Below, in pieces: positions 1 to 64,000 of a DNA stretch of 64,000 nt (its first letter is position 1; the number at the start of each line of letters is the position of its first letter). The translations under genes were made by a program, and so were the position numbers. The stretch spans positions 1 to 64,000 of the forward strand of contig JBCCCR010000004.1 in the NCBI GenBank assembly GCA_039033415.1, given 5' to 3'. This DNA comes from Pseudomonadota bacterium (lineage in GTDB: Bacteria > Pseudomonadota > Gammaproteobacteria > Xanthomonadales > SZUA-38). The notes below the pieces were generated by a model. That model searched no databases. It had not been told where the DNA came from and was given only the letters and a program-made list of their open reading frames with translations.

Positions 1-202
1 GCCAGCCCTTCCATCAGCTTGGCGTCGCTACAGGCGTCTCGACTTAGGCTTGTGGTCAAACCGAAAGCGGAGAACGCGAGGCAACCACAATAGGTCGCAG
101 CGCGTGAACGTTTTGCATGACTGGACTCAAGGCTTCCTGCACGAAACCCCTCACTGAGACCGGCGCAAGCCTGCGGCAAATCGATTCGCTAATCACCGCC
201 TT

Positions 203-721
203 TCAAGCCGACCTGGGGTTTTCCTGCCCGTAGATGTGGATGGTCCCGTCGGTCACGCCAGCGAGCCCCTCACAGGTTCGCAGGTAGCGCGATCCAATGC
301 TCTCCGCGGTTGCCATGCTCGCCTTGTTGCCATCAAGAATCACGTGGATCACCCGCTCCCACCCCAGCGTGTTGAATGCATAGTTAACGCTGGCTTGCGC
401 GGCTTCACGGGCAAAGCCTTGCCTCAGGTGATCCGGCGAGGTCAGCCACCCCACCTCAGGCTCTGGCCAGCCCTCGGGATTCCAGGGCCCCGTGCGGCCT
501 ACCCAGGCCCCGGTTGCCTTTTCGATGACGGAGAAAAAGCCAAAGCCTCGAATCTGCCAATGCCCCATGACCATGGCCATCTGGCGCCACGCCTTAGCCC
601 GATCCAGCGGCTCGGTGCCGAGATAGCGAACGGTATCGGCATCTGCCACCGCCCGTGCCCAGGCACCGAAATCCTGCTCGGGGTCAATCTCTCGAAGAAT
701 CAGGCGTTCGGTTTCGATCAT
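203..721 (-). CDS. GNAT-family N-acetyltransferase
   Basis: A 172-residue protein of the RimJ/RimL-like GNAT type, which transfers acetyl from acetyl-CoA to an amine. The N-terminus IETERLILREI is the usual opening strand of this family. A GWLTSPDHLRQGFAREAA stretch near residues 90-110 matches the acetyl-CoA pyrophosphate-binding loop region, and YAFNTLGWERV follows as the typical helix and strand. It is full length for the family. The ATG at 721 has no strong ribosome site in front of it. It is followed 24 bases upstream by the end of the outer-membrane protein gene on the same strand, so the two may be co-transcribed. The substrate cannot be told from sequence. Confidence 0.85.
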   Translation of the reverse strand: MIETERLILREIDPEQDFGAWARAVADADTVRYLGTEPLDRAKAWRQMAMVMGHWQIRGFGFFSVIEKATGAWVGRTGPWNPEGWPEPEVGWLTSPDHLRQGFAREAAQASVNYAFNTLGWERVIHVILDGNKASMATAESIGSRYLRTCEGLAGVTDGTIHIYGQENPRSA

Positions 722-745
722 CGTTCAGTGATTTTCCAATACCGA

Positions 746-1222
746 TTAAAAAGACATGCCAAAGGCCAGGCCGAGGACCAGCGCGTCCTTGCCGCCGTCG
801 TGGTAGTCGTAGTGAAGCTGGGGCGAGATCGTGTAGGCGCCTCGCTCAAACTCATAGAGCATGCCGACACGGGCGACGAACAGCTCTTTGTCGTCGAGGA
901 TCTCAACCCCTGGTCCAACCTGCATGATCAAAGCGCCGTGACCCAAATGGATGTCGGCGACTGCGAGGATAGTGGTCGCGTCGATATCGCCAAACGCTTC
1001 TTCAACCACCGTGCCGATACCCAGTCTATCGTTTAGGCGGTACTCATAATCCAGGCCGAGCGTAAACGCAGTATCCTTGCCGCTGATATCGGTAACACCC
1101 GTGAATAAGGAAAGGTGGTGCGGGCCGTACTCAACGTAGTGGGGCGCGTGGCCGGCCGATTCCTCCCCGGCGGCGGTGGCCGCGACGACGACGCCCAAAA
1201 CCGCTCCGATTCGTCGGAACAT
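746..1222 (-). CDS. small outer-membrane beta-barrel-like protein
   Basis: About 158 residues from the ATG at 1222, which has a GGAGGGG ribosome site four bases upstream; an in-frame upstream start at 1240 is less well placed. A short signal peptide (MFRRIGAVLGVVVAATAAG) is followed by alternating polar and hydrophobic strands such as HHLSLFTGVTDISG, FTLGLDYEYRLNDRLGIG and YTISPQLHYDYHDG. It ends in LGLAFGMSF, whose terminal Phe is typical of proteins inserted by the BAM machinery. I infer a small outer-membrane barrel; the family and cargo are not recognised. It lies 84 bases beyond the stop of the aldoxime dehydratase gene, on the same strand. Confidence 0.7.
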   Translation of the reverse strand: MFRRIGAVLGVVVAATAAGEESAGHAPHYVEYGPHHLSLFTGVTDISGKDTAFTLGLDYEYRLNDRLGIGTVVEEAFGDIDATTILAVADIHLGHGALIMQVGPGVEILDDKELFVARVGMLYEFERGAYTISPQLHYDYHDGGKDALVLGLAFGMSF

Positions 1223-1306
1223 ACGCCCCTCCAAGCCCAACAGGCTCCCCTTGCTTGTCTGAAACCATACAAGGTTTTATCGACAGCGTCGCCTTTGCGC
1301 CGGCCG

Positions 1307-2362
1307 TCAGTCGGCGGGCCAGAGGTTGGTTAGACCCCTCAGCAAGCCAGTCCCTGGGGCGCAGTTCACGTATTGTGCAAACTGATTGCTCGCCGGCAGC
1401 ACCGCCACTTCATGCCAGAAACGCGAGCGCATATTGTCGCCATACTTCGGTGCAAACTCGAGAAACGATCCGAAAATGGCTTTGTGCGACGGATGGTGTT
1501 CCGCCCATTTTTCGAGCTCCTCCAATGATTGAAAGTAGGCGTATCCGTAGGTGTGGTCCAGCGCCTCTCCCTGTTCGTCGACAAACCGCAGGAAGCGGCA
1601 GTCATAGCAGCGGACCTCCTCACCCTCATCCCGCAGGAAGTTCATGCCGCTGACCAGCGTCGGTTCGACATCATCGAGATACTGCTCGCGCTCCTGCCCA
1701 GCAGCGTCGGTAATGTCCTGGCCGGAGCGGATGATCGCGAGATTGAGGTTGGGCCGGACCGTGACCGAATGATCATTTTGCTCCAGCACCTCAACCTGGG
1801 ATTGCGCTTCGAAGCGGTCTCTTACCGCGTCCGGTATCCGGTCTCGCATGCTGCCCCAGTAGGCGTGCTGGGGAATCGGATCGGTAATGCCGTCACGCAC
1901 GTTGGCGATCCCCACCAGGTGATCGGGCCCGGAGTGCAGCGTTTCAAAACGGCTCATCGGAAAGTTGAACACCTCCCGAAACACGCCATAGCCTCGCTGG
2001 GAATCGGAGTGACTCTGCCAAAAACTTTCAAACTCGTCCGAGCCAAAAAGCTGCTGGAGCAGCGCCGGATCGAACCAATACCCGGTCGCCACGAGCTGGC
2101 AACGCCCGGCGCTATCAGCGTCACACTCCGATAGATCCACGTAAGCGGCCTCACCGCTCTCGAGCATCATCGTGCGGATACCCTGGACCATCTCCAGGGC
2201 CGCATCCCGTGCGCCGTTGTCAAACTGGCAGCCGATCAGGCACATGACAACAACGTGTTTGCTTTCATGGAACTCGGACATAAACGAAGGATAGGGAGGC
2301 TCCCAATCCACCGGCATATTCAGCGGGTAAGACGCTTCTCGCGACTCGGTCGATTCACTCAT
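1307..2362 (-). CDS. oxd: aldoxime dehydratase (haem-dependent)
   Basis: A 351-residue protein resembling phenylacetaldoxime/aliphatic aldoxime dehydratases, which use haem b to convert R-CH=NOH to the nitrile. Visible family landmarks are HAYWGSMRDR (166-175) with the substrate-binding Arg region, IIRSGQD (210-216) carrying the active-site Ser position, HHPSHKAIFG (289-298) with the proximal haem-ligand His region, and RFWHEVAVLP (314-323), whose His317 matches the distal catalytic His. Length is normal. The ATG at 2362 lies 6 bases after the regulator stop, so it is the last gene of a nitrilase-regulator-dehydratase operon. The nitrilase next door would hydrolyse its product. Residue roles come from known family members by motif matching and were not aligned computationally. 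Confidence 0.9.
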   Translation of the reverse strand: MSESTESREASYPLNMPVDWEPPYPSFMSEFHESKHVVVMCLIGCQFDNGARDAALEMVQGIRTMMLESGEAAYVDLSECDADSAGRCQLVATGYWFDPALLQQLFGSDEFESFWQSHSDSQRGYGVFREVFNFPMSRFETLHSGPDHLVGIANVRDGITDPIPQHAYWGSMRDRIPDAVRDRFEAQSQVEVLEQNDHSVTVRPNLNLAIIRSGQDITDAAGQEREQYLDDVEPTLVSGMNFLRDEGEEVRCYDCRFLRFVDEQGEALDHTYGYAYFQSLEELEKWAEHHPSHKAIFGSFLEFAPKYGDNMRSRFWHEVAVLPASNQFAQYVNCAPGTGLLRGLTNLWPAD

Positions 2363-2368
2363 GGGAGA

Positions 2369-3439
2369 TCACTCTTCAGGGTCGACAGTTCCGCGTTCCG
2401 GCGCAACGTCGCTGGGATTGAGGCCAAAGCGGCGCTTGAAGGCACGGGAAAAATGGGCAGCGCTGGAAAGACCCACGTGGTGAGCCAGGCTCTCCATCGA
2501 CGGCCTACGAATGCGGTCGTCCTCGAGGATCGATCGCGCCGCATCGAGACGCTTGCTCATGATCATTTCATGAACCGTCTGTGGCTCTTCGGCAAACAGC
2601 TTGTGCAGATACCGCACCGAGATATGCTGCGATTCAGCAACACGCTTGTTGTTGAGTCCCGGATCAAACAGGTTGTTGTCGATGAACTGACGCACGCGTC
2701 TGAGCAACGCCTCGCGCACGCAGTCGGTTTCCACCAGCTTGCTGGTGATGACCGAAGAGCTGAAGGTCAGCGCAATCATATTGACCAAGTTGTCTGAGAG
2801 CTGGTCGTTGATCGGCTCGTCCCGGCTACTCAACTCACCGACCAGGGAGTAAAGAAAATTCTTGAGGATAAGCCCCATCCCCTCATCGGCGGAAATCGGA
2901 ATAGCGGTGTATTTCTCGGGTTCCATAAGATGCCGCGAGAGAATCTCGCGGGGCATCTGCAGCACAAACTGGTGGAATGGTTTGGCAAACGCCAGCGAGT
3001 ATTCCGACGCGCTGTCGTAGAGCGCAAACGTCCCCGGCTTGAGCAGCGCCTCACGACCTGACTGGCTGACCACACACTCCCGCTCGAGCTGGAAGCTGAT
3101 CAGAAAGTCGTCTTTGGTCGCCCGGGCGATGCGCTGGCGCGACCGACGCACCAGCTGAGGCATGGCGATCACCTCAGAGAAATGAACCTGCCCAACGCCG
3201 ATACCACCTCGCAGCACACCGTCAAAATCACCGCGCTCCTGGCCCGGCACCTCGCTGCAGTCCAGATTCACAAACTCGTGGTTGACGACATCGCACCAGT
3301 ATTCCCAGCGCGACTTGCCTCGGAGGTCGCCGACGTCCCTCTGATAGCCGTTGCGGATCACAAACTTCATGGCATCGGGAATCCCGGTGTGACGGTTGCC
3401 GGACCCATCGTATGTCTGAAAGGCGCTGCTGACCACCAC
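2369..3439 (-). CDS. AraC/XylS-family regulator of nitrile metabolism
   Basis: A 356-residue regulator. The first ~220 residues form an AraC-binding-like sensor region (FDGVLRGGIGVGQVHFSEV, then GREALLKPGTFALYDSASEY). The C-terminal ~100 residues contain two helix-turn-helix units: NKRVAESQHISVRYLHKLF and MESLAHHVGLSSAAHFSRAF, with KRRFGLNPSD closing the domain. This resembles activators found beside nitrilase and aldoxime dehydratase genes, such as NitR/OxdR types. It is sandwiched in the operon, 5 bases after the nitrilase stop and 6 before the dehydratase start, implying tight co-expression and probable autoregulation. The inducer is probably an aldoxime, nitrile or acid (inference). Confidence 0.88.
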   Translation of the reverse strand: MVVSSAFQTYDGSGNRHTGIPDAMKFVIRNGYQRDVGDLRGKSRWEYWCDVVNHEFVNLDCSEVPGQERGDFDGVLRGGIGVGQVHFSEVIAMPQLVRRSRQRIARATKDDFLISFQLERECVVSQSGREALLKPGTFALYDSASEYSLAFAKPFHQFVLQMPREILSRHLMEPEKYTAIPISADEGMGLILKNFLYSLVGELSSRDEPINDQLSDNLVNMIALTFSSSVITSKLVETDCVREALLRRVRQFIDNNLFDPGLNNKRVAESQHISVRYLHKLFAEEPQTVHEMIMSKRLDAARSILEDDRIRRPSMESLAHHVGLSSAAHFSRAFKRRFGLNPSDVAPERGTVDPEE

Positions 3440-3444
3440 AACGC

Positions 3445-4482
3445 TCAGGAGGCGGCGGCTTCGACGCCGTCCTCAGCATGGATGTCTTCGGAACCTTCCG
3501 GGGGTGGCGTGGCAGCCGTCGGCGTCGACGCCATCGCTCGCGCCGGCGTCTGTGCCTGACGATTCCACAGCAGCGCGGTGGCGTCAGGTCGGGAGTAGTG
3601 CCCCACCGGGTCCGCAAAACATTTGGCGATCGTAATTGCCCCCAGATCGATCTCCGCAACCACCAGCCCTTCCGCCTCCGGGTCCAGCGTCTCTCCGAGC
3701 GGCGCCCCGTCGGGGCCAAAGATCCGCGCATAGCCACCACCCTTCTGAATCAGCGCGGCGTGTGTTTCGTTCTCCACCAGCAGGTCGATCATCTCCTGAG
3801 AGATGACGCCGCAGGGCGCAACCACAAAACACTGTCCTTCAGCGGCATACATCTGCGACGCGGCGTTGTTCAGCACCGGACCCAAGGAGTAGGCGTCGGG
3901 ATACATGCTGAACGAGGGCCAGGCGGCCACGTGAATCTGTTCGTGCAGACTGAACATCGCGTAGCGGCTCAGCGGCTGGAGGTGCTCCCAGCACGCCAGC
4001 TGGCCGACGATGCCGATATCGGTTTCAGCCACCTTCAGATCCGACCCGTCGCCGTCGCCGTAAACGGTTCGCTCAACGTGGGTTGGCTTAAGCTTGCGCC
4101 GAGCGCTGAGCGTCTCGCCGTCGCGCCCGAAGAGAAACTGGGCGATATACAGCGACCCGTGGTCGCGTTCACTCGCACCAATCGACACGTAGATATTGTG
4201 GTCGCGGGCACAGCGAGCGATGGCCCGATACGCCTCGCTGTCCGGCACCAGCGAGTTTTCGTGATATTGGCCAAAATACTTCATGTTCAGCGCAGGGGCG
4301 TTCAGCCAGATAAACCACGGATAGCCCGGAATCCAGGTCTCGGGGAAGGCGACCAGATCGCAGCCCTGCTCCGCCGCGCTCTTGATCAGGCCACAGGTTT
4401 TTTCCACGGTGGCCGACAAGTCCATGAAAACCGGTGCCGCCTGCACCGCCGCTACCTTACAGTTCGAAGATGTGTCACCCAT
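3445..4482 (-). CDS. nitrilase
   Basis: A 345-residue carbon-nitrogen hydrolase that converts a nitrile to a carboxylic acid and ammonia. The catalytic triad is visible: Glu48 in LVAFPETWIPGYP, Lys130/Lys132 in RRKLKPTHVERTVYGDGDG, and Cys164 in GQLACWEHLQP. The CWEHLQP context is that of true nitrilases rather than amidases. The start at 4482 lies only 8 bases from the end of the 268-bp inverted-repeat element and lacks a clear ribosome site. The element therefore supplies almost all of its leader. It heads the operon with the AraC regulator and aldoxime dehydratase, which together give aldoxime to nitrile to acid. Arylaceto- versus aliphatic preference cannot be assigned. Confidence 0.93.
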   Translation of the reverse strand: MGDTSSNCKVAAVQAAPVFMDLSATVEKTCGLIKSAAEQGCDLVAFPETWIPGYPWFIWLNAPALNMKYFGQYHENSLVPDSEAYRAIARCARDHNIYVSIGASERDHGSLYIAQFLFGRDGETLSARRKLKPTHVERTVYGDGDGSDLKVAETDIGIVGQLACWEHLQPLSRYAMFSLHEQIHVAAWPSFSMYPDAYSLGPVLNNAASQMYAAEGQCFVVAPCGVISQEMIDLLVENETHAALIQKGGGYARIFGPDGAPLGETLDPEAEGLVVAEIDLGAITIAKCFADPVGHYSRPDATALLWNRQAQTPARAMASTPTAATPPPEGSEDIHAEDGVEAAAS

Positions 4483-4489
4483 GGTCGCT

Positions 4490-4757
4490 AGTGTCCTGTT
4501 TGAAAGGTTCGTTGCGTTTCAGAGCCCCGTTGGGCGCCAAGAACAAGGCGCATCGCGCCAACCATGGCCGTAGCCCTTGGCAAGCGATGCAACGCCGTTA
4601 TTGGCGCCCAAGGGGGCTCCCTTCGGGCGCGCACCACAAGGCCTGGAGCGGCGTTGCGAGCCTTGGCCAGGGAACCACCCTGGCCGGCGGTTCGCGCCTG
4701 ACTCCAGGGCCTTGTGGACACGCGCTGAAATACAACGAACCTTTCAAACATGACACT
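4490..4757. mobile_element. 268-bp MITE-like structured inverted-repeat element
   Basis: The ends 4490-4525 and 4722-4757 are inverted copies matching at 32 of 36 positions. Inside, TTGGGCGCCAA (4530-4540) pairs perfectly with 4601-4611, and GCATCGC (4550-4556) with 4584-4590. A third arm pairs 4634-4648 with 4702-4717 apart from one bulged base and carries a nested hairpin, GGCCAGGG (4665-4672) with CCCTGGCC (4678-4685). The whole unit could fold as a branched cruciform. It has no credible protein and exactly fills the gap between the TonB receptor stop (4 bases away) and the nitrilase start. No clear target duplication is seen. A non-autonomous transposon or an intergenic repeat family are both possible. 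Confidence 0.7.
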
Positions 4758-4761
4758 TGCC

Positions 4762-7083
4762 TCAGTTGAAGTTGTAGTTCAAACGTACGCCGTACTCACG
4801 CGGACGATTCAGATTGCCTTCATGAAACCCGAGGCCAAAATTGGAATCACCGCTGGTGATGAAGCGCTCGTCGCCCGCGTTCTTTACGAACCCCGTCAAG
4901 CTCCAGGTTTCGTCACTGGAGGTGTAAGCGACCGCGAGGTTGGTGACGTTGTAGGAGTCCTGAAAGAGAAACGGCGAGTTCTGCGAATCGTTGAAAATGT
5001 CGTCGGTGTAGATGTAGTCAGCCCGGAAGGTGAGGTCCCCGCCGGCAGCAAGAGGCCACGAGTACTCGGCGCCAAGCTGGAGCGAGTTTTCCGGTGTGTT
5101 GACCAGTTCGGCGCTTTCGTCGATTGTCAGCGACAGCCCAGAGATGGGCCGAATGGAATCATATTCAGCGTCGGTGTAGCCGTAGCCGAGCTCCAGCAGC
5201 AGGTTGTCGGTCACCAGCGCGGTCACCTCAAGCTCAAGACCCGTGATGTCGACCGTTCCGGCGTTGGCGGTAATGGGCCCACCAAGGTTGTCAAAAAAGG
5301 TTACCTGGGCGTCCTGATAATCCATCGAAAAGATAGCGGTATTGATCCGAACCCGGTCGTCAAAACCCTGCCACTTCAATCCGATTTCGTGTGACTCAAC
5401 AAACTCCGGGTCAAAGGTGAGCGGCGCCGGTCGAGCCTCGACATAGCGAAGGACAAAGCCACCGCTTTTGAAACCTTCGGAATAGTTGTAGTACACCAGC
5501 GTGTCTTCCTGCGCCTGCCAGTCAATGCCCAGCCGTATGGTGGTCTCATCGAAGGAAATCGATTCGCTGCCGCTCCCGTTGCCAACAATCGGGAGCAGCC
5601 CCGGCGTCAAAACGCCATCTTCGTTCACCGCCGCCGCCGGAACCGGCAGTGGATTGCCGTCGATGTCGGCCGCGATGTACTGGGTGTAGACAAAACCTTT
5701 GTCATCCGAGGTGCGGCGAATGCCGGCCGTCAGCGACACGGTCTCGGTGGCGTCCCAGGTGCCCTGCAGGAAGAAGGCGTCACTCGAGTTATCCACGGTT
5801 GCGAAGTTGTTGACCGCCGCCGGGAACCCAAAGGGGTTGGCCGGATCGTCAACGTTCGGCAGAAAGATCGGAACAAAAACGTCGTCCGTACCCTCTTCTT
5901 CAAAATAGTACGCACCGGCGATGTACTGGAATCGATCACCGACGGTGCCGGTTAGCTGAAGCTCATGGCTGGTCTGTTCGTGCTCGTAGTTGTCGTTGAA
6001 CGTATGCGTGATCGCCAGCGGCGTATTGTCAGGATCGCGATTAAAGGCACCGTCGGTGTCCCGATAGCCGCCGATGTACTTCAGCGCCCAGCTGTCGCCC
6101 GCGTAGTTCGCCGTGAAAGAAAAGCCATGCAGATCCAGCTCGGTCCCCGTGGGGCCGGTGGTGAAACTGACGTCGTCCTCCGGATTCACCAAAAAATCGG
6201 TCAAGGGCGGCAGGGATGGATCAAATGCTGCGCGAAAAAGGTCATAGCCGATGGTGCTTGCACCAGGCGTGAACCCGAGAATGACCGATGCCGCACTGTT
6301 TTCATCAATCTTGCTGTAGTCATAGGTCACCTGAAAATCCAGTCGATCGGTGGCTTCATAGACCGCCTTGGCGCGAAACGCCTGGCGATCTTGGTCACCC
6401 AGCTCGCCACCAACCAGCAACCGGTCCACGTAGCCGTCAGCGGTTTTACTGGAGAGCACAAAACTCGTCAGCAGCTTGTCGGAGATCGGCACGTCGATGG
6501 AGCCCCGCAGATCGAGCCGCGAAAAGTTGCCCGCGGTTGCCGACAGCGTCCCGCTGAGTTCGCGACCCGGGCGGCGAGACGTGATGTCCATGGCGCCGCC
6601 GATCGTGTTGCGACCGAAAAGCGTGCCCTGCGGCCCACGCAAAACCTCGATGCGCTCAACGTCCAGCACGTCGAACACCCCGCCGGCCGAACGTGACACG
6701 TAAACGCCGTCGATATAGGTCCCCACACCCGGGTCGGTGGTCAGACTGAAGTCTGTATTGCCGATGCCGCGGATGAAAATCACGGCACCTGAAGACAATC
6801 CGCTGACCGGCGAGGTGGTGTCGAAAACCAGGTTGGGCGTGAAGTTCGCCAGCTCAGAGATATCGACGATGTTCTTGTTCTCCAGGGCTCCCGCTGTGAA
6901 GGCGGTGACGGCAATCGAGGTCTCCTGGAGGCCCTCTTCCCGTTTCTGGGCCGTCACGACAATCTCTTCCAGCTGCGCCATCGCGGGCGCTGGGACCGAT
7001 ATCAGGAGCGCGGCGGACACGCACAGCGCGGCGCGCGTGCCGGCAGCCAGAGACGGCGATCGAAGGCGCGTGGGTTTGGGCAT
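4762..7083 (-). CDS. TonB-dependent outer-membrane receptor
   Basis: 773 residues from the ATG at 7083, chosen over an upstream start at 7149 because GAGGA lies seven bases before it and a good signal peptide follows (AALCVSAALLISVPAPAMA). The mature N-terminus has a TonB box (EEIVVTAQKREEG), then the plug domain (FIRGIGNTDF, VYVSRSAGG, VERIEVLRGPQGTLFGRNTIGGA). A 22-strand-type barrel region ends in YGVRLNYNFN. It is of the large class found in oligotrophic Proteobacteria, and its substrate is not predictable. It is upstream of, and on the same strand as, the nitrilase operon, separated only by the inverted-repeat element. It may import a compound used by that operon (inference). Confidence 0.93.
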   Translation of the reverse strand: MPKPTRLRSPSLAAGTRAALCVSAALLISVPAPAMAQLEEIVVTAQKREEGLQETSIAVTAFTAGALENKNIVDISELANFTPNLVFDTTSPVSGLSSGAVIFIRGIGNTDFSLTTDPGVGTYIDGVYVSRSAGGVFDVLDVERIEVLRGPQGTLFGRNTIGGAMDITSRRPGRELSGTLSATAGNFSRLDLRGSIDVPISDKLLTSFVLSSKTADGYVDRLLVGGELGDQDRQAFRAKAVYEATDRLDFQVTYDYSKIDENSAASVILGFTPGASTIGYDLFRAAFDPSLPPLTDFLVNPEDDVSFTTGPTGTELDLHGFSFTANYAGDSWALKYIGGYRDTDGAFNRDPDNTPLAITHTFNDNYEHEQTSHELQLTGTVGDRFQYIAGAYYFEEEGTDDVFVPIFLPNVDDPANPFGFPAAVNNFATVDNSSDAFFLQGTWDATETVSLTAGIRRTSDDKGFVYTQYIAADIDGNPLPVPAAAVNEDGVLTPGLLPIVGNGSGSESISFDETTIRLGIDWQAQEDTLVYYNYSEGFKSGGFVLRYVEARPAPLTFDPEFVESHEIGLKWQGFDDRVRINTAIFSMDYQDAQVTFFDNLGGPITANAGTVDITGLELEVTALVTDNLLLELGYGYTDAEYDSIRPISGLSLTIDESAELVNTPENSLQLGAEYSWPLAAGGDLTFRADYIYTDDIFNDSQNSPFLFQDSYNVTNLAVAYTSSDETWSLTGFVKNAGDERFITSGDSNFGLGFHEGNLNRPREYGVRLNYNFN

Positions 7084-7316
7084 GGTCGGGTCCTCAGCGT
7101 TACGGAAGCTAGGACACAATCGTAGGCATCGGCCCTGCTGGCGGACCATGCCCTGGGAGGAACCCCCGCTTGCTCATATGCGCACGGGCAGGGCCCTAAT
7201 CGTCAAATAGCCCGCCGCTGGAAGGCCAAACAAGTTTCTTCAGAACCGTTGTGCGGTTTGCCCCGCAACGGCATTCAATAAGGTGAGTCACACGACAATG
7301 CACGGAAGGAATCTCG

Positions 7317-9122
7317 ATGCGAAACGCCCTTTTCCTGTTCATCACCGCCCTGCTCCTGGTCGCTTTACCCGCCGAAGCTTCGAAATACGGCAAGAAGCTT
7401 TACAGCGCCGCCAAAGCGGGTGACCTCAAACAAGTACAGCAGGTGCTGCGCATCAACAGCAAGGCCGTCGATTACAAAACCAAGAGCTGGTGGACGCCGC
7501 TGCATACCGCCGCCTTTAACGGCCATGCCGAAGTGGTTACAACACTGATCGACGCCGGCGCCGACGTCGACGCCACGGAAGACGACTGGTGGACGCCGAT
7601 GCATATGGCCGCCCAGAATGGTCACGTAGTGGTGATTGAAGCGCTGCTGGCGGCCGGGGCTGATCCGAACAATGAGACCCGGAAAGACTCCACCGCGCTG
7701 GATTTGGCCCTAAGTAAGTCCCAGCTCGAGGCCGCTCGGGTGCTCGCGGTTGCCGGTGACACGATCAACGCCTGGCGCGGCGACTGGACGCGGCTGGCCG
7801 GCGCGGCGTCTCGGAACGAGATTGATCGCGTATCGCTGCTGCTCGAGCTCGGGGCGGATCCGGACAAGGCGATTCGGGACGGGCGCACGCCGCTTTACAT
7901 CGCTGCACAGTTCAACTTTTTGGAGGTGGCAAAGGCGCTGCTGGCGGCGGGCGCAGACGTCAATGGGGGCAGCAAAAATGACAAGACGGCGCTTCACGGC
8001 GCGGCCCGGTACGGGCATATCGAGGTCGCACAGATTTTGCTGGACGCCGGCGCGGACCCTGCTGCGACCACCCGTGGAGGACAGACGCCGCTCAATATGG
8101 CGGCGCGAGGCAATCAGGTCGCCTTTGCCGACTGGCTGGAGGGTCAGGGTGCTTCAGGAGAGCGGCATAAGAATGGCTGGACGCCGATGCATGACGCGGC
8201 TCGTAGCGAGGACACGGCTCAAATGGCCAAGCTGCTGACGCAGGGGTTTGACGTAGACGTGCGGGACAAATACGACCGGACACCCCTGCATATCGCCGCC
8301 TTGGGCAACAAAACTCTCTCCGCGCAGTTTCTGCTGGACCAGGGGGCCGCGCTGGAGGCTCGCAACGCCAACAAGCGCACGCCTTTTTACCTGGCTGCGG
8401 ACCAGAACTCGATGGAGGTTGCCGAAGTGCTGCTGGCCCGTGGCGCTGCGGTCGATGCACCCGATATCGCTGGTTTCACGCCGCTGCATTCGGCGATTCT
8501 GGGTCGTCATGTGGCGATGGTCGACCGCCTGATCCAGGCCGGAGCGGACGTCAACGCACGGAGCGACAACGACAACGATGCGGGCACGCTGGCGGCATCA
8601 GTAGGCAATCCGGAAATTGTAACGATGGTCCTGAATGCGGGCGCCGACCTGGCTACGGCCGACTCGGGCGGCGATACGGCGCTCTATACGGCCGTCCAGC
8701 GTAATCGACTCGACGTGGCCAAGCAGCTGCTGGCGGCCGGCGCCGACCCCCGGGTGAAGAATGAGTGGGACTGGACGCTGTGGCACGTGGCGACAACCGC
8801 CGAGATGGGTGAACTGCTGCTCCCGCTGAAGCTGAATCTCGAGGCGCTGGACATCAATGGCACAACGCCGCTGTCCAACGCCGTGTTCAACAAGCAGAGT
8901 GAACTGGCGCTGCTGCTGATCCGCAGCGGCGCCAACGTCAACGCCAAAGATCACTTCGGATCGCCGCTGCATATTGCCGTCAACCACGGGCTGGTCGACA
9001 TAACCGCTGCGCTGATTCAGGCGGGCGCCGATATCTCGATGCTGAACAAGGAAGGCGCGAGCCCGGTCGACCTGGCTCGCGCCAGCGGTCGGGCGGAGCT
9101 GGTCGCTTTGTTTACGCCCTGA
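7317..9122 (+). CDS. exported ankyrin-repeat protein
   Basis: 601 residues from the ATG at 7317, with a GGAAGGA ribosome site. A Sec signal peptide (MRNALFLFITALLLVALPAEA) is followed by roughly 16 tandem ankyrin repeats of about 33 residues, recognisable by TPLHTAAFNGHAEVV, TPLYIAAQFNFLEVAKALLAAGADVN and similar. The repeats run from about residue 25 to the C-terminus with no other domain. Ankyrin arrays bind proteins. The signal peptide places this one in the periplasm or outside, which is less usual than cytoplasmic bacterial ankyrin proteins. It is divergent from the TonB receptor and stands alone. A stem-loop follows at 9131-9167. Its partner is unknown. Confidence 0.9.
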   Translation: MRNALFLFITALLLVALPAEASKYGKKLYSAAKAGDLKQVQQVLRINSKAVDYKTKSWWTPLHTAAFNGHAEVVTTLIDAGADVDATEDDWWTPMHMAAQNGHVVVIEALLAAGADPNNETRKDSTALDLALSKSQLEAARVLAVAGDTINAWRGDWTRLAGAASRNEIDRVSLLLELGADPDKAIRDGRTPLYIAAQFNFLEVAKALLAAGADVNGGSKNDKTALHGAARYGHIEVAQILLDAGADPAATTRGGQTPLNMAARGNQVAFADWLEGQGASGERHKNGWTPMHDAARSEDTAQMAKLLTQGFDVDVRDKYDRTPLHIAALGNKTLSAQFLLDQGAALEARNANKRTPFYLAADQNSMEVAEVLLARGAAVDAPDIAGFTPLHSAILGRHVAMVDRLIQAGADVNARSDNDNDAGTLAASVGNPEIVTMVLNAGADLATADSGGDTALYTAVQRNRLDVAKQLLAAGADPRVKNEWDWTLWHVATTAEMGELLLPLKLNLEALDINGTTPLSNAVFNKQSELALLLIRSGANVNAKDHFGSPLHIAVNHGLVDITAALIQAGADISMLNKEGASPVDLARASGRAELVALFTP

Positions 9123-9130
9123 GACAAAAC

Positions 9131-9167
9131 GAGTGAGTTGCCGGGGCGAAGCACTGGCACCTCACTC
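9131..9167. terminator. stem-loop between convergent genes
   Basis: GAGTGAGTTGCC (9131-9142) can pair with GGCACCTCACTC (9156-9167) with one mismatch and a 13-base loop. It sits in the 75-base gap between the ankyrin gene and the convergent permease gene. There is no strong T-run on either side, so intrinsic termination is uncertain. A bidirectional terminator or mRNA-stabilising hairpin fits the position. Confidence 0.5.
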
Positions 9168-9197
9168 ACAAGTGACCCGAACGGCTCAGTTGGCCGA

Positions 9198-11630
9198 CTA
9201 CTCGTAGCGCAACGCCCTGATCGGATTGGCTCGGGCAATGCGCCAGGCGTGGCCCGCGATCGTTGCCCAGGCGAGCACAACGGCTGTTGCGCCAGCGGCC
9301 GCGAGCAGCAGAATTGGCGATTCGATCCGATCGGCAAAGAAATTGAGGTAAATCTTGGTCGCGAAGAATGCCGCTGGCAGCGCCACCGCCAGCGCCCAGA
9401 GCACCGGCTTGGAAAACTGCCACACCAGCAGCCCCGCGATCTGGAGGGAGCTGGCGCCCAAAACCTTCCGTACGCCGATTTCTTTGGTTCGCTGGGCCGC
9501 CATAAACGCCGCCAGACCAAACAGCCCGATCATGGCCAGCGCCAGCGCCACCGCGGCAAATCCGGCAAGCGCTGAATTCATATACTTGAGGACGTCGTAA
9601 ACCTCGTCAAACGTCTCGTTCAGAAAGCTGCCCTGCATGGGGTATTCCGGGATCACTCTTTTCCAAACATCTTCTACCTGGCTGATGGTCCCCAGCATAT
9701 CTCCGCCTGTAATCCTCAGCGAGCCGGTGATCAGCGACGGCGGCGAGTAGAGAAAGACCCAGGGTTTTTCCTGGTTGAAGAGACCCAGGATGTTTTGTGT
9801 CGGCAGCACCCCGACGATCATCAGTTCACGCAGCGTACCCTCTTCACCCGGCCGGTAAAGACGCTGCCCAACACCCGCTTCTGGTGACGTGATGCCCATC
9901 CGCTCCAGCGTCAGCTCGTTGACCAGCACGTTCAGCACCTCGGTTTCATCGCTAACCAGCACGTCCCCGGCGATGTCACGATCGAGATTACGTCCTGCCA
10001 GAAGCGGGATGTCGTAGACGGGAAGAAAACCTGGGCTCATCCGCAACACGTTGACGCGGAACTCGCTGGCCTCGTCCCCAGGCTTCGACGCGTAATCTCG
10101 CTGCGAGTTGCTTTGCTCGAAGGGTATCTGGGATGAAAACCCAACGGCGGCGACTCCTGGCAGCGCCTCCAGCTCGTTTTTCAGCGTATCGAGCCTCGGC
10201 GCAATCTCGTCGACACCCAGCCGGGACAGGGTATAGACCTCATCGCGCGGGAAGATGTAGCTGCCTTCCTTCACCTTCTCGTTCTGCACGTAAACGATGG
10301 CGACTAGTGCCAGCATAAAAGCGGAAATGCCAAACTGCAGGCCGATCATGGTGGAGCGCATCGCGGCTCCCTTGCGGCCTTTTCGAGCGAGATCGCGCAG
10401 GGCTTCAATGGGGCTGGTTCGCGTAATCAGCCAAGCGGGATACAAACCGGCTGCCAGGCCAACCAGGACCGTCGTCGTAACCAGCCAGGGCAAGGTTTGA
10501 AGGTAGTTGAGAGCCATCACCTTGTTGGTGAGGTTGTTGAAAATCGGGATGGCGAGTTCCAGACACGCCACGGCAACAAACATGGCAATCGCGGCAATGA
10601 CCAGGCTCTCAACCAGGAATTGTATGAGCAGCTGCCGCTGATCTGCCCCCATGGTTTTTCGCATGCCGACCTCTCGAGTGCGGCCGAGAGACTGCGCGGT
10701 GGCCAGGTTGGTGTAGTTAACGCACGCGACAATCAGCACCATTAATCCGAGTAGCTGTATCACGGTGATCACCGGCATCCCGATCGCGTCCCAGATCGCC
10801 AGGTTCGCGCGCTGCAGCGGGTCGACATAGAAACTGGCGATAACCTCGCTCTGGTCCTCGGGCATAAGCGTGGCGTAGATTCTGTCCATCTGCGCCTGGA
10901 GCCAGTCGCCATCAAGCGAGGGCGGCAGCATCACGTAAGTCATGTTGCCCAGCGACAGGTTGTTCCATTCGCCCGCAACGTCGAAGTCCCGCAAAGGTGA
11001 GAGTGCCGCGATCGGCGCAATCACATTGAGCTCCCCCTCCATGATCAGGGAGGAGTTGAAGTGGGAGTTGCGCGGAACGTCTTCGATGACGGCCTGCACG
11101 GAGAAGTCGTACTGATTATCGAACGTCAGCACCTTCCCGACCGCATCAACCGTACCGAAATACCGCATGGCGGTGCTGCGATTGAGAACCAAACCCGTGG
11201 CGCTTTTCAGCGCATTGGCGTCACCGCCAAGGTAGGTAAAGTCAAAAATCTCAAGCAGCGACGGATCTGTGAAGGTGACACGCTCGTAAAACCCGTCCGC
11301 CCCTTCTGACACCAGAAATTCATAACCCAGCGTTCGGGCGACGGCATCGACGTCCTCACCATGCTCTGCCTCCAGAATCGGCCCGACGGCCGAATTGACG
11401 ACGTTGAGCTTGCTGATGCCAACGTTCAGCCCCGGTGCAGCGTTGATGCCAAGCGTGTAAATCCGCTCAGCGTTGACAAAAAACGCGTCGTGGTTGCTCT
11501 CATAGCGCGCGATCAGGCCGGCGAGCAGGTAGACAGCCATGCCCAGCGCCAGGCCAATAATGTTGATCGCCGCAAACAGCTTGTGCTTGCGCAGGTTTCT
11601 GAAAGCGATTTTGAAGTTGTTCAGTACCAT
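9198..11630 (-). CDS. MacB/FtsX-type ABC transporter permease
   Basis: An 810-residue inner-membrane permease with the duplicated MacB layout. An N-terminal membrane helix (LFAAINIIGLALGMAVYLLAG) precedes a large periplasmic core domain. A cluster of helices follows near residues 280-410 (VIQLLGLMVLIVACVNYTNLATA), then a second helix, a second periplasmic domain and a final FtsX block (ALAMIGLFGLAAFMAAQRTKEIGVRKVLGAS). The RTREVGMRKTMGA and RTKEIGVRKVLGA coupling motifs contact the ATPase. It is the third gene of an adaptor-ATPase-permease operon, 51 bases after the ATPase. MacB-like pumps export peptides, lipids or drugs from the periplasm by mechanotransmission; the substrate here is unknown. 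Confidence 0.92.
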   Translation of the reverse strand: MVLNNFKIAFRNLRKHKLFAAINIIGLALGMAVYLLAGLIARYESNHDAFFVNAERIYTLGINAAPGLNVGISKLNVVNSAVGPILEAEHGEDVDAVARTLGYEFLVSEGADGFYERVTFTDPSLLEIFDFTYLGGDANALKSATGLVLNRSTAMRYFGTVDAVGKVLTFDNQYDFSVQAVIEDVPRNSHFNSSLIMEGELNVIAPIAALSPLRDFDVAGEWNNLSLGNMTYVMLPPSLDGDWLQAQMDRIYATLMPEDQSEVIASFYVDPLQRANLAIWDAIGMPVITVIQLLGLMVLIVACVNYTNLATAQSLGRTREVGMRKTMGADQRQLLIQFLVESLVIAAIAMFVAVACLELAIPIFNNLTNKVMALNYLQTLPWLVTTTVLVGLAAGLYPAWLITRTSPIEALRDLARKGRKGAAMRSTMIGLQFGISAFMLALVAIVYVQNEKVKEGSYIFPRDEVYTLSRLGVDEIAPRLDTLKNELEALPGVAAVGFSSQIPFEQSNSQRDYASKPGDEASEFRVNVLRMSPGFLPVYDIPLLAGRNLDRDIAGDVLVSDETEVLNVLVNELTLERMGITSPEAGVGQRLYRPGEEGTLRELMIVGVLPTQNILGLFNQEKPWVFLYSPPSLITGSLRITGGDMLGTISQVEDVWKRVIPEYPMQGSFLNETFDEVYDVLKYMNSALAGFAAVALALAMIGLFGLAAFMAAQRTKEIGVRKVLGASSLQIAGLLVWQFSKPVLWALAVALPAAFFATKIYLNFFADRIESPILLLAAAGATAVVLAWATIAGHAWRIARANPIRALRYE

Positions 11631-11681
11631 CAGGCGGTATCCTTTAACTCTGTGACGTTTGCTACTGGCCTTACAGCGCGA

Positions 11682-12362
11682 TTAGGCGGCGCGCATGGCG
11701 TCGGTCACGACGTGGCCATCAAACAAGTTCACGGTTCGCTTGGCGTAGTCGGCGTGGGTTGCAGAGTGCGTCACCATCACAATCGTGGTGCCCTCGCTGT
11801 TGAGGGAACGCAGCAGCTCCATCACCTCTTGACCATGGGCGGAGTCGAGGTTGCCGGTGGGCTCGTCGGCCAGAATCAACGACTGGTTGACCACCACCGC
11901 GCGGGCCACCGCCACCCGCTGCTGCTGGCCCCCGGAAAGCTGACCCGGCATGTGCTTCGCCCGGTGGCCGATACCCATGCGGTCCATCGCCTCATTCACC
12001 CGACGGCGGCGCTCGGCGGCGGGAATCTTCTGATACAGCAAGGCCAGCTCGATATTTTCCGCCACGTTGAGCTCGTCGATCAGGTTGAAGCTCTGGAAGA
12101 TGAACCCGATGTTGCGCTTGCGGATATCGCTGCGCTTCGACTCGTTATAGCCGGCAACGTTTTCGTCAAAAAAGAAGTAGTCACCACTCGAGGGGTTGTC
12201 CAGCAGCCCGATGATATTCAGGAGCGTCGACTTGCCGCAGCCTGACGGACCCATGATGGCCACAAAATCGCCCTGATCAATCTCGATGTTGACGCCGTTC
12301 AGGGCGACGGTTTCCACCTCATCCGTGCGGTAAATCTTGTAGAGGTCGTGGAGCTTAAGCAT
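11682..12362 (-). CDS. MacB/LolD-type ABC transporter ATP-binding protein
   Basis: 226 residues, the standard size for a stand-alone nucleotide-binding subunit. Walker A is [10 protein letters not shown], the Q-loop region is [11 protein letters not shown], the signature is LSGGQQQR, and Walker B is [12 protein letters not shown], followed by a switch His in VMVTHS. It drives the large permease encoded next. Eleven bases separate it from the adaptor gene upstream, so the three genes form one transcription unit, read from the sigma-54 promoter at 13723-13737. Confidence 0.95.
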
Positions 12363-12373
12363 TAGCGTTTCCC

Positions 12374-13687
12374 TTAGTTGAGAGTCAGGCGATCCATGTC
12401 GACGTAGCTGGTGTAAGGCGAGGTGACGACACGCTCACCGGCCTCCAGCCCGTCGAGGACCTCAATAAAATCGGTGTTGCGACGGCCGAGCCTGACGCTG
12501 CGGCGCACCGCCTCACTTTTGTCCGGCGACACGACAAAGACCCAGCTTCCGCCGGTCTCCTGGTAGAAAGACCCGTTGGGGATCAGCAGTGCCTCGGAGT
12601 TGTCCCCCAGCGTGAGACGCAGCTGCAGCGTCTGCCCGCGCCGCAGCCCGGTGGGCTCTTCGTTGAAGGTCATATCAACCTCAAACTGGCCGTTGTTCAC
12701 CTGTGGATAGATCTTCGCAATCCCCAGGCCATATTCGCGATTGTTGTGGTCCACAATCGCCACCTGCTCCAGATCTACGCGCGAAAGATAGAACTCATCA
12801 ATGCGAGCGTTGACCTTGAAGGAATCGGGATCGTCTATCTGTCCGAGCCGACCGCCCCGGGCGATTGACTGGCCAATTTCGATGTTGAAGCCCGAGAGCT
12901 TGCCGTCGACCGGCGCCCGAACTCGAAGGTCGTCGAGATTTTTGCGGGCAAAGTCGAGGCTGGCCTTCAAGGACTGGCCCGACTCCTTGAGCTGAGCCAG
13001 CTGCTGCTCCTGAAGGCGTGCGTCCGTCGCCTGGCTCTCCAGCGTCACCGCCCGGCGATTCTCAAAATAGGTCAGCTCGTCTTGAAGATCGTCGAGCGTG
13101 GATTGGGAAACCAGACTTTTAGTCACCAGATCCTCCTGCCGCTCTATGCTCCGCCCCAGCCGCACAATCTGGTAGTCGATTTCCACCAGGTTTCGCTTGT
13201 GGTTGAGCCGGTTTTGCTCGAGCTGCAGCTCGATGGTGCGCATGTTGTTAAGCTGCTCAGTGACAGCAGCGTCGCGGCTGAGCACTTCCAGCTGGAGGTT
13301 GGTGTTAGACAGCTCAGCGATAGGCTGTCCCGCTCTAACCAACGTCCCATCTTCGACCAGCACACGCTCGACCCGGCCACCCTCAATCGCGTCGAGATAA
13401 ATGGTGCTGCGAGGCACCAGTCGCCCGCGGAGCGGAATGAAGTCCTCGAACGTCCCGACAGTCACCGGCGAGATCATCACCCGCCCGGTATCGACGCTGA
13501 GGCTACGCCCCCCAGTGACTACGCCCACCAGCCACCAGGCAAAGGCCAGGACGCCGGCCACGGCGGCGCCGTAGCCCAGCACCTTCAGCTTTGATGTCTT
13601 TGGGGCGACCACCCGGTCCATACCTTGACCTGAGATGCTCACGGACGCCGGGCCCGGCGAATCGGCAATGTGGCTGATTGTGGTCAA
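12374..13687 (-). CDS. periplasmic adaptor (HlyD/MacA-like) of ABC efflux system
   Basis: 437 residues if translation starts at the TTG at 13687; an internal ATG at 13618 would give 414. A membrane anchor (VLGYGAAVAGVLAFAWWLVGVV) is followed by a beta-barrel/lipoyl region (PLRGRLVPRSTIYLDAIEGG). A coiled-coil hairpin follows at about residues 150-255 (LEQNRLNHKRNLVEIDYQIV and neighbours), then the return lipoyl half (DLRVRAPVDGKLS) and a membrane-proximal domain. It links the inner-membrane pump to an outer-membrane channel, which is not encoded here. It is first in the operon, only 24 bases from the predicted sigma-54 transcription start, which supports the TTG. Confidence 0.88.
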   Translation of the reverse strand: MTTISHIADSPGPASVSISGQGMDRVVAPKTSKLKVLGYGAAVAGVLAFAWWLVGVVTGGRSLSVDTGRVMISPVTVGTFEDFIPLRGRLVPRSTIYLDAIEGGRVERVLVEDGTLVRAGQPIAELSNTNLQLEVLSRDAAVTEQLNNMRTIELQLEQNRLNHKRNLVEIDYQIVRLGRSIERQEDLVTKSLVSQSTLDDLQDELTYFENRRAVTLESQATDARLQEQQLAQLKESGQSLKASLDFARKNLDDLRVRAPVDGKLSGFNIEIGQSIARGGRLGQIDDPDSFKVNARIDEFYLSRVDLEQVAIVDHNNREYGLGIAKIYPQVNNGQFEVDMTFNEEPTGLRRGQTLQLRLTLGDNSEALLIPNGSFYQETGGSWVFVVSPDKSEAVRRSVRLGRRNTDFIEVLDGLEAGERVVTSPYTSYVDMDRLTLN

Positions 13688-13722
13688 GTTGTTTCCCGTC
13701 GGTTAGTTCTTATTATTTGAAA

Positions 13723-13737
13723 GCAAAGCCCGTGCCA
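13723..13737 (-). promoter_or_regulatory. sigma-54 (-24/-12) promoter for the efflux operon
   Basis: Read on the minus strand, the sequence is TGGCACG-GGCT-TTGC, an exact match to the RpoN consensus core TGGCACG-N4-TTGC. GG falls at -25/-24 and GC at -13/-12, so transcription should start near 13711. That is 24 bases before the adaptor start codon. The divergent gene encodes a sigma-54 activator with an intact GAFTGA motif. Confidence 0.85.
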
Positions 13738-13769
13738 GGACCTAACTTATTGTTTTATAAAGATCATCA

Positions 13770-13827
13770 TAGGACGCCTCGAACAAACCTGTACGCCTGC
13801 GGCCACTCTTGTGTACGATTTCGGACA
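13770..13827. promoter_or_regulatory. tandem palindromic sites, probable activator UAS
   Basis: TGTACG-ATTT-CGGACA (13812-13827) and TGTACG-CCTG-CGGCCA (13790-13805) are two near-palindromes with the same geometry, 22 bases apart. A weaker third half-site, CGAACA (13780-13785), lies about 20 bases further on. Their centres fall near -86 and -108 from the predicted start of the efflux operon, the usual distance for enhancer-bound NtrC-type activators. The outer site also lies just before the regulator's own ribosome site, so autoregulation is possible. Confidence 0.6.
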
Positions 13828-13845
13828 GTATTAGGAAGGGACTTG

Positions 13846-15213
13846 ATGGACAAAATCGGCTCAATTCTGATCGTGGACGACGACGAGGACATCCTCACGG
13901 CGGGACGGTTGCTGCTTCGGCGCCATTTCGCCGAGGTGGTGACCTGCAGCGAACCAACCCAGATTCCCGACTTGCTCAAGAACCACGGGTTCAACGCAGT
14001 TTTGCTGGACATGAACTTTGGACCGGGCGAATCGAGTGGGCAGCAGGGCCTGACATGGCTGTCGCGCATTCAGGAGCTGGATCCCAAGCTGGTGGTGGTG
14101 ATGATCACCGCTCACGGAAACGTGGATAACGCGGTCGAGGCAATGAAGCTGGGCGCCACCGATTTTGTGGCCAAGCCCTGGCAAAACGAAAAGGTGGTCG
14201 CGACGCTTTCAGCCGCCGTGAAACTCCACCGAAGCCAGGCGGAAACGGAGTCACTACGCCAGGCGAATCGCGCCCTGACCGACGCCACGGTCAAACCCCA
14301 GACCATCATTGGCGACTCCCCGGCGCTTCGATCCGTGCTCTGGGTGGTCGAACGGGCCGCGCCCACCGACGCCAATGTTTTAATTTTGGGCGAAAACGGC
14401 ACGGGCAAAGAGCTCATCGCACGCGAGCTTCACCGGTTGTCCGACCGCGCAGAGCAGGTGTTTATGGCCGTCGATCTGGGATCGATCAGCGAATCGCTCT
14501 TTGAGTCGGAGCTGTTTGGTCACAAAAAGGGGGCCTTCACTGGCGCCACGAGCGACCGGCTCGGGCGTTTCCAAGCCGCCAGCGGCGGCACCCTGTTTCT
14601 CGACGAGGTCGGCAATCTCCCGCTGACGCTTCAAGCCAAGCTGCTGAGCGCGTTGGAGCAGAGGAAGGTGACGCCGGTCGGAAGCGACCACTCCCAGCCG
14701 GTCGACGTCCGGGTCATTGCGGCCACCAATCTGTCGTCGGCTGAGCTGCACGACGAAAGCCGGTTCCGCCAGGACCTGCTGTTTCGGCTGAATACCGTCG
14801 AGGTGACCGTGCCGCCGCTCCGGGAACGGCCGTCTGACATTTTGCCGATCGCCGAGCATTATCTGTCGCACTACGCGCGTCGCTATAACCGAGACATCAC
14901 GACATTTTCGACACAGGCGCAGACCATCCTTCAGGAGGACCCCTGGCCCGGCAACGTGCGTGCGCTTCGTCACGCCGTGGAGCGAGCGGTCATCCTCGCC
15001 GGCGATCGCGTGATCCAGCCGGACGATCTGCCCGTGCGGCAAGAGCCCATCCCGGAGCCGAAGGAAGATGACGAGCTCAATCTGGACGAACTGGAAAAGG
15101 AAACGGTTCAGCGGGCCCTGAGAAAACATAGCTTCAACATCTCCCGCGCAGCCCGGGAGCTGGGTCTGACTCGCGCGTCTCTTTACCGACGCATGGAAAA
15201 GCATGGTCTATAG
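13846..15213 (+). CDS. sigma-54-dependent response regulator (NtrC family)
   Basis: 455 residues from the ATG at 13846, which has AGGAAGGG at 13833-13840; the longer reading upstream is not supported. The receiver domain (1-125) has the acidic cluster DDDED (11-15) and phospho-acceptor Asp55. The AAA+ domain shows Walker A GENGTGKE, the sigma-54 contact loop GAFTGA and Walker B GGTLFLDEVGNL. A C-terminal Fis-type helix-turn-helix reads NISRAARELGLTRASLYRRM. Phosphorylated hexamers would open the sigma-54 promoter at 13723-13737 and switch on the efflux operon. Its stop overlaps the kinase start by 11 bases. Confidence 0.95.
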   Translation: MDKIGSILIVDDDEDILTAGRLLLRRHFAEVVTCSEPTQIPDLLKNHGFNAVLLDMNFGPGESSGQQGLTWLSRIQELDPKLVVVMITAHGNVDNAVEAMKLGATDFVAKPWQNEKVVATLSAAVKLHRSQAETESLRQANRALTDATVKPQTIIGDSPALRSVLWVVERAAPTDANVLILGENGTGKELIARELHRLSDRAEQVFMAVDLGSISESLFESELFGHKKGAFTGATSDRLGRFQAASGGTLFLDEVGNLPLTLQAKLLSALEQRKVTPVGSDHSQPVDVRVIAATNLSSAELHDESRFRQDLLFRLNTVEVTVPPLRERPSDILPIAEHYLSHYARRYNRDITTFSTQAQTILQEDPWPGNVRALRHAVERAVILAGDRVIQPDDLPVRQEPIPEPKEDDELNLDELEKETVQRALRKHSFNISRAARELGLTRASLYRRMEKHGL

Positions 15214-16555
15214 ACGCTACTCGCTGTTTCTTGCGCTGCGGCTGATAGTGGTGGCGGTTGCCATCGGCATCAGCCTCTGGCTGTTGATGCAGCCCGGGCT
15301 GCACAGCGCCACCGCTATCGCGCTGGGGGTAACGGGGCTCGCCTCGGCGGAGCTTTGGTGGTTTGTGGGCCGCACCAATCGGGAAGTGGCCCGGTTTCTC
15401 GATGCGGCTCGTTATGCCGACTATTCCCAGCGCTTTCAGCTCAACGACATTGGCACCGGCTTCGGCGAACTGTCCCAGACTTTCACCGATATCCTCGACC
15501 GCATTTTCGCCCAGCGAGAAGATCGGGAGACCGAGCTACGCCGTCTCCGGGCCCTGATCGACCACATCCCCGTTCCGCTGCTCACCATCAAGTCGGAACG
15601 CGGCATCACGCTGCAAAACAATGCGGCGAGACGCCTGTTTGGTGCCGCTCAGGTCACGCGGATCACGGACCTGAGCCAGTTCGGGTCAGGCTTTCGAAAA
15701 GCCGTTGAGGAGGCCGTTCCGGGCAAGCGCGAACTGGTGTCGTTTGCCGTGGAGGGTGTCGACTACCGGCTGGCCCTCGCCACAACCGAAATTGTGGTCG
15801 CCGGAGAGCGGCAGCGACTGATCTCGCTGCAGGATATCCAAAGCGAGCTGAACACGAACCAGGCGGAGGCCTGGCAGGACCTGGTCAACGTTCTGACCCA
15901 CGAGATCATGAATTCGATTACGCCCATCACCTCGCTGGCATCCACGGCGAACGATCTGGTTTCCGACGTGCTGACCAGGGCGGACAACCAATCCGAGCTG
16001 TATGAGGATCTCATGGATCTGCGTGATGCGGTCGCAACCGTGGCGCGGCGCTCCGACAGTCTGGTGCAATTCGTGGAGAACTATCGCGAGGTGTCGCGCC
16101 TGGCTCCGGCGGAGAAAGAACGGGTCTCGGTCGCCGACCTGTTCGATTCGGTGCGGCCGCTGGCCCTGGCCGAGGGCGGCGAAGACGGCCCGGATATCGA
16201 CGTGTCAGTCGAGCCGCCGGGGCTTGAGGTGCAGGCCGACCGTGTGCTGCTGGAGCCGGTGCTGCTCAACATGCTGCGCAATGCGCGGCAGGCGACTGCC
16301 GGTGTGGACCGGCCGACCATCAGGCTCAGCGGATCCCTCAACCGTCGAGGCAACGTGGCTATCGAGGTGTCCGACAACGGACCCGGCGTCCCCGAAGAAC
16401 TCGCGCAGAAGGTGTTTGTTCCGTTTTTCACGACGCGGAGCGACGGATCCGGCGTGGGCCTCGCCCTGGCCCGACAGGTGATGACCGCCCACGGGGGCTT
16501 TGTTCAGCATTCGCGGGCGCCCGAGGGCGGCGCCGTGTTCACCCTGACCTTCTAA
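15203..16555 (+). CDS. sensor histidine kinase (NtrY-like)
   Basis: 450 residues. Two membrane helices at the N-terminus (about residues 8-28 and 35-53) leave almost no periplasmic loop, so the signal is probably sensed within or at the membrane. A HAMP-like linker and a PAS-like region (120-210) precede the HisKA motif LTHEIMNSITPI with His233. The ATPase domain has NMLRNARQA, DNGPGVP and GSGVGLALARQ. It should phosphorylate the regulator with which its start codon overlaps. An envelope-stress or drug-induced signal would fit control of an efflux pump (inference). Confidence 0.93.
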   Translation: MVYRRYSLFLALRLIVVAVAIGISLWLLMQPGLHSATAIALGVTGLASAELWWFVGRTNREVARFLDAARYADYSQRFQLNDIGTGFGELSQTFTDILDRIFAQREDRETELRRLRALIDHIPVPLLTIKSERGITLQNNAARRLFGAAQVTRITDLSQFGSGFRKAVEEAVPGKRELVSFAVEGVDYRLALATTEIVVAGERQRLISLQDIQSELNTNQAEAWQDLVNVLTHEIMNSITPITSLASTANDLVSDVLTRADNQSELYEDLMDLRDAVATVARRSDSLVQFVENYREVSRLAPAEKERVSVADLFDSVRPLALAEGGEDGPDIDVSVEPPGLEVQADRVLLEPVLLNMLRNARQATAGVDRPTIRLSGSLNRRGNVAIEVSDNGPGVPEELAQKVFVPFFTTRSDGSGVGLALARQVMTAHGGFVQHSRAPEGGAVFTLTF

Positions 16556-16663
16556 TCCGCGACCCTCCATTGCCGGTATTTGCCAGGCTTCGGCTTTGCT
16601 TTTGTGGTCGATTGCCGCGAGACTTGTTGCTCCCTAGCCGACAATCATTTCCCCGCCAGCTTG

Positions 16664-17332
16664 ATGAGTGCTCCATTACGCGTTGATATCGTCTCAGATA
16701 CCGTTTGCCCCTGGTGTTACGTCGGGAAACGGCATCTGGAAGCTGCCATGCAGCAGCGCCCTGACGTGGCCTTCGACTGTCACTGGCAGCCGTTTCAGCT
16801 GAACCCGAATATGCCTGTTGAAGGGGTTGACCGGGAGACGCACTGGAAAAAGAAATTTGGCGATTCGGAACGGATCCGCGACATGGTCGATCGGCTGAAG
16901 AAGGTGGGTGAGATGCTGGATATTCCGTTTGCCTTCGGCGAAATCAAGCGCCAGCCAAACACCTTACGCGGCCATGCGTTGCTGCATGCGCTGGACGGTC
17001 AGTGGGACAGGCAAAACGCGCTCAAGGAAGCGCTGCTGAAGGCGTTTTTCGTCGATGCCCGCGACATTGGCGATGAGCAGACGCTGCTGGAACTTTCGGC
17101 GACGATCGACATGGACGAGACGACAGCAAAAAGCCACCTGGAAGACACCGCGCTGATCGATCGCGTCAGGGCGCTAGACCAGCAGGCACGGCAGATCGGT
17201 ATCTCCGGAGTCCCGACGTTTATCTTTGATCAAAAAACCGGCATGAGCGGGGCCCAGCCCGTTGAGGCATTGCTGGAGATGATCGATCAGCTTCGGCCTG
17301 AACAGTCACCGCAGCCTGTCCTGTCTAGCTAA
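16664..17332 (+). CDS. DsbA-family (FrnE-like) oxidoreductase
   Basis: 222 residues from the ATG at 16664 (MSAPLRVDIVSDTVCPWCYV). An earlier in-frame start at 16580 would add a non-conserved segment. The thioredoxin-fold active site is CPWC, and the cis-Pro loop is GISGVPTFIFD. Between them lies the helical insertion found in FrnE and 2-hydroxychromene-2-carboxylate isomerase relatives. There is no signal peptide, so it acts in the cytoplasm, probably as a thiol-disulfide isomerase or glutathione-linked enzyme. It begins 108 bases after the kinase gene, and no functional link to it is evident. Confidence 0.9.
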   Translation: MSAPLRVDIVSDTVCPWCYVGKRHLEAAMQQRPDVAFDCHWQPFQLNPNMPVEGVDRETHWKKKFGDSERIRDMVDRLKKVGEMLDIPFAFGEIKRQPNTLRGHALLHALDGQWDRQNALKEALLKAFFVDARDIGDEQTLLELSATIDMDETTAKSHLEDTALIDRVRALDQQARQIGISGVPTFIFDQKTGMSGAQPVEALLEMIDQLRPEQSPQPVLSS

Positions 17333-17369
17333 CAATCTCAGTCGTCGGGGTCGCTTCGACCTGCCGTCC

Positions 17370-19397
17370 TTGTTCCTCGCTTTTGCCCTTGGGCTGACGC
17401 TAGCCAGCGGTTCGCTTGGGGCCGAATTTGTCGGCAGCCAGCGCTGCGAGTCGTGCCACGAGACCGCTTTCGAAGCCTGGCAGGAATCGCATCATCACGC
17501 TGCCATGCAGCCGGCAACACCGGAAACGGTGCTGGGAGACTTCTCCGGCCAACGCTTTAAGCACTTCGATGAGCGCTTTCGCTTTGAGCAAAGCGACGGA
17601 AAATTTTGGGTGTATAGCGCCACCGACAACTCGCCAACGCAGCGCCATGAGGTCACTCACACCTTCGGCATCTACCCGCTGCAACAGTACCTGCTGAAGG
17701 CCCCCCGGGGCAGAAAGCAGGCCCTGACCGTCGCCTGGGACAGCCGACCGGAAGTCGATGGCGGCCAGCGCTGGTATCACCTGTATCCCGACGAGGCGAC
17801 GCCGCCTGGCGACGAGCTGCACTGGCTGGGACCCAACGCCAACTGGAACGGCATGTGCGCCGAATGCCATTCCACCAACCTGACGGTGGGCTATCGCCCG
17901 GAAACCGACCGTTTCGACACCCGCTTTTCCGAGGTTTCGGTTGGCTGCGAGGCGTGTCACGGCCCGGGCTCAGCGCATATCGACCAGGCCCGGCAGAGTC
18001 GCTTTGATGAGGATCGAGGCTTGGCGGTCGACCTTGATGATCAGGGTGACGCCGGCTGGATCCTCAACACCGAAGATGGGATCGCCCGGCGCAGCATGCC
18101 GGTCCAAAGACGCCAGCAGACCGAATCATGCGGCCGGTGTCACGCCCGGCGTAGCGTTCTTACCGAGACCTACCGCTTCGATCAGCCGCTCACCGCTACC
18201 CATAGGCCCGCGCTGCTGGAAGAGGGGCTGTATCACGCGGACGGCCGCATCCTGGACGAGGTTTATGTCTACGGCTCTTTCAAACAGAGTGCGATGTACG
18301 CGGCAGGTGTGACGTGCACCAACTGCCACAATCCCCATAACGGCGAACTCAAAACCGCCGGCAGCCCGAGCGGCGTCTGCAGCCAGTGCCACGCGCCGGC
18401 AGTGTTTGCCAGCGAGGAGCACGCGCCGAACGCCGGCATTTCGCCCGATCGCTGCGTCGACTGCCACATGCCCGCACGAACCTACATGGGCGTCGATTCC
18501 CGGCGCGACCACAGCTTCCGCATCCCGGGCGCGGGCGATCAGCCAGGACACTATGGGCAGGCGATTGCCGCCGGGCGGGCAGGTCAGGCAAACAGCCTAC
18601 TCGTGGCTGCCGCCCGTGAGGAGACTTACCCGCCGATCGCACGGGCTACCGCTCTATCGCTCCTCTCCCCGCCGCTTTCGGCCGAGCATCTCGACTCAGT
18701 ATTCCAGGGCTTAGCGAGCAGCAGCCCGCTGACAAAAATTGCGGCGCTGGACGTCCTCTTGCAACTGCCCCCGCAGCAGCGCGGCCTCAGCGGCATGGCG
18801 GCGCTTAAGGACAATTCCCTGGCGGTCCGTATCGCCGCAGCCAGGGCATTCGCCGGCTATCGATCGATACTGCCCCAAAGCGCCCGACCGGCCTTTGACG
18901 ACGCGGCGGCAGAAACCCGAGAGAGCCTCCAAGCAGGCCTCTGGCAGCCGCTCAACGCCATCAGGCTTGCTGAGTTCGAGAGTGAGCTGGGGGACATGAA
19001 CGCAGCCGAGAAGGCTTATCTTCATGCCCTGAAGCTGTCGCCGAAACTGGCGCTGATTCATCATGCCTATGGCCTGTTCCTGGTCCGGCAGGGCAGACAG
19101 CAGGAGGCGCTCGCGTCGCTCGAAAAAGCCGTTGTTCTGGCCCCCGACAACGCCAGAATGATTTACGTGCTGGGTGTCGCGCTCAATTCGCTGGGCCAGC
19201 CCCAGGAAGCGCTCAAGCTGCTGGGTGATGCCTTTGAGCGGTTTCCCGGCGAGCGGGACATCGGCTGGGCGCTGGCGACCATGCTCAGAGACAGCGGCGA
19301 GCTGGCGGCGGCCCGCCACTACGCGCAGAGCCTGGCAGATCGGTTTCCCGACGATCCGAATGTGCGGTCGCTGCTGCGGAGCCTGCCGCCACGCTGA
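17370..19397 (+). CDS. seven-haem cytochrome c with HEAT-like and TPR repeats
   Basis: 675 residues from a TTG at 17370; no ATG lies nearby and the frame is open upstream, so the start is provisional. A short export signal (FLAFALGLTLASGSLGA) precedes seven CxxCH haem sites: CESCH, CAECH, CEACH, CGRCH, CTNCH, CSQCH and CVDCH, all within the first ~370 residues. The remainder holds HEAT-like helices (TKIAALDVLLQL, LAVRIAAARAFAGY) and then TPRs (NAAEKAYLHALKLSPKLALIH and two more). The layout recalls NrfA/octahaem-like electron carriers fused to a scaffold. It is exported; the redox partner is unknown. Confidence 0.88.
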   Translation: MFLAFALGLTLASGSLGAEFVGSQRCESCHETAFEAWQESHHHAAMQPATPETVLGDFSGQRFKHFDERFRFEQSDGKFWVYSATDNSPTQRHEVTHTFGIYPLQQYLLKAPRGRKQALTVAWDSRPEVDGGQRWYHLYPDEATPPGDELHWLGPNANWNGMCAECHSTNLTVGYRPETDRFDTRFSEVSVGCEACHGPGSAHIDQARQSRFDEDRGLAVDLDDQGDAGWILNTEDGIARRSMPVQRRQQTESCGRCHARRSVLTETYRFDQPLTATHRPALLEEGLYHADGRILDEVYVYGSFKQSAMYAAGVTCTNCHNPHNGELKTAGSPSGVCSQCHAPAVFASEEHAPNAGISPDRCVDCHMPARTYMGVDSRRDHSFRIPGAGDQPGHYGQAIAAGRAGQANSLLVAAAREETYPPIARATALSLLSPPLSAEHLDSVFQGLASSSPLTKIAALDVLLQLPPQQRGLSGMAALKDNSLAVRIAAARAFAGYRSILPQSARPAFDDAAAETRESLQAGLWQPLNAIRLAEFESELGDMNAAEKAYLHALKLSPKLALIHHAYGLFLVRQGRQQEALASLEKAVVLAPDNARMIYVLGVALNSLGQPQEALKLLGDAFERFPGERDIGWALATMLRDSGELAAARHYAQSLADRFPDDPNVRSLLRSLPPR

Positions 19398-19414
19398 CGA
19401 TTCCGGCCTGGCGC

Positions 19415-20887
19415 TCAGCCCTGCCCAAAAAAAGCGCGGATTTTCTGGATTAGCTGAGCCGCGCCGTTGCCATCGTCCGTGGTCGCCAGCTCATTGATCT
19501 GCTGATCTTTTGCCTGACGCGTGGCCTGCTGCCGGCGGGTGACAAGCTCAGAAATTGTTTCCATCAGGACCGGCCGATCGGTCAGCAGCTGCTGCATCAC
19601 CGGCTTGGTGATCTCCAGCGTCAACACCGGCGTCGCGGCCCGTATGGTTGCACCGCGCGGTTCCCCCGTCAGCAGCGACATCTCGCCGAAGAACTCGCCC
19701 GCTTCAATTTGTCCAACGCGGATTGCCTGCTGCCCGTCGGGATGGAGCCATACATCCAGCAGTCCTTGTAGCACCACAAACATCGACGCGCCTTCGTCCC
19801 CCTCAGTGAGCAGCGTTTCGCCCGCCGGCCAGGAAGCCGTCTCTCCCTTGTTCACCACCTGATCCAGCTCCTCATCATTCAGCGGCGAGAAGAATTCCAT
19901 CAGTCCCAGCATCTGACGTATCGGTAGATGGGCCGACGTGCCGGCGGTCAGCACCTCCGGCTTGGGCTGCTGAAAGTGCTCGAGCTTGGCGTAAGCGGGC
20001 GTCACGCCGGCCAGCCGCAAATGTTTCATGATGCTGGTCTGCACCACATCGCGTGACAGTGAGGGTGACGTACCGTCCCAGGGTGTGATCCAGTAGCGCA
20101 CCAGGTACTTCACGCCGTCCTCGTCGAGCTTGTCGACCAGCACCTGCGGCTTGGGTCCGCTGTCAAAACCCGGCGAATCCAGGACAGCGGAGACCGCCGC
20201 CAGCAGGATGCGGCGCGCCTCATCGACGGCAACCGCATAGTCCAGCGTCAGCCGCAGCTCAAACCGATTGGCCCGTTTGGGTTTCCAGTAGTTGATGACG
20301 GTCGAGTCGCCAATTTCCCGATTGGGGATCACCAGATAGTTTTGGTTCTCCGCAACCAGGTGCGTGGTACGCCAGTTGATCTGCACTACCTGCCCCTCAT
20401 GCTGGCCGCCCTGGGTGTCGTAGAAGGCGATCCAGTCGCCGATCTGGAAAGGCTGCTCGACATTGATGGCCAGGCCCGTAAACAAATCTGAAACCAGCCC
20501 GCGCAGCCCAAAGGCAATGACCACACCGACGGCACCCAGGGCGGTCAGGAATCCCAGAATGCTCGCTTCAAAGACGAGGTGAACAACGAACAGCGTGGCG
20601 ACAAACAGCACCACGGCGGCAGAGAGCTGGGTGAGCAGCACCGGCACCGCGTGCCCCAGCGCGCGACCCACCACCCCTTCCCACAGGGTTACCCGAATCA
20701 CGAGATTGACCAGGAGGGCTCCCGCGAGCCAGGCGCCGACGAGAAACAGCTGTCCGGACCCTTTCCTTATCGCCGGATTATCGGCTCCACCCACCAGCGC
20801 TAGCAGTGCGTCGACGTTAGCGTTGAGCAGCAGGCAGCCAACCATCGCGGCCACGAGCAGCGCAGCTTTGGATACCGCGCCCATCAT
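19415..20887 (-). CDS. MscS-type channel with cyclic-nucleotide-binding domain
   Basis: 490 residues. Four predicted membrane helices occupy the first ~150 residues. The pore and beta domain follow (GLRGLVSDLFTGLAINVEQPFQIGDW, then VVQINWRTTHLVAENQNYLVIPN, the standard MscS signature). The C-terminal ~150 residues are a cNMP-binding fold (GETLLTEGDEGASMFVVLQG, GEFFGEMSLLTGEPRGATIRA). A nucleotide may gate or tune ion flow in the inner membrane, as in MscS-like cyclic-nucleotide-gated channels. It is convergent with the cytochrome gene, with a 17-base gap. Confidence 0.93.
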   Translation of the reverse strand: MMGAVSKAALLVAAMVGCLLLNANVDALLALVGGADNPAIRKGSGQLFLVGAWLAGALLVNLVIRVTLWEGVVGRALGHAVPVLLTQLSAAVVLFVATLFVVHLVFEASILGFLTALGAVGVVIAFGLRGLVSDLFTGLAINVEQPFQIGDWIAFYDTQGGQHEGQVVQINWRTTHLVAENQNYLVIPNREIGDSTVINYWKPKRANRFELRLTLDYAVAVDEARRILLAAVSAVLDSPGFDSGPKPQVLVDKLDEDGVKYLVRYWITPWDGTSPSLSRDVVQTSIMKHLRLAGVTPAYAKLEHFQQPKPEVLTAGTSAHLPIRQMLGLMEFFSPLNDEELDQVVNKGETASWPAGETLLTEGDEGASMFVVLQGLLDVWLHPDGQQAIRVGQIEAGEFFGEMSLLTGEPRGATIRAATPVLTLEITKPVMQQLLTDRPVLMETISELVTRRQQATRQAKDQQINELATTDDGNGAAQLIQKIRAFFGQG

Positions 20888-21149
20888 GAGTCTGGCTCCT
20901 CAAACGACTGTCGCGACACCCGCATGGCTGGCGTCATCGCTGCAGCACGCGCGGCTGCGATTCCGATTATCATCCCTGTCCCCTCACACTTTTGTTATGG
21001 GCTTTCTTTGGCAAGCCTCGGGTGTGAACCAGGCCTTAGCCGACCTGGCTTCCCCTTTTAGCACCCAGCCAATCACTGTCATTCTGCCGCGTTTCTTCCC
21101 AGCGGGCATAATAACGATCATCAAAGCCACGCGAGGGACGGCCCGCATC

Positions 21150-21419
21150 ATGTGCCGAAACATCAGGACCCTGTTCAACTTCGAACCTCCGGCGACCGAC
21201 GATGAGATCAACGCTGCCGCCCTGCAGTACGTTCGCAAAATCTCCGGCAGCACTCGACCCTCTGTCGCCAACCAGGAAGCCTTCGACGCAGCGGTGCGCG
21301 ACGTCGCCCGAACCTCAAAGCAGCTGCTCGCTGGTCTGATTACGCGCGCCGAGCCCAGGAACCGCGAGGTCGAGGCTGAGCGAGCCAGGGCCCGCTGGGA
21401 GAAACGCCGTGGCGCCTGA
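21150..21419 (+). CDS. DUF2277-family protein
   Basis: 89 residues from the ATG at 21150, with GAGGGAC ten or so bases upstream. The opening MCRNIRTLFNFEPPATDDEI and the RPSVANQEAF stretch match the DUF2277 family. The upstream extension of the same frame (from 20595) is low-quality and antisense to the channel gene, so it is excluded. The family's role is unknown. Its last 11 bases overlap the GTG start of an iron-binding protein gene, suggesting translational coupling. Confidence 0.85.
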   Translation: MCRNIRTLFNFEPPATDDEINAAALQYVRKISGSTRPSVANQEAFDAAVRDVARTSKQLLAGLITRAEPRNREVEAERARARWEKRRGA

Positions 21420-22491
21420 CCGCAGCCGATGTGCAAGAACGCCAGCTTTCCAGCGTTGGCGCCACCGGTTGCTCTGCGTTCTCCTGAGCTTCGGTCTCAG
21501 CCAGGCGACATTCGCTGAGGAGCTCTACGTTCTCGCCTACCAGAATCCTGGAACTCTCGACCCACTGCTCGAAGTGTTCGCCTCCGAGACCGGAATTGAC
21601 GTCCGAGTTCAATATCTGTCGGCCAACGACCTCAAGCAGACCCTGATCGACGGCGGCACTCCAGCTGACGTCGTCTTTACGCTGGAGGCCAAGCGTTTAG
21701 CCGACCTCGTTAGCGCGGACGTTTTGGCGCCGGTGGCGTCCGATTCCCTGACGCAAACGGTTCCGGTCCATTTTCGCCACCCCGACAATCTCTGGTTTGC
21801 GATTGCCAAGTGGAGCCGCTCGGTTTACTACGCCAAAGCCCGGGTGGATCCCTCACACATCACGAGCTACCAATCGCTGACCGCCCCCCGCTGGCGCGGC
21901 AGGATCTGCGTACGCACCTCGAACAAGATCTACGTCCAATCGCTGCTGGCCTCGATGATTGCCGCTGAAGGTGAAGCTGGCGCCAGACACTTCGCAGAAG
22001 GGCTGGTCGCCAACCTCGCCCGACCACCCAGTGATCTGGATATGGCTCAGCTGCAGGGTGTCTTCGAGGGGGCCTGTGACATCACCCTGGCCAACAGCTA
22101 CTACTACGAACGCCTCCTGGCCCAGCGCTACGATCCGCTGGTGCCGGCCGCGGGGAAAGCCGCGGCCGGGCTTCTGGCTGAGGTCAAGCCTCTGGCTGTG
22201 AATCAGAACGGTCGCGGCGTGCACATGAACGTCAGCGCGGTTGCGATGGCCAAACGTGCCACGCACCCCGCGGCGGCGCTCAAGCTGATGGAATATGCGC
22301 TCACGCCGCTGGCCCAGCGGCTCCTCACCCAACCGGGCCGGGAGCTGCCCATCGTCGACAGCGTGAGGGCCGGCGCGTCAACGCAGCTTTTCGGTGATTT
22401 TCGTGAGGACAATCTGCCGCTCGCCGAGCTGGCGGAGCACTACGCTACCGCTGAACGCATCGCCCGGGAGTCGGGCTGGACCTGGAAGTAG
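21409..22491 (+). CDS. periplasmic iron(III)-binding protein (FbpA/FutA-like)
   Basis: 360 residues from a GTG at 21409 that overlaps the previous gene by 11 bases. A signal peptide with a long basic N-region (RHRLLCVLLSFGLSQATFA) precedes a two-lobe solute-binding fold (ELYVLAYQNPGTLDPLLEVF, GTPADVVFTLEAKRL). The Tyr cluster in NSYYYERLL near residue 230 is the iron-ligand region of this family. It would bring ferric iron to an ABC importer. No permease or ATPase gene is adjacent, so those must be elsewhere or the protein is an orphan receptor. Confidence 0.85.
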   Translation: MAPDRSRCARTPAFQRWRHRLLCVLLSFGLSQATFAEELYVLAYQNPGTLDPLLEVFASETGIDVRVQYLSANDLKQTLIDGGTPADVVFTLEAKRLADLVSADVLAPVASDSLTQTVPVHFRHPDNLWFAIAKWSRSVYYAKARVDPSHITSYQSLTAPRWRGRICVRTSNKIYVQSLLASMIAAEGEAGARHFAEGLVANLARPPSDLDMAQLQGVFEGACDITLANSYYYERLLAQRYDPLVPAAGKAAAGLLAEVKPLAVNQNGRGVHMNVSAVAMAKRATHPAAALKLMEYALTPLAQRLLTQPGRELPIVDSVRAGASTQLFGDFREDNLPLAELAEHYATAERIARESGWTWK

Positions 22492-22630
22492 GGTGTGTAT
22501 GGCGTAGGCGCCCAGGCCACAACTTCCAGGCCGCAAGCCTAAGAATACCCCGCTGTGCTGAGACAATAACGGCACGCAGCCCGTCTTGGTATTTACATGG
22601 GCAATCCAGTCTGGGTGAGCAACGACTGAT

Positions 22631-25441
22631 GTGGTTCGGAGTTCCGCGCCCAAAGCCGGAGGGAGCGTGACAGCCCCCGACGATCGTGCGCTTGCAACCG
22701 GTGGCGGCCTCAGGATGGGTGCCGCGCTGCTGGCGACGGAAGACGATAGCATGCTCGGCAGCCAGCTTGGTGACTATCGCCTGGTTGAGGTCATCGGCGA
22801 CGGCGGCATGAGCCGGGTTTATCGCGCTGAGCGAGCCGATGGTTCCTTCGAGCGACAGGTGGCGATCAAGCTTTCTATCGGTGGCTCGATCAGCACCGAG
22901 CTGCAGCGCCGCTTCAGCCAGGAGCAAACGCTGCTGGCATCGCTGGACCATCCCCACATTTCTCGCCTGTACGACGCGCAGTTCAGCGCAGACGGTCGGC
23001 CCTATATGGTCATGGAGCTGATCGAGGGTGAGACGGTCGACGACTACTGCGACGCTCGCGGCAATACGGTCGACCTTGCGGTCACGCTCGTCCGGGACAT
23101 TGCCGCCGCCGTCGCGTACGCCCACGCGCACCTGATTGTCCATCGCGACATCAAACCCGGTAACGTGATGGTCGATCGCTTCAGTCAGCCCAAGCTGCTC
23201 GATTTTGGTATCGCCAAGCTGCTGGAAGGTGACAGCGTCGACGGAACCCTGGCGCCGCCTATGACGCCTTTATTTGCCAGTCCGGAACAGCTGCTGGGCA
23301 GGCCGGTGACCATCGCGTCCGACATCTATCAGCTCGGCGCCCTGCTCTACCGGCTGGTTTCCGGCCGCCCGCTCATGCAGCAAGGTGCCGTTGATCAAGC
23401 GATCGCGCGAGCGTCCCAGGGCGAGGATCTGATCATCCCTCAGGAGGTCCGTCGTCTGATTCCCCGAGACCTGCAGCTGATCATCCAGCGCTGCCTGCGC
23501 TGCGAGCCGCAGACGCGCTATCCGTCTGCTGACGCGCTGCGAAAAGATCTGGAGGCGTTTCAGGGTGGCTACCCGGTGGAGGTCGCGAATCGCAGCTGGC
23601 GGTATCGTGCCAACCGGTTCCTGCGGCGCAATCGCGCGATGGTGGGCGTCGTCACCGTCGCCACAGTCCTGCTGGCCGGCGCAACCTACAGCTATACGCG
23701 CTCGCTGGCCCAGTCCCGAGAGCTAGCAGAATCGCGAGCACAGAGCGCTACGCGAACGAGCAAAGCGTTGTCGCGCCTCCTGACTGAGTCGATGTCCGAT
23801 CTGCAGGACCAGGTCGCCGAGCACGAGGTCGGCGCCTCCACGATCGTCAAATCGGTGTTTGAGGACGCGATCCGGCTAGCCTCCCTGGAGCTGGGCGCTG
23901 ACGATGCCGCAAAGGCTGACCTGATCCGTGTGCGCGCCAACGCCGAATGGCGGCTTGGCCGTCTGGAGGAGGCGTCAGCAAGTTTTCAAGAAGCAGGCTT
24001 GTTGTCCTCGGCACAGGATGATCCGTCGCTGTTCGCCGAGATTCAGCTCGATTCGATCCGCCTGGCACTCGAGGAACGGCAGATTGCTCCAGCCGAAGAA
24101 GCGCTGCGGCAGCTTGAGCAAAAAGTCTCCGTAAAAACCCTGAAGCCACTGACGCAGGCCCGTTTCCACCGAACACGAGGTTACCTTCATCATGCGAAAG
24201 ATGAGTTTGACCTCGCTGACGCGGCGTACCTGCAGGCGCTGGGCCAGCTCGACGCGCTTGGACCTGAGTATGATCGGGAACGGGCGCATCTGCTGACCGA
24301 CCTGGCCTGGGTACATATCGGGCGGGAGCAGTACGACAAAACCCGAGACTACGCCAAACAATCCGTGGCGCTGCTCGAGCAGGCAGAGTCACCGATGAGC
24401 CATCGCCTGATCAATCCGCTGCGTACGCTGGCCCTGGCCCTCGGGTTGCTGGATGAGTATCCGGCAGCCCGACAGGCGAACCAGCGGGCCCTCGAGATCG
24501 CCCAGGCGAACTATGGCGACACTCATCGAGCGGTGGGTCGCGTGCATAGCAGCCTCAGCAGCCTGCTCTTTCGGCAGGGTGAAATGGGCGAGGCGATCGA
24601 ACACGAGCAGGAGGCGCTGAGAATCGAGCAGGCGCTCTACGGCGGCGAGTCCTGGGACGCCCTCGTCACCCGCAATACGCTGGTGCTGTATCGCGGCTCC
24701 GCCGGGTTCATCACCCAAGCGCTTGCGGACAGCGAAAACTTGCTGTCCGAGCTGACCAATCGAACGGGTCCGGAAGGACGGCGAAACCTCGAGGTGCTGC
24801 TGGCAAACCGCAGCCGCTTTTTAGCGCTGGCCGGGAAACACGAGGAGGCAGTTGCGGCCAGCCGAGAATCGCTGGCGCTAAGGCGGGCGCTCCAAGGGGA
24901 AGGCAGCTACGGCGATTTTGATTCACAGCGCGAGCTGAGCTACCTACTTCTGGGTGCAGGAAAGATTGACGAGGCGCGGTCATATTTCGATGGTTCACTG
25001 GCGGGCCTTGCGTCGCTCCGCGGCGACGAGGACGAGGAATACCGCACCTGGGCACTGCGCGGCTACCTGTTTGACTGGGCAACCGGCGATCTGACCGCAG
25101 CCCGGTCGCGGCTCCAGAAATATGTGGCGCTAACGGAAAAGCGCTACGTGCTCGACAGCCCACTGTTCTTGTCCCAGCTGGTGGACCTGGCGGAAATTTG
25201 CGCGCAGCTTGCAGACGCATCATGCGCTCGTCACGCGCTGAATCGGGTGGACAAGTCGCTGGCAGCCTATCCTGAGCATCCCGATACCTTGCGGGCACAA
25301 CTGGTTGCGGCCCAGCTGCTAAGCGGTGAGCAAAAGCCAAACGACGCCAGCCGAACTGCGGCTCAAGTGCTCATTCAGATCGAGCGCCTGTACCCGAGCC
25401 GTACGGACCTTATGCGACGCGCCCGTCAGCTCGGAGGCTGA
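22631..25441 (+). CDS. Ser/Thr protein kinase with transmembrane helix and TPR domain
   Basis: 936 residues from GTG 22631; GTG 22667 or ATG 22715 are alternative starts. The kinase domain (about 50-310) shows the Gly loop GDGGMSRVYRA, VAIK, catalytic HRDIKPGNVM (His171) and DFG. A single membrane helix (MVGVVTVATVLLAGATYSY, ~337-356) follows, then ~580 residues of TPR-like helices outside the cytoplasm, such as NYGDTHRAVGRVHSSLSSLL. This PknB-like/TPR class is common in Xanthomonadales and Myxococcota and may couple an envelope signal to phosphorylation. Its end overlaps the convergent hydrolase gene by 16 bases. Confidence 0.92.
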   Translation: MVRSSAPKAGGSVTAPDDRALATGGGLRMGAALLATEDDSMLGSQLGDYRLVEVIGDGGMSRVYRAERADGSFERQVAIKLSIGGSISTELQRRFSQEQTLLASLDHPHISRLYDAQFSADGRPYMVMELIEGETVDDYCDARGNTVDLAVTLVRDIAAAVAYAHAHLIVHRDIKPGNVMVDRFSQPKLLDFGIAKLLEGDSVDGTLAPPMTPLFASPEQLLGRPVTIASDIYQLGALLYRLVSGRPLMQQGAVDQAIARASQGEDLIIPQEVRRLIPRDLQLIIQRCLRCEPQTRYPSADALRKDLEAFQGGYPVEVANRSWRYRANRFLRRNRAMVGVVTVATVLLAGATYSYTRSLAQSRELAESRAQSATRTSKALSRLLTESMSDLQDQVAEHEVGASTIVKSVFEDAIRLASLELGADDAAKADLIRVRANAEWRLGRLEEASASFQEAGLLSSAQDDPSLFAEIQLDSIRLALEERQIAPAEEALRQLEQKVSVKTLKPLTQARFHRTRGYLHHAKDEFDLADAAYLQALGQLDALGPEYDRERAHLLTDLAWVHIGREQYDKTRDYAKQSVALLEQAESPMSHRLINPLRTLALALGLLDEYPAARQANQRALEIAQANYGDTHRAVGRVHSSLSSLLFRQGEMGEAIEHEQEALRIEQALYGGESWDALVTRNTLVLYRGSAGFITQALADSENLLSELTNRTGPEGRRNLEVLLANRSRFLALAGKHEEAVAASRESLALRRALQGEGSYGDFDSQRELSYLLLGAGKIDEARSYFDGSLAGLASLRGDEDEEYRTWALRGYLFDWATGDLTAARSRLQKYVALTEKRYVLDSPLFLSQLVDLAEICAQLADASCARHALNRVDKSLAAYPEHPDTLRAQLVAAQLLSGEQKPNDASRTAAQVLIQIERLYPSRTDLMRRARQLGG

Positions 25442-26334
25442 ATTGCGGCTGCCGGGCTCTCGGCACCGGTCAGTGCAGCCAGCAGCAGCGGCTCCCACAA
25501 CGCTGCACGATTACCGGCCCGAAAAAACCCGTGGTGCCCGATTCGGGAAAGCCCGACCTCTCGCGGAACGATGCGGTGGAGCGAGACCTTGGCGCCCGTA
25601 TAAAAACCATGCAGGGATTCGATATTCCGCTCGGACAGATATTCATCGTCGGTGAACGAGAAACCGGTGATCGGTACGTCGACCGAGGCATATTTGGCAC
25701 GCATTTCCGGGCCCTCAACGCCAACGGCGTACTCCGCGTTGAGCACCCAGCGGCGCCACTGGCGCATGACCCCGGCGGGCAGATCCCCGATCATCCTTAG
25801 CCGGCGGCCTGGAAAGTAGCCGAGCAGCGGGATCGCCAGCGGCACAATGACAAACCACAGCAGCCAAGAAAATCGCTTCAGCCGCGGCACGTTTTCGCGC
25901 CAGTAGCCGCTGCCGGCGGCCACCGTCACAACCCGAGACACCTCACGGTGACTGGGCACCATCGGCAGAATCTGCCCTCCGAGCGAATGGCCAATCCAGC
26001 TGATGGGAACTTCGCCGGCTACATTACGCACTCGGCCGAGCGCGGCTTCGACATCGTGCTGCGCCCAACTCAGGACGTCGACGTCGAGTTGCGGGAGCGG
26101 TCGGGTGCGAGACTTTCCCATGCCCCGATAGTCAAAGGTTGCTGCCAGCATCCCGTTTTCCGCCAGCCAGGTGGCCAGCGGAGCGTAGTAGCGCTGGCTT
26201 ACCCCCATCGCCGGTACGATGATGACCGCCCGATCCCACTCATCTTGCGGCGGGTGAAAGAACTGCATCACCATCGGATCGTTCTGCACCGTCAGAGTCT
26301 CTTCGCGGGGCTCCACCGCCACCGGCTTATCCAT
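25426..26334 (-). CDS. alpha/beta hydrolase (serine hydrolase)
   Basis: 302 residues without a signal peptide. RAVIIVPAMGVSQRYYAPLA holds the oxyanion region, FDYRGMGKS the first loop, and SWIGHSLGGQILPMV the nucleophile elbow with the catalytic Ser. The C-terminal His may be in HHGFFRAG. This is the YheT-like/'lysophospholipase-like' cytoplasmic type. Its start overlaps the stop of the membrane-protein gene by 8 bases, so it is the third gene of a PadR-led operon. The substrate is not known. Confidence 0.85.
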   Translation of the reverse strand: MDKPVAVEPREETLTVQNDPMVMQFFHPPQDEWDRAVIIVPAMGVSQRYYAPLATWLAENGMLAATFDYRGMGKSRTRPLPQLDVDVLSWAQHDVEAALGRVRNVAGEVPISWIGHSLGGQILPMVPSHREVSRVVTVAAGSGYWRENVPRLKRFSWLLWFVIVPLAIPLLGYFPGRRLRMIGDLPAGVMRQWRRWVLNAEYAVGVEGPEMRAKYASVDVPITGFSFTDDEYLSERNIESLHGFYTGAKVSLHRIVPREVGLSRIGHHGFFRAGNRAALWEPLLLAALTGAESPAAAIQPPS

Positions 26335-26959
26335 GATCGTTTGCTCCGTTTTGCCGTCTGGGTCGCACCAAAACCATACCCAGCATCACGGCTGGCACCG
26401 TGAGCAGCGTTCGGCTGGCGAGGTATGCCCAGGCAGTCTGGCCTGCCGGCGTCTGGAGCCGGTTCGCCAGAACCCACAGGAGGATCGCACACAAAGGCAC
26501 CAGGAGCCGAACGCTGCTCGCGCGAAACGGCTGGCGGATCGGCCGCGCCGCAAGGCACACCATCGCGCCTCCGATGGCAGCGCCACACAGATAGAGCTGG
26601 AAGTAAACCAGCCGGACCATCAACAGGTTCTCAGGACCGGTTCCTTGCGCGGCCCACCCGGCACCGGTGCGGGCCACCCAGATATCCCACGCGACCAGCC
26701 AGACGTAGAGCAGCGCAGCGAGTAGTCCCGCGACCAACCAGCGTCCTGTGACCGAATCGCTGAGCCAAACGGTTGTCAGGGGTGCTGCCGAACCCGCCAC
26801 CTGCCGCCAGAACCATCGGTCCGCCGCCGCCCGTGACCGCCGGGCGTGAAGCTGATATTCCTCGGCAAGATCACCGAGCATGGCTCCCCGCACATCCGGC
26901 GGAGCCAGCCACCGCAGCAGCATCACGGCCAGCCTCGGAGGTTGGTGGCGCGGTCTCAC
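26327..26959 (-). CDS. membrane protein with permease-prefix-like N-terminus
   Basis: 210 residues. The N-terminal ~65 residues (PRLAVMLLRWLAPPDVRGAMLGDLAEEY ... WFWRQV, read with a gap) resemble the small prefix domain that precedes MacB-like permeases controlled by PadR. Four hydrophobic helices follow (WLVAGLLAALLYVWLVAWDIW and others), but there is no permease core. Overlap by 4 bases with the PadR gene and by 8 with the hydrolase gene shows tight coupling. It may be a remnant or stand-alone form of the prefix domain; function unknown. Confidence 0.75.
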   Translation of the reverse strand: MRPRHQPPRLAVMLLRWLAPPDVRGAMLGDLAEEYQLHARRSRAAADRWFWRQVAGSAAPLTTVWLSDSVTGRWLVAGLLAALLYVWLVAWDIWVARTGAGWAAQGTGPENLLMVRLVYFQLYLCGAAIGGAMVCLAARPIRQPFRASSVRLLVPLCAILLWVLANRLQTPAGQTAWAYLASRTLLTVPAVMLGMVLVRPRRQNGANDHG

Positions 26960-27267
26960 AGCACGCCCTCAAGCATCCGATTCAGCGCCGCAAACGAACG
27001 CCTGAGCTGCGCCTCACCGGCGTCGGTAACCCGGAAATAACGTTTGGCCCGACCACCCCGCTGCGGCGTCGACTCACCGAGCCTGGAACCAACGTAGCCT
27101 TTAGTTTCGAGCCGGGTCAGAGTGGTGTAGAGCGCACCGATGCTTACGCTGCGCTCCGAGCCTTGCTCAATTTCCTGACGGATCGCCGCACCGTAGGCAC
27201 CGTCACCCAGCTTCAGGACGGCGCCGAGCACCACCATCTCGAATTCACCTAGAAATTTCGACTTCAT
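26956..27267 (-). CDS. PadR-family transcriptional regulator
   Basis: 103 residues, a compact PadR with the winged-helix domain and no long C-terminal helix. Diagnostic segments are FEMVVLGAVLKLGDGAYGAAIRQEIEQ and ALYTTLTRLETKGYVGSRLG, then RYFRVTDAGEAQL. It is a repressor type that usually controls its own operon. The AT-rich gap to the divergent YceI gene holds a TTGTAG/CTACAA inverted repeat suited to it. Confidence 0.92.
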   Translation of the reverse strand: MKSKFLGEFEMVVLGAVLKLGDGAYGAAIRQEIEQGSERSVSIGALYTTLTRLETKGYVGSRLGESTPQRGGRAKRYFRVTDAGEAQLRRSFAALNRMLEGVL

Positions 27268-27291
27268 TGGCCTGAGTTTTTATTTTTTACA

Positions 27292-27319
27292 TTGTAGGAA
27301 TAAAGTGTTAAAACTACAA
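27292..27319. promoter_or_regulatory. inverted repeat in PadR/YceI divergent region
   Basis: TTGTAG (27292-27297) and CTACAA (27314-27319) form an inverted repeat with 16 bases between. It lies in the AT-rich 76-base gap between the divergent PadR and YceI genes. PadR proteins bind long-spaced dyads overlapping promoters, so this is a candidate operator for both directions (inference). Confidence 0.45.
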
Positions 27320-27343
27320 AATAGAATAAATAATGGATGACCT

Positions 27344-27949
27344 GTGAATACACGACGATGTTCTCGATACACCTATCTCCTCCTCGCCCTGCTGGGAGCG
27401 ATTCCCGCCCTCTCGTGCGCCGAGCCGGCACGCTACTCAATCGATTCGGACCATACCCACGTGCGCTGGGAAGTAGACCGTTTCGGATTCGCCCGCACCA
27501 TGGGTTCATTCACGCAGGTTAAGGGAACCATCTGGTTTGGTCCGGACGACATTCGCGCTAGTACGGTCGAAGCGGAAATTGTGCTGGCCAGCCTGCGTTC
27601 AGACCTGCTGGAACGCGAGGAAATCGTCCGCGGGAAGCACTGGCTCAAGGCCGATCAATATCCACTGATAAGTTTCATTTCAAAGCAGGTATCCGCGGAC
27701 ACAACGAACCCCAAGAAATTTTCCGTCACCGGCGCGATGACGCTAGCCGGAGTTACCCGCCCTCTGACGCTGGCAGTCACGCTAAATAAGGTTGGGACCG
27801 ATCCGGTCACCCGACGGCCCGCGATCGGCATCTCGGCTTCGGGCGCCTTCAATCGCAGCGATTTTGGTATCAAGATCGCGCTGGGGCCGATTGGAGATGA
27901 GGTCAGCTTTCGAATTGAGTCGATGGCGGTGGCGGCCGCCTCCGATTGA
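27344..27949 (+). CDS. YceI-family periplasmic protein
   Basis: 201 residues from a GTG at 27344. The signal peptide (YTYLLLALLGAIPALSCA) is followed by the YceI lipocalin-like barrel: RYSIDSDHTHVRWEVDRFGF, then KHWLKADQYPLISF and DFGIKIALGPIGDEV. Members bind isoprenoid or other amphiphilic ligands in the periplasm. It is divergent from the PadR operon and may share its operator. Confidence 0.93.
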   Translation: MNTRRCSRYTYLLLALLGAIPALSCAEPARYSIDSDHTHVRWEVDRFGFARTMGSFTQVKGTIWFGPDDIRASTVEAEIVLASLRSDLLEREEIVRGKHWLKADQYPLISFISKQVSADTTNPKKFSVTGAMTLAGVTRPLTLAVTLNKVGTDPVTRRPAIGISASGAFNRSDFGIKIALGPIGDEVSFRIESMAVAAASD

Positions 27950-28087
27950 CCGGCCCGGTCACCTCAACACCCGACGAGCAGCAAGCCCTCGCATGACCCC
28001 GGCCGGTCTCGGCTTGTAGCGGCGCTTGCAACCCGTCAGGCGCCCTATTAGCCTGAAAACCTGCACCAATGGTCGAGGGATTTATCC

Positions 28088-29209
28088 ATGTACCGAACCG
28101 CTCGGGCGTGTTTTGTCGCGTCGCTATGGCTGGCCCTTCCGCTCCTGGTGGGCTGCGAGCGCGATGCCTCTACCACGGACAACAGCGCGGCCGTGGCGTC
28201 GGACGCTGCGTCCGAAATTCACTCGACGCCGGCCCAAGACTACCAGCGCTACTGCGCGCTGTGCCACGGCGAGAACCGGGAGGGTTACGCCAACGACAAC
28301 GCGCCAGCGTTGAACACACAATCGCTTTTCGGCGTCGGCCTCCTGCCTCCCTATATGGCGATATCCTACGGCCGCCCCGGCACGCCCATGGGCCCATACC
28401 TGGATGAACTGGGCGGGCCGATGAACCGAGACCAGATCGGTGCCCTCGCCGCCTGGCTGTCGACCGAGGTGGGCGTGGCGCCGGCCGGCGCGGGCGCTGA
28501 TGGGCTTGACCCGGTCCCAGGAGACGTCAGCGAGGGGCGGGCGCTTTACGCGGAAAACTGCGCCGAGTGCCACGGCGCCAACGGCGAAGGCGGGGGTGAA
28601 CACCAGCCCGGCACCGCGCTGGGAAATCCGACCATGCTGGCAACCTCTCCCGACAAGTTCCTTCGCCTGGCCATCGCCGAGGGTCGTGAGGGTACGCCAA
28701 TGAACAGTTTTGCCGATTCGCTCAGCGACACGCAGATCGACTCGCTCGTGGCCTTCCTGCGCTCGCGTGCCCAGGGCTGGGACGCTGCGGATCTTCAGTA
28801 CAGCGAGCCGCCGACGCTCGACAATATCGTTCTGAACCCGCAGGGCGAGCCGCCCGAGTTCGCGCTCAAAGACGGTCGTTACGTGATGGCCAAAGATCTG
28901 AATGATGCGCTTGAACAGGGTCGCAAGATGGTGCTGGTCGACACCCGGGTCCCCTACTTTTGGGCCATGGCGCACATCGAAGGGTCGTCGCCGGTGCCCT
29001 ACTACAGCAGCCAGCAGGAATTCCTCGACGCCCTACCGAACGACGGCACCTGGATAGTCGCTTATTGTGAGTGCCCCAGGGCGGCCGCGGACTCGTCGGT
29101 CACCAAGCTACGCGAACTGGGTTACGAGAACACCGCCGTGCTATGGGAGGGTTACGCCGGGTGGTCAGCCCTTGGCTATCCCGTTGCCGTCGGTAAAGTC
29201 AAGAACTAG
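28088..29209 (+). CDS. dihaem cytochrome c lipoprotein fused to rhodanese domain
   Basis: 373 residues from the ATG at 28088. A lipobox-like signal (LALPLLVGC) would anchor it by the Cys near residue 22. Two c-type haem domains follow, with CALCHG (~56) and CAECHG (~160), each with a distal Met candidate (GTPMGPYLDEL, GTPMNSFADSL). The C-terminal ~110 residues are a rhodanese fold (KMVLVDTRVPYFWAMAHIEG) with the active loop YCECPRA. The fusion suggests sulfur-compound handling coupled to electron transfer in the periplasm. Distinct from SoxAX or TsdA; substrate unproven. Confidence 0.88.
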   Translation: MYRTARACFVASLWLALPLLVGCERDASTTDNSAAVASDAASEIHSTPAQDYQRYCALCHGENREGYANDNAPALNTQSLFGVGLLPPYMAISYGRPGTPMGPYLDELGGPMNRDQIGALAAWLSTEVGVAPAGAGADGLDPVPGDVSEGRALYAENCAECHGANGEGGGEHQPGTALGNPTMLATSPDKFLRLAIAEGREGTPMNSFADSLSDTQIDSLVAFLRSRAQGWDAADLQYSEPPTLDNIVLNPQGEPPEFALKDGRYVMAKDLNDALEQGRKMVLVDTRVPYFWAMAHIEGSSPVPYYSSQQEFLDALPNDGTWIVAYCECPRAAADSSVTKLRELGYENTAVLWEGYAGWSALGYPVAVGKVKN

Positions 29210-29213
29210 CTTC

Positions 29214-29597
29214 TTACGACCAACCAAATTCCTTGAGCCGCTCCGGCTCGTACTGAATCAGGATCGCCTCGTTGCCCTCGGTGTCGGCAAAAGTCACCAG
29301 CTGACCCACGGTGGGAATGCCGACGACTGCGCCCAGAGTCTTTCCGCCGGAACCCTCGACGCGCTTGATCGATTCGGCCAGGTCATCGACCGCAAAGGAG
29401 CACTCAAAACCTTTCCGGCCCTCCGGCATCGGCTCTCGGCGCTTCTGCAGCGCGCCGTGTACGCCGGCGCCGTGAATCAGATAAAACTCTGGCGGCCCCC
29501 AGGGTTCGAATTCCCACTCAAACACCGCTTGATAAAACGCTCTCGCGCGATCGACGTCGTCCGCTTCAATGGCGAAGTGTGCAAGTCTGTTTGGCAT
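29214..29597 (-). CDS. VOC-family (glyoxalase-like) protein
   Basis: 127 residues with the beta-alpha-beta-beta-beta vicinal-oxygen-chelate fold: RLAHFAIEADDVDRARAFYQAVF at the N-terminus with the metal-ligand His position, and GNEAILIQYEPE near the end with the matching Glu. It is small and cytoplasmic. It is divergent from an AraC-type gene across a repeat-rich 79-base gap and ends 4 bases from the cytochrome stop. The role could be a dioxygenase, isomerase or ligand-binding protein. Confidence 0.9.
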   Translation of the reverse strand: MPNRLAHFAIEADDVDRARAFYQAVFEWEFEPWGPPEFYLIHGAGVHGALQKRREPMPEGRKGFECSFAVDDLAESIKRVEGSGGKTLGAVVGIPTVGQLVTFADTEGNEAILIQYEPERLKEFGWS

Positions 29598-29637
29598 GGC
29601 TGCTCCTTATCGATGACTTAAGCTAGCACGAGCGGCA

Positions 29638-29686
29638 TTTGTCGCAGAAAGACAAAAACGACAAAATTAGTCGCAGATGCGACAAA
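29638..29686. promoter_or_regulatory. GTCGCA/TGCGAC operator-like repeats over AraC start
   Basis: GTCGCA-GA-TGCGAC (29670-29683) is an inverted repeat spanning the ATG at 29677. The TTTGTCGCA at 29638-29646, CGACAAA at 29659-29665 and GCGACAAA at 29679-29686 repeat the same word in the divergent gap. The array suggests autoregulation of the AraC gene and control of the VOC gene. Confidence 0.55.
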
Positions 29687-30471
29687 CGCTCAAACCACAA
29701 GACGAGCCGTACCTATTGCTGCGCAGCCTCAGCATCGACTACGCGTCCGGCGCACGGGAACCCGCCCACAGTCATCCGTGGGGCCAGCTGGTGTTCGTTC
29801 AGGCCGGCTCATTGCGGCTGCAGGTAGCGGACGGCATCTGGGTGGTGGCGCCCGGTCGGGCCGTGTTGCTGCCCGCGGAGCAAGCCCATTCGCTGGCGAT
29901 GTACGGACCAGCCAGGCTGCGAACGCTGTACCTGAACCCGGCATGCCTCGATAGCGGTCAGCTCAAGCCATCGGCAATTCGGACACTGGAGGTGTGTGCA
30001 CTGCTCGGCGAGCTGATTTTACGGGTGTGCGCGGTCGGTTCGCTGGATGAACGGGAGACTCATCACCGGCAGCTTTATGACCTGATCCTGACCGAGCTGA
30101 GCTGCGCCAGCTCCGAAGGGCTCTATCTCCGGCTGCCCACCGATCCAAGGGGTGCCCGCCTGGCTGATCTGTTCATGGACGAACAGCACGTCAACGTGCC
30201 GCTCCTGGAGCTTTGTCGTGCGGCTGGCGTCACCCGTCGAACCGCCGAGCGTTTGTTTCGCGACAGCACAGGGCTATCCCCGGCACGCTGGCGGCGACGG
30301 CACCTGCTGGCTCGCGGGCTGGCGGCGCTGTCGGAAGGTGTTGACGTACAGACGGCGGCTGAGCTGGCGGGCTACCAGTACCGCAGCGCCTTCAGCCAGG
30401 CGCTGACACAGGTATTTGGCCTAAGCCCGGGCGCCGTTCGAAAACAACGCGCCTACCAGGCGATGCCGTAA
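29677..30471 (+). CDS. AraC-family transcriptional regulator
   Basis: 264 residues. A cupin sensor domain (HSHPWGQLVFVQAGSLRLQ, VVAPGRAVLLPAEQAHSLAM) fills the first ~130 residues. The C-terminal helix-turn-helix pair follows: VPLLELCRAAGVTRRTAERLF and VQTAAELAGYQYRSAFSQALTQVFG. The cupin carries the His pair typical of small-ligand sensors. It is divergent from the VOC gene, which it may control together with itself through the GTCGCA repeats. Its end overlaps the convergent gamma-glutamyltransferase gene by 19 bases. Confidence 0.92.
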   Translation: MRQTLKPQDEPYLLLRSLSIDYASGAREPAHSHPWGQLVFVQAGSLRLQVADGIWVVAPGRAVLLPAEQAHSLAMYGPARLRTLYLNPACLDSGQLKPSAIRTLEVCALLGELILRVCAVGSLDERETHHRQLYDLILTELSCASSEGLYLRLPTDPRGARLADLFMDEQHVNVPLLELCRAAGVTRRTAERLFRDSTGLSPARWRRRHLLARGLAALSEGVDVQTAAELAGYQYRSAFSQALTQVFGLSPGAVRKQRAYQAMP

Positions 30472-32345
30472 TCTTCACCGTAGTCGCTGGCGCCACCCCA
30501 CAGCGTACCGCTTTCATGATCAAAATAAATGGCGGTAATCGGGCTGTAGGTGCGATCGATCACCTCTACCTGATAGTCCATCTTTTGCAGGTTGGCCCGA
30601 ACCCAATCCGGCACCTTGCGAGTCAGCTGCAGCCGTCCCGGCTCGGACTGATGCGCCCCGAAGGAACTCTGCATCTGATAGCTGGTGATCATGTGAGCCT
30701 CGACCGCCTGCTGAACGTTCATTCCAAACTCGACGATGTTTAAGAAAAACTGCAGCAGATTCTGGTCTTGCGTGTCTCCACCCTGAACCGAAAACGCCAG
30801 CAGCGGCCTGCCGTCTTTGAGCGCAATGCTGGGCGTCAGCGTGGCGCGAGGCCGCTTGCCGGGCGCCACCACGTTGAAGGGATTCACGCTTTCATCGAGC
30901 ACAAAACTCTGCATCCGCTGGCTTAAACCCAAGCCGGTTTTGCCGGCGACAAACGCCGGAATCCAGCCGCCGCTCGGCGTGATGGATACCACCCATCCCT
31001 CAGCGTCTGCGGCCTGAATGGATGTGGTTCCCGCAAGAAAGCGCTCGTCATGACTTTCGACGCTCGCCTGCTGAAAGCCGTCTACGCCGTCAGCTTCGGC
31101 CGCCGGCGGGCTGCTGGTCCACTGCCCGAGCAGGTGCTGATAGGGATTCTCGCCCCCCTGAAACGGATACGGATCACCGGGTTTGACGTTGGGGTCGTTT
31201 TTCTCCCAGTTGATCTGTTCGCGCCGCTGTTTTGCATACTCTTTCGACAGCAGTCCTTCGATCGGCTCTTCCGGAGGCAGGTAGGGGTCGCCGTAGTAAA
31301 AATCCCGATCGGCGAAGGCCAGATTCATCGCCTGGTAAAGCGCGTGGATATACCGCGTGGTCGAGTAGCCCATGCTTTTCAGGTCGACCTCTTCCAGGAT
31401 GTTCAGCGCCTGGAGCAGCACCGGCCCCTGAACCCAGTGCGTCAGCTTGTAGACCTCAACGCCTTTATAGGTGGTGCTGACCGGCTCTTCGATCTTCACC
31501 TCCCAGCTCGCCAGGTCCTTCAGGGTCATGAGCCCGTCGTACTCCTGGGATGCCCGGACCAGTTCACGGGCAATATCACCGCGGTAAAACCGATCGTACG
31601 CCGCCATGATTGCGTCTTTGCGGTTTTTCCCCTTGGCCAGCGCTTTACGTTCCGTGTCCACCAGCTTGGTCAGAGTTTTCAAAAGATCCGGCTGACGGAA
31701 AATCTCACCCGCATAGGGGGCCGCGCGTTCCTGCGAATTGTCGGGTTTGAGGTTCGGCAGGAAGAGTTTGCGCGAGTAGGACCACTGCATCAGGATGTCC
31801 TTGCGCTGCTCCATGTTGTCAGCCTGCGCCGCCTCGATCGGATAGCCTTCGGCCATCTGCATGGCCGGGGCCAGCACCTCGGCCAGGCTGAGGGTGCCAA
31901 ACTCAGCCAGCATCACCATCAGTCCCCCAGGCGTGCCCGGTGTGACGGCAGCGAGCGGGCCATACTCGGGCGGATAGGTCATGCCGCGATCTTCAAAAAA
32001 CTCCGGCGTTGCCCCGGTGGGCGCGACTCCCAGTGCGTTGATGCCAACCACCTTGCCGGTCTTTGGGTTATAGATCAGCGCCTGCGTCTCCCCGCCCCAG
32101 CTCAGCGTGTCCCACATCGTCGACGTGGCGGCGAGCATGGCGCAGGCTGCGTCAACCGCGTTGCCGCCTTTAGCAAAGGTCAAACTGCCGGCGGTCGCGG
32201 CCAGCGGCTTGCCCGTGATCGCCACCCAGTGTTTGCCGTGCAGGACGGGCTTAACGGTAGGCTGGGCGCAGGCTGTACCGGCGATAAGCGACGCGGCCAG
32301 GAGCCAGCGGCACGAGAAAAAACGGCGTTGAAAAGTCTGCGGCAT
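30453..32345 (-). CDS. gamma-glutamyltransferase family protein
   Basis: 630 residues from the ATG at 32345, which begins a signal peptide (RRFFSCRWLLAASLIAGTACA). The open frame upstream to 32627 is not conserved. GTPGGLMVMLAEFG and LAGTTSIQAADAEG are family marks. Thr440 in GTTS is the nucleophile and self-cleavage site, leaving a small subunit of 191 residues. It is exported and would hydrolyse glutathione, gamma-glutamyl peptides or related amides. Some relatives are cephalosporin acylases, so the substrate is open. Confidence 0.9.
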   Translation of the reverse strand: MPQTFQRRFFSCRWLLAASLIAGTACAQPTVKPVLHGKHWVAITGKPLAATAGSLTFAKGGNAVDAACAMLAATSTMWDTLSWGGETQALIYNPKTGKVVGINALGVAPTGATPEFFEDRGMTYPPEYGPLAAVTPGTPGGLMVMLAEFGTLSLAEVLAPAMQMAEGYPIEAAQADNMEQRKDILMQWSYSRKLFLPNLKPDNSQERAAPYAGEIFRQPDLLKTLTKLVDTERKALAKGKNRKDAIMAAYDRFYRGDIARELVRASQEYDGLMTLKDLASWEVKIEEPVSTTYKGVEVYKLTHWVQGPVLLQALNILEEVDLKSMGYSTTRYIHALYQAMNLAFADRDFYYGDPYLPPEEPIEGLLSKEYAKQRREQINWEKNDPNVKPGDPYPFQGGENPYQHLLGQWTSSPPAAEADGVDGFQQASVESHDERFLAGTTSIQAADAEGWVVSITPSGGWIPAFVAGKTGLGLSQRMQSFVLDESVNPFNVVAPGKRPRATLTPSIALKDGRPLLAFSVQGGDTQDQNLLQFFLNIVEFGMNVQQAVEAHMITSYQMQSSFGAHQSEPGRLQLTRKVPDWVRANLQKMDYQVEVIDRTYSPITAIYFDHESGTLWGGASDYGEDYGIAW

Positions 32346-32505
32346 GGAGGGTCGTATCTGTGGCGATGGGAGAGAATAGCAGAGCCGGATCAAGCTTGGG
32401 TGATGGACCAAGAGCGACGCCCTTGGCGTAATCCAGCAACATCTGCGCATTGTCCCGCACCACCAACGCCGCATAATGCTTGCAAACGGGATTGAGGGGT
32501 CCAAC

Positions 32506-33441
32506 ATGCGAACACAAATCTTGACGGCTGCGCTGGCCACGCTTTTGATTTGGATGGTACCCGACGACGCCGAGGCACAGGCAGCAGACCTCAGAGCCAA
32601 GGCTGCCGCGGCGGTCACTGCCGGCAATCATGATGAGGCGATCAAACACTACCGGGAGGTGCTGGCCATCGAGCCCCAGGACGGCGCGAGCCACTACCAG
32701 CTGGCGGTCCAGCTCATGGATTTCAGCGCAGAGCAGCGCAGCAGTCTGAAAGCGGCAGAGAACCACTTTAAGAAGGCCGGTGAGCTGGGCTTTCAACCGC
32801 TTGGGGTCAGCTATCGGCTGTCGCGGATTTACGCCCGCCGCGGTGAGACCGAGCCGGCGCTGGGCGAGCTCGAAAAGCTGGCCGCCGGTGGTTTTGGCCT
32901 GATCAATCTGATTGAAAACGAAGACGACTATCTTAAGGTCAAAGATTCACCCCGCTTTGGCAAAGCGGTCGCCGCCATACGCGCTGCACGGTATCCCTGC
33001 GAGGCCAACCCGAAACATCACGATTTCGACTTTTGGATCGGCGACTGGCGGGTCACCCAAAACGGGCAGTTCGCCGGGGAAAACCGCATTTCGGCAATCA
33101 TGGGGCACTGCCTGATCTTCGAACAATGGACAAGCGCCAGCGGCGGCGAGGGCAAAAGCTTTAACTACTACGATCCGGGTCAAGACCGCTGGCGCCAGAT
33201 CTGGGTTTCCGACAGCGGGACGTTCATCGAGTTTTCCGGCGAGGCGCGCGACGACGGCATCTTTTACACCGCCGAGACCACCAACCCCGCTGACGGCGCG
33301 GTCACCCAGCACAAGTTTGAGTTCACCCAAAACGGTGACGGCAGCGTGCGTCAGTTCTGGCAGACCTCCACCGACGGCGGATCGACCTGGAACACGATTT
33401 GGGACGGCCGCTACGACCGCTTAGAAGAAGCGGCGTTATAA
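32506..33441 (+). CDS. exported TPR protein with DUF1579-like C-terminal domain
   Basis: 311 residues from the ATG at 32506, preceded by GAGGGG. The signal peptide (TAALATLLIWMVPDDAEAQA) is followed by TPR helices (AVTAGNHDEAIKHYREVLAIEPQ ..., read with neighbouring repeats, to ~150). A beta-rich domain follows, starting HHDFDFWIGDWRVTQNG, as in DUF1579-like lipocalin-type domains, with further strands FNYYDPGQDRWRQIWVS and TQHKFEFTQNGDGSV. It is secreted or periplasmic, with unknown function. It is divergent from the gamma-glutamyltransferase gene. Confidence 0.85.
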   Translation: MRTQILTAALATLLIWMVPDDAEAQAADLRAKAAAAVTAGNHDEAIKHYREVLAIEPQDGASHYQLAVQLMDFSAEQRSSLKAAENHFKKAGELGFQPLGVSYRLSRIYARRGETEPALGELEKLAAGGFGLINLIENEDDYLKVKDSPRFGKAVAAIRAARYPCEANPKHHDFDFWIGDWRVTQNGQFAGENRISAIMGHCLIFEQWTSASGGEGKSFNYYDPGQDRWRQIWVSDSGTFIEFSGEARDDGIFYTAETTNPADGAVTQHKFEFTQNGDGSVRQFWQTSTDGGSTWNTIWDGRYDRLEEAAL

Positions 33442-33448
33442 CAGCGCA

Positions 33449-34465
33449 CTAGCGGCTCAGCGCCTCGATCTCCGCGAGCAGGGTACGGTTAACCTCGCGA
33501 GTTGAATCCTCAGATCGCTTTCGATGGCGCGCTGCGCCAGGCAGGCGGGTCCCCTGCATCGCTTCGAAGCGCTGAAAAAACGCCTCACAGCGACTCGGCC
33601 ACTGATCTCCCGCCAGCAGCTCAGGGGCTAGGGCGAGGATGAACTCGCCGCCCGTGACCGGCCCGCCGTCACTGTTGTCAGCCGCCTCGGCCTCATAGCT
33701 AAACACCTCGTTGATCGCGCCTCCGGCCAGCAGTTCTACCAGAAGCGCCATGGCCGAGCCTTTGTGACCCCCAAAAGGCAGCAGGGAACCGGCGAGAATT
33801 GCAGCGGGGTCGGTGGTGGGCTGACCAGCGGCATCCACGCCGCAGCCGAGCGGCAGCTGCTCCCCCTCCCGGGCTGCAATCTGAATGTCTCCGTGCGCCA
33901 TGGCCGACGTTGCCATGTCGCACGTGACCGGCGGCCTGCCGGGCCTTGGCCAGGACCAGGCCAGCGGGTTGGTGCCGAACAGCGGCGAAGCCCCACCGTG
34001 AGGCGCCATAACCGGAATGTTGTTGACGCAGGCAAACCCGAAGAGCCCCTGTTCCGCCAGCGCCTCGGTTTCGGGCCACAGTGCAGCAAAGTGGTGCGTT
34101 CGGCGAATGGTCAAGACCGCAACACCCAGCCGCTTCGCCGCGTCAGCGAGCACCGGTATGCCCCGCTCGATCGCCAGCGGAGTAAATCCGTTGTCACCGT
34201 CGACCCGCACCACCGCAGCCAGCTCTGTCTGCACACCGGGATCAGCCGCACCGTTGACCTTGCCGCTGCGCAGCGAGGCCACGTAGCCCGGAACACGAAA
34301 CAGCCCGTGCGACAGCGCGCCGTCGCGCTCCGCGCTGACGACAGTCCGCGTCAAGGCAGCGGCATTGGTGGCGTCACACCCGTTAAAGGCGAAAACCCGG
34401 GTAGCCAGGTCCTCGATCTCCGCGAGCGTCAGCGACTGCGTCGGCGTGCCAATGTTGTGTGCCAT
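33449..34465 (-). CDS. Ldh-family (malate/LDH2-type) NAD(P)-dependent oxidoreductase
   Basis: 338 residues from the ATG at 34465 with AGGAGGAG upstream. The family includes malate, ureidoglycolate and sulfolactate dehydrogenases and delta1-pyrroline-2-carboxylate reductases. Visible marks are AAALTRTVVSAERDGALSHG, the catalytic His region LTIRRTHHFAALW, VMAPHGGASPLFGTNPLAW and LPFGGHKGSAMALLVELLAGG. It is cytoplasmic. The nearby hydroxyproline-dehydratase-like gene raises the pyrroline-carboxylate reductase option, but the two are 9 kb apart. The substrate is left open. Confidence 0.88.
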   Translation of the reverse strand: MAHNIGTPTQSLTLAEIEDLATRVFAFNGCDATNAAALTRTVVSAERDGALSHGLFRVPGYVASLRSGKVNGAADPGVQTELAAVVRVDGDNGFTPLAIERGIPVLADAAKRLGVAVLTIRRTHHFAALWPETEALAEQGLFGFACVNNIPVMAPHGGASPLFGTNPLAWSWPRPGRPPVTCDMATSAMAHGDIQIAAREGEQLPLGCGVDAAGQPTTDPAAILAGSLLPFGGHKGSAMALLVELLAGGAINEVFSYEAEAADNSDGGPVTGGEFILALAPELLAGDQWPSRCEAFFQRFEAMQGTRLPGAARHRKRSEDSTREVNRTLLAEIEALSR

Positions 34466-34647
34466 GCGGGCTCCTCCTGTCCTCGCGATCATCTATGCAT
34501 GACCACCTGTCCGGGATCAAGGACTGCCAATCCGGCAACGACATAGTCTGCGCGCCCATAACCCACTATGCTTGCCCATTCGTTTTGACCCGGCGCCCCA
34601 ACCGTCATTGGCGGCTGCGCCTGAAGACCTGGCTAGGAGCGTAAGCG

Positions 34648-36105
34648 ATGAGTGACAAACCCATCGAACCCAATCTGTTTGTCTTTTTTGGCGGCACCGG
34701 AGATCTGGCCCGGCGGAAACTGATGCCCTCGCTAGCACGTCTCCAGGCCAGAGGCCTGCTGGGTGAGCACAGCTACGTGCTCGCGCTTTCGCGCAAAGAA
34801 GATTTCGACGACGCGTCGTTTCGTCGATTTGCTCACGACGAGATGCTCAAGGCCGGTGTCAGCGAGGCGGCATGTTCGAGCCTATGCGAGTCACGGCTGT
34901 TTTTTCAGTGCATCAACAATTCGAGTCACGAAGACTTTGCCACGCTGAAAGCGCGGATCGAGGAAATCGAGCAAGCCCACGATCTTCCGCAAAATCGCGC
35001 GTACTACCTGGCGCTGCCGCCGACGGTGTTTGAGCACACCATAGAAGGGCTGGGACGCGCGGGGCTCAACCACTCCAAGGGCTGGACACGCATTGTCGTT
35101 GAAAAACCTTTTGGTCATGACCTTGCCAGCGCACAATCGCTGAATGCGCAGATTCACGCGCAGTTTGACGAGTCGCAGGTCTACCGGATCGATCACTACC
35201 TCGGCAAAGACACCGTCCAGAATTTCCTGGTGTTTCGTTTTGCCAATCCAATTTTTGAGCAGCTCTGGAATCGAAATTCGATCGAAAGCGTGGAGATCGC
35301 CGTCGGCGAGTCGCTAGGCACCGGCGGGCGAGCCGGCTACTACGACAAATCCGGTGCGCTACGCGACATGATCCAGAACCATCTGACCCAGCTGTTTTCT
35401 CTGATCGCCATGGAGGTGCCATCGGTCTACGAGCCCGATGCGGTTCGCCACGAGAAGATCAAAGTGTTGCGCTCGACCCTTGCCCCAACGCCCGAGGACG
35501 TGATCTACGGGCAATACGCCAGCGGCGCAATCGACGGCGAGAAGGTGATCGGCTACCTGGATGAAGATGGCATCGCTCCGGGCTCCGCCACCGAGACTTT
35601 TGTGGCGCTGAAGCTCAGAGTCGACAACTGGCGCTGGCAGGGTGTGCCCTTCTATCTGCGCACCGGAAAACGCATGCCCCAGAAAACCTCCCGGGTCGTC
35701 ATCAAGTTCAAAGGTGCGCCGATCTCCTTGTTCCAGAGCATGGGCGAGGTGGGCGTTGCTCGAAACGTGATGGTCCTGAAGCTCCAGCCCGATGAAGGGT
35801 TTGACCTGTACTTTGACGTCAAGACGCCCGGCTCCCCTTTTGACATTCAGCGTCGGCCGCTGCATTTCAGCTACAAAGAATCTTTCGACGAGATTCCTGA
35901 AGCCTACGAGACGCTTCTGCTGGACGTGCTCGAAGGGGATCAGACCCTGTTTGTGCACGCTGAAGAGGTTGAAGCTTCCTGGAAACTCTATTCGGATCTG
36001 ATCGAAAACCCACCCAAACCCAAGCCTTACTTTTCGGGGTCATGGGGGCCGGAAGCCGCGGACTTTCTCGGCGTCGACGAGGCCCAGAAGCTGTTTCGTT
36101 CATGA
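34648..36105 (+). CDS. zwf: glucose-6-phosphate 1-dehydrogenase
   Basis: 485 residues from the ATG at 34648 with TAGGAG upstream. The N-terminal dinucleotide fold shows FFGGTGDLARRKLMPSL, and the active-site motif RIDHYLGKDTVQN contains the catalytic His region. It oxidises glucose 6-phosphate to the 6-phosphogluconolactone, making NADPH. It is first of a three-gene operon whose next gene starts inside its stop (ATGA). Confidence 0.97.
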   Translation: MSDKPIEPNLFVFFGGTGDLARRKLMPSLARLQARGLLGEHSYVLALSRKEDFDDASFRRFAHDEMLKAGVSEAACSSLCESRLFFQCINNSSHEDFATLKARIEEIEQAHDLPQNRAYYLALPPTVFEHTIEGLGRAGLNHSKGWTRIVVEKPFGHDLASAQSLNAQIHAQFDESQVYRIDHYLGKDTVQNFLVFRFANPIFEQLWNRNSIESVEIAVGESLGTGGRAGYYDKSGALRDMIQNHLTQLFSLIAMEVPSVYEPDAVRHEKIKVLRSTLAPTPEDVIYGQYASGAIDGEKVIGYLDEDGIAPGSATETFVALKLRVDNWRWQGVPFYLRTGKRMPQKTSRVVIKFKGAPISLFQSMGEVGVARNVMVLKLQPDEGFDLYFDVKTPGSPFDIQRRPLHFSYKESFDEIPEAYETLLLDVLEGDQTLFVHAEEVEASWKLYSDLIENPPKPKPYFSGSWGPEAADFLGVDEAQKLFRS

Positions 36106-36806
36106 GCTTGGACGTTCAAGTTTTCCCCGAAACGGCGTCATTGGTTGATGCTCTGGCCGACAGCATCGAACGCTGGGTCGACGAGGCCATCACGGCGCGG
36201 GGCAAAGCGCACGTGGTGCTGGCCGGCGGCAGCACGCCGCAGGCCCTCCATGCACAGCTGGCAGACCGGCCGTTGCCATGGTCGTCAATCGACTTTTTTT
36301 TCGGCGACGAGCGGTGCGTCCCGGCTGACCATGAACACGCCAACTTTCGAGCCGCGCAAGAGTCGTTGCTGTCCAGGGTGCCGGTTCGCGAGGCGCAGAT
36401 TCACCGCATGCGCGGCGAGGCCGGAGCCAATGCCGTTCGGGACTATGAGAACGAGTTGCCAGAGCGTTTCGACGTCACGCTATTGGGCATGGGCGAGGAC
36501 GGCCACACCGCGTCGCTGTTTCCGAACGCGAGTAGCCTCGAATCAACCGAGCGGGTCATTTACGTCGACGATAGCCCCAAGCCGCCCCCCGAGCGCATCA
36601 CACTCGGACTTCGAGCGATCAACGCCTCTCGCCACGTAGCGTTTATGGTGACCGGCGCGGGAAAAGCCCCCGCCCTTGCCCAGGTGCTGACCCAGCGCGT
36701 CAAAGATCCTCTGCCGGCGGCACGCGTTCAGCCGGACGATGGGACACTCACTTTTTTTATCGACACAAGCGCCGCAGCCGCGCTCGAAGGACAGCCTCAT
36801 GACTAG
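36102..36806 (+). CDS. pgl: 6-phosphogluconolactonase
   Basis: 234 residues from the ATG at 36102, sharing ATGA with the zwf stop. HVVLAGGSTPQALHAQLAD and IDFFFGDERCVPADHEHANF, then DVTLLGMGEDGHTASLFP, are the classic lactonase segments. It hydrolyses 6-phosphogluconolactone in the cytoplasm. The gnd start lies 8 bases before its end. Confidence 0.95.
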   Translation: MSLDVQVFPETASLVDALADSIERWVDEAITARGKAHVVLAGGSTPQALHAQLADRPLPWSSIDFFFGDERCVPADHEHANFRAAQESLLSRVPVREAQIHRMRGEAGANAVRDYENELPERFDVTLLGMGEDGHTASLFPNASSLESTERVIYVDDSPKPPPERITLGLRAINASRHVAFMVTGAGKAPALAQVLTQRVKDPLPAARVQPDDGTLTFFIDTSAAAALEGQPHD

Positions 36807-38190
36807 CCAGTTTGGTGTGATCGGCACCGCGGTGATGGGCCGCAATCTTGCCCTGAATATCCTGGATCACGACGTGACCGTGGCGGCCTGGAATCTGGAG
36901 CGAGACCTGCTCGATCGTGCGGTTCAGGAAAGCGAGGGGCGGCTCGTCCCTACCGACTCGATTGAGGCTCTGCTGGCAGAACTCGAACGGCCACGACGAA
37001 TCCTGCTGATGATCAAAGCCGGCAACCCTGTCGATATGGTCCTCGACCAACTCGCACCGCTGCTCGCCGAGGGCGATATTGTGGTGGACGGCGGTAACTC
37101 CCTGTTCACCGACACCCAGCGGCGGGAAAAGGCCTGGGCCGAGAAGGGGCTGCACTTTGTCGGCATGGGCGTTTCCGGCGGCGAGGAAGGCGCGCGCCAC
37201 GGACCGTCCCTGATGCCCGGCGGCAGCACGCACGCCTATCAGCACCTGAGTCCGGTGCTGGAGGCCATTGCCGCGGTCAGCGATTCCGGGCCGTGCGTGA
37301 CCCACGTAGGTCCGAACGGCGCCGGGCATTTTGTGAAAATGGTGCACAACGGGAGCGAATATGCCGACATGCAGGCGATTGCCGAGGCCTACGATCTGCT
37401 GCGGCGGGTCGGCGGCGTGAACAATGACGAACTCGCACGGATCTTTGCCGACTGGAACGCCGGACCGCTACAGTCATTTCTCATCGAAATCACGGCCCGC
37501 ATCTTCGAGAAGAAAGCTGGTGGCCAGCACCTGGTGGACGACGTGCTGGACCAGGCCGGACAGAAGGGAACCGGGCGCTGGACCGCTCAGCTCGCGCTTG
37601 AGCTCGGGGTTTCCATTCCCACCATCGCCGCCGCCATCGACGCGCGTGTGTTGTCGAGCGCCAAGACCCAGCGCGAACATGCGGCGACGCTGCTTGCGGG
37701 GCCAGCCTCGGTTGAGGCCCCCGACGCCATGGCTGAGCTCGTTCACGATGCGCTGTTTGCGACGAAGATCGCGTCTTACGCCCAGGGGATGGATCTTATT
37801 GCCCACGGAAGCGCCGCCAACAGCTGGGGAATCAACAACCGGGAAATGGCACGTATCTGGAAGGCTGGCTGCATCATTCGCGCAAGCTTCCTGGATACCA
37901 TCATGAAGGCTTACGAGAGCGATTCAGCCATCGCCAACCTGATGTTCGACGCCACCGTCCGAACGGAACTGGCGAAGCGGGTTCCAGCGCTTCGCCAGGT
38001 CGTGGGGCTCGCGGCGCAGGCGGGGATCCCCGCCCTGGCGATGAACGCCAGCCTGGCTTACTTCGACAGCGTGCGAACCGCACGGCTGCCGCAGAACCTG
38101 ACCCAGGCTCAGCGGGACGCGTTCGGGGCCCACACCTACCAGCGGGTGGACGATCCCGACGGCCCCGCTGTGCACACAAACTGGCTCTGA
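36799..38190 (+). CDS. gnd: 6-phosphogluconate dehydrogenase
   Basis: 463 residues from the ATG at 36799, overlapping pgl by 8 bases. The nucleotide fold begins FGVIGTAVMGRNLALNI. VGMGVSGGEEGARHGPSLMPGG and KMVHNGSEYADMQ carry the substrate-binding and catalytic Lys regions. The decarboxylating enzyme yields ribulose 5-phosphate and NADPH. With zwf and pgl it completes the oxidative pentose phosphate branch in one transcript. Confidence 0.97.
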   Translation: MTSQFGVIGTAVMGRNLALNILDHDVTVAAWNLERDLLDRAVQESEGRLVPTDSIEALLAELERPRRILLMIKAGNPVDMVLDQLAPLLAEGDIVVDGGNSLFTDTQRREKAWAEKGLHFVGMGVSGGEEGARHGPSLMPGGSTHAYQHLSPVLEAIAAVSDSGPCVTHVGPNGAGHFVKMVHNGSEYADMQAIAEAYDLLRRVGGVNNDELARIFADWNAGPLQSFLIEITARIFEKKAGGQHLVDDVLDQAGQKGTGRWTAQLALELGVSIPTIAAAIDARVLSSAKTQREHAATLLAGPASVEAPDAMAELVHDALFATKIASYAQGMDLIAHGSAANSWGINNREMARIWKAGCIIRASFLDTIMKAYESDSAIANLMFDATVRTELAKRVPALRQVVGLAAQAGIPALAMNASLAYFDSVRTARLPQNLTQAQRDAFGAHTYQRVDDPDGPAVHTNWL

Positions 38191-38211
38191 TGAGTCCTTC
38201 GGAGCGAGGCC

Positions 38212-39042
38212 TCAGGCCGGCTTTCTGAACACCAGCGTCATGCGGTCACTCTCGCCGATCCCGACGTAGCGCTCCCGATCGGTGTCGCCCTTCCTGAGCG
38301 TCGGCGGCAGGGTCCACACGCCCGTATCGTGATTAGCCGGGTCCTTCGGGTTCGCGTTGATCTCGGCGGTTTTGACGAGTTCGAAACCCTCGCTCTCAAA
38401 CATCGCGATGACCTCAGACTGCTTGAGGTAACCGTTATGGCCGCGGGTGTAGTCATAGGGTGCAGCTTCGCTGGCGCGGTGCTGTACAACACCGACAATC
38501 CCGCCCGGCTTCAGCAGACCGTAGAAATGGGCGATCGTCTCGTCGGCCAGGTCTTCCCGCGCAAGTCCGTGCATACCGCGAAACGTCAGCACCGCATCGA
38601 GCTTGCCCTGCCAGTCCGGCGCTTCATCGATCTCGACGGCGTGGACGCGCGCAGCGTCGACGCCGGTCCATTCAGCCACCCGACCCGGGAACGTTTCGGG
38701 AAAGGCTTTGGCGCGTGCCTGGCGCTCGGGGCTGGCGTTGGCCATGTAGCGCTCAACGTCCGCATTGATGCCGACATAGGTGCCGTCAGAGGCGATCCAA
38801 GGTGCCAGCAATCGCGTATACCAGCCTCCGCCGGGTCCGTATTCACCCACCGCCATGTCGGGCGTGAGGCCAAAGAAGGCGAGCGTCTCAGCCGGATGAC
38901 GGTATTGGTCCCGGGCCCGGTCTTCGTCGCGGTAGTCGGCGGCAAGCAGTTTGCCCATGTCCGCAGACTCGTGATGCCCCGCGTTAGCTAAGGTGATTGG
39001 CAGTACGGTGACCGCGAGCGCCGTGAGGATCACTCGATGCAT
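38212..39042 (-). CDS. exported methyltransferase-like protein
   Basis: 276 residues from the ATG at 39042 with CAGGAG upstream. A signal peptide (RVILTALAVTVLPITLANA) places a class I SAM-methyltransferase-like fold in the periplasm. VGEYGPGGGWYTRLLAPW is the glycine-rich loop, and LDAVLTFRGMHGL and FYGLLKPGGIVGVV match later strands. Such exported relatives are common in marine Proteobacteria and often annotated as methyltransferases, although SAM is not normally present there. True activity is unknown. Confidence 0.82.
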   Translation of the reverse strand: MHRVILTALAVTVLPITLANAGHHESADMGKLLAADYRDEDRARDQYRHPAETLAFFGLTPDMAVGEYGPGGGWYTRLLAPWIASDGTYVGINADVERYMANASPERQARAKAFPETFPGRVAEWTGVDAARVHAVEIDEAPDWQGKLDAVLTFRGMHGLAREDLADETIAHFYGLLKPGGIVGVVQHRASEAAPYDYTRGHNGYLKQSEVIAMFESEGFELVKTAEINANPKDPANHDTGVWTLPPTLRKGDTDRERYVGIGESDRMTLVFRKPA

Positions 39043-39161
39043 GGCAAAACTCCTGAAGTTGTGATTAAAAGCCGGCCGGAATTTTAGCAAATCGCCGGCA
39101 CGGAAGGTCGAAGTCGGCGGCGGCAAGAACTATCCTTAGCTCCATCGCTACTATCGAGTGC

Positions 39162-40382
39162 TTGCCCGTGACCCAAGGTGTTGCTGGATCGAACGCAAAA
39201 GCGGAGCTCGCGCGGCTGGCAGAACTGGAAGGGTCGTCCGGTGCACAGCCGCTGCCGCTAGCCGAATTTGAACGGCGGTTGGCCCAAGGCCGGGCGATGA
39301 TGGGCCAGCATGGTCTGCAGGCGGTTTACCTGTGTGCGGGCAGCAACCTGCTTTACTTCACCGGGACGAAATGGTCGCTGACCGAGCGCCTGGTGGGCGC
39401 CATCATTTTTCCTGACGGACCCGTCGAATATGTGCTGCCGGCCTTCGAGGAGGGCACTTTCTCCGCCTTTATGAAGGTGCCGGGCAAGCTCAACCTCTGG
39501 CAGGAGCACGAGTCGCCGTTTGAGCTCGTTCATCAGGTCCTTGAGTCTCGCGGCGTAGCCGGGGGCACGGTGGGCATCGACGAGGCGACGCCTTTCCACC
39601 ACTTCGGTGAAATTTCCGCCCTTCGCGACAGTCTGCGCTTCGTGGACGCGCGGCCGGTCACGGCCGGCTGTCGGATGCGAAAGTCACGGGCCGAGCTGGC
39701 GCTGATTCAGCAGGCCATGAACATCACGCTGGAAGTGCACAAGAGCGCTGCCCGGATCTTGAGGCCCGGTATTGAGACGACGGAGGTCGTCGACTTCATC
39801 GACACAGCGCATCGAACGATGGGGACCGCCGGCTCAACCTTCTGCGCGGTCCAGTTCGGCGAAGCCACCGCCTACCCGCACGGCGTCCCGGACCCGCAGG
39901 TCCTGGCGGATGGCGACATGGTGCTCATCGATACGGGCTGCCGGGTGCAGCATTACCACTCCGACATCACCCGCAGCTACGTGTTCGGACAGCCGAGAGA
40001 GCGTCAGCGCGAGGTCTGGACGGCGGAGCAGCAGGCGCAGGCTCGAGCCTTTTCGGCAGCACAGCCAGGAACAAGTTGTGGCGATGTCGACAGGGCCGCC
40101 CGGTCTTACCTGGAGTCACTGGGTTACGGCCCTGACTACGCGGTCCCGGGATTGCCCCACCGCACCGGTCACGGTCTCGGGCTGGACATCCACGAATGGC
40201 CCTACCTGGTTCGCAGTGACGATACGCTGCTGGCCGAGGGCATGTGCTTCAGCAACGAACCGATGCTGTGCCTGTACGGTGAATTTGGGGTACGCCTGGA
40301 AGACCACTTCTACATCACCGCTGAGGGTCCGCGGTGGTTCACTACCCCCAGCCCGTCGCTGGAAAATCCCTTCGGCTATTGA
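39162..40382 (+). CDS. M24-family metallopeptidase (Xaa-Pro dipeptidase-like)
   Basis: 406 residues from TTG 39162 or GTG 39168. An N-terminal creatinase-like domain (~1-170) is followed by the pita-bread catalytic domain. Metal ligands are seen as the Asp pair in IDTGCRVQHYHSDITRSY, His in RTGHGLGLDIHE, Glu in SNEPML and Glu in VRLEDHFYIT. It would cleave X-Pro dipeptides or a related amide. It is convergent with the S9 peptidase gene (7-base overlap), whose operon also holds a hydroxyproline-dehydratase-like gene. Confidence 0.9.
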   Translation: MPVTQGVAGSNAKAELARLAELEGSSGAQPLPLAEFERRLAQGRAMMGQHGLQAVYLCAGSNLLYFTGTKWSLTERLVGAIIFPDGPVEYVLPAFEEGTFSAFMKVPGKLNLWQEHESPFELVHQVLESRGVAGGTVGIDEATPFHHFGEISALRDSLRFVDARPVTAGCRMRKSRAELALIQQAMNITLEVHKSAARILRPGIETTEVVDFIDTAHRTMGTAGSTFCAVQFGEATAYPHGVPDPQVLADGDMVLIDTGCRVQHYHSDITRSYVFGQPRERQREVWTAEQQAQARAFSAAQPGTSCGDVDRAARSYLESLGYGPDYAVPGLPHRTGHGLGLDIHEWPYLVRSDDTLLAEGMCFSNEPMLCLYGEFGVRLEDHFYITAEGPRWFTTPSPSLENPFGY

Positions 40383-42688
40383 ACAGCCGCTGATCGGGGG
40401 CCTGGCGGCAGGTTTTCCAGCAGGAACCGGGTCATCAGCCCGTAGAGATGCCGCTTCGTGTTGGGCTTCTCGTCGATGCTGTGGCTGCGGTCCGGATAAG
40501 GCATGAACGTAAAGGTCTTGTTCAGGCCAATCAGCCGATCGATCAGCTGCACCGAACTCTGGTAGTGCACGTTGTCGTCTGCCGTGCCGTGAATCACCAG
40601 AAGATTACCTTCCAGGCCGGCGGCGTGGGTGATCGGTGAGCCCTGGACATAACCCTCCTCGTTATCCTCGAGCAGACCCATATAGCGTTCCTGGTAAATG
40701 GTGTCGTAAAGACGCTGGTCGCTGACGAACGACAGCGCGATACCCGTTTGGTAAATCTCAGGGTATTTGAATAGCGCGTTGAGGGTCATCTGCCCGCCGC
40801 CGCTCCAGCCCCAGCTCCCGACCCGCCCCGGATCCAGATACGGTCGCTCAGCCAGCAGTGCCCTGACCGCTCGCGCCTGATCCTCAGAAGCCAGAATGCC
40901 GATCTGGCCATAGATCGACTTTCGCCACGCCCGACCTCTGGGGCCCGGCGTGCCGCGGCTGTCCACGCTGGCAACGATGTACCCCTGCTGCGTCAGCAGC
41001 AGATGCCACGCGTGGCGGTCACTGCGCCAGCGGTTGATCACCGTCTGGCCTGCCGGCTCGCTGTAGACGTACATCAGCAGCGGATACTGTTGGGTCGGGT
41101 CAAAGTTGTGGGGCTTCATCATCCAGCCGTCGAGCTCGACGCCATCCTCAATGACTACTCGAAAGAACTCGGTGGCTCCCTGTGGCGTGGCGGCCAGTGC
41201 GTCGACCACTTTTTGGTTGTCCAACACCGTCCGCAACGATCGGTGGTCAGGCAGCGCCACAAAGTCCACCCGCGGAGGAGACCTAAGCGTTGAGGCGGTA
41301 TGGAAAGCCCAGCGCGAGTCGGGCGAGATGTCGTAGGCGTGTACGCTGGATGGACCGACCGGCGTGAGTCGTTCAACCCTCGCCGGGCCGCCCAGCGGGG
41401 AGCGAAAGAGGTAGCGGGCCGCATTGTCCTCTGGTGAAGCCAAGTAGTAGACAAAACCGTTTGTCGTGTCGATGTGGGACACCTCGATGATGTCGAAATC
41501 TCCTGGCGTCAGCAGCGTTACCTTTGAGCCATCGCGCGACACGCGGTAAAGGTGGCGCCAGCCGTCCCGGTCGCTCAGCCACGTAAACGACTCACCGTCG
41601 GCCAACCATTTGACGTCGTCGTGGATATCAATCCATGCATCGTCCGTTTCTGTGAGAATGACCCTGGCTGATCCGTCGGTCGCGCCCGCCAGCATCACCT
41701 GGTTTCGATTCTGGCGGCGATTGACGTACTGCAGCAGCACCTCGTCAGAACTGTCGGCCCAGTCCATCCGGGGGACGTAGTTTTGGCGCGGGTCACCCGG
41801 CAGCTCAATCCACGTGGTGCGCGCTGACTCAAGCTCCACGACGCCGACGCGAACGGCGGAGTTCGTGCTGCCGACTTTGGGATACTGCAGCGGGATGGGC
41901 TGAGAGTAGACGTCGCCGGTGTCATTCATCATGTAAAAGGTGCCGACGCCTTCGGTATCGAATTGCCAGTAGCAGATTCGCCTGGAATCGGGGCTCCACT
42001 TAAATCCGAGGCGCAGACCAAACTCTTCCTCGTTCACCCAGTCGCCCGTTCCGTTCACCACCAGCTCGGATCCGTCACGGGTCAGCTGCCGAGCCGACCC
42101 GCCTTCCACGCTCTCCACGTAAAGGTTGTTCTCCCGGACGTACGCCACATGCCGGCTGTCCGGTGAAAACCGCGCATACATCAGGGTTGAAGGCTCAGCG
42201 TCCGCGCCCACCTGACGCAGCTTGCCGGTCGCTAGCTTCAGCAGCCAGTAATCGCCCAGCGATTCGTAGCGCCGAAACTTTTTGGTGTTGGTGCTGATCA
42301 GGGCGAACTGCCCGTCATCAGACCAGGCATAGTCCTTGATCTCGAGCGGCCGCTCCTGCCCCTCGGGGATCAGCTGGCGAGCGCTGACCTTGACGTTACG
42401 CTCGCCCGATCGGGCGTCGTGCCGAACGATGTCATAGCCATCTTGCACCGCCGTCGATATTTCCACGGTGGTGTAGTGGTCGCCGTCACCCAGCCATTTG
42501 CTCGGCACCACGGTACCCAGGTCAAACGCTTTGTCGTGAAAAATGTGGCCGACGGTCAGGAGTTGCGACGCGCCGGACACGGGTTCGGACTGCTCGCCGG
42601 TCTGCGCGCACACTCCGCCGCCAAAAACCAACGCCAGAACGGCCGCGGACAGACCGAGTGGGTTAGCGAAGGCAGGTCGGGCCATCAA
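40376..42688 (-). CDS. S9 prolyl oligopeptidase/dipeptidyl peptidase IV-like enzyme
   Basis: 770 residues with a signal peptide ([18 protein letters not shown]). An eight-bladed propeller (~40-500) with repeats such as [18 protein letters not shown] and [16 protein letters not shown] covers a C-terminal alpha/beta hydrolase domain. The catalytic Ser is in [11 protein letters not shown], Asp in [12 protein letters not shown] and His in [20 protein letters not shown] motif recalls the Glu pair that anchors the free N-terminus in DPP IV, so dipeptides X-Pro are the likely products. Its ATG overlaps the upstream gene stop by 4 bases. Confidence 0.93.
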
Positions 42689-43788
42689 CGGTACTCAGCG
42701 ACGGGCTTGCCCAGCACTTCCATGCGGGGAGAGATGCCAAGGCCCGGGTCCTCCGACGCTGTCATGGTCCCGTTCTGCCGCTGCGGCGCGCCGGTGGCGC
42801 TGCTGACGGTCACGTAGCTGTTGAAGTCGGTGGCCGAGAACCTGAGCGATTCCGGCGTTGAGTGCGCCAGGTGCGCAATGGCCGCCGTGATGATGTCGCC
42901 GCCCCAGCTGTCTTCGATGGTCATGGGGATATTGAGCGACACGCAAAGATCACGGATCTGCCGGGCCCGGGTGAGGCCGCCGACCTTGGAGATCTTCAGG
43001 TTGATCACGTCCATGGCCCGGTCTTCGTGGGCGCGCAGCAGCGCATCAAGGCCGGTCACGTTTTCGTCCAGCACAAGAGGCAGGGACGTTTTTTCCCGGA
43101 CGGTTCGGCAGTGCTCATACAAGGCACAGGGCTGCTCGATGTACACATCCCGGTCACTGACGGCAGCCACAACCCGCAGCGCGTCGTCGAGCCGCCAGCC
43201 GGTGTTGGCGTCAGCCACGAGCGTCTCACCGTCCTTTAGCACGTCCGCCACGGCGTGAATGCGGCGGATGTCATCAGGCACGAGGCCGCCGACCTTGAGC
43301 TGAAAACAGGCATAACCCTCATTGCGATAGCCGGCGACGTTGTTTGCCATCTCCTCGGCAGGACCCTGACTGATGGCGCGGTAAAGCTCAATGCTGTCGC
43401 CGAAGCGGCCACCCAGCAGATGGCAAACCGGCAAACCGCTCACCTTTCCCAGCAGATCCCAGCAGGCCATATCGAGCGCAGACTTGACGTACGGATGGCC
43501 CAGCAGGGCCTGATCCATCAGGCGATTGATTTTTGCGACCGCCGTCGGGTCCTGGCCCAGCAGGGTTGGGGCCAGCTCTCCAATGCCGGCGCGCGCGCCG
43601 TCCGCGAAGGCTGGGAGATAGAAGGGCCCAAGAGGGCAGACCTCGCCGTAGCCGATCGCTCCGTCGTCCGTGATCAGCTCAACGATTGTGCTGTCGAACA
43701 CCTCGACATATTTTCCGCCGGACCAGGAATAGCGACCCTCAACCAGTGGCAGGTCCACCTGGTAGACGCGAATGGCGGTGATCTTCAT
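42685..43788 (-). CDS. enolase-superfamily enzyme, cis-3-hydroxy-L-proline dehydratase-like
   Basis: 367 residues. The opening ([20 protein letters not shown], then [13 protein letters not shown]) and [23 protein letters not shown] closely recall cis-3-hydroxyproline dehydratases and hydroxyproline-betaine epimerases of the MLE subgroup. The first base is in CFQLKVGG. Metal ligands lie in VADANTGW and VLDENVTG, and the second Lys in [10 protein letters not shown]. The product of the dehydratase would be delta1-pyrroline-2-carboxylate. A dipeptide epimerase is an alternative, but the N-terminus favours the proline group. It is operonic with the S9 peptidase. Confidence 0.8.
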
Positions 43789-43800
43789 TAAGCGCGGGAC

Positions 43801-44694
43801 TTACTCGCCCAGAAACCCCGCGACCAGCTTAGCGCTGGCCTCGGGCTTTTCGAAAAACAAAAAGGTTCCCCCATCCTCGATCACCTGCCGACGAGCGTTG
43901 GGCAGCAGCTTGAGCAGCGTTTCCTGGTGACTGACATATTCGTCGCGCGCGCCCTGAGTCAGGAGCACATCGCGGTCCTTCAGGCTGGCCAGAGCGGGTC
44001 GCCGGTCCCAGCGCAGCACCCCGTAATGCGCATCATAGGGACGCAGCCGGGTAGCCATATTGCCAATGTAGGGGATGAGGATCTCCTCGGGAGTCGACTC
44101 CGGCATGTAGCCGACGAAACGCTGCCAGGCCTGACTCAAGGAGACACCCTCCCGGTCCACACGCTTGCGGTTTTCCAGGTCGAGACTCTCGGTAAAGGCC
44201 TCAGATTCTTCTTTATCCTTCACTCCGCTGGTGCCGGACAAAATAACCTTCTGCACCCGGTTGGGGTACTTCCAGGCGAAGTTCATCGCGACAAGCGCAC
44301 CGCCGTGGTGGCCAAGCACGTGAAATTTGTCCACATTGAGGTGTTCAAGGACAGCGAGTCCGGACGCGGTGTACTCATCGACCCCTAGCTCGTGATCCGG
44401 GTCGTCCGAGTGTCCGTGGCCCGGCCAGTCCCAGGTGATCAGTCGATAGCGATCAGCTAGATAAGGCACCAGGCCGGCGTACTCCTCCCCGGAGGACGAC
44501 GACTGGTGCACCAGCAGCAGCGTCTCACCCTGCCCGGCCTGCCAGTAGTGAATCTGCCCTTTCGGCGTGTTGACGTAGCCCTGCGTGATGGCCGGGTTAG
44601 AAGTGGTTCGCATCAGGGCCTCCTCAGCTGCGGCGTCCGGTGCCCATACAGGCAGCCCGAGCAGCAAGGCTGGGACGATCGATAAGAATCTCAT
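43801..44694 (-). CDS. exported alpha/beta-hydrolase-fold protein lacking Ser and His of the triad
   Basis: 297 residues with a signal peptide (LSIVPALLLGLPVWAPDAAA). The fold is clear: LLLVHQSSSSGEEYAGLVPY, LITWDWPGHGHSD, and an elbow reading LGHHGGALVAMNF. The nucleophile position is His130 instead of Ser. At the C-terminus EDGGTFLFFEKPE has Thr277 where the catalytic His normally sits; the Asp candidate in GARDEYVSH remains. It starts the operon with the epimerase-like gene 12 bases downstream. It may bind rather than hydrolyse, or use a different mechanism. Confidence 0.85.
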   Translation of the reverse strand: MRFLSIVPALLLGLPVWAPDAAAEEALMRTTSNPAITQGYVNTPKGQIHYWQAGQGETLLLVHQSSSSGEEYAGLVPYLADRYRLITWDWPGHGHSDDPDHELGVDEYTASGLAVLEHLNVDKFHVLGHHGGALVAMNFAWKYPNRVQKVILSGTSGVKDKEESEAFTESLDLENRKRVDREGVSLSQAWQRFVGYMPESTPEEILIPYIGNMATRLRPYDAHYGVLRWDRRPALASLKDRDVLLTQGARDEYVSHQETLLKLLPNARRQVIEDGGTFLFFEKPEASAKLVAGFLGE

Positions 44695-44733
44695 GGCGGT
44701 GTACCTCGCATTAGCGGGGAGATTATGGACCGA

Positions 44734-46458
44734 TCAGATGGGCAGTCCAATTTTCTTGAGCACCGCATGCCAACGCGGGTCGTCCCGCAGGTAGGCCAGC
44801 TGCCAGCTGAGCTTCATTTCAATCAGGGCCGGATCCCGGGCGTCAGCCGCCTGGTTAAGGAGCTCAAACACCTTTTCACTGTCACCACAAAGCCCGTAGA
44901 TCTCGGACGCGTTGAACACCTCACGTTGCGCGATCAGATCATCAGCAATCGCGTAGGCCGCCTCTGTCTCCTGCGCCTTGCAGGCGATCATGCCGTTGCC
45001 AATGGTTCGCCAGATGGGCGAGGTTTCGCGTGCGTTCGCCTCGCGCGCCGCGTCCAGGTTGTCCTGCGCCAGCATCACCTTGCTGAGCTGGTAGTTGGCG
45101 AAGCCGGAGTCCGGCTTAAACTCCAGCACCTTGCTGATCATCTCCTCAGCGAGGTCAACTTTTCCCGCAGCCAGCGCGTTCAGGCTGTAGTTGGAGTAAG
45201 TCAGATGATTGAGCGGATCGCGGTCGACGATACGCTGGAACGACTCCATGGCCTCGTCATAGCGTCCGAAGCGGCCATAGATGGTCCCGAGCCTGCGCAG
45301 CGCCGTAATGTGGTTCGGGTCAATATCCAGGGCTCGCTTCAGGTCGATTTCTGCACCGGTGTAGTCACGCGCAATGACCTGTTTGATCAACGCGCGGGCG
45401 ACGTAGGCGTCAGGCAGCTCCGACCCCAGCTTCAGCGCCTCATCGATCAGTGCGGTGGCCCGGTCGATGCCCAGCTCGCGGTCCAGTGCCGCCAAATTCA
45501 GAGCCAGCATCATGTTGGCGTTCGCCAACCCCACCAAAGGCTCGGCGAAGTCCGGGTCAGCCGCTCTCGCCTGATTAAAGTAGTCGATCGCCTGCTGCTG
45601 GTTCTCAACCGAAATCAGTCCCTGCAAATAGTTGCCCTGCTGATAAGCCTTGTACGCAGCCGCGACGACAGCGCGCTCCTCGGGCTCCTCTTCCGGCTTG
45701 TTCAGTAAACGGCCCTCAAGCGCATCGACCACCGCCTGCGCGATTTCATCCTGCACCTGGAAAATGTTGGTGAGCTGGCGATCGAACTTGGCTGACCACA
45801 GCGTCTTGCCCTGATCGGCATCAATCAAACTGGTGCTGATACGCACGTTGTTGTCCACCGCCCGGACCGAACCCTCCAGAATCGTGCCGACACCGAGGGT
45901 TTTGCCGATGGTCTTAAAGTCGCCCTCATGATTTTTGAACTGAAACGCGGACGTTCGCCCCGTGACCTTGAGATCGGTTTTGCGCGACAACAGGTTAAGC
46001 AGCTCGACGGTCAGGCCCTCGGCAAAATACTCCTGGTCACGCTGCGCGCTCATGTCCGCAAAAGGAAGTACCGCGATGGCGCGCAGCTGCTCACCGCGAA
46101 CCGCGTCCGACTGCCAGATCTTCTCCAAGATGAAGTAGCCAACCGCCAACGCCAGCACCCCCATGATCACCAGGTCGGTCTTGCGGTCGGCTCGGGCCTT
46201 GAAACGGACCTCTTCCGAGGTGTCGACGCCGTCCTCGCGCTTGATGCCTTCCGGCGTCAGCTCGAACATCCACGCCACGATCAGCGCAATCGGCAGGCCG
46301 CCGGCCAGGGTCAACACGACGGCCCGCATGATCCAGTCGGGGGCGTCGAAGGTTTCGAGCAGCAGATCGGACGCTTCCACCAGCGCCCAGCCAACGACCA
46401 CGTAGCCGATCGCGACGCGAATGACGTTTCGCCGCTTCAGTTCCTGAAAGAAAGACAA
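44734..46458 (-). CDS. membrane-anchored FlgO/TolB-like and TPR protein
   Basis: 574 residues. A cytoplasmic start SFFQELKRRNVIRVAIGYVV, two helices (to ~60) and a third (LVIMGVLALAVGYFILEKIW, ~93-112) are followed by a periplasmic FlgO-like domain. IAVLPFADMSAQRDQEYFAEGL, LKVTGRTSAFQFK and LEGSVRAVDNNVRISTSLID mark it. Roughly seven TPRs then run to the C-terminus. This architecture normally carries a winged helix or cyclase domain at the N-terminus; here it is absent. It stands 126 bases beyond the giant gene on the same strand, with a terminator between. Confidence 0.87.
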   Translation of the reverse strand: MSFFQELKRRNVIRVAIGYVVVGWALVEASDLLLETFDAPDWIMRAVVLTLAGGLPIALIVAWMFELTPEGIKREDGVDTSEEVRFKARADRKTDLVIMGVLALAVGYFILEKIWQSDAVRGEQLRAIAVLPFADMSAQRDQEYFAEGLTVELLNLLSRKTDLKVTGRTSAFQFKNHEGDFKTIGKTLGVGTILEGSVRAVDNNVRISTSLIDADQGKTLWSAKFDRQLTNIFQVQDEIAQAVVDALEGRLLNKPEEEPEERAVVAAAYKAYQQGNYLQGLISVENQQQAIDYFNQARAADPDFAEPLVGLANANMMLALNLAALDRELGIDRATALIDEALKLGSELPDAYVARALIKQVIARDYTGAEIDLKRALDIDPNHITALRRLGTIYGRFGRYDEAMESFQRIVDRDPLNHLTYSNYSLNALAAGKVDLAEEMISKVLEFKPDSGFANYQLSKVMLAQDNLDAAREANARETSPIWRTIGNGMIACKAQETEAAYAIADDLIAQREVFNASEIYGLCGDSEKVFELLNQAADARDPALIEMKLSWQLAYLRDDPRWHAVLKKIGLPI

Positions 46459-46541
46459 ACGTTAGCCCTCGAAGTGCATATTGGGTTCCAGCCGGTCAGC
46501 CTCGATTATCGCATTTCGCCCGGCAGCAGGTCAGGTTAATT

Positions 46542-46574
46542 GCCGGCAGCACCGAAGGTTTCGGTGCTGCCGGC
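46542..46574. terminator. strong hairpin terminator after giant gene
   Basis: GCCGGCAGCACCGAA (46542-46556) pairs perfectly over 15 bases with 46560-46574 across a three-base loop. It begins 10 bases beyond the stop of the giant gene on the minus strand and ends 83 bases before the membrane TPR gene starts. The following tract is AATTAACC rather than a T-run, so it may be weak as an intrinsic terminator but strong as a structural barrier. Confidence 0.7.
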
Positions 46575-46583
46575 GGTACCTGC

Positions 46584-49500
46584 TTAGTCCTCTAGCGGCG
46601 CGCAGTCCTGGCCGAACGTGCGCTGGGAACTGCTGATCAGCAGCTCCGCGGCGGCAACCCCGCACCCGACGTCCTGCCTTGAACCGTTCAGCCGCGCCCG
46701 GCCTCGGCGCGCGATCATGTAACCGCCGATTTCGGTCCGTGACGCGGAGAAACGGATCGCGTTGCTGCTGAAAATATTGGTGAAAAAGGCCAGGTCGTCG
46801 ACAAACGGCGTGATCTTGTGCCGTGAGCCGGTTATCCGGATGTTGTCGTTAGATACGATGGTCACGTTGGCCTCAACGCGAGAACCCTCGACAAACACAT
46901 CGCACGGCACCCAGTACAGCCCAGGTGCGGCGTTTCGCTTGAGCCGCCACCAGCCCCAACGATTGCACTCGTGGGTCATGTCGTGGAAGTCATCGCCCAG
47001 CGCTTCGGCCACCGCACCACCGGGTCGATAGTCACCAATTTTGTAGCTGAACGGCCATGGCGCGCGGTCGACCTGCTCGGGCTCCACGGCAAACTCCTGC
47101 CGTCGGCCCCGAACGATCAAGCGATCCGCATAGCGGGTGGGACCGTTGATCGTTTTGTCCGAACCGGTGATGCGGATGTCGCTGTTGCTGTGCATCAGGC
47201 CTTCCACCGTGCCCGAACCACCGCTCCAGTCGATGCCCCAGCTCCAACGGTCCTGTGCCCACAAGCCGACCGGCCCGATCACGTTGATCTCCAGCGTCTT
47301 GCTTTGCTCGAACTCGGTGCCAAAGCTGGCCGTCACTACGACCGCGATGTCGGCGTTGGCCTCCTCGTACTCATGCTCAGCGACAAACGTCAGCGTTTCG
47401 TTATCCTCCGTTAGGTCGAGCGTTTCGCTTGTGCCGTCACCCCAGTCGACAGTGACGGTTTCCGTGAAATCACCTAGGTCCGTGATCACACCGGAGATCT
47501 CCAGCGGAGTCCCGACCGCAATCGTTTCGTCGGACGCTTCAACCTCAAGCGGCTCGACCACAAAGTATGAGTTGGTCTGGGACGTTGGCGCGTTGCCAGC
47601 AAAGTCGGTCGATGTGACCGTAAACGTCTGGGTACCAACACTTGCTGCGGGTACCGGCTGGCCGGATGCCACCGGTCCTAAGCAGCTCGCGGGTCCCGAA
47701 CCGGAGTCCAGGCACTCGTAGTCGGCGGCAACGTCGCCACCCACCTCAAAGAACTGCCCATCCGCCGGCGATGCGATCACCACGCCGGGCGACACCGTGT
47801 CGATCAACACGTTGAAGGTGACGGCGTTGTCGCCGCCCACTTCCCGTACGCTGACGAAGTGCACACCCTCGCCGGCTACGGCGATGTCACCCGTCAGCGG
47901 CTGGAAGTTCGGCGAATCGACGGCAAACTCATACGCCACGCCGGGCGCCTGGTTGGTCACGCTCACGATCACCGGCTGGCTGCGGCTCCACTCACCGGGA
48001 TTCACGTCGACACCGTTGGTGTCCTCCAGATCAATGCCGAAGGTGCCGTTGTTGCCGCCTCCTGGAGGTGGCGGCAGCGGCGTCTGTTCCGCCACGTAGA
48101 ACGTCCCCTTGAACGTGCTGTTGGCAACATTGCCGCCGCTGTCCAGGGCCTGGACGAGATAGTCCACTTCGCCGTTGATCAGGCCGCTGTTGTTGACGGC
48201 GCCTCCGCCGGTCCAGGTGCTGGTGCTGCCGCTTTGGACAAGATCTTCCAGAACCCAGGTCGAGTTCACGCCGTCGAAAGACTGCCGATACAGGACCGCT
48301 ACCCGCGTAACCACACCGGGTGAAGCGTCGGTCGCCTCGACGGTAAAGGCCGCCTGGAAACCGCTGCCGGCCTGGACAACGCTAGCGTTGATGTTGTCCA
48401 GCTCCGGACGGATATCGTCACCGCCACTGTTTTTGGCCGCCGCATTCTTCAGCGCCGTCACCGGCGCCGGCTGATAGAAGACCTGCACGTCGACACTTTC
48501 AAAGATCCGCTGCGTGCCGAAGTCTTCACCGGCGTTGGACGTGTACTGGCCGGTGATGATGTTCAGCTGCTGCCGATCCTCGAACGGGCCGGGATCAGCC
48601 GGCACCCTATAGCCAACCACGTTGGTGAAGCTGGTTGGGAACACGACCTCGTCGGTTTCGATTTCCGGTTCGAGCGCCCCCTCATCAATCACCGGTCGGG
48701 CGAAGGCCATATCGGGCACAATCTCGTCCCGGGTCGTTAGACCCGTGATGAACGCGCTGCGCGCTACCTCACCCGGATTGTCGCTGGTCACGTCGACGCC
48801 GATGATCGGCTGCAGAGGTCGGTAGTGGACAAACTGCACGTCACCCTCAACCGTCGCGCCTTCGGCGCTGTAGAGCCGGCCTTTGTCGGTGTTGACGAAG
48901 TCGACGTCGTAGTCGAGCGGTGAGGCCAGGCTGATCGAGGCTGAAGCCAGACCGGAGATCGGGTCGTTCAGCGTCGGACGCAGCGTCGGCAAAGGCTCAT
49001 CGATCGGCGTCGGATTCTGAATCTGATACATCGGCAGGCCGAAGTAGACTGACGCCTGCAGCGCCTTGTAGTCGTACTCACCGTACACGCCCAGGTCACT
49101 GAAGTACTCCTGCTTGGCAAAGGCGTGAGCCTGGCCGGCGGTGACGTTGCCATTGAGATTGCGGGCAAAGTTCGCCAACAGGCGTTCGGTGAGCGCCAGC
49201 GCCACCGTATCACCCAGACCGTAAGCCGCCTGGCCGACGTAAACCGCGCCAAGGCTGTTCAGCGTCTGCGACCAGTCCTGTGATGACTGCGTGGACGGCA
49301 CCGAAATATCGGCGACGTTGATGCCCGAGTGGCAGCCCACCGTGAACCAGACACGGCCCGTGAGATCGTTGCCGGTCAGGTCACCCACGTTGATCAGGTT
49401 GGTCGAGTAGTTCCCGGATGCATCACCGCTGGAGGGCAGCGCCTCGTCATAGTCAAAGTGCATGTTGAACGACACGACGTCTCTGGCGGTGTTGTTGGTC

Positions 49501-52500
49501 AAACCCGCGGCCGTCAGGAAGTCCACCCGATCCCAGGGATCAGCGGCGTTGGGAAAGTCGATCAGCGGCGTCGACTCCAGCCCGTAGCTTCCGAACGTCT
49601 GCTGGATATCGGTCGACGCATCGGCGATGAAGTCATAGCCGGCTGACAGCGCCGTCGTCGGCGTCAGCACGCCACCGGACAGCACGTAGTTTTCCGCTGC
49701 CGTCTGAATGTCCTCCGCGGACTCCACCAGTCGACCGACCGCCAGCTCCGGCACGTTCAGGAAGCGGTTGAACCAGCGAACCGGGTCGATGTCGCCGTAG
49801 GTGTCGTCCGACAGGAAGTTTCGGTTGATCATCGAGCCAAACAGCGCGTTGTCGGCAAACGTGGTGGCAAAGGTGGACTCGTTGGCGATCGCCGTCTCGT
49901 CACCCTTACGCTGGAACGGAATCACCTCGTCTGAACCCACGATGGTCACGTAGGCGAGCTGCGGGGAGGTCGCCCGCCGCTGTTCCAGGTAGGCGGTAAT
50001 CGCGTTGACCACGCTGTTGGCGGCGTCCACGTCGCACGGATCCAGATCCCAGGCCGCGTAGTTCACGCCGGCGATGGTGGACACGTCCACCACAACACCG
50101 TCGACGATACCCGGAGCGCTGACCAAGGCATTGATCGCCGCAAGCGCTTCGTCTGCCGCGGCGGCACCGCCGCCGTTCAGCGCTTCTTCGCTCTGCGCCA
50201 GGCGCTGCCAGTTCACCAGGAACACCGCGTTGGTCGCCGGCGTCCAGCTGCCGGCGGCGGCCCAGGTCTGCGGACCGGTAGCGGTTCCCGGCCAGGTTCG
50301 GGACGGACACTGCGTCACCGGCACCTCCGGCGTGACCTTGATCCGGAGGGTATACGGATCGTCAGACACCGAGCCGTTGTAGCCCGATACCTGGATGGTG
50401 AACGGATCGCCGTCGGAGATCGCTGAGACCTCCTCGTCATTGTTGTCCCGGTTGGTCGACAGAGACGACAGCGGTAGGACACCGATGTTGATGTCTTCCA
50501 GCGAATCCGGTTCCTCCGTCTGGTTGCCGGCGAAGTTGATGCCGTCATCCTCAAACGGAATGGAGTCGAGCGACGCGGCTTCCACCAGCTGCCCTTTTGC
50601 CTCGATAGCCGACAGGGGCTCGTAAAGGAGCAGATCGTTGTCGCCGGTCGGGTTGCTCATGAAGACCGTGACTCGGCTGCCGCTGGGCGGCGCGCCGATG
50701 CGGAAGTAATCGTTGTCATCTGGCGTGCTGATGTGGCCGAGGATGAGCTGATCCGGATCGGGGGTTGGCGGGAAATTGATGTTGTCCGACTCGTTGATGA
50801 AGCTCGGCACCACTTCCACAGCCGCCGCGGTGGCGTCGGCCGTGGCGGCGGGCAGGCCGCCTAGGTCCAGGCTGGCCTCGGCGGGAAAGTCGCCCAGCGT
50901 CAGCGGCGGCACGGCCACAAACTGCAGCGTGTTGTCGCTGAAGGCGCCGGGATCCACCGGGCCGAAACTCATGGTGACCGTGCCCTCCCCCGCGTTGGGC
51001 GTCATGAGCGGATCAGGCACCGGCGACATCATCGTGCTGCCGCCGCCCTGGCTCTGGGTCATGAACTGCGTTGAGCCCGGCACCAGGTAGAACTGGTCCG
51101 ACACGGTCACGTTCACCGTCACCGGCTCGACCAGCGTGCCGTTGAGCTCGAAGTCGACGGCGTAGCCAATAAAGTTGTCCGCCGCAAATTCCTGCGGGTT
51201 TAGCTCCGACAGCGAGAGGTTTTCCCACGGGAAGTCGGAACGCAGCACGAGCGATATCAGCAGCTGGCCGAAAGTCAGGTTGCCCGGATTGGCCACCTCA
51301 CCGAGGGTCTCCGGGTCACCCGGCTCGATGCCAAAGAGATACTCCAGCGTGAAGGCGTCGAGCAGTTCGCCATAGAGGATGTCGCCGAACTGCGGCGAGG
51401 GGAAAAACGACGACAGGGGTGCGTCCGCAATCACCTGGCCGGCGACAAACGCGTCGCCAACGGTGTTGCAGCCTTCGCAGGCGACGCCGTCGATCAGGAA
51501 CGACGACAGCGGGAATGATGACAGCGGCAGCGACGACAGCGGGAACGACGACAGCGGGAAGGACGACAGCGGCGTCGCGGCAAACGTCGACTCGCCGGCC
51601 GCCAGCAGCGCCGTGATCAGCTCACCGAAATCGGATCCATTGTTCACACCCAGGTCACCGCAGGTGGCCTGTCCCTCAGCGAGCGCGGCCGTGTCGTAAT
51701 AGTCGCAGAACAGCTGGCCACCCACGTCGAACGACGACAGCGGGAACGAGGACAGCGGGAACGACGACAGCGGCGCACCGGCCACGTCCGCAAAGTCGAG
51801 CTGAAATGACGACAAGGGAACGTTGGCGATGTCGAATGACGACAGCGGGAACGACGACAGTGGCGTCGCCGCCAGCGACGTGGTGCCGAGATCCCTAAGC
51901 GCGGATACCAGGTCCAGCAGGCCGGCGGTCGAAGGATCGATACCCAAATCGGTGCAGGTCGGCTGGCTGTCCGCCTGCGCCAGCGCGTTATAGAAGTCGC
52001 AGAACGGCTCACCGCCCACTTCAAATGACGACAGCGGCAGCGACGACAGCGGGAACGACGACAGCGGGAATGACGACAGCGGCGCGGCCAGCAGGTCGAA
52101 CGACGACAGCGGGAACGACGACAAGGGGAATGACGATAACGGGAACGACGACAGCGGCAGCGACGATAACGGGAACGACGACAGCGGGAATGACGACAGC
52201 GGGAACGACGACAGCGGCAGTGACGACAGCGGGAACGACGACAGCGGCGCTTCGGTGATGCCGAACGATGACAGCGGGAACGACGACAGCGGCAGGCTGG
52301 ACAGCGGCAGTGAAGACAGCGGCGCGCCCCGAACCTGCAGACTGACGACAGTGTCGCTGCTCTGGCAGTCGGTAAACCCATCACCGGCCAGAGCGCCACA
52401 AACCGAGGCGCTGCTGCCGGCGTTGTTCAGCCATTCATCGAGGATCCCCACGGTGATTTCATCGCCGAGGGTCAAGCCAGCCAGCGACAGTGAAGACAGC

Positions 52501-55500
52501 GGCGACTGCTGAATCGCCAGCGATCCCAGCGTGATGTTATCCAGCAGATCAGACGGCGCGTCGGGCGCTTCCAGCACCTGCTGCAGCGTGATGTTCTGCA
52601 GCGGCGCGCCGGCCAGCGACGGCACCTGCTCAATCACCTCTGCCCAGCCGCCCGGCTCGCTCAGGAGCGGGAACGACGACAAGGGGAATGACGACAGCGG
52701 GGCCCCGGTGACGGCAAACGACGATAGGGGAAACGACGACAGCGGGAAGGACGACAGCGGTGACGCCTGCAGGTCCAGCGACGACAGCGGGAACGATGAC
52801 AGCGGGAACGACGACAGCGGTGCCGCTTCTGGCGGGTTCGCGTTGTCACCCACCACACCCGTGAGCGTTTCGATCGGGATATCGATCAGCGGGATGTTCT
52901 CGACACCCGGCTGGGTGACGCTGGTTGTGACGCTCAGCAGCGCGTTGTCGATGGTGGCGGGAATCGCAGATCCTTCAAAGGCTCCAATGTCACAATCCGG
53001 GCCTTCGGGGCGATTGACGCCGCGCTGGTCGACCAATTCACATTTTGTCTCGTTTTCAAACAGGAAGTTGGAGATGCGCTGTTCACCGCCGATGCCCGTC
53101 AGGACGCTGGCCGCGCCGGTAAAGCCAACAAACACGTCGCCGTCGGCATTCACGTCGGCCAGCGACAGGATGTCGACCGTTGCCGACACGTTAGGCAGCG
53201 CTGGCCTGGTCACGGTCAGACCCGACTGTTCAGCCAGCCTGACTTCGAGCAGGTTGGTATCGGCGTCGTAGTCCAGCCAAACGTTCCAGCGGTTGCCGCT
53301 GGACAGGACGCCGCGACTGCCAAAGTACTGAACCGCAATGCTGTCCATGCTGCCGTTGACGTTGATGCCGACGTGGTCCTCATCGAGCTCGTTGGCGCCG
53401 ACACCCTCACCGTTCAGCCAGGTATCAAACTCGACGGAAACGCCCGGCACCTGAGGACCAGCGGGCTGGTAGCCGGGCTGGCCGAGGTCGTCGAACGAGC
53501 CGATACCCAGCGCGCCGCCGCCATCGGTGAGCAGCGTCGGATCATCGGTAAAGGTAATGGTTAGGCCGTCAGCCGCGTTCCCCCCTGAACCGGGGACAAT
53601 GCGGAAGGAGAACAGGGCCTCGAAGTCAGAAGTCACGTCCACCGGGTTGGTCAGGTAGGCAGAACCAACGGTTCCGCCGGCATTGGAACCGGCAAGCAGG
53701 ATTTCGTTGCCAGGCTGCAACGGCGACTGATTGTCGACCAGCGTGGTTGAACCCCGGGTCGTAAAATCCGCCAGGTCGGGGAAATCGAAGAACACCACCT
53801 CGGATGGCCCACCGGCGTCCTGCGCCGGGCTGCCGGGCAGCAGCGCATGGGTTTCCGTAGGACCACCGTTGTCGGCGAGCAGGCCAATCAGCGGGTCGCC
53901 GATGAGGTCGTTCGGCGCCAGGATCTGGCACGGATTGACGTCATAGATGTTGAAACCGCCTGACAGCACCTGGTCGCAGTCGCTTGTCACACCCGTATTG
54001 CCGGAGAACAGGCTGTTGCGGAAATTCAGCGGGCCCTGCCCGATCTCGGCATAGAGCGCTCCGGCATCGGGCGCCGTATTAAACGCGAAGGTCACGTTGT
54101 TCACGTTGGCGCTGCCGCCGGCAAACACGGCAACCGCACCGCCGTCACCGGTGTTACCCGGACCGGGATTTACGACGTTCCCGCTGAGCGTGCTGTTGGA
54201 GAGGTTCAGCGTGCCCGTCGAGGCAACGGCGCCGCCGCGTGGCTCAACGCCCGGGTCAGTCACCGAGTTGGAGACCAGGGTTGAACGCGCAACGGAAAGG
54301 ATGCCCTCGTTGTAGATGGCGCCACCGTCTCCCGAGTTCGATCCGCTGATGGTGGAGTCAGCCAGGATCAGCTCCAGCGTCGCTGCGCTATAGATTGCGC
54401 CGCCTTGACCTGCACCGTCGCCTGCTTCAGTCGCCTGGTTGTTGATGAACTGCGTGTCTTCAATGAGCCCGATGACCCCGCGGAACTCCAGCGCACCGCC
54501 TTGGCCGGAAAAGCTCAGCCCGCCTTCGCCAACCGTATTGCCGACCAGGAGACCATCAAAGAGCTGCATCTGGCCCGTGCCCGGAGCATCCAGCGAAATC
54601 GCGCCACCGGCGCTTCGAGCCGTATTGGTCTCGAAGACGTCGGTGTTCGACACCAGCGTCGATGCAAAAATGGCGCCGCCATTAACCGTCGTGGAGTTGT
54701 TTCTGAAGGTGTTGTCAGTTGAGTTCAGCGTGCCCAGTGGGGACCGGATCGCACCGCCCGGTCCAAAAGGCGCTGCGTTGGTGAGGAACGATGAGTTGGT
54801 GATCGTGGCGCCGAGCACAAGGTTGATCGCGCCGCCGCCGCCGCCCGCATCGTTGGCCTCAAAGGTGGTGTCGTTGATGGTCGCTGGGCCGCCGGCGATA
54901 TTGATGGCCCCACCTTGCCCGCTATTAGGATCGGCAGAGTTCAGATTCATGAATCCGCAGTCCATGTTCAGACTGCTGGCCAGCGACTCCTGGTGGATGC
55001 CTCCACCGTTGACCGCCGAGTTGTCGGAGAACTGCGTGTACGTCACCGTGAGCGCAGCCTGAGTCCAGAGCCCGCCACCGTTGCCGTTCACAGCCTGGTT
55101 GTTGGAAATAAAGTTGGTCCCCTGGCCCACCGGGGCCGGAATCGTGCAGGCCGGCGCACCAATCCGCAGCGTCGACGCCTGCGAGTAGATACCCCCGCCG
55201 TCGTTGACAGCAATGTTGTTGGCGATGGTGGTGTTGTTGATGACCACCGTCTGGCTGCCGTCGAGGTAAATGCCGCCACCATTGGTCCCGGCAGAGTTGC
55301 TGAGAATTTCGCTGTTCGTCAGCGTCAAATTGCTGCTCGACTCAACAAAGATTCCGCCGCCGACTACGCCGGCGCTGTTGTTGTCGATCCGAACGTTGTC
55401 GAGCACTACGTCGAGAAACGGACTCTGGATGTCGATGCCGGCACCCTGGCCGGCAAAGTTTGCACCGGTCACGCGAATGCCGGTCATGGTGAAGCTCTCG

Positions 55501-57419
55501 GTGGCAAACACGCCCTGCGTGCCCAGCCCGGTGACGTCGATGACAACATTGTCCGGCCCGGAACCCTGCAGCGTGATGCCGCTGTTGGCGAGCGTAATGG
55601 ACTCGGTGTAGATACCGTCGGGGACCACTACGGTCCCGCCCGGCGCCGCCGCATCGACTAATGCCTGCAGGGGACCAACACTCGGCTGCAGCTCAAACGC
55701 ACCCGCGTCGCAGGCGTTCAGCTGCGGCCGGGACACACCGCGCTGGTCGGTTGTAGTCCCGGTGCCGCCGCAGGTCGGATCGTTCAGACCGGAGTCGACC
55801 GCTGGGCTGGACGGATCCAGCGCCCGGGTAAAGGTCGGTCCACCGTTATCTTGCAGCGGGCCCAGCAGTGGTTCCAGAGGCGAGGCGGGGGTTCCCCACT
55901 GGTCACCCACCGCCTGGAGCGCGCCGCAGTTAAGATCGCTGCGCAGGATGTTGTAGCCAGCAGACACGATACTTGTGCTGTCGCCGAGGCAATTCTGGCC
56001 ACCCTGGTTAAACGCCAGCAGGCTGTTGCTGATGGTGGCGATGCCGCTGACGGGACCCACTTCGCCCCAAAGGCCGGTGCGGTAGTTGTTGGAAATCGTG
56101 CTGAGAGTGGCGTTGACCGTGTATGGCGTTCCAGAGCCCCTCTGCACTGCGATGGCGCCAACGCCGACGCTGTCAGACAGCGTGACGTTGAGCATATCAA
56201 TGGCACCTCGGGAGTAAACGCCGCCGATGGTGGCGATGCCGCCGAAGACCTGAAACTCAAGATCGAAACTTCCCGTCGTTTCGGTGCAGCGATAACCCGC
56301 GCCGTCAGGATAGGAATCGAGAGAATTCACGATGAAAGATCGCGATCCGGGAAAGTTCATTTCTACGGCGTAGGTTGCGCCCACGGCAACGCTGATGGGC
56401 GCATCCAGCGTAAAGTCCAGATCGAGATTGGTGCCTGAAGGCGTTCCCTGGGGAATCAGGGCGCTTGCGTTGGCAATGACCGGACCGGTAGGTCCGCCGC
56501 TGCGCACAAAGCCGGTTACCGGGATATCGGTAGCAACTACGCCAGTATTTCCCACCGCATTCAGAAAGCGGAACCCTGACAGCGCCTCCTGCGTCGCCAC
56601 AAAGGTCTGGCCGACAAAACCGCGTTGGAGGGTTGGACTGAAGCAGCTGCTCCCCGGGAGATCGGGGTTGCCATAGTTATCAACGGCCAGGATGGGGTTG
56701 ACGCCGGCGTTACGGATAATCGCCGAGTCGACGATATTGATGGCGCCGTCGGAGGTCGCGGCCACGGAACCGCCAGCCGGGCTGCGTGACCAGTTCTGAT
56801 CGACGTTCACACGGGTCAGGTTGAGGACGGAGGTGATGCCCTCGGACAGCACCGCTGCGCCCTCGCCGTCGGTGCTGTTCCGAATAAACTCGGTGTCGGT
56901 CACGTTGACGGTCGCATTAACGCTCGCCAGACCACCCCCGGCCGCTTGGGCAGTGTTGTTTTCCAGCCGCGAACCGTTCAGGTCGAGGCTGGCGTCCTGC
57001 ACTAAGATCCCGCCACCCAGATCAGCGCCGACCACCAGGCCGTTGATCACCACAACGTCGTTGATAGTGGCAACCGTGCTGGCATTAATCACCGCAATGC
57101 CGCGATCGCCATCGGCGTCTACCAGCGAGTCGTTGAAGTCAAGCGTCAGGCTACGGTCGACCAACAGCGGCGTAGTCAGTACATAGGTGTCATTGAGTAT
57201 GTTCAGCGTATCGCCCGCAACAACGGTGCCATTGTCCGCGAGGGCTGCCTCCGGCGAATCGTAGTCACACGACGCTGGGTTGGTCGGTGGACACACCGTA
57301 TGGGTTGTTTGGGCTTGCACACCAACGCTTAGGGAAAGCAGCAGCAAGGCTAAGGGAGAAAGTACCAGGAGTCGTCCACACAGGGAGACTCCACGACCAG
57401 AAAGACCGCGGTTACGCAT
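46584..57419 (-). CDS. giant exported multidomain protein: beta-helix, lectin, PLSSF repeats, caspase-like domain
   Basis: 3,611 residues from the ATG at 57419 (AAGGA eight bases upstream); GTG 57446 is an alternative. Order: signal peptide 1-37; beta-helix I ending DQRGVSRPQLNACDAGAFE (~575); beta-helix II (~585-1205); L-lectin-like insert (~1205-1458) before DQRGVNRPEGPDCDIGAFE; PLSSF repeats with inserts (~1530-2003); beta-sandwich; PPC-like region (~2200-2370); C25/caspase-like domain (~2375-2810) with His2654 in NMHFDYDE and Cys2696 in VGCHSG; Ig/PKD domains (~3000-3385); C-terminal repeats with SNSDIRITGS and SNDNIRITGS. It is probably surface-bound or secreted. Neither protease activity nor export route is proven. 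A terminator follows. Confidence 0.92.
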   Translation of the reverse strand: MRNRGLSGRGVSLCGRLLVLSPLALLLLSLSVGVQAQTTHTVCPPTNPASCDYDSPEAALADNGTVVAGDTLNILNDTYVLTTPLLVDRSLTLDFNDSLVDADGDRGIAVINASTVATINDVVVINGLVVGADLGGGILVQDASLDLNGSRLENNTAQAAGGGLASVNATVNVTDTEFIRNSTDGEGAAVLSEGITSVLNLTRVNVDQNWSRSPAGGSVAATSDGAINIVDSAIIRNAGVNPILAVDNYGNPDLPGSSCFSPTLQRGFVGQTFVATQEALSGFRFLNAVGNTGVVATDIPVTGFVRSGGPTGPVIANASALIPQGTPSGTNLDLDFTLDAPISVAVGATYAVEMNFPGSRSFIVNSLDSYPDGAGYRCTETTGSFDLEFQVFGGIATIGGVYSRGAIDMLNVTLSDSVGVGAIAVQRGSGTPYTVNATLSTISNNYRTGLWGEVGPVSGIATISNSLLAFNQGGQNCLGDSTSIVSAGYNILRSDLNCGALQAVGDQWGTPASPLEPLLGPLQDNGGPTFTRALDPSSPAVDSGLNDPTCGGTGTTTDQRGVSRPQLNACDAGAFELQPSVGPLQALVDAAAPGGTVVVPDGIYTESITLANSGITLQGSGPDNVVIDVTGLGTQGVFATESFTMTGIRVTGANFAGQGAGIDIQSPFLDVVLDNVRIDNNSAGVVGGGIFVESSSNLTLTNSEILSNSAGTNGGGIYLDGSQTVVINNTTIANNIAVNDGGGIYSQASTLRIGAPACTIPAPVGQGTNFISNNQAVNGNGGGLWTQAALTVTYTQFSDNSAVNGGGIHQESLASSLNMDCGFMNLNSADPNSGQGGAINIAGGPATINDTTFEANDAGGGGGAINLVLGATITNSSFLTNAAPFGPGGAIRSPLGTLNSTDNTFRNNSTTVNGGAIFASTLVSNTDVFETNTARSAGGAISLDAPGTGQMQLFDGLLVGNTVGEGGLSFSGQGGALEFRGVIGLIEDTQFINNQATEAGDGAGQGGAIYSAATLELILADSTISGSNSGDGGAIYNEGILSVARSTLVSNSVTDPGVEPRGGAVASTGTLNLSNSTLSGNVVNPGPGNTGDGGAVAVFAGGSANVNNVTFAFNTAPDAGALYAEIGQGPLNFRNSLFSGNTGVTSDCDQVLSGGFNIYDVNPCQILAPNDLIGDPLIGLLADNGGPTETHALLPGSPAQDAGGPSEVVFFDFPDLADFTTRGSTTLVDNQSPLQPGNEILLAGSNAGGTVGSAYLTNPVDVTSDFEALFSFRIVPGSGGNAADGLTITFTDDPTLLTDGGGALGIGSFDDLGQPGYQPAGPQVPGVSVEFDTWLNGEGVGANELDEDHVGINVNGSMDSIAVQYFGSRGVLSSGNRWNVWLDYDADTNLLEVRLAEQSGLTVTRPALPNVSATVDILSLADVNADGDVFVGFTGAASVLTGIGGEQRISNFLFENETKCELVDQRGVNRPEGPDCDIGAFEGSAIPATIDNALLSVTTSVTQPGVENIPLIDIPIETLTGVVGDNANPPEAAPLSSFPLSSFPLSSLDLQASPLSSFPLSSFPLSSFAVTGAPLSSFPLSSFPLLSEPGGWAEVIEQVPSLAGAPLQNITLQQVLEAPDAPSDLLDNITLGSLAIQQSPLSSLSLAGLTLGDEITVGILDEWLNNAGSSASVCGALAGDGFTDCQSSDTVVSLQVRGAPLSSLPLSSLPLSSFPLSSFGITEAPLSSFPLSSLPLSSFPLSSFPLSSFPLSSLPLSSFPLSSFPLSSFPLSSFDLLAAPLSSFPLSSFPLSSLPLSSFEVGGEPFCDFYNALAQADSQPTCTDLGIDPSTAGLLDLVSALRDLGTTSLAATPLSSFPLSSFDIANVPLSSFQLDFADVAGAPLSSFPLSSFPLSSFDVGGQLFCDYYDTAALAEGQATCGDLGVNNGSDFGELITALLAAGESTFAATPLSSFPLSSFPLSSLPLSSFPLSSFLIDGVACEGCNTVGDAFVAGQVIADAPLSSFFPSPQFGDILYGELLDAFTLEYLFGIEPGDPETLGEVANPGNLTFGQLLISLVLRSDFPWENLSLSELNPQEFAADNFIGYAVDFELNGTLVEPVTVNVTVSDQFYLVPGSTQFMTQSQGGGSTMMSPVPDPLMTPNAGEGTVTMSFGPVDPGAFSDNTLQFVAVPPLTLGDFPAEASLDLGGLPAATADATAAAVEVVPSFINESDNINFPPTPDPDQLILGHISTPDDNDYFRIGAPPSGSRVTVFMSNPTGDNDLLLYEPLSAIEAKGQLVEAASLDSIPFEDDGINFAGNQTEEPDSLEDINIGVLPLSSLSTNRDNNDEEVSAISDGDPFTIQVSGYNGSVSDDPYTLRIKVTPEVPVTQCPSRTWPGTATGPQTWAAAGSWTPATNAVFLVNWQRLAQSEEALNGGGAAAADEALAAINALVSAPGIVDGVVVDVSTIAGVNYAAWDLDPCDVDAANSVVNAITAYLEQRRATSPQLAYVTIVGSDEVIPFQRKGDETAIANESTFATTFADNALFGSMINRNFLSDDTYGDIDPVRWFNRFLNVPELAVGRLVESAEDIQTAAENYVLSGGVLTPTTALSAGYDFIADASTDIQQTFGSYGLESTPLIDFPNAADPWDRVDFLTAAGLTNNTARDVVSFNMHFDYDEALPSSGDASGNYSTNLINVGDLTGNDLTGRVWFTVGCHSGINVADISVPSTQSSQDWSQTLNSLGAVYVGQAAYGLGDTVALALTERLLANFARNLNGNVTAGQAHAFAKQEYFSDLGVYGEYDYKALQASVYFGLPMYQIQNPTPIDEPLPTLRPTLNDPISGLASASISLASPLDYDVDFVNTDKGRLYSAEGATVEGDVQFVHYRPLQPIIGVDVTSDNPGEVARSAFITGLTTRDEIVPDMAFARPVIDEGALEPEIETDEVVFPTSFTNVVGYRVPADPGPFEDRQQLNIITGQYTSNAGEDFGTQRIFESVDVQVFYQPAPVTALKNAAAKNSGGDDIRPELDNINASVVQAGSGFQAAFTVEATDASPGVVTRVAVLYRQSFDGVNSTWVLEDLVQSGSTSTWTGGGAVNNSGLINGEVDYLVQALDSGGNVANSTFKGTFYVAEQTPLPPPPGGGNNGTFGIDLEDTNGVDVNPGEWSRSQPVIVSVTNQAPGVAYEFAVDSPNFQPLTGDIAVAGEGVHFVSVREVGGDNAVTFNVLIDTVSPGVVIASPADGQFFEVGGDVAADYECLDSGSGPASCLGPVASGQPVPAASVGTQTFTVTSTDFAGNAPTSQTNSYFVVEPLEVEASDETIAVGTPLEISGVITDLGDFTETVTVDWGDGTSETLDLTEDNETLTFVAEHEYEEANADIAVVVTASFGTEFEQSKTLEINVIGPVGLWAQDRWSWGIDWSGGSGTVEGLMHSNSDIRITGSDKTINGPTRYADRLIVRGRRQEFAVEPEQVDRAPWPFSYKIGDYRPGGAVAEALGDDFHDMTHECNRWGWWRLKRNAAPGLYWVPCDVFVEGSRVEANVTIVSNDNIRITGSRHKITPFVDDLAFFTNIFSSNAIRFSASRTEIGGYMIARRGRARLNGSRQDVGCGVAAAELLISSSQRTFGQDCAPLED
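51405..52830 (-). repeat. 15-bp tandem coding repeat (PLSSF pentapeptide array)
   Basis: About 39 copies of P-L-S-S-(F/L), each encoded by a 15-bp unit close to CCGCTGTCGTCGTTC, lie in four blocks (about 52669-52830, 52030-52325, 51733-51875 and 51495-51580) plus isolated copies. Odd units (DLQAS, AVTGA, GITEA, DLLAA, DIANV, QLDFA, DVAGA) are also five residues, so the phase is kept. Blocks are separated by inserts with paired cysteines. The array is part of the giant gene reading frame. Confidence 0.95.
53040..53805 (-). other. L-type lectin-like insertion in beta-helix anchor motif
   Basis: Within the giant gene, the sequence leaves the usual beta-helix end (LLPGSPAQDAGG) and returns at CELVDQRGVNRP about 255 residues later. 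The insert has legume-lectin features: ADGLTITFTDDPT, a Ca/sugar-site-like VSVEFDTWLNGEG, DHVGINVNG and WNVWLDYDADTNLLEV. In the first beta-helix copy the same junction is uninterrupted. Confidence 0.75.
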
Positions 57420-57471
57420 GACGAACATCCTTTCGTTGACCCACACAACGCCAGCTCAAACCGGGTTTCTT

Positions 57472-57489
57472 ACGCCGCGTGCTTGCGGC
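57472..57489. other. short hairpin in divergent leader
   Basis: CGCCGC (57472-57477) and GCGGCG (57484-57489) are perfect inverted copies with a six-base loop. It lies 53 bases upstream of the giant gene start and in the shared 190-base gap with the hybrid regulator. Could be an operator or an mRNA leader hairpin. Confidence 0.35.
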
Positions 57490-57555
57490 GGTGAACCTCT
57501 TCTTTGAAATGTTTGGCAGCCTGTGAATTATCCCTCGTGGCACGGTGCTGCCCGG

Positions 57556-57561
57556 TATACT
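57556..57561 (+). promoter_or_regulatory. possible -10 element for hybrid regulator gene
   Basis: TATACT at 57556-57561 is a good sigma-70 -10 match, 48 bases before the ATG at 57610. No convincing -35 is seen at the proper spacing, which would suit an activator-dependent promoter. Confidence 0.35.
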
Positions 57562-57609
57562 CCACGTTGCGATCATTCAACGGGAGGTTGCATACGCTGC
57601 GCACACGCC

Positions 57610-60600
57610 ATGGACCGGCTCGCCTTATTCATACTGTTCCTGCTGCTCCTGGCATCAAACGCCTGGTCTCAGGAATCTTTCCTGAAACAAGAGCACTGGC
57701 TGCTCGACCAGTTCGATGTGGACGACGGCCTGCCGGTGAACGGCGTCAACGCGCTCGCCTGGGGGCCCGAGGGTTATCTTTGGATTGCCACCTTTGATGG
57801 GCTGGCGCGGTTCGACGGTGAGCAGTTTGTTGTTTTCGATCGAGCCTCCAATCCGGAGCTGCCCGGCAATCGACTTGTGCGCATGCTCTGGTCTCACGGC
57901 TACCTGTGGATAGTGACGGCGGACCAGCGGCTGGTACGCATGACTTCACCCGGCCAGTTCGAGCTGGTGGACGAATCGCTGGGCTTACCCCACCCACAGG
58001 TCGGGCGGCTGCTGGCAACCGATCGGGCCCTCTATGTCGGGACGCTGGCAGGCGTAGCCAAGCTGCGGTCGGACGGCACGTTCGAGCCGTTTGTCGAGTC
58101 GTTCACGGGCCCCGTCCAGTCGTTGGCTCACTGGCCCAACCAGGGACTGGCTGTGGGCACAAAAAATGGACAGCTGGTGTTGCTCAAGCAAGGCGAGCCA
58201 CCGCGCTCCCTGCCCATGCCCCAGGGGCTCGGGCGCGTCAGCAGCCTGGCCTATTTCGAAGGCCTGATGGCGGTTGGTGCGTCCGGCGGCGCCGCGCTGC
58301 TGGACCGCACCGGCATCCAGAATTTTTACGCCTTGAAACAGGGCCCCATGGAGTCGGTGCGTGTCATCGCGGCCGAAGATCGCCTGCTCGCATTTGCCTA
58401 CCCAAACCAGCTCCGCTGGCAGGAAGGGCGCTGGGTACGGACCGGATCGATGCCGCGGCACCCGATCGATGCCGGCTCGATGGTCGTGAAGAGCGCTGAC
58501 GGCGCCTGGTGGAACAACCACCTGTATGAGCTAGAGCGAAACGGTCAAACGGTTTTTCAAACCGACAGCATCATCAGCGATTTTGTTACCTCCTCGGACG
58601 GCCACGCATGGATTGCGACCAACGGGGCGGGGCTTTTCCGCCTGCGGCCGCGACCGGTGTTGAACGTCGGCCAGGAACAGGGCCTGATCAACGACAACCT
58701 CTACGCCGTCACCCAGGAAAACGACAAGCTGCTGGCGGGTAGCGTAGACCCGGTGGCGTACCAGGTGTCGCTGGCTGGCCCGACAGCTGTCGTCGAACCA
58801 CTTGAAGCTGAGGATGGCTACTACACCTTTCTAACCGATAGCCAAGGCAACCGCTGGCGCGCTGGCGCCCGCATCTGCGTGGTCGCGCAGGGGCAGGACG
58901 ACTGTCGAAATATTGATTCCCTGACCAACGTCCAGCGCCACCAGTTCGTTTACGCGTTGCTGGAAGATTCGAAGGGCAACATCTGGGTTGGTGCAGAGCA
59001 ATCGTTAGCCCTGAGAGATAAAACGAACCTCTGGAGACTGGTCGAACTGCCGTGGGTAAAGCTGGAGGTGGGCTTTCGCACTGGCCTAGAAACACCCGAC
59101 GGCACGGTCTGGTTCGGCAGCAGCGGCGGCGGGATTGTGCTGTTTGATGAGGGTGTGGCAACACGCGTGATCGACAGCAGCGCCGGTCTGTCATCCAATC
59201 GCATCCGGTCTTTGTATTTTGACGCTGAGAGCAACTCGGTTTGGGCCGGCACCGAAGATGGCGGCATCTGCCGCATTCGGAGCTGGCAATCCGCGCCCGA
59301 CATACGCTGTATCTCCACCCGGCAGGGACTGTGGAGCGACGGCGTGCACAAGATGCTCGACGACAGCCAGGGCAGGCTTTGGATGTCCAGCAATGACGGC
59401 CTCTTCTACGCCCCAACAAGCTCCCTGAATGCGGTGGCTGACGGCACGGCCGACTGGGTGCTCGGCATGGCGTTCGATGAAAGTGACGGCATGGCTAACC
59501 GGGAGGCCAACGGCGGCGGCCAAAGTGCCGGTCTCAAAACCGACGACGGCTGGCTTTGGTTTCCGACCCAGGAAGGTCTTGCCGGCATTATACCCGCCAA
59601 CGTGGCGGCGCCCTCAGATACCCGGGTTCGAATCGACGGCATCATCTATGAGTCGGTGCCGCAGCAGGCCACCCGAACTTTTGAAGTGCAGCCGGAAAAC
59701 CGAAACCTGGAAGTCCGCTATTCCACCGCCAGCTTTGGCAATCGGAAACGTATCCGCTATCGCTATCGGCTGGGCGGTTCGGGCAGCGCCTGGCTCGACG
59801 CCGGGCAGCGGACCTTCGCCAGCCTCACGTCCCTGCCGGCGGGCACAATCGTCTTTGAGGTGGAAGCCAGCGGCGAAGACGGGGGCTGGTCAGGACAGCG
59901 TGACCGGCTAACTCTGCAGGTTCTGCCCCACCTTCATGAGACGCTCGGCTTCCGGATCTTCCTGGCGCTGCTGGCGACCAGCCTGATTCTGACCGCCGCC
60001 TGGTGGCGAATCCGGCAGCTCAGCATGCGGCAACGAGAGCTCCAGCTCGCCGTCGATGAACGGACGAGCGAGCTGTCCAAGGCGGTTGATCAGATCAGCC
60101 GGCAGAAAGACGAAATCGAAGCCAGCGCCAAGTCACGGACCCGGCTCTTCGGCAGTATCAGCCATGAGCTTCGAACGCCGCTGTCGCTGATTCTCGGTCC
60201 GCTGGAGGAGCGGTCGCGGAGGCGACGGCCGGTGACGGCGGAAGATGAGTCAATGATGCTGCGCAACGCGCGCAGGCTGAGCCGGATGGTTGACCAGATT
60301 CTTGATCTGGAACGAGTGGAGTCTGGGGTGATGGCGCTCAATCTTGAGCCGGTCAGCTGCGGCGCGCTGGTTCGGGCCGTTGCTGAGCCATTCTCTCAGC
60401 TGGCCGCCGACAAATGTCTGGCTTGGAAACTGGACATATCCAATGGATGCCCCGTGCTGGGTGACCGCGAGCAGCTGGAAAAGGTGTTTTCCAATCTGTT
60501 TTCCAACGCCGTGAAATACACGCCAAAAGGCGGCCAGATTCAGGTTACTTGTAGAACCAGCGATGGCAGGGTCTTGATCTCAGTCGAGGACTCCGGGCCC

Positions 60601-61623
60601 GGCATCGCCAAGCGCGACCGAGCCGAAGCTTTTGCTCGTTTTTCTCGACTCAAGCGCGACGCTCACGAGCCGGGGACCGGCATCGGCCTCTCCTTAGTCC
60701 AGGAACTGGTCGAGCTGCATCAGGGGTTGGTCAGCATCAAGACCAGTGAAGCCCTGGGCGGTGCAATGCTCCTGCTGGATTTCCCCGCCGTAGAAGCCTT
60801 TAGCGAGCCGCCCGCTGCCCCGAACGGACAGCGCAAGGCCCTGGTCGTGGACGACAATCCGGATTTTCGAACCTACGTCGCCTCCATTCTCGACGAGAGT
60901 TTTGTCGTGCTGCAGGCCGCCGGCGGCGTAGAGGGTCTCAAGCTGGCCCGAGAGGAGCTGCCCGATGTCCTGGTGACGGATGTCATGATGCCTGACCTGG
61001 ACGGCATGGCCATGGTCGCTGAGCTGCGTCAGGGAGGTGACGAGGCGGCGATTCCGGTGGTGTTTCTGACTGCTCGGGGCGGCGCGAACGATGAGATCGC
61101 GGCCCTGGCGGCTGGCGGGGATCAGTTTCTGGCCAAACCTTTTGACAGCGAGGTTCTGCTGGCCCGCGTCAACGCGGTGATGGCCAGTGCAGACCGAGTT
61201 CGGGTTCGAGCGCTGCCGACGTGTCCTGAGTGTGGGCAGGAAACCAAACCCGAGGCGCGACCCGAACTGGAGCAACGCATTCGCGGCATTGTCATGGAGC
61301 ATCTGGACGACCCCGAGCTCAGCGTCAGCAGTATCGCGTCGGCCCTGGGGATGAGTCGATCCAACCTGTTTCGCCAGGTGAAAAGCGAGCTGCAGACGAC
61401 GCCCACGCTGCTCATTCGACGCATTCGGCTGGAAGCCGCCCGCGCATGGCTGGACGACATGGATCTATCGATCTCGGAAATTGGCTACGGCGCGGGTTTC
61501 TCTTCGCTCTCCAGCTTCGGGCGGGCGTTTCGAGAGCAGTATGGGATCAGCGCGTCCGCCTACCGCCAACGCCAGTCGGCACCGCGCGCTGAAGCGGAAG
61601 AAGCCGATGCCGGGACGGTGTAA
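57610..61623 (+). CDS. hybrid two-component regulator (propeller sensor, kinase, receiver, AraC HTH)
   Basis: 1,337 residues from the ATG at 57610, whose signal sequence is LALFILFLLLLASNAWS. A periplasmic two-propeller sensor (~20-690; units such as LWIATFDGLARFDG and IWVGAEQSLALRD) leads to a Y_Y_Y domain, a membrane helix (~785-805) and a coiled coil. HisKA has ISHELRTPLSLIL with His852, and the ATPase GTGIGLSLVQE. The receiver has VTDVMMPDLDG with Asp1124, and an AraC helix-turn-helix ends the protein. Such one-protein systems control polysaccharide or surface-protein genes. It is divergent from the giant gene, its likely target (inference). Confidence 0.94.
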   Translation: MDRLALFILFLLLLASNAWSQESFLKQEHWLLDQFDVDDGLPVNGVNALAWGPEGYLWIATFDGLARFDGEQFVVFDRASNPELPGNRLVRMLWSHGYLWIVTADQRLVRMTSPGQFELVDESLGLPHPQVGRLLATDRALYVGTLAGVAKLRSDGTFEPFVESFTGPVQSLAHWPNQGLAVGTKNGQLVLLKQGEPPRSLPMPQGLGRVSSLAYFEGLMAVGASGGAALLDRTGIQNFYALKQGPMESVRVIAAEDRLLAFAYPNQLRWQEGRWVRTGSMPRHPIDAGSMVVKSADGAWWNNHLYELERNGQTVFQTDSIISDFVTSSDGHAWIATNGAGLFRLRPRPVLNVGQEQGLINDNLYAVTQENDKLLAGSVDPVAYQVSLAGPTAVVEPLEAEDGYYTFLTDSQGNRWRAGARICVVAQGQDDCRNIDSLTNVQRHQFVYALLEDSKGNIWVGAEQSLALRDKTNLWRLVELPWVKLEVGFRTGLETPDGTVWFGSSGGGIVLFDEGVATRVIDSSAGLSSNRIRSLYFDAESNSVWAGTEDGGICRIRSWQSAPDIRCISTRQGLWSDGVHKMLDDSQGRLWMSSNDGLFYAPTSSLNAVADGTADWVLGMAFDESDGMANREANGGGQSAGLKTDDGWLWFPTQEGLAGIIPANVAAPSDTRVRIDGIIYESVPQQATRTFEVQPENRNLEVRYSTASFGNRKRIRYRYRLGGSGSAWLDAGQRTFASLTSLPAGTIVFEVEASGEDGGWSGQRDRLTLQVLPHLHETLGFRIFLALLATSLILTAAWWRIRQLSMRQRELQLAVDERTSELSKAVDQISRQKDEIEASAKSRTRLFGSISHELRTPLSLILGPLEERSRRRRPVTAEDESMMLRNARRLSRMVDQILDLERVESGVMALNLEPVSCGALVRAVAEPFSQLAADKCLAWKLDISNGCPVLGDREQLEKVFSNLFSNAVKYTPKGGQIQVTCRTSDGRVLISVEDSGPGIAKRDRAEAFARFSRLKRDAHEPGTGIGLSLVQELVELHQGLVSIKTSEALGGAMLLLDFPAVEAFSEPPAAPNGQRKALVVDDNPDFRTYVASILDESFVVLQAAGGVEGLKLAREELPDVLVTDVMMPDLDGMAMVAELRQGGDEAAIPVVFLTARGGANDEIAALAAGGDQFLAKPFDSEVLLARVNAVMASADRVRVRALPTCPECGQETKPEARPELEQRIRGIVMEHLDDPELSVSSIASALGMSRSNLFRQVKSELQTTPTLLIRRIRLEAARAWLDDMDLSISEIGYGAGFSSLSSFGRAFREQYGISASAYRQRQSAPRAEAEEADAGTV

Positions 61624-61682
61624 GCCAAACCGCAAGGTTCGGTGGCCGTGGCCGCCGGGTTGCTGAACCGAAGCGAACGCCC

Positions 61683-63173
61683 ATGACCCGAAAGACTCAT
61701 CTGGCCTGGAGCCTGACAGCTCTGCTGGCCGTGCTGCTGGCGGGCTACCAGCTCGAGGGAGCCCGGGCAGGGCTGACAATCACCGATATGCGCGTCGGCA
61801 GCACGCCGGTGACACGCTACCAGCTACCGGAGCAGCGGGGACCGCTCGTCGTGGTCGCCCACGGTTTTGCCGGTTCCCGACAGCTGATGCACACCTTTTC
61901 CCTGAACCTGGCTCGGTCCGGCTACATCGTTTTGGCCTTTGACTTTGAGGGCCATGGTCGTAACCCGCGACCGATGTCGGGCGACGTGACCCAGATCGAT
62001 GGCACGACGGCGCTTCTCGTTGCCGAAACCCGGCGGGTGCTGGAAGCGGGCCGATCGTTGCCGCAAGTTGATGGGCGTGCGGCACTGCTGGGTCACTCGA
62101 TGGCAACCGACATCATCGTCCGTGCCGCCGCGGAGGAAAGACTGGAAGGTCAGCCGGTGGAAGCAGTTGTAGCCATCTCCATGTTCTCCGAAGCGGTGAC
62201 GGCACAGACTCCGGAGCGCCTGCTGATGATCACCGGTCAGTTCGAGTCGTACCTACGGGAGGCGGCACTCGCGGCACTTCATCAGGTCGATCCAAACGCG
62301 AAGGCGGGCGAAACTATTCGTTCCGGTTCGGTAGAACGTCGCGCGGTGGTGGCGCCTCGGGTAGAACACGTTGGCGTGCTCTATAGCGACACGGCTGTCG
62401 AAGAAGCCCGACAATGGCTGGATCGCTCCTTCGACCTCAGCAGCACCGCAGCCTTAATTTCTCTGGGGCTATGGATTCTTCTGCTGCTGATTTCGGTGGT
62501 GCTGCTTTTGCGCCCGCTGGCCCACAGTTTAGCTGCGGACCCGTCGCCGTTGCCGGCGTTACCACGGGGCAGGTTTTTGCTCGCCGCATGGCTGCCGGCG
62601 GTGCTGGTGCCGCTGGTCGCCACCGCGGTCTACGTGCAGTTCCTGCCCGTGCTTGTCGCCGACTATCTGATGATTCATTTGGTGCTATACGGACTGCTCC
62701 AATGGCTGCTGCTGGGTGCCCCCTGGTCCTCGCTGCGAAAGCTATCGCTGTGGGGAACGGCCCTGCTCGTTGTCTGGGGCATCGGCGCATTTGGGTTTGC
62801 GCTGGACCGCTATGCCGCCAGCTTTTTTCCCACGGCGGAACGCCTGCCGCTGATCGGCGTGCTCGCACTCGGCACGGTGCCGTTTATGGTTGGCGACAGC
62901 GCGATCACTCAGGCTGGGCGAGCGAACATCTGGCGCCGTGTCGGGGCGCGGGTCCCGTTCTTTGCGTCACTGGTGGCAGCGGCAGCGCTGGATCCGGAGC
63001 GACTGACTTTTGTGCTGATCGTCCTCCCGGTCATCGTATTGTTTTTTGTCGTCCAGGGATTGATGGGCCGCTGGATAGGCCAGCGCAGCGGCGCCGCTGC
63101 CGCCGGTCTGGGCCTGGGCCTTTGCCTAGCGTGGGCGCTGGGTGTCAGCTTCCCCCTGTTTGCCGGAAGTTGA
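61683..63173 (+). CDS. alpha/beta hydrolase fused to multispan membrane domain
   Basis: 496 residues. An N-terminal helix (LTALLAVLLAGYQL) leads to a hydrolase domain in the first ~250 residues (LVVVAHGFAGSRQLMHTFSL, FDFEGHGRNPRP, nucleophile elbow LLGHSMATDI). The rest is about seven membrane helices (ISLGLWILLLLISVVLLLRPL onward). The hydrolase would face the periplasm. It lies 59 bases after the hybrid regulator on the same strand and may be part of the same unit. The substrate is unknown. Confidence 0.88.
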   Translation: MTRKTHLAWSLTALLAVLLAGYQLEGARAGLTITDMRVGSTPVTRYQLPEQRGPLVVVAHGFAGSRQLMHTFSLNLARSGYIVLAFDFEGHGRNPRPMSGDVTQIDGTTALLVAETRRVLEAGRSLPQVDGRAALLGHSMATDIIVRAAAEERLEGQPVEAVVAISMFSEAVTAQTPERLLMITGQFESYLREAALAALHQVDPNAKAGETIRSGSVERRAVVAPRVEHVGVLYSDTAVEEARQWLDRSFDLSSTAALISLGLWILLLLISVVLLLRPLAHSLAADPSPLPALPRGRFLLAAWLPAVLVPLVATAVYVQFLPVLVADYLMIHLVLYGLLQWLLLGAPWSSLRKLSLWGTALLVVWGIGAFGFALDRYAASFFPTAERLPLIGVLALGTVPFMVGDSAITQAGRANIWRRVGARVPFFASLVAAAALDPERLTFVLIVLPVIVLFFVVQGLMGRWIGQRSGAAAAGLGLGLCLAWALGVSFPLFAGS

Positions 63174-63425
63174 CGAACCGCCCCCCGGTTTGCCGCCCCA
63201 TTCGGGCGATTCAGGTTGTTGTGCCCCTAACTTAGCGGCCTTGGGCGTCCATCCCTCCCACCCACCTTCGCCACTCAGCAGTCAACTTTTTTCATTTTTT
63301 CTGTCGCCTCCGCCATCGCTTTGCGTTTGAGCGGGTATACGGGGCAACTGCGGGAAGGGAAATGGAAGATTCCTGAAACGCCGGGCCAGAGGGGCGCTCC
63401 GTCAAGCACTCAATGGAGAGAAAAC

Positions 63426-64000
63426 ATGATGGATAGAAACTGCAAAACAACAATCGCTGCCAAATTGACAACCAAGCTGGCGATGCTACCCGGACTGGTC
63501 GTCGTCCTGCTGGCGACAGGCCCATCGATCGCGCAGGAGAGCTCCGTTTCCGCCAGATGGAACCAGGGTGAACTGGTGATTACCGGCACCAACCGAGACG
63601 ATCAGATCACCGTCGCCGCCGAGGATGGCGTGATTTACGTCAACAGCGGGCTCGTTGAAATCGCCGGAGGACCGCCGCTATTGGCCGAAACTTCCCTCAT
63701 CAAAGTTGCCGGCCTGGGCGGGGACGATCTAATCGCGCTGAACGAATGGCAAGCTCCACTGCCAGATGCAGAACTCGACGGCGGCGATGGCAACGACATT
63801 CTGTTCTCGGGAGCCGGCAACGATGTCCTGATTGGCGGCGCTGGCGGGGACTACCTGGCGGGCAATACCGGCAATGACACGGTCGAAGGCCAAGACGGCA
63901 GCGACCTGCTGATCGTCAACAACGGCGATGGGAGCGATTTCCTCGAGGGCGGCGAAGGCAACGATACGCTGCAGATTCAGGGTAGGCTCAGCGAGCGGGA
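63426..64000 (+). CDS. RTX-type calcium-binding repeat protein (partial)
   Basis: The frame from ATG 63426 (GGAGAG six bases before) stays open for 191 codons to the end of the window, so the C-terminus is missing. A signal peptide (LAMLPGLVVVLLATGPSIA) precedes a ~80-residue segment and then nonapeptide RTX motifs: LDGGDGNDILFSGAGNDVL, IGGAGGDYLAGNTGNDTV and LEGGEGNDTL. These bind calcium outside the cell. Sec signal plus RTX, rather than type I export alone, is notable. Total length and any catalytic domain are unknown. Confidence 0.88.
   Translation, partial: MMDRNCKTTIAAKLTTKLAMLPGLVVVLLATGPSIAQESSVSARWNQGELVITGTNRDDQITVAAEDGVIYVNSGLVEIAGGPPLLAETSLIKVAGLGGDDLIALNEWQAPLPDAELDGGDGNDILFSGAGNDVLIGGAGGDYLAGNTGNDTVEGQDGSDLLIVNNGDGSDFLEGGEGNDTLQIQGRLSER

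Follow-up and report, generated by a model that had tools for sequence, protein, structure and literature searches.

The PLSS(F/L) pentapeptide array encoded in the 64,000-nucleotide stretch of DNA analysed here (the window) belongs to a family of gingipain-like (C25) peptidases with hypervariable tandem arrays of short units. Within these arrays the peptides are the same and the codons differ (median pN/pS of 0.024 over 28 arrays), and between relatives the letters of the units turn over across the whole array. The near-zero pN/pS, this turnover and the matching of units between two sites of the same protein indicate that selection keeps the units identical to each other and does not preserve particular letters. 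This family context was absent from the preliminary description of the DNA, which had considered the array as a candidate solenoid.

The giant protein and its array

The array is part of a giant protein (Table 1), which, judging from its sequence, is probably secreted. Its same-genus orthologue (L031/L032) has 3,659 residues and its same-order orthologue L111 has 3,731. A pattern search found paired PLSS units only in this gene.

Table 1. Coordinates of the giant-protein gene and of its predicted domains and array segments
Feature	Position	Strand	Residues	Remarks
ORF, giant protein, putatively secreted	46584..57446	-		3,620 aa; GTG start, alternatively ATG at residue 10
Likely signal peptide	57312..57419	-	10-45	LLLLSLSVGVQA, then QTT; predicted by reading the sequence
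N-terminal beta-helix / choice-of-anchor-Q and POMP-repeat region	53772..57311	-	46-1225	NF041518 (6e-40), PF02415, TIGR01376
Legume-lectin-type domain	53106..53750	-	1233-1447	PF00139 (1.6e-21)
PLSS(F/L) array	51405..52820	-	1543-2014	39 PLSSF/PLSSL units
Array block 1	52671..52820	-		10 pentamers; DLQAS at unit 4, AVTGA at unit 8
Insert A	52323..52670	-	1593-1708	one PLSSL within; Cys pair 1683/1694
Array block 2	52023..52322	-		20 pentamers, including GITEA and DLLAA
Insert B	51864..52022	-		53 aa; FCDFY...TCTDLG; Cys 1816/1831
Array block 3	51729..51863	-		9 pentamers, including DIANV, QLDFA and DVAGA
Insert C	51573..51728	-		52 aa; FCDYY...TCGDLG; Cys 1914/1929
Array block 4	51498..51572	-		5 pentamers; 12 in L031
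Insert D	51420..51497	-		26 aa; ACEGC; Cys 1990/1993
Last array unit	51405-51419	-		directly after insert D
Intervening domain	50727..51404	-	2015-2240	common to Actinomycetota-type members (alignment)
PPC-like beta-sandwich	50262..50729	-	2240-2395	alignments; its hairpin bears the array in other members
Lone PLSSL, PPC hairpin	50460..50474	-	2325-2329	40th unit; same letters as upstream array
C25 (gingipain-like) peptidase domain	49011..50231	-	2406-2812	alignments

About 39 PLSS(F/L) units had been reported at 51405-52830; we counted 39 at 51405-52820 and a 40th outside of that interval. These 40 units are spelled in 20 different ways in the DNA, and the repetition is therefore not due to chance. 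Every interruption inside a block had been described as five residues long, which was verified for all seven variants (Table 1); at the positions of the two block 1 variants, L033 has DLDAS and DVSAN. The proposed selection for a five-residue register is supported within the blocks only, because the lengths of the inserts between them are not multiples of five. The arrays of two congeners differ by one indel of 35 residues, i.e. seven pentamers, and that of L111 shows one further indel of five residues. The recurrence of Cys-pair inserts was also borne out: the array has exactly eight Cys residues, which lie in four pairs, all kept in the alignment with the more distant L111.

Arrays in front of C25 domains in other bacteria

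As judged from alignments and from the model of a homologue, the domain downstream of the array is a gingipain-type C25 peptidase, presumably proteolytic. PF01364 matches 23 of the 41 aligned members (best 8.9e-13); the giant protein's own domain has no direct match but is 48% identical to that of L033 in the same alignment. The catalytic His and Cys are present in all 40 members in which they are covered, and are predicted to be His 2663 and Cys 2705 in the giant protein. The fold match was made on the homologue L040, whose model (pLDDT 81) gave Z scores of 29.3 to RgpB (4ief), 28.2 to 1cvr and 24.7 to Kgp. The PPC-like domain of L040 has the collagenase s3b fold (Z 16.0 to 5iku and 15.9 to 1nqd), and PF04151 matches the sequences of five of the 41 members. 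C25 profiles run against PDB sequences found no gingipain, and comparing folds with viral models brought no useful match. The family shares its downstream fold and His/Cys dyad with the gingipains RgpB and Kgp but comes from environmental bacteria, and to our knowledge gingipains have not been described with a PPC domain and a tandem array preceding the catalytic domain. Unlike in the PPC/collagenase s3b domain, one hairpin is enlarged here by the tandem array, up to about 115 residues.

A first protein search for relatives returned spurious low-complexity matches outside the genus, and searches with the C25 domain were used instead, which yielded homologues from Chloroflexota, Actinomycetota and Gammaproteobacteria. 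In most of them a short, nearly perfect array is present, as a rule within one hairpin of the PPC domain and 67-220 residues before the C25 domain. Among 44 proteins there are 39 distinct units, including PLGAI, PFFGL, AWGEL, LPSGS, GGYDD, GNLNAI and GGQIASI. The period (5, 6 or 7) tracks the protease tree, with 4 changes versus at least 10 in shuffles. Pro is found in 14 of the 18 period-5 units and aromatic residues in 13 of them; for the 17 units of period 6 or 7, the counts are 14 with Ile and 15 with Gly. The ancestral site was probably the one PPC beta-sandwich hairpin right before the catalytic domain. In the lineage of the giant protein and in Actinomycetota-type relatives, a second, larger array lies 300-500 residues upstream. 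Four of six two-site proteins have the same unit in the PPC loop and in the upstream array (2/720 permutations), a match which comes from a small sample and could stem from gene conversion within the gene.

Plasmid records gave no match, whether searched by array or by C25 domain, nor did viral contigs. Literature searches with the exact repeat strings, or for C25 together with tandem repeats in Chloroflexi, found no paper. Since some 40 arrays, with periods of 5, 6 or 7, are interchangeable at a single structural site, the family represents a natural experiment on what short perfect repeats do, and it also offers protease scaffolds whose repeat modules can be swapped.

Unit identity and codon divergence

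The LPSGS array has 22 units in 21 DNA spellings, and the PLGAI array 49 units in 39 spellings. Between the giant protein and its congener, 37 changes within the units are synonymous and 1 is nonsynonymous (P about 1e-17 under neutrality), versus 57 and 22, respectively, for the remaining array residues. In the comparison with the more distant L111, identity is 96% over the unit residues and 83% over the C25 domain; Leu2, Ser3 and Ser4 are identical in 39/39 units, despite several Ser codons having switched between TCN and AGT.

As a universal trend among living organisms, the repeats of a protein are reported to accumulate differences among themselves more rapidly than between species (Persi et al. 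2016, PMC5120217). The arrays show the opposite trend, with copies that are letter-identical over large synonymous divergence and letters that switch between homologues. The highly conserved internal repeats of fungal NLR proteins (PMC12222747) are likewise near-identical within a protein but are much longer folded units of intracellular immune receptors.

Fold and possible roles of the arrays

The reading we favour, tentatively and with somewhat less than even confidence, is that the units are equivalent contact elements which match one another and act multivalently, by stacking or condensing, to space or anchor the C25 protease. The array is the repeat module of a family of putatively secreted C25 peptidases, where selection holds the units equal to each other while their letters switch across the whole array. 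Stacking or condensation of units might take place within a chain (including the lone PPC-hairpin unit) or between molecules, and the resulting multivalent segment would space, anchor or concentrate the protease and the lectin/beta-helix part outside the cell. This mechanism and its partner are inferred, and so is the stacking, since structure prediction resolved none of the arrays. Against such contacts, a single external partner (a receptor, a surface polymer or a modifying enzyme) would equally select identical units, and the very soluble LPSGS and GGYDD are poor candidates for self-association. A more general proposal, which we hold to be doubtful, is that of an extracellular repeat class selected for sameness itself at one or two sites, its letters being free as a set. 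If true, such a homotypic sequence code might provide species-specific self-association of secreted proteases.

It is possible, though rather unlikely, that the PLSSF tract is a right-handed short-period beta-solenoid (a quadrilateral or two-pentamer coil) with the Cys-pair or helix inserts as side loops, the period-6 relatives then being left-handed hexapeptide beta-helices. Its strict register is consistent with such a coil, as are two hydrophobic positions per pentamer (L2 and F/L5) and the five-residue interruptions, many of which read D-[LIV]-x-x-[ASTG]. The GSLTSI array has a weak score with Hexapep (PF00132; 20.1 bits, cut-off 27), and lag analysis of the DNA gave isolated signals only, at lag 4 in L111 (z 3.2; a superperiod of 4 units, or 20 residues) and at lag 8 in L071. 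A precedent is the two-pentamer, ten-residue coil predicted by AlphaFold2 for mycobacterial PPE repeats (PMC9663297). However, AlphaFold2 reached no confident fold for residues 1497-2400 with seven sequences (mean pLDDT 40.5, pTM 0.27), values that for perfect repeats and a shallow alignment are weak evidence of disorder. A homologue model gave pLDDT under 50 for GNLNAI as well, the array of this Herpetosiphon protein being a loop within a confidently folded PPC domain. No variant superperiod of 2 or 4 units was significant in the giant protein, L031 or L033. A coil is also difficult to construct from only 3-6 units, or from letters like those of LPSGS. Because some homologous arrays have a period of 6 or 7 and others are composed of highly soluble letters (LPSGS, GGYDD), a single pentapeptide solenoid cannot cover the family.

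The misfit to the pentapeptide consensus noted earlier was confirmed, the best rotation of the array reaching 3/5 and random 5-mers averaging 3.0. No Pfam family covers the array credibly: PF00805, PF13599 and PF01469 gave no match at E 1 with the giant-protein and L033 arrays, and extensin matched at E 0.15. Isolated weak matches to pentapeptide profiles occur in one homologue. Of the earlier proposal of a novel solenoid class, the register, the Cys inserts and the lack of a Pfam family stand; no confident fold or significant superperiod supports the solenoid itself. Pentapeptide-repeat proteins (PF00805 and its clan; PMC8145042) have the same five-residue register and many units, and by count alone the array, with runs of 10 and 20 pentapeptides in register, reaches the eight contiguous ones expected of them; the array differs from them by its Pro and aromatic letters as well. 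Mycobacterial PPE proteins (PF01469) are extracellular with a five-residue period, but their letters differ. Elastin-, silk- and extensin-like repeats are likewise built of short units that agree letter for letter and contain Pro, Gly, Ser and aromatic residues, a resemblance in composition only, as the arrays are attached to a protease and their letters are interchangeable among homologues.

The low-pLDDT loops, together with variable copy numbers and low-complexity letters, would also suit a flexible, sequence-tolerant spacer between the adhesin-like N-terminus and the protease, of which only length and composition count. We consider this unlikely, since tolerance predicts relaxed letters, yet pN/pS is near zero and units match across two sites.

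Known gingipains cut after Arg or Lys. Multi-copy recognition sites (for cleavage, latency or an inhibitor) serving the C25 active site of the same protein, with letters co-evolving with specificity, would account for unit identity, letter turnover and two-site matching, and the array immediately precedes the catalytic domain, where gingipains have their pro-region. This is nevertheless improbable: Arg/Lys are not enriched in the units (4/18 for period 5 and 4/17 for periods 6 and 7, both below expectation), and forty sites in one stalk appear excessive.

Neutral slippage and gene conversion, with letters devoid of function, are highly improbable and largely refuted by the pN/pS values, most arrays having diverged codons and unchanged peptides, and neighbouring units usually being no more alike than distant ones, although local duplications are clear in some arrays: in Herpetosiphon aurantiacus, for instance, eight units have the same DNA sequence, and L094 contains runs.

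Architecture of the giant protein

Judging from its sequence, the protein plausibly starts with a signal peptide. A beta-helix region containing POMP and choice-of-anchor-Q repeats comes next, then a domain of the legume-lectin type (PF00139, 1.6e-21 when scanned by segment) and the PLSS(F/L) tract. Beyond the tract follow, in this order, an unnamed domain, a PPC-like beta-sandwich domain, a gingipain-like C25 peptidase domain and a C-terminus that varies. The tract harbours 39 PLSS(F/L) units, and a 40th is found at residue 2325, within the PPC domain. As the preliminary description had it, all interruptions within blocks are pentamers, which keeps the five-residue register. Each between-block insert carries one Cys pair, and insert lengths are not multiples of five. 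A Pfam search of the tract gave no credible coverage. The array is not a member of the pentapeptide-repeat families, since it scores no better than chance against their consensus (PMC8145042) and none of their profiles matches it. No description of such arrays was found in the literature searched, which leaves out most subscription journals.

Between congeners (same-genus orthologues), nucleotide identity is ~93% up to around residue 3200 and only 58-78% beyond it, the remaining protein being highly conserved, and the replaced C-terminal 400 residues look like a recombined or swapped module. The divergent neighbouring gene codes for a giant hybrid regulator that possibly controls the secreted protein.

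Coordinates of features in the window
Feature	Nucleotides	Strand	Residues	Remarks
Giant protein ORF	46584-57446	-	3,620 aa
PLSS(F/L) tract			1543-2014
Replaced C-terminus	46587-47846		3201-3620
Hybrid two-component regulator	57523-61623			Reg_prop propeller, Y_Y_Y, HisKA, HATPase, receiver, AraC-type HTH
ORFs in other frames	51644-52399; 52531-53271		251 and 246 aa	Repeat by-products with mirrored repeats; not evidence of genes

Distribution of the C25 homologues and their arrays

Identical PLSS(F/L) arrays were found only in the same genus (the congener is recorded as a Lysobacterales MAG) and in L111, an orthologue from another family of the same order. A search with the C25 domain rather than the array as the query matched ten named loci. 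It also hit 43 of the 350 genomes from the phylum that includes an Anaerolineales member, and 7 of 346 from that of an Acidimicrobiaceae member. In the window's own order, only 5 of 398 genomes matched. A phylogeny of 44 C25 domains places the window as sister to L033, an Acidimicrobiaceae homologue (100/97), inside an Actinomycetota-type clade; together with its rarity in its own order, this suggests horizontal transfer. Several Chloroflexota genomes (G821, G1087, G1042 and G1066, and those with loci L093, L101 and L102) encode 2-4 C25 paralogues, some of which differ in array period and letters; G1042, for instance, has both SPFKA, with period 5, and GGSIGAI, with period 7.

Apart from a few members that lack one, nearly all homologues harbour a short, near-perfect array of tandem units, which typically lies 67-220 residues N-terminal to the C25 domain and has different letters and a period of 5, 6 or 7, rarely 8 or longer. 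One Actinomycetota-type protein (L090, residues 400-470) has a 12-residue array, GGDSIRLEAIGL, instead of pentamers. Period 5 favours Pro and aromatics and periods 6 and 7 favour Ile and Gly, in units that are phylogenetically non-independent. The period changes 4 times on the tree, vs at least 10 times in 500 shuffles. Even closely related proteins have different letters: PFFGL vs AWGEL at 60% C25 identity, and GNLNAI vs GNLDAI, in all units but one, at 90%. Between the window and L033 (48% C25 identity), the units change wholesale from PLSSF to PLGAI, with the punctuation kept at units 4 (DLQAS/DLDAS) and 8 (AVTGA/DVSAN).

Selection for identical units

Median between-unit pN/pS was 0.024 in 28 arrays, deviating in-register units included, and several arrays showed zero nonsynonymous differences at pS 0.3-1.0. 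Picking arrays by amino-acid similarity biases pN down but does not create the high pS, and that high pS means that recent duplication cannot be the only cause. Most of this bias is avoided by comparing species. Between the window and its congener, unit residues show 37 synonymous and 1 nonsynonymous differences (neutral P about 1e-17), vs 57 and 22 for other array residues and 68 and 4 for the C25 domain. Between the window and L111, unit residues are 96% and C25 domains 83% identical; Leu2, Ser3 and Ser4 are unchanged in 39/39 aligned units, several Ser codons having switched between the TCN and AGT classes, and differences are chiefly Phe/Leu exchanges at position 5. This conservation contrasts with the general pattern that repeats diverge from each other faster than between species (PMC5120217).

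Possible role of the array

An AlphaFold2 model of L040, a Herpetosiphon homologue, built from 41 sequences shows well-folded PPC and C25 domains (pLDDT 81, pTM 0.82), close to collagenase s3b (Z 16.0) and gingipain RgpB (Z 29.3), respectively. The predicted His and Cys dyad is kept in 40/40, and the family belongs to C25. The GNLNAI array of L040 forms a loop joining two PPC strands (pLDDT under 50).

Because selection keeps units identical while their letters are arbitrary, one partner shared by all units is implied. Most simply this would be the other units, followed by the protein's own active site and then a surface ligand. We tentatively read the array as mutually matching contact elements, which would build a stacked or condensing segment positioning the surface protease. 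A regular solenoid, as proposed initially, would follow the same evolutionary logic and has a precedent in mycobacterial PPE repeats (PMC9663297); it is also kept in play by a four-unit (60 bp) higher-order repeat within the PLSSF block of L111 (residues 1848-1903), marked by AGT/TTG codons and by a PLSSL at 20-residue intervals. We nevertheless consider it rather unlikely: AlphaFold2 gave no confident fold for window residues 1497-2400 (pLDDT 40.5), which, given few sequences and perfect repeats, is no proof of disorder. Units serving as self-cleavage sites for the C25 active site rank below unit-unit contact, as Arg and Lys, expected from gingipain-like specificity, are not enriched in them.

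In four of six two-site proteins, the PPC loop carries the pentamer of the upstream array (PLSSL, PLGAI, GLRTF and PIRST), with no cross-match between pairs (permutation 2/720, six proteins); this could be accounted for by gene conversion or equally by the two sites touching directly. At the PPC-loop position, L097 harbours a Trp/Met-rich ten-residue repeat, EMWTFPMWTW (residues 940-1000).
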